Shown here in pieces: positions 1-50,687 of a stretch of 50,687 nucleotides of DNA (positions within the stretch are counted from its first letter, which is position 1; every line of letters begins with the position of its first letter). The translations under genes and the position numbers were made by a program. The notes under the pieces were generated by a model, which was not told the DNA's origin, ran no database searches, and was given only the letters and a program-made list of their open reading frames with translations. This stretch comes from Lentisphaerota bacterium. GTDB lineage: Bacteria; Verrucomicrobiota; Lentisphaeria; Victivallales; UBA1829. Location of the stretch: contig SUWI01000010.1 in assembly GCA_015061565.1 (NCBI GenBank), positions 1-50,687 on the forward strand, read 5' to 3'.

Positions 1-172
1 ATTGAAAAACTTATGCTGTAATATACACCGTTTCGAGACGGAGGCAACCTCATTGGCTGAAAAAAATAATCAATTCCGCACGGAAAAAGTTTCCTTCTGC
101 AGAAAAAATGATTCTTCAGAGCTGGTTTCACAACAAGATATCCTTGACTTTGACAATTTTGGAATTATATTA

Positions 173-213
173 CCACGACGCCGGTAATTCGAGCTTAATT
201 ACCGGCGTCGTGG
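173..213. terminator. Perfect 17-bp inverted repeat, 7-nt loop; possible terminator of the leftward operon ending at 278
   Basis: CCACGACGCCGGTAATT-cgagctt-AATTACCGGCGTCGTGG read directly; lies downstream of the minus-strand gene 278..694; no strong U-tract. Confidence 0.5.
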
Positions 214-277
214 AGTGGATTTTATCGGATTCACTTTGCCGCTGAAAACAATGTACAGATAAAGACACCGGATAAGT

Positions 278-694
278 TCATTTCGTTGACGATTCCGCGA
301 TGTATCCTTGAATGAAGCCATCCTGTTTCCGCATGATGATCTGTTCATGATTTTTGCGGAACAAATGCGGCTTTATTTGAATGGTCAAAACCGGGTCCTC
401 GTTTTTTTGCTTCGGCGCATGATACACTGCGGACCCGATATCGATCGAAACCTTGAATAAATCTCCATCCGATAAACGCAAAGTTTTCAATAAGGATCTC
501 ATATCCTGCTGAGGCGGATAGCTGCCGTATTTTTGGTTATGATCTTCCAGCCGGGCATATACCAGTCTGAAATTATGCGCCATGTTAGCCATATCCTGCT
601 TCCTTTGGGCTTCGAGAAAAAACCAAAGTGCTTTCGCAGCGAATCCCAGGATGATTACTCCGCACAGGGAATATGTCAACAGCTGCTTCTTCAT
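278..694 (-). CDS. Small single-TM, pseudopilin-like hypothetical protein
   Basis: N-terminal TM helix followed by LEDHNQKYGSYPP as in pseudopilins; no canonical prepilin cleavage motif. Confidence 0.55.
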   Translation of the reverse strand: MKKQLLTYSLCGVIILGFAAKALWFFLEAQRKQDMANMAHNFRLVYARLEDHNQKYGSYPPQQDMRSLLKTLRLSDGDLFKVSIDIGSAVYHAPKQKNEDPVLTIQIKPHLFRKNHEQIIMRKQDGFIQGYIAESSTK

Positions 695-717
695 CGGTTG
701 ATATTCCTCAATCGGAA

Positions 718-2541
718 TTACCGCACGATCTGGAAACGGGATTGGAACATTGCCGGTTCGGCCGCAATCAGTTTCACGGTCATTTCTTCGTTCATTTCCG
801 CATGATTGCAGGCGCGGCTCTTGAATTCATAGGCGAGTTCGGGGATCAGCAGCGTGGTCGAATCGTTCATGCGGTTCACCGCGAATGCCTGTCCGGTCCA
901 TTCCGGATGACGCTGCAGGTAAACCAGCGTGAAAAATTCATTGCTCAAGCGTTCGGCCTTGCGGCGGACCGCCGCCTCCTTTTCCGCGGGAATGAAACGT
1001 TCCTCCAGTTCTTCCGAACTCATCAGTTCCTGTCCATCCAGCCAGCGGCGAAGCTGCTGATGCGCCAGCAGATCGGCGTAACGGCGCAGCGGGCTGGTGA
1101 CACGGACATAACAGTCCAGCCCCAGGCCGGCATGCGGTTCCGGCAGAGTGGTCAGATATCCCGGTGTGCAGAGTTTGCGCTGCTGATACATGGCGCTGAG
1201 GCTGTCGCCCTCGATTTTTTCCTCCGGAGCAGTCTGGGCGGCGTAAGGCATGGGGATTTCCTTTTCCTCCGTGAATGCTGCTGTCGCCGCACCGGCGGCA
1301 AGCATGGCATTGGCTACCAGTTCCCGTTCCGGCGTGATCGCCAGCGGTTTGATGATGATCTCATCGTCCTGGAGTCCGATATATGCTTCGGGCAGACGGA
1401 TCAGCAGCGCGCCGCGGTCCAGCCGCCATTGTTTGAAACGGTCCAGTTCCGCACGGATCGAGGCCAGCGGTTCCTCTTCCATGCGCGGGGCGGCAGTTTC
1501 ATAGGTCAGCCGCTCGACCCGGACCGTGCTTTTCAGCAGTTTTTCCAGATGCGGCGCGCCGTCTTCATCGATGCGGATCCCGAAACTCAACGCGGGCGAA
1601 GTTTCCTGCAGACCCAGTCCGAATTTCGAGGTGGCCTCTTCCGGGAGAATGGTCAGCACACCGCTGGGCAGGTAGAGATTTTCTCCGCCGGCCGAAGCGA
1701 TTTTATCCGCCTCGGAACCGGGCGTGATGACGGCGGCGGGATCGGCCACATGCACCCACAGCAGACCGTCCTCGAAACCGATCGCATCATCCGGATCGTT
1801 GCTTTCGGAATTGTCAATGGCGAGCGAGGTCATCGCAGTCAGATCGGTGCGTTCCTCCGCAGGGAGTTCCGCGAGCGGGAAATCCGGCGGCGTCATATCC
1901 ACACCGAGCCGTTCGGGGATGGGATTTTCCGTATCCTTCCAGATACCGAGCCGGACCAGCAGGTTCTGGGCTTTTTCGGGCAGGAGTTCGATTTCGAGGT
2001 CTTTCATGATCCGGCAGTTCGGCACATGTCCGCGGGCGAATTCCTCGATCTCGCACATGGTCTGCCGGTCTTCCGAAAGCAGGGCCTGTTTCCGGATCCG
2101 TTCCAGCAGGGCTTGGTACTCCTCTTTGGCGCGGTTCTTTTCCCGGATGGCCTGCAGTGCGGCCTCGATTTCCGCCTTCGGCCGGGCCCGGACTCCGGTT
2201 TCGATCGAGCCGGTGAAATAGAGTCCCGATTTCAGCAGCAGATAGGCGTTCCACGCGCTCTGCGGGGTGAACTCGGAAAAGACCAGTTCGCAGAAATCCG
2301 GGAAGGGAAAAGATTCTTCGCCGATCAGTTCCAGGATCTCATCCATATTGCCCGGCAGCTGGTCCTGATCCTGCGGCAGCTGCTGACAGGGACCGGGATG
2401 GATGAATTCCACATCTTTAGGCCGGACCGATTTGGCTCCTCCGCCGGCGATCAGGATTTGGATTTTTTCACCGTCGGCATCCCGGATCAGTGCGCTTTTT
2501 CCGTGATATGCCAGCAGAGCTCCGCTGCGGAACTGATTCAT
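718..2541 (-). CDS. RNB-domain ribonuclease (RNase II/R family)
   Basis: AIDNSESNDPDDAIGFEDGLLWVHVADPA acidic motif and SPLRRYADLLAHQQL near the C-terminus; overlaps the upstream gene stop by ATGA. Confidence 0.85.
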   Translation of the reverse strand: MNQFRSGALLAYHGKSALIRDADGEKIQILIAGGGAKSVRPKDVEFIHPGPCQQLPQDQDQLPGNMDEILELIGEESFPFPDFCELVFSEFTPQSAWNAYLLLKSGLYFTGSIETGVRARPKAEIEAALQAIREKNRAKEEYQALLERIRKQALLSEDRQTMCEIEEFARGHVPNCRIMKDLEIELLPEKAQNLLVRLGIWKDTENPIPERLGVDMTPPDFPLAELPAEERTDLTAMTSLAIDNSESNDPDDAIGFEDGLLWVHVADPAAVITPGSEADKIASAGGENLYLPSGVLTILPEEATSKFGLGLQETSPALSFGIRIDEDGAPHLEKLLKSTVRVERLTYETAAPRMEEEPLASIRAELDRFKQWRLDRGALLIRLPEAYIGLQDDEIIIKPLAITPERELVANAMLAAGAATAAFTEEKEIPMPYAAQTAPEEKIEGDSLSAMYQQRKLCTPGYLTTLPEPHAGLGLDCYVRVTSPLRRYADLLAHQQLRRWLDGQELMSSEELEERFIPAEKEAAVRRKAERLSNEFFTLVYLQRHPEWTGQAFAVNRMNDSTTLLIPELAYEFKSRACNHAEMNEEMTVKLIAAEPAMFQSRFQIVR

Positions 2542-3893
2542 GACCGGGTCTCCGTTTCCTGCGAGGAAAAGGATTTGCGCAGTTCGGCTACCGGCATACT
2601 GGCCGGCCGGCTGTCCAGCTGGCTTTCGATCTGCCGGTAGATTTTCAGGCAGGAACGTGCCTGTTCGTTCATGTATTTGCTGCCGCCGAGTTCATTCAGG
2701 GTCAGGATCAGATGTTTTGCGGTGATTTTTTCCGGCGGCATGGCGATCTGGTAATGATGTCCGGCAAATTTTTCTTCCGGCTCGGAAGTCTGGAGGAGGA
2801 TGCCTCCGCGCACCAGGTCGAAGAGCAGACTGCGGACCATACGGATCGGCAGTTCGAGTTCGGCGGAGATCCGTTCGTCGGAAACCGGCTTGCCGCAATC
2901 CTGAAAATTCCGGACCATCATCGAGCAGATCTCGATCGCGTAAATATGGCGCTGGATCTGGCTGAGTTCGCTGTCCACCGGCTGCATTTCGTATTCGCAG
3001 ATATTCTGGATCGCAAAAGAAAGCTGTGCACCGGCCAGGATCAGGATCCAGCTCAGGTTCAGCCAGGTCAGGAACAGCGGCAGGGCGGCAAAACTGCCGT
3101 AGATCGCGTTGAATTTGCTGGTCGTGAACTGGGCGAAGACATAGAACTGCTGCAGCAGGGTGTAGGTTGCCGCGGCCGCCAGACCGGCGATCAGAGCCCC
3201 TTTCCATTTCACTTTCGTATTCGGAATGGTCACATAAATGAACGTGAAAACCAGCCAGGTGATCAGCAGCGGGAAAAAGCCCTGTCCGAATCGGATCAGC
3301 GCGCCGACATGTTCCCCGCCCGGCATGGTATTGATGATGCGATCCATCTTGGCTGCGGCAAAGACCACTCCGCTGCCGGCGGTCAGCAGCAGGATCGGGC
3401 AAATGATCAGGATCGCCGCATAATCGGTCACTTTCCGGATCAGGGTCCGGCCTTGCTTCACCCCCCAGATCTCATTCAGATTCGCTTCGATGCTGCCCAT
3501 CAGTTTGATGGCGCTCCAGATCAGCAGCAGGACGCCGATGCCGGCCACCACACCGCCCTTGGCGTTCCGCAGCATGGTATCGGCAAAATTGATGATCTTT
3601 TCCGCCATGGCAGGATAATCCGCGACGGCCGAATGGATTTTCTGCTCCAGCATTTTTTCCAGTCCGAACCCTTTGGCGATCCCGAAGATCAGCGCCAGGA
3701 TCGGAACGATCGAAAACAGGGTGTAGAAAGTCAGCGCCGAAGCTTTCAGCGTGCACTGGTTCTGGATAAATCTCCGGCTGGTGAGGATGATCACCCGGAC
3801 CGTGTTGACGGGAATTCTTTTCCACCACGGCAGATCCCGGCTCCGGGTCAGCCACAGTTTTTCTTTGCAGTAATCGATCAGATCGAAATTCAT
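2538..3893 (-). CDS. YihY/BrkB family inner-membrane protein
   Basis: Multi-TM; LKASALTFYTLFSIVPILALIFGIAKGFG and YGSFAALPLFLTWLNLSWILILAGAQLSFA typical of the family. Start moved from 3905 to 3893 because GGAG precedes that ATG. Confidence 0.85.
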   Translation of the reverse strand: MNFDLIDYCKEKLWLTRSRDLPWWKRIPVNTVRVIILTSRRFIQNQCTLKASALTFYTLFSIVPILALIFGIAKGFGLEKMLEQKIHSAVADYPAMAEKIINFADTMLRNAKGGVVAGIGVLLLIWSAIKLMGSIEANLNEIWGVKQGRTLIRKVTDYAAILIICPILLLTAGSGVVFAAAKMDRIINTMPGGEHVGALIRFGQGFFPLLITWLVFTFIYVTIPNTKVKWKGALIAGLAAAATYTLLQQFYVFAQFTTSKFNAIYGSFAALPLFLTWLNLSWILILAGAQLSFAIQNICEYEMQPVDSELSQIQRHIYAIEICSMMVRNFQDCGKPVSDERISAELELPIRMVRSLLFDLVRGGILLQTSEPEEKFAGHHYQIAMPPEKITAKHLILTLNELGGSKYMNEQARSCLKIYRQIESQLDSRPASMPVAELRKSFSSQETETRS

Positions 3894-4064
3894 GACAGTC
3901 TCCATTGTTAGATCATGTTCCCCGCTACTTTACACTCTTTTCCCGCACTGTCAAGCCGGATCGGGCAAAAAACAGGCAAATGTTTCTATTTCTGCAATGG
4001 CGATTCTTGCAAATTTGCCGTTGCCGGGGTATGTTAAGGGGAAAACAACATCGGAAGGGCTGAT

Positions 4065-5171
4065 ATGATGCAGGATAAAGCGGTCTTCGGCATCCCGGAG
4101 GGCAAATTCGCTCCGGAAAACAGAAAACATCAGGGTATCCCCGGGATCGAGATCCTCCCCGGCGGCAGGATCTTCATCTGTTATTACTGCAATTCGGAAC
4201 CGTGGGAAGGACCGGACAGTTATCTGGTCGTGGCCGTCAGCGGTGACGGCGGGCGCAGCTGGCGTGAAATCGGCGTGTTTACGCCTCCGCAGTCCGGTCT
4301 GCGGATCTATGATGCCGTCCTCTGGCGGTCGCCGGACGGCATTCTCCGGATCTTCTGGGCCCAATGTTCCAGCGCCAAAGCCTGGGATGTCTTTGACGGC
4401 AGGGCCGGAGTCTGGACTTCGGAATGCACCGATGCGGAAGCCGACCGGCCGGTTTGGAGCGGACCGCGGCGGATCGCCGACGGGATCATGCTGAACAAAC
4501 CGACCGTCCTGCGGAACGGCAGCTGGGCTTTGCCGGTCGCGCTCTGGTCGATCTATCCGGAAAAAATGCTGCCGGAACTGGCCGGCCTTTACCGTTCCAA
4601 TCTCCTGCTGACCGACGACGGCGGAAAAACTTTCCGGCTGGTCCCCGGACCCGAGGTTCCCGACCGGACCTTCGATGAACATGTCATCGTCGAACGGAAC
4701 GACGGTTCGCTCTGGGTGCTGGTGCGGACGCGGTACGGGATCGGACAGAGTTTCAGTCATGACGGCGGCCGCACCTGGTCGGACGGCAGTGATTCCGGGC
4801 TGGGCGGACCGAATTCACGTTTCGCTTTGCGGCGGCTGAGATCCGGCCGGCTCTGTCTGATCAATCACCGGACGGAGCATCGCCTGCCGGGATGTGCGGG
4901 CGGGCAGAAGCGGGAAAAACTGACGGTCTGGCTGTCGGACGATGACGGTGTTTCCTGGTATGGAAAACTCCTGCTGAATCCTGAACCGAATGTGAGCTAT
5001 CCGGATTTTGCCGAAGGGGAGGATGGTTTCATTTACGCCGTTTATGATCACGGCCGAATCGAACATGGACAGATTTTTCTGGCGCGGTTCACCGAACGCG
5101 ACATCGCGGCGGGTGAATTCATCGTTCCCGGTTCTTCCGGCGGGATCCTGGCGGCGTCTTTCGGCCGCTGA
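4065..5171 (+). CDS. Sialidase/BNR-repeat family protein without signal peptide
   Basis: Asp-box motifs SGDGGRSW, TDDGGKTF, SHDGGRTW, SDDDGVSW. Confidence 0.75.
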   Translation: MMQDKAVFGIPEGKFAPENRKHQGIPGIEILPGGRIFICYYCNSEPWEGPDSYLVVAVSGDGGRSWREIGVFTPPQSGLRIYDAVLWRSPDGILRIFWAQCSSAKAWDVFDGRAGVWTSECTDAEADRPVWSGPRRIADGIMLNKPTVLRNGSWALPVALWSIYPEKMLPELAGLYRSNLLLTDDGGKTFRLVPGPEVPDRTFDEHVIVERNDGSLWVLVRTRYGIGQSFSHDGGRTWSDGSDSGLGGPNSRFALRRLRSGRLCLINHRTEHRLPGCAGGQKREKLTVWLSDDDGVSWYGKLLLNPEPNVSYPDFAEGEDGFIYAVYDHGRIEHGQIFLARFTERDIAAGEFIVPGSSGGILAASFGR

Positions 5172-5175
5172 GGTT

Positions 5176-7551
5176 TCACTGGCGGGATTCGGTCAGACGG
5201 AATTTTAAGAGCTTGCAGCTGTTCGTTTTTATTTTCTCGCGGTTCCGCAGGATGGATCGGAAATTGAATTTGATTTTCAAAACCTGTCCGCCGGTTTTCC
5301 CGGTGCCGACGGGGACCGGGATTCGAACCGGGATGATCCCATCACCATTCTCCATCAGCCGGACTTTATGGACTTTTTCATCATTGACAGAAATAAACAG
5401 GTCGCCTTCCTGGGGGAGAAATCGTCTGACTGAAATTTCCAAAGTCAGACCGGTCCTGCCGGTCGGCACTCTGACCCCGAAAGATTCATCTTCCTTGAGC
5501 TGCAGAGCAGTGTTTGACGATTTCCAGTTTTCGGGAAAGATCAGTTGAGGATACAGGGTCATCGGTTTGTACAACAGCTCCTGCCCGATGCGGAGCATTT
5601 CCGGTTTCAGCCGGTCCGGATTGTCCGCCAGTTCCATTTTACCGTTCCGGACGATCAGGAATTGCGGACCTATCCAGTTCAGATCGGTCAGCTTCGGTTC
5701 TTCGGGATCATTGTTCGCGCATGTTGCGGACACACAGATGCGGTAGATGCCGTCTGGGAAACCGGAAAGGCTGCTGCGGGTATAATTGGCGGTCCGGGGC
5801 ATGTCCATGCCGGTCCGGCAGATTTTGCCGGTTTCCAGGTTTTCCGCTGTCATGACAATGGATTTGAGCCCGGCTAATCTCTCGGATCCCATGTCGATGA
5901 TCAGATTATCATGATCCAGGATGACCGGGATCTTATCTGAAACCTCACTGGCGTCGAGCGCTTTCCCGGCCGGCTGCCAGCCGGGGAAATCCAGCATGGC
6001 GGCCAGGCTCCCGCGGATCCGGTTCAGGCTGCCCAGGCGCGGCGGCCGGTCAAACAGCGAGGCTGCTTCCGGATCGAGTCCGCTGATGCGGCTGATGGTT
6101 CCACACAGATCGGACACCTGGCACGGGACCGAATTGAAGACCAGGTGGTCATGGCTTTCGCCGGGACGTTTGATGAATGCCGCTATTTCCGGGGTATAAC
6201 GCTCCGAATGGTCTCCGACGACGATGATCGCCGCCCGGTCGTAGAGACCGGCCTTTTTCAATTTCCGGAGCAGGACTTCCACGTTTTTCAGACTGCCGCG
6301 CAGCTGCCGGTATTTCAGCGTATTGGAATTCATGGCCAGCTTCTCATCCGTCCGGATGGGCTCATGGGCACCCAGCAGATGATAATATTTCAGTCCTCTG
6401 GCATACCGGCCGACTTTGAATTCCTGATTCAGCCGACGGAAAAACACCCGGTCGAAAACATCTTCCGGTGTCTGATTGACTTCCTGCGACGGCTGGACAA
6501 ATGGATCCGTGGCGATATAATAATATTCTTTCAGGACTTTTTTCAGGTAAAACGGAGTATATTTATCCAATGCGGTATCCAGAATTTTCATGACGGATTG
6601 CTTTTTGACTTCGTCATTGATCACCATGGAATTGTCGATCGATTCCGGCGAATAGCTTACCGCCTGAAGCATGAAAGGATACGCTTCCCGACGCCAGCCC
6701 TGTTTCCGGCAGAGCGTGAACAGCGCCTTTTCCGTCTTGAACGCGGAAGACACATATTGTGCATGATCGGCATCCTGCGCCGCTTCGCCGTTTTTTTGGC
6801 GGGGAAAATCGATTCCGGTCAACATCGCCGGCACGGCATACATGGTCCGGGGCAAAGGACTTACCATGTTGTCGAAACAGGTGAAGTCCTTGAGCACTTG
6901 CTGCATTTCCGGAAATTTCCGCAGGACCTCCTTGATGATCCGTTCCCCCATGCAGTCCACGACCACGATGATGATGTTCCGATCCGAGGCAACTGTGAAT
7001 TTGTCGTTTTCCAGTAAGGCATAATTTTTGAAATCATAATCCTCTGCCGCGGGTTTGGAAAAGACCGGAAAGGCGAGCGAGGTCAGGACCAGCAGCACGA
7101 TCACGGACGTGATTTTGCCGGTCCATTTCAGGACCCGTTCCCTGTACCGGATGGCCGCAGCCACGGGTGTCAGCAGCAGGATCAGGTGAAAAACGGTCAG
7201 AAAGACCGTGTCCTGAGAAAGATTCCGGTCAAAGGTTTCCTTTGGAAAGATCTCGGACCAGAACTGCTGATGGATGAGGAGGGTCACTGCTAACGACAGG
7301 AACACGGCATTCAGGACACTGTAGACCGCCGGCCGTTTCCGGTATAATGCCAGCGGCGCCGCACACAGCAGCGTGATGATCCCCAGGAGAAACAGAAACC
7401 ACTGGACAGCCGTGGCGGTGTTCAGCGTGAATTGCCCCTTGTTGTTCAGGAATATCGATCCCAGAGGACAGAGCAGGGCGGCGGCAAAACTGATGCCCGG
7501 CAGCAGGGTAAGGAGCAGTTTCGGTTTTTCCGGTTCTTCTGGTTGCGGCAT
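5176..7551 (-). CDS. Membrane sulfatase-like / alkaline-phosphatase-superfamily transferase
   Basis: N-terminal TM helices, then IIIVVVDCMGERI, PLPRTMYAVPAMLTG and IIVVGDHSERY. Confidence 0.7.
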   Translation of the reverse strand: MPQPEEPEKPKLLLTLLPGISFAAALLCPLGSIFLNNKGQFTLNTATAVQWFLFLLGIITLLCAAPLALYRKRPAVYSVLNAVFLSLAVTLLIHQQFWSEIFPKETFDRNLSQDTVFLTVFHLILLLTPVAAAIRYRERVLKWTGKITSVIVLLVLTSLAFPVFSKPAAEDYDFKNYALLENDKFTVASDRNIIIVVVDCMGERIIKEVLRKFPEMQQVLKDFTCFDNMVSPLPRTMYAVPAMLTGIDFPRQKNGEAAQDADHAQYVSSAFKTEKALFTLCRKQGWRREAYPFMLQAVSYSPESIDNSMVINDEVKKQSVMKILDTALDKYTPFYLKKVLKEYYYIATDPFVQPSQEVNQTPEDVFDRVFFRRLNQEFKVGRYARGLKYYHLLGAHEPIRTDEKLAMNSNTLKYRQLRGSLKNVEVLLRKLKKAGLYDRAAIIVVGDHSERYTPEIAAFIKRPGESHDHLVFNSVPCQVSDLCGTISRISGLDPEAASLFDRPPRLGSLNRIRGSLAAMLDFPGWQPAGKALDASEVSDKIPVILDHDNLIIDMGSERLAGLKSIVMTAENLETGKICRTGMDMPRTANYTRSSLSGFPDGIYRICVSATCANNDPEEPKLTDLNWIGPQFLIVRNGKMELADNPDRLKPEMLRIGQELLYKPMTLYPQLIFPENWKSSNTALQLKEDESFGVRVPTGRTGLTLEISVRRFLPQEGDLFISVNDEKVHKVRLMENGDGIIPVRIPVPVGTGKTGGQVLKIKFNFRSILRNREKIKTNSCKLLKFRLTESRQ

Positions 7552-7561
7552 AAATGACCTT

Positions 7562-8917
7562 TCAGTTTTTATAAAGCTTGATCAGAGTCCGGGTACAGCC
7601 GGGGATCGTGACCGTTTCCAGCCGGCTGTATTCTTGTCTGAATCCGTTCATTACGGCTTCCAGCGTCCAGTCTTCGAAGAGAGTTTCACGTCCCCGGATC
7701 AGACGTTTGACCTGAATGTCATCCAGCGGGACAAATTCCACCAGGGCATAGGGAGCGGTCCGGGCAAACAGCCGCACGATCTGTTCGATGGTCCAATTGC
7801 CGGTGATGCGCAGATGATGGATCAGGGCCAGTCCCAGCACCAGATCACCCCGGCCGCGGGTGAAGAATGACTGCCGTTCTTCGTTGAATACTCCCAGATC
7901 CGGCGACGGGTTGTTCAGATCCAGCAGCAGCGGCTGCAGATGGGATATCTTTTCCCGGTTCAGCCGATACAGCTGTTCCACCGCCTGCGGATCGATATCC
8001 GCCGCGATCACCTGTCTGGAATACCGTGCCGCCGTTTCCGAGAAAAAGCCGTTGTTGGCGCCCAGGTCGAGGGTGACAGCCGGAGAAATCTCCCGGCAGA
8101 AACTTTCCACCTGCTCATTCTTGAATTTCAAACTGGAGGCTTCATAACTGTTGTTTCCATAATAGTCCGCCCATTGGGTCTTCTGTCCGGAAATCTTCAA
8201 TCCGCCCGTGAAATCTTCCAGTGAGAGGATCATGTTCTCCAGCTGTTTCCTGCTCATGACCGGATTCCGGTGCGCTTTTCCGTCCGAGGAATAGCATTGG
8301 TCCATTTTCGCATGCAGATGGATATGGATCAAAATGCCGGGATTCAGCCAGGTGCGCCGCGGCAGCAGATGCGAGGCCAGATCCAGCGGGATGCCGCCGA
8401 GGTCGTTCTTGAACAGCGCCAGACACCGCAGATCGACTTTTTTCATCAGCAGCAGCGGCGCCAGAAAATGCATGACGAACTGCCGGTAAGCACGCCAGGG
8501 TTCATTTTCACGATAGACCATGAAAGAAGTATGGTCCAGGAATACCGGGCGGCCGCTCCGGAATGCCACATTGAATGCGCTGGCATCCTTCAGTACCATC
8601 CCGTGTTTCAGTGCCTGCCGCATGAGCTGAAGCGTCAGCAGCGCCGCATCCCGGAGCTGGCTGAAACTCCATTCATAAGGGTACGAGATGAACGGCAGTT
8701 TTTCCAGTTCCAGGGTAATGCCGTCTTTATTCCTGGATATTTCATGAAATGGAATAACAGTATTATCTTTCAGAACTTGTTCCGCCAGCCCGGATCTCAC
8801 AAACAGTTCATGGTCGGCAGTTCCGGCAGGCAGGACCTGCCGGAAGATCCGGCCGTCCCGTTCGAATACATATCCGGCGGGATCGCGGAAAGATGCACGG
8901 AGCCTTTTCTCCCTCAT
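7562..8917 (-). CDS. Kinase-like N-terminal region fused to class I SAM-dependent methyltransferase (NoeA-like)
   Basis: GMVLKDASAFNVAFRSGRPVFLDHTSF resembles a kinase catalytic/metal segment; VTLDLGANNGFFSETAA...VIAADIDPQAVEQL is a Rossmann methyltransferase. Confidence 0.75.
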   Translation of the reverse strand: MREKRLRASFRDPAGYVFERDGRIFRQVLPAGTADHELFVRSGLAEQVLKDNTVIPFHEISRNKDGITLELEKLPFISYPYEWSFSQLRDAALLTLQLMRQALKHGMVLKDASAFNVAFRSGRPVFLDHTSFMVYRENEPWRAYRQFVMHFLAPLLLMKKVDLRCLALFKNDLGGIPLDLASHLLPRRTWLNPGILIHIHLHAKMDQCYSSDGKAHRNPVMSRKQLENMILSLEDFTGGLKISGQKTQWADYYGNNSYEASSLKFKNEQVESFCREISPAVTLDLGANNGFFSETAARYSRQVIAADIDPQAVEQLYRLNREKISHLQPLLLDLNNPSPDLGVFNEERQSFFTRGRGDLVLGLALIHHLRITGNWTIEQIVRLFARTAPYALVEFVPLDDIQVKRLIRGRETLFEDWTLEAVMNGFRQEYSRLETVTIPGCTRTLIKLYKN

Positions 8918-9057
8918 GGTTTGCTGTTTTGGCCTTCAGCTGGTTTTCTGTCCCGATGGAAATATCCGAGAATTTGTTTGAAGAATATTGCCGTAGTGAA
9001 AAACACGGCGGCTCCGGCTTGAAGAAGCATGCTTCCTGTTCCTGCATCGATATACAT
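8914..9057 (-). CDS. 47-aa single-TM small protein, YxDxGTGS type
   Basis: Hand-translated: MYIDAGTGSMLLQAGAAVFFTTAIFFKQILGYFHRDRKPAEGQNSKP*. Preceded by AAAGGAGG; stop overlaps the methyltransferase start by ATGA. Below the track's length cutoff. Confidence 0.8.
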   Translation of the reverse strand: MYIDAGTGSMLLQAGAAVFFTTAIFFKQILGYFHRDRKPAEGQNSKP

Positions 9058-9152
9058 GGCCAACCTCCTTTGTTGGGGTTTTCGTTCGAAACTGTATTTC
9101 TTCCGAAAAGATAGCTATTATAACGCTCAAGAAAATTATTTATTGTTGTCAA

Positions 9153-9169
9153 TGTAAAAAATTTTTACA
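9153..9169. promoter_or_regulatory. 17-bp palindrome TGTAAAAAATTTTTACA, operator-like
   Basis: Perfect palindrome read directly, about 100 bp upstream of the small-ORF operon start; TATAAT-like hexamer at 9117..9122 on the minus strand. Confidence 0.4.
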
Positions 9170-9389
9170 CGGATCATCGGGCGGCCGGGGTTATCTTTTC
9201 CGGCGCCGACATAAAGAATGCGGTTTTTTGACGGAATCTACAGAAATTAATAATTTTTTCGGGATAATTATTACGGCAATGCGGAAATACGCAGAAAACC
9301 GGTCAGCTGCGCTTTTCGACAGGCAGGACGAGGTCTTCCGGATAAGTCCGATTGGGATGCGGAATTTTCTGCGAAATCATTCCGCGGCG

Positions 9390-18540: not shown

Positions 18541-20214
18541 ATGAGAAGCGACATCATGAAAAAGGGTCTGGAGCGCACGCCGCACCGTTCCCTGTTCCGC
18601 GCCACCGGGCTCACCACCAAAGATTTTTCCAAGCCGTTCATCGGCGTTTGCAACTCTTATGTTTCCATCGTCCCCGGTCATGCCCATCTGCAGAAAGTCG
18701 GCCAGATCATCTGCGATGAGATCCGCAAAGCCGGCGGCGTTCCTTTCGAATTCAACACCATCGCCGTTTGCGACGGCGTTGCCATGGGCCATTACGGCAT
18801 GAAATTCTCCCTGCCCAGCCGCGAGATCATCGCCGACTCCCTCGAAACCATGGCGACCGCGCATCCGTTCGACGCCCTGATCTGCATCCCGAACTGCGAC
18901 AAGATCACGCCCGGAATGCTCATGGGCACCATGCGCCTGAACATCCCCACCATCTTCGCTTCCGGCGGCCCGATGGAAGCCGGCGTCGACCGCAACGGCA
19001 AAGCCTGCGACCTGATCACCACGTTTGAGGCCGTGGCCCAGAACAAGATCGGCAAACTCAGCGACAAGGGACTGGAAGATCTCGAAAAACGTGCCTGTCC
19101 CACCTGCGGTTCCTGCTCCGGCATGTTCACCGCCAACAGCATGAACTGCCTGTGCGAGGCGATCGGCATTGCGCTGCCCGGCAACGGCACCATTGCCGCC
19201 ACCAGCCCCGACCGCGTCAAACTCTGGAAAGCCGCCGCCCGCCGCATCGTCGAAATGGCCAAGGCCGGCGGTCCGCTCCCGAAACAGATCATCGATGAAA
19301 AATCGTTCCATAACGCGCTCGTCCTGGATATGGCCATGGGCGGCAGTTCCAATACCGTACTCCATACGCTCGCCGTCGCCACCGAGGCAGGGATTCAGCT
19401 CGACCTGCATAAAATCGACGAGATCAGCCGTTCCACCCCGCACATCTGCAAAGTTTCGCCTTCCTGCAATTACCACATGGAAGACGTCAACCGCGCCGGC
19501 GGCATTTCCACCATCCTCAAGGAAGTCTCCAAGATCAAAGGCAAACTCTATCTGACCAAGAAGACCGTTTCCGGCAAGACGCTCGGACAGATCGCCAAAG
19601 CCGCCGCCGATCCTGACGGCGAAGTCATCCGCAAGCTCGACAATCCTTATTCCAAACAGGGCGGACTTGCGGTCCTGTTCGGCAATCTGGCGGAAAAAGG
19701 CTGCGTGGTCAAGACTGCCGGCGTTTCCCCGAAAATGTATAGGCATACCGGTCCAGCGATCGTGTTCGAAAGCGAGGAAGAGGCCGGCAAGGGCATCCTC
19801 GACGGCAAAGTGAAAGCCGGCGACGTGGTCGTGGTCCGCTATGAAGGACCCAAAGGCGGCCCCGGAATGCAGGAAATGCTCGCGCCCACCAGCTACATCA
19901 TGGGACGCGGACTCGGCGAAAAAGTCGCCCTGATCACCGACGGACGGTTCAGCGGCGGCACCCACGGCGCCTGCATCGGTCACGTCAGTCCCGAAGCTGC
20001 CGCCGGCGGTCTGATCGGATTGATCAAAAACGGCGACATCATCGAGATCGACATCCCCGCGCGGACGATCAACCTGAAGGTTTCCAAGGCGGAGATCGCC
20101 AAACGGAAGAAAAACTGGAAACCGCTTCAGAAAGAGATCAAATCGTCCTGGCTCCGGAAATATGCCCGGATGGCCACCAGCGCCGATACTGGCGGCGTGC
20201 TGAAAGCGGATTGA
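18541..20214 (+). CDS. ilvD: Dihydroxy-acid dehydratase
   Basis: [88 protein letters not shown]. Confidence 0.97.
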
Positions 20215-20234
20215 TCAACAGCCGGCGGTTTGAG

Positions 20235-21179
20235 ATGAATTTCTTTCAACAGCCGCTGGCATTGACTTCCCGGTTTACCTTGCCTTCCCGCGCGGTGCTG
20301 TCGCCGCTGGAAGGCATCATGAACCGGGAAAATTTTTTCCGGGCCGCGCTGAACCTGAAACTGATCGATGCCTGGATGCCTCCGTTCATCGGGATCCCGA
20401 AGGACGCGCCTCCGAAAAAGGGAGCTTTGCGGAAACGGTTCCGGATCTTTCTGGATTCCGGGATCCCGTTCACGGTGCAGATCCTCGGCCATGATCCCGC
20501 TTCCATGGCGGCGGCCTGCCGCACCTTGTTCGAGCTGGGAGTCAATTCGGTCAACGTGAATTGCGCCTGCCCGAGTCCCACGGTCGTTTCCAGCGGATCG
20601 GGCAGCGCGCTGCTGAAACAGCCGGAACTGCTGAAAAACATCCTCCAGACCATCCGGACCGCGGTCCCGGAAATGTGCCTGAGCGTGAAACTCCGCTCAG
20701 GGTTCCGTTCGCCCGAGGAACTGCCGGAGATCCTCGCCTCCGTCCGGGAAGGTGGGCCGCACTGGGTGATCCATCACTTCCGCACCGCCTCGGAAATGTA
20801 TGCGGAGATCCCCCGCAGCGAGGCGCTGCGCCGGTTCCGGATCGTCCGCAGCCTGCTCCCGCAGACCGCTTTTTTCGCCAACGGCGATATTCTTACTCCC
20901 GACGATGCGGAATGTTACCGGAACGGATGCGGGTGCGACGGTATTGCAGTCGGTCGCGGCATTCTGCGCGATCCGTTTCTGTTGCGCGCGATCCTGACAG
21001 ACAGGGAACCGGACCATGATCTGCGTTCGGAATTGCTGGCGCAGCTGACCGCGGGGATCGCCAACCGCAGACGGCATCATTTCCAGCTCGAATGTGTGAA
21101 AATGGCTTACGGCGAGGATTCGGACGAGTTCAGGAATTCGCTGAAATCAGTCCAGCGTCATAAATCCGCGCCAGGGTGA
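20235..21179 (+). CDS. dus: tRNA-dihydrouridine synthase
   Basis: LSPLEGIMNRENFF, VNVNCACPSPTVVSSGSGSALL, VKLRSGF, FANGDI, DGIAVGRGILRDPFL. Inner ATG chosen over the TTG at 20211. Confidence 0.85.
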   Translation: MNFFQQPLALTSRFTLPSRAVLSPLEGIMNRENFFRAALNLKLIDAWMPPFIGIPKDAPPKKGALRKRFRIFLDSGIPFTVQILGHDPASMAAACRTLFELGVNSVNVNCACPSPTVVSSGSGSALLKQPELLKNILQTIRTAVPEMCLSVKLRSGFRSPEELPEILASVREGGPHWVIHHFRTASEMYAEIPRSEALRRFRIVRSLLPQTAFFANGDILTPDDAECYRNGCGCDGIAVGRGILRDPFLLRAILTDREPDHDLRSELLAQLTAGIANRRRHHFQLECVKMAYGEDSDEFRNSLKSVQRHKSAPG

Positions 21180-22256
21180 TTTATCCGGCGTCCGGAGCCG
21201 CAGCTGCGCGTTTTTTTTCGCCAGCAGACGGCCGGCCCAGCGGCGGAATTCCAGGATCGACATCATGTCCCAGTGCGGCAATGATTTAAGTTTCGGCCGG
21301 TCCACATGCGAGGCGTTCACACAATAGTGAGGCTGTACGTTTTTCAGTTCGAACACCATGCCGTCTTTAGCCTCGTCCCAATTACTGCGCAACCATTTTT
21401 TCAGGGCGTTCTGGACCGCCATGGAACAGAAACATCCCGGTTGAAGAGTTTTCGAGTTTTTGAGGCTGGATACCGCCCTCGCGTTCTCCGGCCAGTCGAA
21501 AGACGCCAGGTCGAAAACTTTTGCGGCCTTCTTTTTCCGGGGCAGGGGAAGGGCCGTCCAGGCCACGGCCCAGGTCAGACGCCAGTTCCGGCCCGGAACC
21601 GGTTCGTCTTCGTCGCCGCGGACCGGCGTTTTTTCGAAGAGTTTCCACTCCATGCGGAGTCCCTGTTCTTTCTTCGTGATGACAAACCGGGCTTTGCCGC
21701 CGCCGATCCGTTCGGCATTGGTCCAGCGCCACAGGTCATCGCCGATCATCCAGTCCAGCCGTTCTTTCTCCGTCGTCAAGGTCAGACCGAGCGGAGGATA
21801 GGGGGCGTCGAACAGAATCTCGTCTTCCTTGATCTCCGGCCAGTTGCGGCTCTCCTGCATGGCCGGTTCACTGCCTTTCTGCGGCGGCAGGATCAGACTG
21901 ATTTTCCGGATTGCCCCGGAGATCACCATCCCGCCCGCGCTGAGCGTGGTCAGCGGACAGGAAGCGCGCATCACCATATCCATGGTGCAGCAGATCAGAC
22001 CTTCGGAGATCCGGATCTTCCGCCGGATTTCCGGCTCCGCTCCGAACGGGATCGTGTTGACCGTTTCGAACATCAGTTCGCTGCCGTCTTCGGAATTGTG
22101 CAGACGGCGTTTCGAAGCGAGGGACATGGTTTCGTTCAGTTCCCCGATTTCCACCGGCAGAGTCCGCAGCGTGAAAGTTCCCGTTTTCAGGGTATGATCC
22201 GCCACGGACGGCGTATCGGAGGCGAAATGGGCATCAGGCAGATCGGCGGTCAGCAT
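21147..22256 (-). CDS. Hypothetical protein
   Basis: Long ORF on the operon strand, 3 bp from the nitroreductase stop; no family recognised. Confidence 0.65.
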   Translation of the reverse strand: MLTADLPDAHFASDTPSVADHTLKTGTFTLRTLPVEIGELNETMSLASKRRLHNSEDGSELMFETVNTIPFGAEPEIRRKIRISEGLICCTMDMVMRASCPLTTLSAGGMVISGAIRKISLILPPQKGSEPAMQESRNWPEIKEDEILFDAPYPPLGLTLTTEKERLDWMIGDDLWRWTNAERIGGGKARFVITKKEQGLRMEWKLFEKTPVRGDEDEPVPGRNWRLTWAVAWTALPLPRKKKAAKVFDLASFDWPENARAVSSLKNSKTLQPGCFCSMAVQNALKKWLRSNWDEAKDGMVFELKNVQPHYCVNASHVDRPKLKSLPHWDMMSILEFRRWAGRLLAKKNAQLRLRTPDKSPWRGFMTLD

Positions 22257-22259
22257 TTT

Positions 22260-22766
22260 TTACCCCTTGATCTCCACGACTTCGGCCAGCGCTTTGCGGG
22301 AGAACGGACGCGGCGCGCCGGCACCGTAACCGATCGGCGAAAGCGCAAAAGCCGACCACGGCGCCCGGATGTTCAACGCTTCATTCATCTGCGGACGGCT
22401 GAATGCACAGATCCAGCAGGTTCCCAGTCCTTCCGCGGCCGCGGCCAGCACCAGGTGTTCCATGGCGATGGATGCATCGATGTCCGCCGCCGGATCGCCT
22501 TCGAAACGGGTCCAGGATTCGCTTTCGTTGGTCATCATCACGGCGATCACGGGAGCCTGGGCGAGGAACTCGAAACGGCAGTTGGCGCAGATGGTCTTCC
22601 GCATTTCGGGGTCGCGCACCAGCAGCAGTTTGAACGGCTGCCGGTTGCACGCCGTCGGAGCCAGATTCACCGCCTCGGCCAGTTTCTGCAGCTGTTGATC
22701 GGTCACCGCATCCACTTTGTAGGCACGGATGCTCCGGCGGGTTTTCAGCACTTCGTAAAATTCCAT
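22260..22766 (-). CDS. Nitroreductase family protein
   Basis: RRSIRAYK, APTACNRQPFKLLLV, GLGTCWICAF. Confidence 0.9.
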   Translation of the reverse strand: MEFYEVLKTRRSIRAYKVDAVTDQQLQKLAEAVNLAPTACNRQPFKLLLVRDPEMRKTICANCRFEFLAQAPVIAVMMTNESESWTRFEGDPAADIDASIAMEHLVLAAAAEGLGTCWICAFSRPQMNEALNIRAPWSAFALSPIGYGAGAPRPFSRKALAEVVEIKG

Positions 22767-22768
22767 GT

Positions 22769-24343
22769 TCAGGCTCCTTTCCGTTTTCTGAATATTTGAC
22801 GGGCCAATATTTTCACTTCATCGAGTTTCAGCAGGATGGCGAGGGCCAGGTAGAGCACCAGATAGCATAAAGCAGCGCCGGCCATGGCGGGAATGAGTTC
22901 GAATCCCCGGACACCTCCGGTCAAGGCTTTCAGCAGTTGGTAGAACTTCCCTGCCGGATACAGTCCCGGCAGGGAGATCGCGACAAGCAGCAGGAAATGT
23001 CCGGCGGTGGCTTTCAGCGGCACACACCCGAGCTGTTTCTGCAGAATCAGCAGCAGGGTGATGTTGTTCACGTATGAACAGATCACCGTGGCGAGCGCCA
23101 GTCCGCCCTGTCTCAGGGGGAACATCAGGATCAGGTTCAGGATCAGGTTCAAAACGGTGCAGCCGACTCCGACCAGCATCGGGATTTTCATTTCTTTCCG
23201 CGAATAGAATCCGGTCAGCGTGATTTTCAAGGCGGCGAAAGCGGGAATGCCGGCGGTGTAGCAGAAGAGGCACCAGCCGGTTTCCCACAAGGCGGTCCGG
23301 TCGAAGGCCCCCCGGAAAAAGAACAGCCGGATCAGGTCCTGATGAAACATGCCGATGAATGCCGTCAGCGGGACGGTCAGGAACAGAAGATACCGCATGG
23401 AGGCGAATTGTGTCGCCACCAGCGAATGGTAATCTCCGCGCTGCGCCATTGCGGACATTTCCGGGAGGGAGACGGTGCCGAAAGCGACAGCGAACACCCC
23501 GATCGGCAAATTGATCAGCCGGTTGCTGTAACCCAATGAGGAAACTGCATAGGGACCGATCCACAGCGCAAGCGTGCCGTCCGCGATCACACTGAGCTGG
23601 TAGGATAGCGCTCCCAGCAGACCGGGGAGCATCAGACGCCAGACTTCTTTGAGGATCCCGACCTTGATAAAGTTTTTCCAGGTGATCGAGATATGGAAGA
23701 AATTCACTTTCAGCAGGAACAGGATCAGGATCAGCTCAAGAATGCCGGAAAGCAGCACCGCGTAAGCCAGAGCCGAAAGCATCCGGAGCGGCTGGTTCGT
23801 AAACTGCGGACAAAGCCAAAGCAGCGCAACGATCATGCAGATGTTCAGCAGCAGGCTTACCGCTGCCGGCAGGAAAAATACCCGCAGGCTGTTCAGTGCG
23901 GAAGTCGCCATGCCGACCAGACAGATGAAGATGCAGTAAGGTATCAGCAGCGGAATCAGCTGACATGCCAGCACCAGATGTTCCTGCTGGACAAATTGAA
24001 GGACGATCAGCGAGACTCCTGAAACGGCAGTACTGCAGACGCACAGGATCAGCGACATCCAAATGAAGATGGTGGAGAACTGATTTCTGGCGGTATCCCT
24101 GCCGTTTTTTTCGATGCTCTGGGTAATCAGCGGAACCAGCACCGGACCCAGCAATCCTTCGCCGAAGACACGGCGGAACAGGTTCGGGATCATGAAAGCG
24201 AAATTCCAGGCGGAGGCGACCGCGCCGCCGCCCAGCACATGGGCCATCAGGATTTCCCGTACAAAGCCCAGCGCCCGGCTGGCCATCGTGGCGCCCGCCA
24301 GCGAGGCTGTGCTTTTGAGAATGTTCCTTACCGTTGATGCCAT
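22769..24343 (-). CDS. murJ: Lipid II flippase MurJ (MviN family)
   Basis: MASRALGFVREILMAHVLGGGAVASAWNFAFMIPNLFRRVFGEGLLGPVLVPL. Confidence 0.95.
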   Translation of the reverse strand: MASTVRNILKSTASLAGATMASRALGFVREILMAHVLGGGAVASAWNFAFMIPNLFRRVFGEGLLGPVLVPLITQSIEKNGRDTARNQFSTIFIWMSLILCVCSTAVSGVSLIVLQFVQQEHLVLACQLIPLLIPYCIFICLVGMATSALNSLRVFFLPAAVSLLLNICMIVALLWLCPQFTNQPLRMLSALAYAVLLSGILELILILFLLKVNFFHISITWKNFIKVGILKEVWRLMLPGLLGALSYQLSVIADGTLALWIGPYAVSSLGYSNRLINLPIGVFAVAFGTVSLPEMSAMAQRGDYHSLVATQFASMRYLLFLTVPLTAFIGMFHQDLIRLFFFRGAFDRTALWETGWCLFCYTAGIPAFAALKITLTGFYSRKEMKIPMLVGVGCTVLNLILNLILMFPLRQGGLALATVICSYVNNITLLLILQKQLGCVPLKATAGHFLLLVAISLPGLYPAGKFYQLLKALTGGVRGFELIPAMAGAALCYLVLYLALAILLKLDEVKILARQIFRKRKGA

Positions 24344-24349
24344 GGCGGG

Positions 24350-25450
24350 TCACACCGCAAACCGGACGAACACCGAATCCCCGTCCTGCATCACATAATC
24401 CTTGCCTTCGATCCGCAGTTTTCCGGCCAGTTTCGCCTCGTTCCAGGAACCGTGCTTGAGCAGTTCCTCGTAGGACACCACTTCCATGCGGATGAAACCG
24501 CGCTGCATGTCGGTATGGATCTTGCCCGCGGCTTCCGGCGCGGTCATGCCGCGCGTGATCGTCCACGCCCGGCTTTCGGTCGGACCCGCGGTGAAGAACG
24601 TGATGTAATCCAGCAGACGGTATCCGGTCTTGATGACCCGTTCGAGCCCGCTTTCCTTAACACCGAGGTCGTCCAGAAAGACTTTTGCCTCTTCCGGATC
24701 AAGCTGGCCGAGTTCTTCCTCGAGTTTGGCGCAAACCGGCACCACTTCGAACCCGTGTTTTTCCGCCGTTGCGAGCAGCTGTTTCGAAATATCGTCTTTG
24801 CCGAAACTCTTGAAGGTTTCCTCGTCGGTATTGGCGCAGACGAACGCCGGCATCAGCGTGAGCAGCTGGAGGTCGGCGATCACTTTCTTCACTTTCGGAT
24901 CGGTCCGGTCGGGATGCGGGATACTGCCGTTTTCCAAATCTTTTTTGAAGCCTTCGGCGATTTCGAATTCGGCTTTGGTTTCCGCATCGGCATTGCGCAG
25001 CTGTTTGGCGGCGCGGTCGAGACGGTTCTGCAGCAGATCGAGGTCTGCCAGCATCAGTTCGGTCAGGATCAGCTCCAGATCGTGCGCGGGATTGACGTCG
25101 GCGCTGACATGGACGATGTCGGGATCCTTGAACAGCCGCACCACGTGGGCGATGGCGTCCACGCCGCGGATGTGTCCGAGGAACTGGTTGCCGAGCCCTT
25201 CGCCTTTGCTGGCGCCTTCGACCAAACCGGCGATGTCGATGAATTTGAGCGTCGCCGGCACGATCTTGGCGGAATGTTCCATTTTGGCGAGTTCATCCAG
25301 CCGGTGATCGGGAACGGGCACGATCCCCGTGTTGGGGTCGATGGTGCAGAACGGAAAATTGGCCGCCTGCGCGCCCCCTTTGCACAGCGCATTGAACAAC
25401 GTGGATTTTCCGACGTTCGGAAGTCCTACAAAACCACATGCAAAACCCAT
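24350..25450 (-). CDS. ychF: Redox-regulated ATPase / Obg-like GTPase YchF
   Basis: CGFVGLPNVGKSTLFNAL, CTIDPNTGIVPVPD, GLGNQFLGHIRGVDAI. Confidence 0.97.
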   Translation of the reverse strand: MGFACGFVGLPNVGKSTLFNALCKGGAQAANFPFCTIDPNTGIVPVPDHRLDELAKMEHSAKIVPATLKFIDIAGLVEGASKGEGLGNQFLGHIRGVDAIAHVVRLFKDPDIVHVSADVNPAHDLELILTELMLADLDLLQNRLDRAAKQLRNADAETKAEFEIAEGFKKDLENGSIPHPDRTDPKVKKVIADLQLLTLMPAFVCANTDEETFKSFGKDDISKQLLATAEKHGFEVVPVCAKLEEELGQLDPEEAKVFLDDLGVKESGLERVIKTGYRLLDYITFFTAGPTESRAWTITRGMTAPEAAGKIHTDMQRGFIRMEVVSYEELLKHGSWNEAKLAGKLRIEGKDYVMQDGDSVFVRFAV

Positions 25451-25476
25451 AGAAAATATAACTCCTGAAAAGTATT

Positions 25477-25965
25477 TTAATCTTGCTTGTCCATCTGGAC
25501 CGGACGCAGTTTCACGCCTGCCTCATTCAGGATCCGCCGCGAGGTGTCGTCAATGGAATACCGTTCGGCATACACCACTTCCCGGATGCCCGCGTTGATG
25601 ATCATCTTGGCGCAGAGCAGACAGGGACTGAAGGTGGTGTAGAGCGTGGCATCCTTGACGGAAATGCCGTGATAGGCGGCCTGGACAATGGCGTTTTCCT
25701 CGCCGTGACAGCAGAGGCACTCTTCCAGTGCGGTGCCGCTGGGGGCGTCGGACGAACAGCGGGGACAGCCGCCTTCGTTGCAGTTTTTGATGCCGCGGGG
25801 AGTCCCGTTGTATCCGGTGGAAATGATCCGGTGGTCCTTGACGATCACGGCCGCCACCTGACGCCGGGAACAGTTGCTCCGCAGGGCCACCACCTGGGCG
25901 ATCCGCATGAAATATTCATCCCACCCGGGCCGTTTCAGCGGCTGATGACAGTGTTTTTCTGACAT
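25477..25965 (-). CDS. dCMP deaminase family protein (ComEB type)
   Basis: CCHGEENAIVQAA and FSPCLLCAKMIINAGI zinc motifs; STGYNGTPRG. Confidence 0.9.
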   Translation of the reverse strand: MSEKHCHQPLKRPGWDEYFMRIAQVVALRSNCSRRQVAAVIVKDHRIISTGYNGTPRGIKNCNEGGCPRCSSDAPSGTALEECLCCHGEENAIVQAAYHGISVKDATLYTTFSPCLLCAKMIINAGIREVVYAERYSIDDTSRRILNEAGVKLRPVQMDKQD

Positions 25966-25987
25966 ATTGCAAATCTCCTGATTCGAG

Positions 25988-26617
25988 TTAGCGTTTTTTC
26001 TGCGTTTTTTCCGTTTTCACTGCCTGGAAGTTCACCGGCTGATCCCGGTAGAAGAGCCGGCAGAATTTCCGGATGAACTCATTGCAGTCCACCTTGGCTT
26101 CTTTCTGGGCGTCCGGCACCGTGATCCGCAGTTTCACGATCCGGTCGCCGCAGAGGATCATCACCAGGTCGGACTGAAAGGTTTCCTCACCGTCCGAACG
26201 GAGTGAAAAAGTGTCCCAGCGTGCCGGATAATTTTTATCGGGAAATTCTTTCTGCCCGGCAAGTTCGGATTCCTTCACATGTTCGGAAATGGTTTCCAGA
26301 TCCAGGACTGTCTGGCGTGCTTTCAGGTAATGCTGCTGGAATTCCTCCGGCGGGATGACCCCGGGTTTTTCATCGAGGGCATAAATATAGATCCCGGCAG
26401 AGCAGCCGGCCTGCATGCCGTCATACCGGATCTGCGTGCCGACCACCGGATTGGAGCTGATGCGGATCTCCGTTTTCTGGAAATTCCCCAGTTCCGGCGG
26501 GAAGACGATCCCCGTGTTTTCGTCCGAAAAGGGGGTGTCCTTCGGGAGTTCTTTCCGTTCAGCCGCGGAAAGCAGGCCGGAGCTCAGCACGGTCAGCAGG
26601 AGGATCCGGAAAATCAT
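25988..26617 (-). CDS. Secreted hypothetical protein
   Basis: Signal peptide MIFRILLLTVLSSGLLSAAE; GGAGG before the inner ATG at 26617. Confidence 0.6.
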   Translation of the reverse strand: MIFRILLLTVLSSGLLSAAERKELPKDTPFSDENTGIVFPPELGNFQKTEIRISSNPVVGTQIRYDGMQAGCSAGIYIYALDEKPGVIPPEEFQQHYLKARQTVLDLETISEHVKESELAGQKEFPDKNYPARWDTFSLRSDGEETFQSDLVMILCGDRIVKLRITVPDAQKEAKVDCNEFIRKFCRLFYRDQPVNFQAVKTEKTQKKR

Positions 26618-26619
26618 GG

Positions 26620-28005
26620 TCACACCTCCGGTTTTTCAGCCAGATGCCGGTTCCAGAATTCCAGCTGCTGTTCCACCTGGCGGTATCCGGTGGCGCCGAA
26701 GACATCGCGTTTTTCCACTGCCCGTTCCGGCGAAAAGAGTTTCAGCATCTCCTCGTCTGCTTCCGGGAACACCGATTTCATCTCTTCGAGCGTCACTTCG
26801 TTCAGTTTCTTGCCGTGTTCCGCGGCGAAACGCACCAGCGAGCCGACTTTGTGATGGGCATGGCGGAACGGCACGCCTTTGCGCACCAGTTCCTCGGCCA
26901 GGTCGGTCGCCATCAGGCCCGGGTCCGAAGCCGCCTGCAGCATCCGGTCCGGAAACACGGTCATCGTCCGGATCATTTCCGGATAGACCGAAAGGATCCC
27001 GTGCACCGTGTCGATCGCGTCGAACAGGCCTTCCTTGTCCTCCTGCAGATCGCGGTTGTAGGTCAGCGGCAGCCCCTTGCAGATGGTCAGGATGGACATG
27101 AGCGAGCCGTAGATGCGGCCGGTTTTGCCGCGGGAAATCTCGGCGATATCCGGATTTTTCTTCTGCGGCATCAGGCTGGAACCCGTGCAGAAGGCGTCGG
27201 AAAAGACCATGAACGAAAATTCCTGGGACATCCACAGGATCAGATCTTCGGAGAGCCGCGAAATGTTCATGGCGAAAATAGACAGAGCAGCGAGCACTTC
27301 GCAGGTGAAGTCGCGCGAGGCGACCGCGTCCATGCTGTTCCGGCTCATTGCCGGGAAATCCAATGCCTTGCGCACGAATTCACGGTCGATCGGCAGCGTG
27401 GTGCCGGCGATCGCGCCCGAACCCAGCGGCAGCACGTTCAGCCGCTTGCGCGCATCCAGCAGACGCCCGATATCGCGTTCGAACATTTCCGCATAAGCCA
27501 GCAGATGATGCGCCATCAGCACCGGCTGGGCGTGCTGCAGATGCGTGAAGCCGGGAAGGATGGTCCGTTTATTCTTCTGCGCCTGTTCCACCAGCGCTTT
27601 CTGGAGGGACCTGATCGCATCGGCGATCGCAAGGATCTCGTCGCGCAGATACAGCCGGATATCGAGGTTGACCTGATCGTTCCGGCTCCGGGCGGTATGC
27701 ACCCGGGCACCTTCGTCCCCCAGTTTTTCGATCAGGGCGGACTCGATGTGCATGTGGATGTCTTCCAGCTCGCTGCTGAAAGTGAAATCGCCTTTTTCGA
27801 TCCGTTCCCGGATCCGGTCCAGTTCCGCGCAGATCGCCTCCGCGGAGGCGGCGGGAATGATACCGGCTTCGGCCAGCATCCGGGCATGCGCCTGGCTGCC
27901 CTGGATATCGTGTTTATATAAGCGGCGGTCATACGAAATCGATTCCGTGAAGTTCCGTACGCTTTCCGCTGCACTTTTGGCAAATCTGCCGCCCCATAAT
28001 GCCAT
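26620..28005 (-). CDS. argH: Argininosuccinate lyase
   Basis: MALWGGRFAKSAAESVRNFTESI, ARSRNDQVNLDIRLYLRDE, GSSLMPQKKNPD. Start after GGAGAGG. Confidence 0.97.
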   Translation of the reverse strand: MALWGGRFAKSAAESVRNFTESISYDRRLYKHDIQGSQAHARMLAEAGIIPAASAEAICAELDRIRERIEKGDFTFSSELEDIHMHIESALIEKLGDEGARVHTARSRNDQVNLDIRLYLRDEILAIADAIRSLQKALVEQAQKNKRTILPGFTHLQHAQPVLMAHHLLAYAEMFERDIGRLLDARKRLNVLPLGSGAIAGTTLPIDREFVRKALDFPAMSRNSMDAVASRDFTCEVLAALSIFAMNISRLSEDLILWMSQEFSFMVFSDAFCTGSSLMPQKKNPDIAEISRGKTGRIYGSLMSILTICKGLPLTYNRDLQEDKEGLFDAIDTVHGILSVYPEMIRTMTVFPDRMLQAASDPGLMATDLAEELVRKGVPFRHAHHKVGSLVRFAAEHGKKLNEVTLEEMKSVFPEADEEMLKLFSPERAVEKRDVFGATGYRQVEQQLEFWNRHLAEKPEV

Positions 28006-28195
28006 GATCAACCTCTCCGTTTCCAGCATTTTCAATAATTATATACAATCAATATAGCATTCTTTTCCCGTTTCGGAAAGCTGAAACCCGAAAAAATGCC
28101 ATATTTTTCAAAAAAAAATAACATTTCCCTTGTTTTCCGCGAAGAATCTGCTATATTTCCTTACAGACAACATTCTAACCAAAGGAGATTGAAAG

Positions 28196-28522
28196 ATGAA
28201 AAGACTCGCAAAGGTTCTCTTTTATTCCGTCGCCGTGGCTGCGTCCGTCCTGATGACTGTCGGTTGTTCCACTCCCTATCCGTTCGGCACCCTCTACACC
28301 AAGGTCGACCTCCCGGTCGCGGTGGGCAACAGCGAACTGCAGTGGTCCCGCAAGGGAACCGCCAGCTGCTACAGCATCCTCGGCCTGATCGCCAACGGCG
28401 ATGCTTCGATCAACAACGCCTGCAAGAACGGCGGCATCACCAAAGTGTCCTGGGTCACCTACAGCGTGAACAACATCCTCGGCGCTTACGGTATCTACAC
28501 CACCACCGTTTACGGCGACTGA
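28196..28522 (+). CDS. TRL-like family lipoprotein
   Basis: Lipobox-like VLMTVGC; GTLYTKVDLPVAV, KGTASCYSILGLIANGDASINNACKNGGITKVSWV. Confidence 0.8.
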   Translation: MKRLAKVLFYSVAVAASVLMTVGCSTPYPFGTLYTKVDLPVAVGNSELQWSRKGTASCYSILGLIANGDASINNACKNGGITKVSWVTYSVNNILGAYGIYTTTVYGD

Positions 28523-28540
28523 GTTTACTGAAGCTTTTCC

Positions 28541-28576
28541 AAAGACGCATTTCGATCCGGAATGCGTCTTTTTTTT
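28541..28576 (+). terminator. Rho-independent terminator after the TRL-like gene
   Basis: AAGACGCATT-tcgatccgg-AATGCGTCTT followed by a T-run. Confidence 0.9.
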
Positions 28577-28589
28577 CCGTTCCCGCGTA

Positions 28590-29468
28590 ATGAAAACCTC
28601 CGAACTGCGTCGGCAGCTGACCTCGATTTTTCGTGAAAACGGTTTCGAGTCGCCTGAACTTGAGGCGGACTATATCGCGTCGGAGATCCTTCATCTGCGC
28701 GGATTCGAACTGCTGCTGCATGATTCCGATGAACTGACCGATCCCCAGCTCGCGCAGGCACGGGATTTTTGCAGCCGCCGGCTGAAAAACGAACCGTTCC
28801 AGTATATTTTCGGCTGGACTCCGTTCCGCGAGCTCGATTTGCAGGTGGGACCGGGGGTCCTGATCCCGCGTCCGGAAACCGAATTCATGCTCGATTCCGT
28901 GCTGAAAAAACTGCCGCGCAACGCCCTGGTGTGCGAGCTCGGCACCGGTTCGGGCGCCATTGCCCTGTCTCTGGCTTTCGAACGGCCCGATCTGCAGGTC
29001 CATGCCAGTGAGCTTTCCCCCGCGGCTCTGCACTGGGCCGAACTCAATCTCTCATCCCTGAAACTGCCGAACGTGCATCTTTATTCCGGCAGTCTGTTCG
29101 ATCCGTTTCCCCCGGACCTGAAATTCGATGCGGTGATCGCCAATCTGCCTTACATTGCCGAAGAGGAACGGGCTGTCCTGCCGCCGAATGTGCGCGATTA
29201 CGAGCCGCCGGAAGCGCTGTTCGCGACCGATCACGGCTGTGCGCTGATCGAACAGGCGGTCCGCGAAGCGCCGGAACATCTGAATCCCGCATCCGCACAG
29301 CTTTTTTTCGAGATCGGCGAGACCCAGGGCGAACGGCTGAAGAAATTCACCTTGGCGCAGGGCTTTTTCACGATTGCGGAGATTTTGCCGGATCAGTATG
29401 GGGTTCCCCGCCAGCTGGCGGCACGGCGGGATCAAGCTCGTCCGGATCATCCGAACGCGCCGCACTGA
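28590..29468 (+). CDS. prmC: Peptide chain release factor N(5)-glutamine methyltransferase
   Basis: FQYIFGWTPFRELDLQVGPGVLIPRPETEFML, CELGTGSGAIALSLA, FDAVIANLPYI (NLPY instead of NPPY). Confidence 0.9.
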   Translation: MKTSELRRQLTSIFRENGFESPELEADYIASEILHLRGFELLLHDSDELTDPQLAQARDFCSRRLKNEPFQYIFGWTPFRELDLQVGPGVLIPRPETEFMLDSVLKKLPRNALVCELGTGSGAIALSLAFERPDLQVHASELSPAALHWAELNLSSLKLPNVHLYSGSLFDPFPPDLKFDAVIANLPYIAEEERAVLPPNVRDYEPPEALFATDHGCALIEQAVREAPEHLNPASAQLFFEIGETQGERLKKFTLAQGFFTIAEILPDQYGVPRQLAARRDQARPDHPNAPH

Positions 29469-30540
29469 ACGCGATCCCGAAAGTCAGCAGCACGCCCAGC
29501 AGCGAGCTGCCGCCGTAACTGAGGATCGGCAGCGTGATGCCCGTCGGCGGGATCAGCACGCAGTTCACGCTGATATGGATCAGCGCCTGGATCAGATAGA
29601 TCGCTCCCGCGGCAAAGATGAAATATCTCCGGTCGTTGTTCCTGCCCTTGACTTTCCAGGAGAGGAGACAGAACGCAATGCTCATGGCCAGAAATCCCGC
29701 AATGACCAGCATTCCGCCCAGAAATCCGGTCGATTCCACGATCGAGGCATAGAGTGAATCCGTGTGCGGCAGCGGCAGAAAACTGCCCGACCACAATGCT
29801 TTGCCCCAGTCCGCTCCGGTCCAGCCGCCGTGCGCCATCGTGTATTGGAATTGACGGATATGCCAGGCACTGCTGCTTTCCTGGTTCAGGAAGCCGATGA
29901 TCCGCATCATGGCATAATCATTGGCCAGCAGGAAATAGAGGGAGGCCAGCGCCATGGCTCCGCCCGCGATCAGCAGATAATGCAGCGGTGTTCCGCCCAC
30001 GACCGCGATCAGGAGAAAGATCAGGAAGAACATCATGGCCCCGCCGTAATCCGGTTCCGCCATTACCAGTCCCATGCAGAGCCCCGCGGTCAGGAAGATT
30101 TTCAGGGTTTTTCCTGCGGTCCGTTTTTCCCGCTGATCCCATTGCACGCACAGATACAGCAGGAAAACGGTTTTCACCAGTTCGGACGGCTGGATATTGA
30201 TCCGGCCGAACCTGAGCCAGCCGCGCATGCCGTTGACCGTTTCGCCGCAGACCAGCACCAGGATCAGCAGCAGGATCCCCGCCGGCATCAGCCACGATGA
30301 CGCTTTCCGGTACCAGCGGAACGGCACGGCCGCGGACACCAGAAAAACCAGCATGCAAGGCAGCAGCCAGAGCAGCTGCCGCATCACGAACACCGTCGGA
30401 TCGGCACCGTATGCACGCGAATTGTAGATCGCCAGACAGCCCAGCAGTCCGCTCAGGATCAGCAGCAGTGCGGTCCCGAACGGGAAAAGCCGGTTCCGGC
30501 TTCCCGGATCATTTTCCCGCCAGACTGTTTTCGAATCCAT
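29368..30540 (-). CDS. ftsW: FtsW/RodA/SpoVE (SEDS) family protein
   Basis: AEPDYGGAMMFFLIF, LPHTDSLYASIVESTGFLGG, IPPTGITLPILSYGGSSLL. Start at inner ATG after AGGAAACAG. Confidence 0.85.
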   Translation of the reverse strand: MDSKTVWRENDPGSRNRLFPFGTALLLILSGLLGCLAIYNSRAYGADPTVFVMRQLLWLLPCMLVFLVSAAVPFRWYRKASSWLMPAGILLLILVLVCGETVNGMRGWLRFGRINIQPSELVKTVFLLYLCVQWDQREKRTAGKTLKIFLTAGLCMGLVMAEPDYGGAMMFFLIFLLIAVVGGTPLHYLLIAGGAMALASLYFLLANDYAMMRIIGFLNQESSSAWHIRQFQYTMAHGGWTGADWGKALWSGSFLPLPHTDSLYASIVESTGFLGGMLVIAGFLAMSIAFCLLSWKVKGRNNDRRYFIFAAGAIYLIQALIHISVNCVLIPPTGITLPILSYGGSSLLGVLLTFGIAFSAARSDDPDELDPAVPPAGGEPHTDPAKSPQS

Positions 30541-31252
30541 CTGTTTCCTGTCCTTTTTCTTCCAGTTCCGCCAGATTTTCATTCAGCCGGACATCCCGGC
30601 CGTTTTCCGGCTGACGGATCACCTGCAGCGTTTCATAGATCCAGCTGCCGTTACGGTCCAGCATCACCCGCATCCGTCCTGCCTTTCCGGACAGTTCCAG
30701 ATCGTAAGTCTGTTCCAGACCGGATATGCCGACCCGTTCTTTCCGGTCGTTCAGCGCGGTCTCGCCGAGCTGTTCCCGCACGGCCGGATTTCCGGCATAA
30801 CGCCGTTCCAGCCTGCCTTCGGTGCGGATCCCCTGAATGCCGCGGAAGATCCGGGCACATTTTTCGATTTCGTCTGCCGACAAGTCTTTCCTGAGGACGA
30901 CAGGCAATTCTGCGGTTTCTGGCGGCAGTTCTGTTCCGGGTATGGCCTCGTCCAGCCGGCGCTGCAGATGATGCCGGCGGTTTTTCTCCGGATGCCGGTC
31001 CAGGATCAGGTCGCAGCGGAACACATCTTCGGCCAGAACTGCTCCATCCCGGTCCAGGATCCGTCCCCGCCGGGCCGGTATTTCCGCCGTCCGCCACGCG
31101 ATCGGATGGGATCTTTTCAGCAGGGCCTGACGGTCCCTCACAGTGAAGGTGTAGACTTTTGACGCCGCGAACGCTGCCCAGGTCAGCAGCAGGGCCAGGA
31201 TGATGACGGTCCGGATCTTGTATTCGGCGGAAGTCATTTCCCTGCCTTTCAT
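30509..31252 (-). CDS. FtsI/bPBP-like pedestal (dimerisation) protein lacking a transpeptidase domain
   Basis: N-terminal TM helix, IPARRGRILDRDGAVLAED, ...GISGLEQTYDLELSGKAGRMRVMLDRNGS...PENGRDVRLNENLAELEEKGQ then stop; no SxxK/SxN/KTG follows. Start at 31252 (ATGA overlap) or 31237. Confidence 0.7.
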   Translation of the reverse strand: MKGREMTSAEYKIRTVIILALLLTWAAFAASKVYTFTVRDRQALLKRSHPIAWRTAEIPARRGRILDRDGAVLAEDVFRCDLILDRHPEKNRRHHLQRRLDEAIPGTELPPETAELPVVLRKDLSADEIEKCARIFRGIQGIRTEGRLERRYAGNPAVREQLGETALNDRKERVGISGLEQTYDLELSGKAGRMRVMLDRNGSWIYETLQVIRQPENGRDVRLNENLAELEEKGQETDGFENSLAGK

Positions 31253-31539
31253 TCCCGGAGTTCCGGCCGCATCCCTGTCTGCAGACTCTGCAGAATATAT
31301 TCCGGATGGCGCACGGTCAGCGACCGCAGTTCTCTGGCATCCGGATTTGCTTTTTCCTGATGAAGCAGCTGTTCGACCGTGGCTTGCCACTGGGTATGGG
31401 CCGCTTCCTGTTCCGCCTGACGGGTCATCATGCTGTCACCCAGCCGTCCCGCGCCGATCAGCAGCGCCGCGACGCCGAGCAGGATCAGCGCGGCCAGCAG
31501 ACGGAATGATTTCCGGTTGTCGGTGTTGTTCCCGTTCAT
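31249..31539 (-). CDS. Small single-TM protein in the FtsL position
   Basis: TM segment FRLLAALILLGVAALLIGAG plus a short extracytoplasmic helix; ATGA overlap with mraZ. Confidence 0.55.
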   Translation of the reverse strand: MNGNNTDNRKSFRLLAALILLGVAALLIGAGRLGDSMMTRQAEQEAAHTQWQATVEQLLHQEKANPDARELRSLTVRHPEYILQSLQTGMRPELRE

Positions 31540-32033
31540 TTCCGGTCCTCCTCCCTGTCTGAAATATGGCCCTGCAGATCGTCGTTCATTTCCTGTTCGC
31601 CCTTTTCACGGGCATGCTCCATCAGCTTGCGCTGTTCTTCCTGCCACCTCGCGGCGTCCCAGATCTCGACTCCGATCTCCACGCCCGCCACCACGACGCT
31701 TCCGGCCGCGGCCAGTCCCGCGAATTCCCGGTATTCCGGCGGGATCGTGACCCGTCCCTGCGCCGAGATCCGCTGCGAACAGCTCCAGGCTCCGAAACGC
31801 CGCTGTTCCCGACGGTAGACCATGCTTTTCCCCGCTCGTTCGGCGGCATTGCTTTCCGCGTGACGCATCGCTTCGAACACTTTTTCCGGATACACCGCGA
31901 CCGCGCCTTCGGGCAGGCAATGCAAAACCACATCGCTGCCGCTCCGGGCGAAATCTTCCAGCACGCGCGGACTGAGTTTCACCCGTCCGTTCGCATCCAT
32001 CTGGCATTTATCGGTTCCGCAGAAAGCAAGCAT
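31536..32033 (-). CDS. mraZ: Transcriptional regulator MraZ
   Basis: Two AbrB-like repeats: CQMDANGRVKLSPRVLEDF and QRISAQGRVTIPPEYREFAGL; VVVAGVEIGVEIWDAARW. Confidence 0.85.
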   Translation of the reverse strand: MLAFCGTDKCQMDANGRVKLSPRVLEDFARSGSDVVLHCLPEGAVAVYPEKVFEAMRHAESNAAERAGKSMVYRREQRRFGAWSCSQRISAQGRVTIPPEYREFAGLAAAGSVVVAGVEIGVEIWDAARWQEEQRKLMEHAREKGEQEMNDDLQGHISDREEDRK

Positions 32034-32045
32034 TTTCCAATTTTA

Positions 32046-32090
32046 CTCCGTAATATTCCAATATTTACCACTATATTCCAATTTTTTCCA
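32046..32090 (-). promoter_or_regulatory. Predicted MraZ operator array, five boxes at 10-bp period
   Basis: Minus strand TGGAA, TGGAA, TGGTA, TGGAA, CGGAG; on the + strand the boxes end at 32090, 32080, 32070, 32060, 32050. Confidence 0.7.
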
Positions 32091-32097
32091 AATTCAA
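32070..32097 (-). promoter_or_regulatory. Predicted mraZ promoter
   Basis: Minus strand TTGAAT-N16-TATAGT with two boxes inside the spacer. Confidence 0.5.
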
Positions 32098-32136
32098 GTG
32101 GTTTTTAAAAAAAAGAAGATTTTTTTCGATCGGCTC

Positions 32137-32166
32137 TTGACACCGCTATATAACGGTTCGTATAAT
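32137..32166 (+). promoter_or_regulatory. Predicted sigma70-type promoter of the GntR-family regulator, with an operator-like inverted repeat in the spacer
   Basis: TTGACA-N18-TATAAT; ACCGCTATATAACGGT at 32142..32157. Confidence 0.7.
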
Positions 32167-32188
32167 TGCCGACAAACGGAGAAAAAAC

Positions 32189-33217
32189 ATGCCGGAAATG
32201 AAATATGACAAGCTGTGCGAGCAATTGGAACGGATGATCCGCAACGGCACTTTCGGGAACCGGCTGCCGGGCATTCACAAGCTGGCCGGACAGCTGGGCG
32301 CGAACCATATCACGATCCGCAAGGCGCTCGAACTGCTGATCGACCGCGGTCTGCTGGAAGTGATCCCCTCCCGCGGCACGTTCGTCCGGGAACAGGAAAA
32401 AGCCGTGCGCAATTTCCGTGTGATCGGCTGCATCGGCATTTGTTGCGGTTCCCATGTCCGGGAAATGGTATTCACCCGCCAGAACGAGCTGATGCGGGAT
32501 AGCGGCTATAAAATTCTTGATATTTCCGCTTCGGCCAAAATCTTCCGTGACAATCCCCGGCTGCTGCTTCAATTTCCGGTGGACGGCTATATTTTCTGCG
32601 GCAGTTCGCTTTCCCGGGAAATGATGCAGGTGCTGATGGACAACGGCATTCCGCTCATTTCCACGATCAACAGCAATTTCCCGGAGATCAATCAGGTCGG
32701 CATGGACCATTTCGCCGGTTATGCCGAAGCCTTGAAAATACTGAAACTGAGAGGATGCCGCAGGATCGCTTTTCTGGGCTATCAGCGGCAAGACGATTTT
32801 CAGAATTATATCGATGACATCCGCGCTGTTTTCCGGCAGGAACTCGGGACGGCATTCAATCCCGGACTTTTTTCCGTTTTTTGCTCGGAGGATTATTACC
32901 TGCGGTATGTGGAAGACTACCACAAAGTCATCGCCGAAGAGTGCATTCGCTCCTGGGGCAACAATCCGCCGGACGGGCTGGTCTGTCATTTTTATACGGC
33001 TCCGACCGTCAGGCAACTGATGCCCGAAGTGGAAACCGTGGTCTTCACGTCCTGCGGAGACCGTCCGGAAGGGGATATCGTCATGTATGAAGACCTTCCG
33101 GCAATTCTGTCTGCTGCATCCGGACGGATGATCGAAATACTCTCCGGCGATGCTTCCATTACCGAAATCCGGATTCCGTTTGTGATCCGGGAAAAAGAGA
33201 AGACTGAATCGAAATGA
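32189..33217 (+). CDS. GntR-family regulator with LacI-like periplasmic-binding sensor domain
   Basis: LPGIHKLAGQLGANHITIRKALELLIDRGLLEVIPSRGTFV winged helix; sensor segment DGYIFCGSSLSREMMQVLMDNGIPLISTI and GCRRIAFLGY. Confidence 0.85.
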   Translation: MPEMKYDKLCEQLERMIRNGTFGNRLPGIHKLAGQLGANHITIRKALELLIDRGLLEVIPSRGTFVREQEKAVRNFRVIGCIGICCGSHVREMVFTRQNELMRDSGYKILDISASAKIFRDNPRLLLQFPVDGYIFCGSSLSREMMQVLMDNGIPLISTINSNFPEINQVGMDHFAGYAEALKILKLRGCRRIAFLGYQRQDDFQNYIDDIRAVFRQELGTAFNPGLFSVFCSEDYYLRYVEDYHKVIAEECIRSWGNNPPDGLVCHFYTAPTVRQLMPEVETVVFTSCGDRPEGDIVMYEDLPAILSAASGRMIEILSGDASITEIRIPFVIREKEKTESK

Positions 33218-35115
33218 AGAGCGTGATGAAAAAACATTTCCGGGCACTCAGCTGGCGGATTGACTGGGCGGATCTGGAACTGGGCAATCCCCGTATCCTC
33301 GACAAGATACAGCGCCGTGCCGATTCCTTTGCCGAAACCGCTGCAGACACTGCCATTATTTTCGGCACCCATTTCCGCTGGGATTTCCTGCCTTACTGGC
33401 CGGTCCTCCATATCCTTCTATCCGAGATTTCCCAAGCACTGAAAGAACGGGAAATCATGTTGTTCGACCATCATTCCGCGACCCTTGTCCACCGTTTCCA
33501 TTCTCCCGCGGAAATCCGGGGAGGCATGAGCAGCAAAATCCATCATCTGCCGTGGGCTCCCTCTCCGGAAGCCGCCGCCGACTGGAAATTCAACGGCGAA
33601 TATCTCGATTCCTGGCGCGTCATCGACGCCCGGACCGGAGGCCCGGCATACGTTCCGCAATATTACGCACAGGAGTTCTGCATCAACCATCCCGGCTATC
33701 GCGCCGCATATGCGAAATATCTGAAACAGCTGCTGGCAGAAACGGGCATCGATGGACTGATGTGCGACGACATGATCTATTTCGGCGGTTTCTATCATTG
33801 CGCCTGCGAATACTGCCGCAAAAAACTCTCTTTCAAACTTCCCGAAACGTCCGACGCTTCGTTCTGGGGCAACTGGGGCGACGCCCGCTGGCTTGAATAC
33901 CTCGCCATGCGGCGTGATTCCATCGGGGATTTTCTGGAAACCGTCAAGTCGGCTCTGCCGGAAAGGTTTCCGCTGATGTCCTGCAACACCACCGGTGCAT
34001 ACGGCGGCAACAGCAACCACTGCGGCCAGTCCATTCATGAATTTGTCCGCGGCGACAACCTCATCAATCTGGAACTTTGCGGGGAAAATCTGGTCCACCC
34101 GGAAGACCTGCAGGTGGCTCTCAATTATCAGGCAGGTGCTTCAAAAAAATACGGACTTCCCGTGATCGCCGTCGGGTATGGCGCTTTTTCCGATTCCGCC
34201 GGACATCTCTGGGCGATGGATCATCTTGCCGGCGTTTCCACCTGGTTCAGTGCAATAGTCGGACGCAGTTTTCCCGAAGAGATCCAGAAACACCTGCCGG
34301 GTGAAACCGCCATTGCCAAGGCGTTCCGTTTTGAAAAAGCCCATCCGGAACTCTTTGACGAACCGCTCGAATACGACTGCGCGGTTTATTTTTCGGAAAC
34401 GACCAAATACGGCAGTTATTTCGGTTCCTGCGAGGAGGGGTCGACCAAAGATTACCGGGATTTGATCGGAAAACTCTCTTCCGCGGGAATCCGTGCGGAA
34501 ACCGTTTTCGATTTCCCTGCCGATGCCGCGCAAAGTCCCTGCGTGGTGATGCCTTCCACCGCTCTTCTGTCGCACGAAGAACAAGCCGCGATGGATAAAT
34601 ATCTGGCTTCCGGAGGGGTGATCCTGCGGTATGGCCCTGATGATCTGACCGGTTTCCCGGTTTGTCCGGACAAGGATTTCGAATCCCTGGAGTGGCTGCG
34701 GAAACAGACTTTCGATTTCTACGATCCGGCCGATGAGTGGCGGGAACTCGAACGTGGGTTGTGGTACAATCCCGCCCGGAATCCGAAAGATCTACTGACC
34801 ATCCTGCGCTCGAATATGAGGTCTGATTTGCCGAAAGTGGAAGCGTCCGGTTTTGCGGTCAGTGTCCGGAAACATTCGATCCATCTGCTGGCGCTGGAAT
34901 ACGACCTGAAACTCAACGAAGAATTGGAAGCAAAATGGAAACAGTCCTCCCATGCCCGCCTGATCCGTGAGGCGAAACCGAAAAACTGCGCATCGGTTAT
35001 TTCGTGTTCCGTTCCGGTAAAAAAGGTGTATTGCCCGCTGGGCGGGAATGCGCGGCTGGAGGCAGGAAAAGCGAATCTGGAAGGAAACCCGATGTATATC
35101 ATCATGGAAATCTGA
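33214..35115 (+). CDS. Glycoside-hydrolase-like TIM-barrel protein
   Basis: GIDGLMCDDMIYFGGFYHCACEYCRKKL and trimerisation/amidotransferase-like C-terminal segment; ATGA overlap with the regulator. Confidence 0.6.
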   Translation: MKSVMKKHFRALSWRIDWADLELGNPRILDKIQRRADSFAETAADTAIIFGTHFRWDFLPYWPVLHILLSEISQALKEREIMLFDHHSATLVHRFHSPAEIRGGMSSKIHHLPWAPSPEAAADWKFNGEYLDSWRVIDARTGGPAYVPQYYAQEFCINHPGYRAAYAKYLKQLLAETGIDGLMCDDMIYFGGFYHCACEYCRKKLSFKLPETSDASFWGNWGDARWLEYLAMRRDSIGDFLETVKSALPERFPLMSCNTTGAYGGNSNHCGQSIHEFVRGDNLINLELCGENLVHPEDLQVALNYQAGASKKYGLPVIAVGYGAFSDSAGHLWAMDHLAGVSTWFSAIVGRSFPEEIQKHLPGETAIAKAFRFEKAHPELFDEPLEYDCAVYFSETTKYGSYFGSCEEGSTKDYRDLIGKLSSAGIRAETVFDFPADAAQSPCVVMPSTALLSHEEQAAMDKYLASGGVILRYGPDDLTGFPVCPDKDFESLEWLRKQTFDFYDPADEWRELERGLWYNPARNPKDLLTILRSNMRSDLPKVEASGFAVSVRKHSIHLLALEYDLKLNEELEAKWKQSSHARLIREAKPKNCASVISCSVPVKKVYCPLGGNARLEAGKANLEGNPMYIIMEI

Positions 35116-35154
35116 AATTTCAACATAAAACCCAAACATAGAAAGGTCGGAAAA

Positions 35155-35889
35155 ATGAAACAACAAACAACCAAAAAACATCGCAGCCGGGTAGAATTCA
35201 CATTGATAGAACTCCTGGTTGTCATCGCCATCATTGCCATTCTGGCGGGAATGCTCCTGCCGGCATTGAACCGCGCCCGCGAAAGTGCAAAACTCTCATC
35301 CTGCATCAGCAATCTCAAACAAATGGGCACTGCAGCCAGAATGTATGTCGACGATAATCTCGGCTATTTCCCGCCCAGGGTGAGGGACAACAAAGACGAC
35401 AACAACAACTATTGCTATCTGGAAAACTTTGTCCTGTATTTTAATCCGAAAGCCAAACGCATGACGACGAGCGAAGCCCAACAGAAATTCGGCCTTACTT
35501 ATGTGCCGAACCCGTTCCGCTATGATCCCCCGAAAGTTATGGTCTGCCCGAAATCCCAGGGCGCCAATACCGAAACTCATACCTCGACGACCTGGAGAAA
35601 GTTCGGGATCGTCTATCTGTCATGGACTTATTTCCTCGGCAAAAAATACGATTCGGCTCTGCGGTCCAGAAAGGGCAAACCCTGGCTCTTTTCCGAACAA
35701 TGCATGCGCGGCAACGACAACTGCTACACAGGACAGGATTATAATTTCTGCCCGCATGTCCATGGCGTTAAAAACAATGCCTGTCTGGTGGACGGTTCCG
35801 TTTTGAATATGCCGATTTTTTACACTGTTTCCGGTCAGTCCAACAAAAGCGATTTCTGGCCGCAGAGACAATACCGCTGGGAACAGTGA
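35155..35889 (+). CDS. Prepilin-type N-terminal domain / H-X9-DG protein
   Basis: [43 protein letters not shown]-terminal [12 protein letters not shown] fits H-X9-DG. Confidence 0.9.
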
Positions 35890-35936
35890 GTTTGAGCATT
35901 CGTTAATCTTTTCCATGACAGAAGGAAGTTTTGTGA

Positions 35937-38705
35937 ATGAAAAAGTCATTTTATCTTCTGCTTCTCAGCTCGGCTGTGCTGGCCGGGGCACAGAATCGTT
36001 ATGCCAAGCTGGATGAAAAAAAACCGCTGACCCTGACCGAAAAAGGAAAATCATGCTACCGGATCGTATCGGCAGATCATCCGACGGCGAAATTTGCGGC
36101 TTCCGAACTGAAAAAATATTTGAAACTCGCTACGGGTGCCGATGCGGACGGCAGCAGTGTGACGATCAAGGTCGGCGTCCTGCCGGAATCCGCGGATATG
36201 AAAAATCTGCCCCGCGACGGCTTTATCATCCGTTCGGTTGGAAACACCATATACATCGCGGGACGTGACGACAAGAAGTATGCTCCCAATTCACGGAACA
36301 GTCCGTGGGGCGACCTGTTCGAACGCGCCACGCTGTTTGCCGTATACGACTTTCTGGAACGTTTTGCGGGTGCCAGATTTGTCTTTCCGGGAGAAGGGGA
36401 ATATATCCGGAAGAATCCGACCCTGAAAGTTCCCACCATGGATATTTTCGAGCGTCCGGACAATACGGTCCGGAATTGGACCTGGGAAAAAAGCCGGCAA
36501 GTCAAGCTCAACAATTACCGTCTGCGGATGCAGACCACCTTGATCCCGAACAGCCATGGACTCGGCAGAATGGGTTATCCGGAACGATTCGGGAAGAGCC
36601 ATCCGGAATATTTTGCCTTGCGGGCGAACGGCACCCGGAGTGTCGCGGTCGGCGAACGCATGGGCGGACATCTCTGCTTTTCTTCTCCGGTTGTCGAGGA
36701 GATTTATCAGGATGCCAAGGCATACCTGACCGGAAAAAGCGCCAAAGAGCGCGGGGTTTATGTCGCCCGCTGGAAAACCTTCGTCTGGGATCTGAATGCA
36801 GCGTATGGTCCGTATTTCAATCTAATGCCGCAGGACGGCATGACCGGCTGTCTGTGTCCGCAATGCCGGAAACTGGCTGCCGCTGATCCAAGCTGGCTTT
36901 CGGAGCAGATCTGGAACCTGACGGTCAATATCAGCAAACGCCTGAAAAAAGATGGTGTCAAAGGGTATGTCACGCAAATGGCGTATGGCATTCCCAGAAC
37001 CATTCCGTCATGCGACATCCCCGCCGATATCCCGGTACAGGTAGCTCTTGACGGTCCTTGGTCTCTAGACAAAAAAGCAAACTGGGAAAAACAGGACAAA
37101 GTGTTGACGGACTGGGTCCGGAAACTCGGACATCAGGTTTATCTGTGGAATTATGTCTGCAAATATTCCGCTCGGGATATCAGGGATGTTCCCTGTTCGA
37201 CGCCCCGGGCGGTGGCGGCGTATTATTCGAAAATCAAAGACCGTTCCTTCGGCGCCTATATGGAAAGCGATACGGATCAGCCGTCTTATCAGGTGTTCAA
37301 CAAATACGTCTTTGCAAAAATGATGTGGAACAAAGAACTGGACGGAGTCAAACTCTATGAGGACACCTGCCGCGATCTGTTCGGCAAAGCCGCACCCGCC
37401 ATGCTGAAGTTTTTCGACCGGCTGGAAAATCAGTGGTTGAAGCGGATCGCCAATAATGTGGTCATGGCTCCGAGCGGTCCGGTGGGCGTTGCCCCGAATG
37501 AACGGACCCTGTGGGAAAAGATTTATTCTCCCGCGTTCCGTGCGGAATTGCGCAAGGATATCAATGCCGCGAAAAACGCGGTCCGCACCGACCGTGATGC
37601 CCTCAGACGGGTGGTTTATTTCGAACGTGAATACCTGAACCGGCTGAATAAGGCGGCGGGACAATTTGCCGCCGCGCAGAAGGCCCGTGAACTGTGTTTC
37701 GCAGTTGTCGCCGATTCCCGTGAAAATGCGAAAAAACTGATGCTGCGGAATCCGGGGAAAACTCCGACTGTTGTCCGAGTCTGGAAAGATGAGAACAATC
37801 TTTATGTCGGCGGCGATTGCATTGAACCTGAAATGGATCGGGTCTTCACGCAGAAACTGCCCGCCGACGATCCTTCGATCTGGACCTTGAACTGCATGGA
37901 GATCTTCCTGGATCCCGAGGCGGCCGGCAAGGAATATTATCAGTTCATGGTCAGTTCCGACGGACAGTTCTGCGACTTGAAAGCGGACAAGGTCAAAAAA
38001 ATTACCGATGTCAAATGGAACAGCGGGGCAAAATTGAATGTCGGAACCAGTGCCAACGGCTGGATTTTCACACTGACAATTCCGCTGAAAGCGCTCGGCC
38101 CGGTCCCGCTGGATCGGATCGGTGCCGATTTCTCCCGTTCCAGAGTCTTGAAAGGGGAAAAAACCGAATACACCCGCTGGAGTCCTTTTGTCAGAAACAA
38201 CGGCGATGCGGAAAATTTCGGTTTTCTGTATTTGAAAGAACCGCCGCAGAAAAACATGTTCCGCACTCCGACTTTTGCTGCACCCAAAAAAGGACGGTCG
38301 GTCGGTTCCTGGCTGATCGACAACAAGGATGTGCAGCTCGTAACGCTCGATAAAGAGGAATTCATGTTTGACGGACAGAGTATGCGGCTGGAAAATCCGG
38401 ACAAGCGGAATTTGAACGTTTCGCAGTATATCAAAGGGCTCGAAGGCGGAAAACGTTACCGGATCCGTATTTTCATGCGGACGGCATTGAAATCAGGCAG
38501 CGCTTTCATGCAGCTCTGGAATGGACGCAATTACGCTTTCCCGAACGGCGGAGCCATGGGGAACACTCCGTGGACAGCTTATTCTTACGAATTCACCGCG
38601 GATAAAGAGATCGAAAAGAAACATCCTTATCTCCGGCTGTACCTTTACAAAGGAGAAGGGCGAGTTTGGTTTGACGGCGCGGTTCTGGAAAAAATCGAGC
38701 CGTGA
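35937..38705 (+). CDS. Secreted DUF4838 protein with CBM9-like and C-terminal jelly-roll regions
   Basis: Signal peptide MKKSFYLLLLSSAVLAGA; YRIVSADHPTAKFAASELKKYL; MPQDGMTGCLCPQCRKL; CBM9-like VRVWKDENNLYVGGDC...EIFLDPEAAGKEYYQFMVSSDG. Confidence 0.85.
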   Translation: MKKSFYLLLLSSAVLAGAQNRYAKLDEKKPLTLTEKGKSCYRIVSADHPTAKFAASELKKYLKLATGADADGSSVTIKVGVLPESADMKNLPRDGFIIRSVGNTIYIAGRDDKKYAPNSRNSPWGDLFERATLFAVYDFLERFAGARFVFPGEGEYIRKNPTLKVPTMDIFERPDNTVRNWTWEKSRQVKLNNYRLRMQTTLIPNSHGLGRMGYPERFGKSHPEYFALRANGTRSVAVGERMGGHLCFSSPVVEEIYQDAKAYLTGKSAKERGVYVARWKTFVWDLNAAYGPYFNLMPQDGMTGCLCPQCRKLAAADPSWLSEQIWNLTVNISKRLKKDGVKGYVTQMAYGIPRTIPSCDIPADIPVQVALDGPWSLDKKANWEKQDKVLTDWVRKLGHQVYLWNYVCKYSARDIRDVPCSTPRAVAAYYSKIKDRSFGAYMESDTDQPSYQVFNKYVFAKMMWNKELDGVKLYEDTCRDLFGKAAPAMLKFFDRLENQWLKRIANNVVMAPSGPVGVAPNERTLWEKIYSPAFRAELRKDINAAKNAVRTDRDALRRVVYFEREYLNRLNKAAGQFAAAQKARELCFAVVADSRENAKKLMLRNPGKTPTVVRVWKDENNLYVGGDCIEPEMDRVFTQKLPADDPSIWTLNCMEIFLDPEAAGKEYYQFMVSSDGQFCDLKADKVKKITDVKWNSGAKLNVGTSANGWIFTLTIPLKALGPVPLDRIGADFSRSRVLKGEKTEYTRWSPFVRNNGDAENFGFLYLKEPPQKNMFRTPTFAAPKKGRSVGSWLIDNKDVQLVTLDKEEFMFDGQSMRLENPDKRNLNVSQYIKGLEGGKRYRIRIFMRTALKSGSAFMQLWNGRNYAFPNGGAMGNTPWTAYSYEFTADKEIEKKHPYLRLYLYKGEGRVWFDGAVLEKIEP

Positions 38706-38843
38706 ATGAAACTCCCCGGCATCGTGTGACTTGAATTGGCAATTTAAATTACACGATGCTCCTTATGATCCTCTTCTACAAACTGGCGCATTGTGCCCGC
38801 CGTATCGTGTCAGTGGAGTTGAGGAGATGGTCCGTCCGGAATC

Positions 38844-39010
38844 CGCGAACTTTTTTTACGGAGGATACGGAGAATACGGAGTTTCGCGGGAATCCATGTC
38901 GAAACCCGGAAAACCAGGATTTTCATTCTGTTTTTCTATTCAGGTGCCGCTCCTGTCTTACGCGTTCTCCGTATTCTCCGTATCCTCTGTATCCTCCGTT
39001 TCAGTTCGCG
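38844..39010. repeat. About 167-bp inverted-repeat element with internal 9-bp ACGGAGRAT repeats
   Basis: Left arm CGCGAAC...TACGGAGGATACGGAGAATACGGAG (38857..38881); right arm CTCCGTATTCTCCGTATCCTCTGTATCCTCCGT (38967..38999)...GTTCGCG. Confidence 0.85.
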
Positions 39011-39162
39011 AAGAGAAATTTTTTCATACCCAACTCCGCTGACGCGATCCTGCCCGCCGCGGAAAAGTCCGGTTTTTTCTTCTTCGGCATTGAAAAAAAC
39101 GCGTTTTGATGCTACAATATGTTTCATATTGATTTTTCATCATTAACCAAATGGAGAAGAAA

Positions 39163-40323
39163 ATGAAACGCAACCTCTTCATTGTCCTGGCCGTGATGTG
39201 CGCCTGGATGACGGCCTGCACCACTGCGGAACCTGCTAAACCGGCGAAAGCTGATCCGCCCCCCAAGGCCGCAGTCGCCCAGCCGAAAACCGCTGCCAAG
39301 CCCGGGAAATTCCGGATGCCGGTGCTCAGCCATCCGGATTCGTGGAGCATGGTCGTGATCCCCGATGTGCAGGCTTATACGGAACGGCCCCGCAATCACG
39401 GCATCGTCGATATCATGAACACCTGGATCCTGGATTTCATGGAACCGCTGAAGATCCAGCAGGTGCTGTTCACCGGCGACCTGGTTTACCGCAACGACCA
39501 GCGGATCCTCTCCCCGGACCGCAACTCCCTGCTCGGCAGGGAACAGTGGAAAGCGTTCTCCCGGCTGATGGAACGTCTGGACGGCCGGATCTCCTATATC
39601 CTCTGCACCGGCAATCATGACTACGGGAACAATTCGGCGGAAAACCGGAATTCCTGGTTCGACCGCTATTTCCCGACCGACCGCAATCCGCAGACCCGGA
39701 AACATCTGGTGGCCTGCAATTACAATGCGTTCGGCAGGACGACGCTGGAAAATGCCGCGTATGAATTCACCGCGCCGGCGCCCGACAACCGGAAATTCCT
39801 GGTGATCGCGCTCCAGTTCGCCCCGACCGATGCCGATCTGAACTGGGCCGCCAAACTGGCCGCCCAGCCCCGGTTCAAAGACCATTTCGGCATTGTGCTG
39901 ACCCACTCATATCTCGCCTGGACCGGCGAGCGTCTGAAAAAGGAAAAATACCGTCTGAGCCATCAGGGCGGCAATGCCGGCGAAGCGATTTTCCAGAAAC
40001 TGGTCTTTCCCGCCACCAACATCCGCATGGTGATCTGCGGCCATATCGCCCGGGCTGACCTCTGGGAACGCGGCGTGTCATTTTCCATGGCGCAAAACGC
40101 CTCCGGCAAGAAGGTGGCGCAGATGGCGTTCAATACACAGGCGATCGGCGGCGGTTTCCACGGCAGCGGCGGCGACGGCTGGCTCAGACTGCTGGAATTC
40201 ATGCCTGACCGCAAAACCATCAAGGCGACCACGTTCTCCCCGCTGTTCGCGATCTCCCCGTCCACCCGTCATCTGGCGTGGAAACGCGATGCCCGCTGTG
40301 AGTTTACTTTCACCCTCGACTGA
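39163..40323 (+). CDS. Metallophosphoesterase family lipoprotein
   Basis: Lipobox-like AWMTAC; VIPDVQAY, FTGDLVYRND, LCTGNHDYGN, VLTHSYL, VICGHIAR. Confidence 0.85.
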   Translation: MKRNLFIVLAVMCAWMTACTTAEPAKPAKADPPPKAAVAQPKTAAKPGKFRMPVLSHPDSWSMVVIPDVQAYTERPRNHGIVDIMNTWILDFMEPLKIQQVLFTGDLVYRNDQRILSPDRNSLLGREQWKAFSRLMERLDGRISYILCTGNHDYGNNSAENRNSWFDRYFPTDRNPQTRKHLVACNYNAFGRTTLENAAYEFTAPAPDNRKFLVIALQFAPTDADLNWAAKLAAQPRFKDHFGIVLTHSYLAWTGERLKKEKYRLSHQGGNAGEAIFQKLVFPATNIRMVICGHIARADLWERGVSFSMAQNASGKKVAQMAFNTQAIGGGFHGSGGDGWLRLLEFMPDRKTIKATTFSPLFAISPSTRHLAWKRDARCEFTFTLD

Positions 40324-40344
40324 ACTGCAGTCAGTTTAAAACGG

Positions 40345-40390
40345 AAAACCGTTCCGGCAAGCTGTGATCCGGCTTCCGGAACGGTTTTTT
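40345..40390 (+). terminator. Rho-independent terminator, possibly bidirectional
   Basis: AAAACCGTTCCGG...CCGGAACGGTTTTTT between convergent genes. Confidence 0.9.
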
Positions 40391-40403
40391 CATGGCGCTG
40401 CGG

Positions 40404-41681
40404 TCAGCGGATCTGACCTTCTCCGTAGATCCGGTATTTGTAGGAAGTGAGTTCCTTCAGCCCCATCGGACCGCGGGCGTGGAGTTTATCCGTGCTGATG
40501 CCGATCTCGGCGCCCATGCCGAATTCGCCGCCGTCGGTGAAACGCGTGGAGGCGTTCCAGTAGACCGTGGCGGAATCCACGGCGGACAGGAAATATTCGG
40601 CCGTGGCCGGATTCTTGGTGATGATGCTGTCGCTGTGTCCCGAGCCGTATTGGTTGATGTGAGCGGCGGCAGCCTCGGCGGACGCGACCAGCCGGCCGGA
40701 AATATCGAGGCTGAGATATTCGTTGTAAAGTTCTTCTTCCTTGCCTTCGACCGCGGCGGGATCGAATTTCCGCCAGGCGGCATCGCCGTGGACGGTGACG
40801 CCTTCGGCCTGGCAGAGGGTCCTGACTTTGGGGATGAATTCGGCGGCGATCTTTTCATTGACGAGCAGGGTTTCCAGCGCGTTGCAGACGCCGGGGCGCT
40901 GGCATTTTCCATTGCGCAGGATCTTGAGCGCCATTTCCTGATCCGCCTCGGAATCGACATACAGATGGCAGACGCCTTTGTAATGTTTGATCACGGGAAT
41001 GGTGGACTGTTCGACCACGGCGCGGATGAGCCGTTCGCCGCCGCGGGGGATGATGAGGTTGATATAGGCGTCGAGTTTCAGCATTTCGGAAACAGCCTCG
41101 TGAGCGGTCCACGGAATGAATTGCACCGCGCCTTCTGGCATGCCCTCGGCGAGACCGGCTTTCAGGATGCAGTCGGCGATCGCACGGTTGGACCGGATCG
41201 CCTCGGAGCCGCCGCGCAGGATGACCGCATTGCCGGCTTTCAGGCAGAGTCCCGCGGCATCCACGGTCACATTGGGACGCGATTCATAGATGAACCCGAT
41301 CACGCCGATCGGCACGGAAACTTTTTCGATCCGGATGCCGTTGGGACGGGTGGTGACGGAAAGTTTTTCACCGACGGGATCGGGCAGGGTGACCACATGA
41401 CGGAGACCGTCGGCCATGGCTTTGATGCGCTGGTCGGTGAGTTTCAGGCGGTCGAGCAGGGCGCCGGAAGTGCCTTTGGCGGCAGCTTTTTCCATATCGA
41501 CGGCATTGGCGGCCAGCAGGGCGGGAGCGTTCTGTTCCACGGAATCGGCCATGGCGCTCAGCCAGCGGTTTTTCGCCTCGGCGGTCACATTGGCCAGCTG
41601 AAGCGCGCCCTGCCGTGCCTTCATGCCCATCTGTTTCAATGCATTGCGCAGTTCGTCTCCCGTAATATTTTCCGCATTCAT
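40404..41681 (-). CDS. proA: Glutamate-5-semialdehyde dehydrogenase
   Basis: PIGVIGFIYESRPNVTVDAAGLCLKAGNAVILRGGSEA, CNALETLLV, FTDGGEFGMGAEIGISTDKLHARGPMGLKELTSYKY. Confidence 0.97.
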   Translation of the reverse strand: MNAENITGDELRNALKQMGMKARQGALQLANVTAEAKNRWLSAMADSVEQNAPALLAANAVDMEKAAAKGTSGALLDRLKLTDQRIKAMADGLRHVVTLPDPVGEKLSVTTRPNGIRIEKVSVPIGVIGFIYESRPNVTVDAAGLCLKAGNAVILRGGSEAIRSNRAIADCILKAGLAEGMPEGAVQFIPWTAHEAVSEMLKLDAYINLIIPRGGERLIRAVVEQSTIPVIKHYKGVCHLYVDSEADQEMALKILRNGKCQRPGVCNALETLLVNEKIAAEFIPKVRTLCQAEGVTVHGDAAWRKFDPAAVEGKEEELYNEYLSLDISGRLVASAEAAAAHINQYGSGHSDSIITKNPATAEYFLSAVDSATVYWNASTRFTDGGEFGMGAEIGISTDKLHARGPMGLKELTSYKYRIYGEGQIR

Positions 41682-41842
41682 GATCGGGTCCTTTCATAGT
41701 TGGTTTTCCACACCTCGTAATATATCACTCTTCGGCGGAAAATGCAAAATATTCTTTTTTCCGGAAAATGACTTGTAATTTCGGCCGGATGGGTTAATAT
41801 TAAGCTGTTCACCGGATGAGAATTTGCTCGAAAGGAAAAAAG

Positions 41843-42607
41843 ATGCTGAATCTTACGGAATTGCATAAGCTGGACGGAATGGTGCTGACCGCGCATCGGG
41901 GAGCTTCGTTCGACGATGCGGAAAACACGCTGGCTGCGTTCGACCGCGCGGTCCAAAACGGAGCCCATTTCATCGAATTCGATCTGCGCATGAGTGCCGA
42001 CGGCGTGCCGGTGGTGCTGCATGACAAAACGATCGACCGGACTTCGAACGGGACCGGCCGGCCGGAAGACCATCCGCTGGCGGAGCTGAAAAAACTGAAT
42101 TTTTCCTGGTTCCATCACGGCGAACGTCATGCGGAACCGCTGTATGAACACCTGGAGATCCCGACTTTCGAGGACGTGCTGAAACAATTCCGCGGGAAAG
42201 CCTGCATGAATATCCAGGTCTATGCCGATCCGGCCGGTCTGAAGGAGATCTGCCGTCTGTACCTTGATTACGGCATGACCGATCAGGGTTACCTGACGAT
42301 CGCGGCCGATGAGGTCGCCGCGCAGGTGCGCGAATATTCCAAAGAGATCGAAATCTGTCTCACACCCGGCTGGAATGACCGTGCGAAACCGGAAAATCTG
42401 CGCAAATGCGCGGATTTCGGCTGCCGGTTCGTGCAGCCGGTCCGGCCGACGGTCACGGAAGAGACTTTCGCGCTCTGCCGCGAGCTTGGATTGCGGGCCA
42501 ATGTGTTCTTTTCCGACGATCCGGAGGAAGCGAAAGGACTGCAGAAAATGGGTGCCGGGGGCGTGATGACCAACCGGATCCCGCTGCTGGCGGCAAGTTT
42601 CCGCTAA
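41843..42607 (+). CDS. Glycerophosphodiester phosphodiesterase
   Basis: LTAHRGASFDDAENTLAAFDRAV, FIEFDLRMSADGVPVVLHDKTIDRTSNGTG. Start after AAAGGA. Confidence 0.92.
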   Translation: MLNLTELHKLDGMVLTAHRGASFDDAENTLAAFDRAVQNGAHFIEFDLRMSADGVPVVLHDKTIDRTSNGTGRPEDHPLAELKKLNFSWFHHGERHAEPLYEHLEIPTFEDVLKQFRGKACMNIQVYADPAGLKEICRLYLDYGMTDQGYLTIAADEVAAQVREYSKEIEICLTPGWNDRAKPENLRKCADFGCRFVQPVRPTVTEETFALCRELGLRANVFFSDDPEEAKGLQKMGAGGVMTNRIPLLAASFR

Positions 42608-42688
42608 AGTTTTTGCCCGCGGAGATTGAAAAATCCGCTTTGCGCGTGTATGTTTATATAAAATTCTGCACAAGGGAAAGGAACAGCT

Positions 42689-43669
42689 ATGAAATATCTG
42701 ATTACGGGTGGCGCCGGATTCATCGGCAGCCACCTGACCGAATCGCTGCTGGCGGATGGAAACAGCGTAACTGTGATCGATGATTTTTCCACCGGATCGC
42801 CGGAAAATCTTGCCGCTGTGAAAAACCATCCCGCCCTCACCGTGATCGAGGAGGATATTCTCAGCGGGCCGGGGCTGGCCAAAGCAGTGTCGGCGAGCGA
42901 CTGCGTGATCCATTTGGCGGCGGCCGTCGGTGTGGAACTGGTCGTGCATGATCCGGTGCGGACCCTGGTGACCAATGTGCACGGATCCGAACGTGTGCTG
43001 ACCTATGCCGCGGACGGGGGAAAGCGCTGCATCCTGGCCTCGACCAGCGAAGTATACGGCAAATCGACCAAGCCGAAATTCAAGGAAACGGACGATCTCT
43101 GCATCGGACCGTCCACGAATTCCCGCTGGTCCTATGCGTGCAGCAAGCTGCTGGATGAATTTTTCCTGATGGCGCTTTACCGCGACCGGAAACTGCCGGG
43201 GACGGTGGTGCGTTTCTTCAACACGGTCGGGCCGCGCCAGACGGGACGTTACGGGATGGTGCTGCCGCGTTTTGCCGCGGCCGCGCTCGAAAACCGTGCC
43301 CTGCCGGTTTACGGCACGGGAGAACAGACCCGGTGTTTCTGCCATGTGCGTGATGTGGTCCGGGCGCTCCGGCTGCTGATCGGACAGGAAAAATCGTATG
43401 GACATGTCTATAATATCGGCACGTCGCGCCGGATCTCGATCCGGGCGCTGGCCGAGCTGGTGATCGAACGGGCCCATTCCCGTTCGGGGATCGAGATCAT
43501 CCCCTATGAAAAAGCCTACGAACCGGGTTTCGAAGATATGCTGAACCGCGCGCCGGACTGCTCCGCGATCAAGGAATTATGCGGCTGGGAACCGGAAATC
43601 GAACTGGAACAGATAATTGACGACGTGATCGCTTTCCGGCGGTCGCAAGGCGCAAAGGAGAAAAAATGA
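42689..43669 (+). CDS. NAD-dependent epimerase/dehydratase (extended SDR)
   Basis: ITGGAGFIGSHL, YACSKLLDEF, VVRFFNTVGPRQTGRYGMVLPRF. Confidence 0.92.
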   Translation: MKYLITGGAGFIGSHLTESLLADGNSVTVIDDFSTGSPENLAAVKNHPALTVIEEDILSGPGLAKAVSASDCVIHLAAAVGVELVVHDPVRTLVTNVHGSERVLTYAADGGKRCILASTSEVYGKSTKPKFKETDDLCIGPSTNSRWSYACSKLLDEFFLMALYRDRKLPGTVVRFFNTVGPRQTGRYGMVLPRFAAAALENRALPVYGTGEQTRCFCHVRDVVRALRLLIGQEKSYGHVYNIGTSRRISIRALAELVIERAHSRSGIEIIPYEKAYEPGFEDMLNRAPDCSAIKELCGWEPEIELEQIIDDVIAFRRSQGAKEKK

Positions 43670-44880
43670 CGAAACTTTCCGAAGCTGAATTCCGCTATGA
43701 AAGCATGCTGGATGAATATCCGGACACCGCGATCTGTTTCGGTCCGGGCGCTATCAAATCGCTGGGCGGATATCTGCTGGAAAAACAGGTGTCCAACACT
43801 TTGATCTTCGGCGGCGGGACCCGTTCCGGATCCTCGAACCGCGGCCTGGCGCTCGTGGTGGAGGAACTCTGCCGCGACGGTGTCCCCGCGATGGATTCGC
43901 AGGGCATTCCGCCCGAGCCCACGGTCGACGATGTGCGCAATATGTGCGAAATCATCAGAAAAGTCCAGCCGGATGAAGTAGTCGCGGTCGGCGGCGGGAG
44001 CGTCATGGATGCCGCCAAGGCCGCTTATCTGAGCGTGCAGACCGGACTGGATGTGCAGAAGCTTTTCGGGGTCAACCGTGCCTCGGAACAGTTTCCGGAC
44101 AAAGAGTTCAAACGCGTCATCTGCGTACCGACCACGGCGGGAACCGGCTCGGAAGCCACGCCTTACTCGAACATCGTCGACCATGACGCTGGCGTCAAAA
44201 AACTGATCATGGAAAAGGCGATCATCCCCCAGGTTTCGTTCGTCTATCCGAAATTCACGTTGACCATGCCGGAAAAACTGACGGTCACCACCGCGCTGGA
44301 CGCATTGGTCCACTGTGTGGAAAGCGTGCTCAATTACAAGGCGGAAAATGCGCATCCGAATTCGGTGAACTGGGGGCTGCAGGGGATCCGTCTGATCGCC
44401 GCGGGTCTGCCGGAAGTCGTGAAAGATCAAACGCATGAACTCGGCCGCACGTTCCTTTCTGCGGCTGCCGTGCTGGGCGGCATGTGCATCAGGAACCGAC
44501 CGACCTCGCTGCCGCATCTGTGCAGTTTCTCGTTCTACGGCAAAGTGTCGCACGGCGATGCGGTTGCCGCGCTGCTGCCGCCGTTCTGGAAATATTATCT
44601 GGATGAACCGGCCGTGCGCGAGGTCACCATGAAGATGGCGGGGATCTTCGGCTCCGCGCCGGAAAAAACACCGGAAGAAGTCGTCCGCAACGCCGCCAAA
44701 TTCATTGCGGACTGCAAGGGCCCGGCCTGCCTGGCCGATCTCGGCTGCGACAAATCCATCATCGCCAAAGCCGCGCAGGATGCCGTGCTCAATCCGATGA
44801 AACTGCAGAGCTGTCCCCGTCCGGTAAGTCCGGACACCGCAGCGGAGATCATTTCCGGGATCCTCGAAAAAGCCTGGTGA
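43666..44880 (+). CDS. Iron-containing alcohol dehydrogenase
   Basis: VVAVGGGSVMDAAKAAYL, VPTTAGTGSEATPYSNI, DALVHCVES, SHGDAVAALLP. Confidence 0.9.
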   Translation: MTKLSEAEFRYESMLDEYPDTAICFGPGAIKSLGGYLLEKQVSNTLIFGGGTRSGSSNRGLALVVEELCRDGVPAMDSQGIPPEPTVDDVRNMCEIIRKVQPDEVVAVGGGSVMDAAKAAYLSVQTGLDVQKLFGVNRASEQFPDKEFKRVICVPTTAGTGSEATPYSNIVDHDAGVKKLIMEKAIIPQVSFVYPKFTLTMPEKLTVTTALDALVHCVESVLNYKAENAHPNSVNWGLQGIRLIAAGLPEVVKDQTHELGRTFLSAAAVLGGMCIRNRPTSLPHLCSFSFYGKVSHGDAVAALLPPFWKYYLDEPAVREVTMKMAGIFGSAPEKTPEEVVRNAAKFIADCKGPACLADLGCDKSIIAKAAQDAVLNPMKLQSCPRPVSPDTAAEIISGILEKAW

Positions 44881-44884
44881 CGTC

Positions 44885-46027
44885 ATGAAGATCATCATCG
44901 CGCCGGATAAATACAAAGGCAACATGACCAGTCCGGAACTCTGCGGGATCATCCGGGATGAATTTCTGGCCGAAATGCCCGATGCGGAGATCATCTGCAT
45001 CCCGCTGGCGGACGGCGGCGACGGCACCACCGAAGCACTGACTGCCGCGCATCACGGCGAGATCCGCACCGTCACGGTCAGCGGTCCGCTGGGAAAGCCG
45101 GCCGCCGCCCGGCTCGGGATCTATGATGCAGGAAAAGCCGCTGTCCTGGAAATGGCCACGGCCAGCGGTCTGGCTCTGCTGAAAAATGAAACTCTGCAGC
45201 CGCTGCGCGCCGATACGTTCGGCACGGGCGAACTGATCAAAGCCGCTTTGGATGCCGGAGCGCAATCGCTCACGGTCGGCATCGGCGGCAGCGCCACCAC
45301 GGACGGCGGAACGGGCATGGCCCGTGCGCTGGGCTATCGTTTTCTGGATGGGGCGGGCAATGAACTGCCGCCGGGTCCGGAAGCGCTGAACCGGCTGGAT
45401 AAAATCGATATATCCGCGGTCGATCCGCGGCTGTTCGGAGCGAAGATCAAAGTTGCTTGCGATGTCACCAATCCGCTGCTCGGCGCCAACGGGACTGTGG
45501 CGGTATACGGGCCGCAGAAAGGCGTCACGCCGGCGACCGCACCTGTGCTGGAGTCCGCGCTGACGCGTCTGTCGCAAGTATGGAAAAAACAGGGAATGCT
45601 GGATTCCGTGGAACAGCCCGGCGACGGCGCGGCAGGAGGACTGGGTGCCGGACTGCGCGCGTTCTGCCATGCCGAACTGGTCTCCGGAGCCAAACTCGTG
45701 ATGGAAGCCGCCGAATTGGAAAAACATCTTTCCGGCGCCGATCTGCTGATCACCGGCGAAGGCTGCACGGACAGTCAGACCGATGCGGGCAAGCTGTGCG
45801 GTGAAGTTGCCGCGGCGGCCCATCGGCATGGTGTTCCGGTGCTGCTGCTTTCGGGTGCGCTGAAAGGCGATCCGGCCGGTTTCAGCCGGGTATTCGATTA
45901 TGCGTTCAGCACCTCGACCGGAGCTCACGCGAACCTCGCCGAAGCGATAAAGGCGGGCCGGCGCGATTTGATTTTCACCGCGCGCAATCTGGCACGGATC
46001 TTCAAAAGGGGAGTCTGCGGAAAATGA
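44885..46027 (+). CDS. Glycerate kinase
   Basis: IIIAPDKYKGNMTSPELC, PLADGGDGTTEAL, GIGGSATTDGGTGMARALGYRF, TGEGCTDSQT. Confidence 0.93.
   Translation: MKIIIAPDKYKGNMTSPELCGIIRDEFLAEMPDAEIICIPLADGGDGTTEALTAAHHGEIRTVTVSGPLGKPAAARLGIYDAGKAAVLEMATASGLALLKNETLQPLRADTFGTGELIKAALDAGAQSLTVGIGGSATTDGGTGMARALGYRFLDGAGNELPPGPEALNRLDKIDISAVDPRLFGAKIKVACDVTNPLLGANGTVAVYGPQKGVTPATAPVLESALTRLSQVWKKQGMLDSVEQPGDGAAGGLGAGLRAFCHAELVSGAKLVMEAAELEKHLSGADLLITGEGCTDSQTDAGKLCGEVAAAAHRHGVPVLLLSGALKGDPAGFSRVFDYAFSTSTGAHANLAEAIKAGRRDLIFTARNLARIFKRGVCGK

Positions 46028-50687: not shown

Follow-up and report, generated by a model that had tools for sequence, protein, structure and literature searches.

On the current view, it is the pedestal of a class B penicillin-binding protein (bPBP) that activates the partner SEDS polymerase. 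PBP2 and FtsI are needed for the polymerase activity of RodA and FtsW in vitro, the transmembrane (TM) helix of the bPBP contacting TM8/9 of the SEDS protein and the pedestal contacting its extracellular loop 4 (PMC8078798). In vitro, FtsW seems to need no more of FtsI than its TM segment, and B. subtilis can divide with a catalytically dead PBP2B (PMC8078798). Activation and crosslinking are hard to separate in these systems, because the partners described in the cited work also carry a transpeptidase; a natural partner consisting of helix and pedestal only makes the two separable. Here we analyse such a protein, PED, encoded in a 50,687-nt window (the whole stretch of DNA that was analysed). 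In the literature searched, which mostly excluded subscription papers and preprints, we found neither a natural transpeptidase-less bPBP of this kind nor a paper on SEDS proteins in Lentisphaerae.

A class B PBP pedestal that ends before the transpeptidase domain

PED is a 247-aa protein encoded on the minus strand at positions 30509-31252, with its ATG at 31252 and its stop at 30509. Its sole Pfam domain is PBP_dimer (PF03717; residues 58-205, 61.6 bits against a cut-off of 24.4 bits), and the same search found no Transpeptidase domain. The best partial match in NCBIfam was pbp2_mrdA (69 bits, residues 14-224), and solved class B PBPs align with PED in sequence over the pedestal only. An AlphaFold2 model built from a 31-sequence alignment (pLDDT 94.3) consists of a helix at residues 8-39 followed by the pedestal, and a Foldseek search of the PDB with this model returned class B PBP pedestals, led by 6pl5_B (E = 2.4e-13), the PBP2 chain of the Thermus RodA-PBP2 complex. 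The rmsd of this match is 14 Å, probably because the membrane helix stands at a different angle to the pedestal in the model; helix-less crystal structures gave query TM-scores near 0.5, at 4.6-6 Å. The FtsI/PBP2-like helix and pedestal that a preliminary description had seen in this ORF are thus borne out, as is the expected structural likeness to PBP pedestals.

The first hallmark of a class B PBP, a single N-terminal TM helix with a PBP_dimer pedestal, is present in PED; the other, a C-terminal transpeptidase with SxxK, SxN and KTG motifs, has left no trace in its family (0/34 homologues). The window protein contains neither SxxK nor KTG and has a single chance SAD at residue 125, and the column that holds the catalytic Ser of full-length proteins is a gap in 34/34 stand-alone homologues. 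Its C-terminus, GRDVRL, corresponds to the segment that leads, in full-length proteins, into the transpeptidase sequence LTxD..LQ. No room for a catalytic domain is left after this point, because the next ORF, encoding a SEDS protein (29368-30582), overlaps PED. The preliminary description, which had noted the end just before the transpeptidase domain, the missing motifs and the lack of space, was right on all of these points.

Stand-alone pedestals share one end point in Lentisphaeria

A search of 60 relatives recovered stand-alone homologues with intact frames, about 220-280 aa long, in many genera; six loci in named relatives, found with a six-sequence subset as query, belong to Lentisphaeria, Victivallales and Lentisphaerae MAGs. 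When the class was surveyed with a family profile, the same truncation was found in 57/121 sampled genomes (at least 125 bits in an open frame of at most 364 aa), the stand-alone homologues measuring 218-262 aa; a further 12 genomes, all from family f11, have a PED that has diverged more (50-85 bits). In this survey, which was made within the phylum and included many incomplete MAGs, no stand-alone PED occurred outside the class among the roughly 150 matches listed, which are full-length bPBPs in frames of at least 579 aa.

All 34 homologues examined (31 in the family alignment and three added later) stop 5-31 aa past the same pedestal residue, D220 in the window. They include those of the single-contig genomes G036, G067 and G143, the second of which, from family f11, has the same mraZ-PED-SEDS arrangement. 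Judged from the dN/dS of close pairs (0.10-0.29), PED is under purifying selection. The end point shared across families rules out a local deletion, frameshift or assembly artefact as the cause of the short ORF, and a full-length ftsI at the PED locus of relatives, which would have pointed to a local deletion, was looked for and not found.

The adjacent gene encodes a third SEDS protein

The SEDS gene next to PED, on the minus strand at 29368-30582, encodes a protein matching PF01098 with 208 bits. In a tree of 57 SEDS proteins, three clades were resolved: one with E. coli FtsW, to which the C109 protein of the same genome belongs, one with E. coli RodA and the C382 protein of the same genome, and a third, SEDS3. 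All PED-linked SEDS proteins, including the divergent ones of f11, form this single clade (100/100), so that neither FtsW nor RodA is the neighbour of PED. The overlap with ftsW reported in the preliminary description is therefore real as an overlap with a SEDS gene, but by phylogeny that gene is neither ftsW nor rodA. At its other end, the SEDS3 ORF converges with a HemK/PrmC-like ORF (28590-29468, plus strand) in a 3' overlap of about 100 bp (29368-29468). A divergent FtsW-like protein in another genome (G151, L145:1489-2562; 110 bits), seemingly without the usual SEDS motifs, has no pedestal neighbour.

The catalytic Asp is kept in 26/26 SEDS3 proteins (D275 in the window, equivalent to D297 of E. 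coli FtsW and D262 of RodA), as are the QPxE, K, D197, R246 and E305 positions. Other changes are specific to the clade, namely N359 to H and F298 to S in 26/26 and R137 to G in 24/26, and the substrate or activity of SEDS3 could differ, because several of these positions are near-invariant in FtsW and RodA.

PED and SEDS3 share their pattern of presence and absence. Among 59 genomes of the order, at least three SEDS proteins were found in 33/34 genomes with PED and at most two in 23/25 without it (p = 5e-13, Fisher, with relatedness ignored), and the absences of PED fall in several separate lineages (g5, f8 and parts of f4), in which FtsW and RodA are retained. In the one PED-containing exception, G040, SEDS3 (on another contig) and RodA were detected and FtsW was not found; the third SEDS matches of the two exceptions without PED are not SEDS3.

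PED and SEDS3 lie in a second mraZ-headed operon

Four minus-strand genes overlap head to tail in the order mraZ2 - small TM protein - PED - SEDS3, an order that recurs in most loci examined. The first, at 31536-32033, encodes MraZ2, a second MraZ paralogue (PF02381, 60.6 bits), orthologues of which, 50-71% identical, lie ahead of PED at most of the order's loci. It overlaps the gene for the small TM protein (31249-31539) by 4 nt, and the latter in turn shares 4 nt (ATGA) with the start of PED. In MraZ-controlled operons, mraZ is preceded by TGGNN boxes arranged in tandem and spaced 5 nt apart. Four TGGNA boxes with a 10-nt period (TGGAA, TGGAA, TGGTA, TGGAA; 32056-32090, minus strand) precede mraZ2 in the window as a MraZ-type operator array, and the array also precedes mraZ2 in relatives. 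Embedded in the boxes is a promoter-like pair, TTGAAT-16-TATAGT (32070-32097, minus strand), which is a consensus match only, two sites of this type being found over both strands together against 1.1 expected. Back to back with the operon lies a divergent GntR-like regulator gene (32189-33217), preceded by a perfect sigma-70 consensus (TTGACA-18-TATAAT, 32137-32166, plus strand).

The small TM protein, 96 aa long with a single TM segment, has counterparts of about 90 aa between mraZ and PED in most relatives and matches no Pfam family. This conserved protein has an LLLLGA motif in its membrane segment and ends in a region with a PEL motif. Position and topology fit a putative FtsL, without a family match, and the protein may belong to the SEDS3-PED complex as a new subunit. 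An apparent fusion of this protein with PED (a 352-aa frame in G040) was dropped, as its N-terminal part appears to be an unrelated upstream frame.

Placement of PED in the division operon, as the preliminary description had it, was not upheld, since mraZ-rsmH-ftsL-ftsI lies on another contig. This contig, C112, carries a second mraZ (L037:1567-1941), rsmH and a gene resembling ftsL, and it also encodes the full-length FtsI that had been sought elsewhere in the genome (662 aa, transpeptidase domain included); mreC and a full-length PBP2 lie on contig C270. Each genome thus has a pair of MraZ paralogues, of which one heads rsmH-ftsL-ftsI and the other the PED operon; a MraZ gene of G036 lies at L065:7951-8454. 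In the single-contig genome G036, mraZ-rsmH-ftsL-ftsI, mreC/PBP2, FtsW before a murG-like gene, and RodA are all accompanied by a separate mraZ2-PED-SEDS3 operon.

Class A PBPs of the GT51 type were missing from 30/34 genomes of the order with PED and from 19/25 without it; the window genome has one (contig C315). SEDS proteins may be the sole peptidoglycan polymerases in most of the order's sampled genomes, because class A PBPs are absent there. The idea that SEDS3-PED stands in for class A PBPs is unsupported, GT51 being absent also from the 19/25 genomes without PED, and an apparent exchange between the two is driven by genus g5 alone.

Ancestry of PED

In a tree of pedestals, PED forms one clade (100/100) that groups with PBP2 of the class (97.4/100), apart from FtsI, although the alignment is short and E. 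coli PBP2 falls outside the grouping. We had considered PED as a truncated FtsI and rejected this in favour of PBP2 ancestry, the true FtsI being on contig C112. PED most likely began as a PBP2-like duplicate. Its transpeptidase domain would have gone no later than the ancestor of the class, and some lineages would since have lost the operon altogether.

PED as a probable dedicated activator of SEDS3

We consider it probable that PED is a dedicated, non-catalytic activator or subunit of the adjacent SEDS3, forming a synthase free of crosslinking. Such a role is plausible because purified FtsW and RodA need contact with their PBP, and transpeptidase-dead PBPs can support division; PED holds the contact parts of a bPBP, TM helix and pedestal, and little else. 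The preliminary description had proposed a stand-alone activator of FtsW. The part that stands, with good support from class-wide conservation, shared presence and absence, the operon and the fold, is a pedestal partner of the adjacent SEDS protein; the part that does not is the identity of the partner, which is not FtsW, and the pedestal is PBP2-like. In the mechanism we propose, the TM helix of PED would dock on SEDS3 within the membrane and the pedestal would touch extracellular loop 4, and SEDS3, presumably activated by this contact, would turn a lipid-linked precursor, most probably lipid II, into glycan strands, with no crosslinking activity of its own. Any crosslinks would have to be made in trans, by FtsI, PBP2 or some other enzyme. 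For the small TM protein encoded at the ftsL position, a role as another subunit or as a regulator is conceivable, and control of the operon would fall to MraZ2.

Several positions in PED and SEDS3 coincide with residues linked to activation. PED-specific W53 (23/34) occupies the position of FtsI L62 and Thermus PBP2 L43, and PED-specific M197 (32/34) that of FtsI R210, both positions being tied to SEDS activation in FtsI/PBP2 (PMC8078798). Leu is found in 24/34 PED proteins at the position of the activating Q51L change of E. coli PBP2, as it also is in some FtsI, and Thr at the activating RodA A234T position in 17/26 SEDS3 proteins, including that of the window. RodA(A234T) raises peptidoglycan synthesis by the Rod system in vivo, but in vitro RodA(A234T)-PBP2 shows no gain in speed over the wild type (PMC6207328), and in E. 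coli FtsW the A270T change causes a partial defect (PMC8078798). The likeness to activating alleles is only suggestive, because the gain of RodA(A234T) is not clear in vitro. We put forward only tentatively, as a possibility we rather doubt, that SEDS3-PED is a third class of SEDS synthase lacking a crosslinking domain, tuned toward constitutive activity by the Thr and Leu residues, and making strands uncrosslinked by its own complex, which would serve some dedicated role in Lentisphaeria and be regulated by a separate MraZ switch.

Other readings of the locus are less probable. SEDS3-PED might polymerise another lipid-linked glycan, for example an envelope or capsule polymer, which would need no transpeptidase; the substitutions at N359, F298 and R137 and the wholly missing transpeptidase would suit this. 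It is nonetheless unlikely, though not negligibly so, given that the catalytic Asp, QPxE, K, D197, R246 and E305 are intact, that a link to the cell wall is indicated by the MraZ-type boxes and by a gene order like that of dcw, and that no recurrent sugar-pathway genes lie beside the operon in the loci that were annotated. We regard as quite unlikely that PED is a decoy or regulatory subunit that competes with PBP2 or FtsI for RodA or FtsW and damps or redirects the canonical machines, with SEDS3 a mere neighbour: adjacency and joint presence or absence tie PED to SEDS3, and FtsW and RodA are kept where PED is missing, even though a PBP2 paralogue whose TM helix and pedestal retain their SEDS-contacting surfaces could act in this way.

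The absent domain itself could be accounted for in two further ways. A split bPBP, in which a transpeptidase encoded elsewhere works with PED, would find candidates in short PF00905 frames (about 244-305 aa) in a few relatives; the window genome, however, has only FtsI, PBP2 and one class A PBP, and single-contig G036 only two PF00905 proteins, both full-length bPBPs, which makes this arrangement very improbable. The missing domain would also be expected of a decaying full-length bPBP or of an assembly or frameshift artefact, a reading to which we give practically no credence and which is refuted by the end point common to 34 proteins of many genera, single-contig genomes included, and by intact frames with dN/dS of 0.10-0.29.

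PED as a dedicated activator of SEDS3 suggests that the activation of wall synthesis has been uncoupled in nature from crosslinking of the wall. The pair would show that SEDS polymerisation needs no physically attached crosslinker, PED would serve biochemical and structural work as a minimal activator, and SEDS3 would be a wall polymerase whose partner offers no beta-lactam target.

Comparison with known systems

The closest described system is the RodA-PBP2 (MrdB-MrdA) elongation synthase, akin to which SEDS3-PED combines a SEDS protein with a bPBP TM helix and pedestal; PED is nearest to its PBP2 in the tree, in NCBIfam (pbp2_mrdA, 69 bits) and in structure (6pl5). Unlike RodA-PBP2, however, PED lacks a transpeptidase domain, SEDS3 lies outside the RodA clade, and the genes belong to a MraZ operon rather than to mreCD. 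The order mraZ - (ftsL position) - bPBP - SEDS resembles the head of the dcw cluster and FtsW-FtsI, but rsmH and mur genes are missing from the PED operon, the canonical mraZ-rsmH-ftsL-ftsI lies elsewhere and SEDS3 is not FtsW. As in SpoVE-SpoVD, an extra SEDS protein has its own bPBP partner; SpoVD keeps its transpeptidase domain, whereas PED is without one. The dead bPBPs (point mutants of B. subtilis PBP2B and S. aureus PBP1) likewise support division without transpeptidase activity of their own, but those are laboratory mutants or drug-inhibited full-length proteins, whereas PED is naturally, and class-wide, free of the whole domain.
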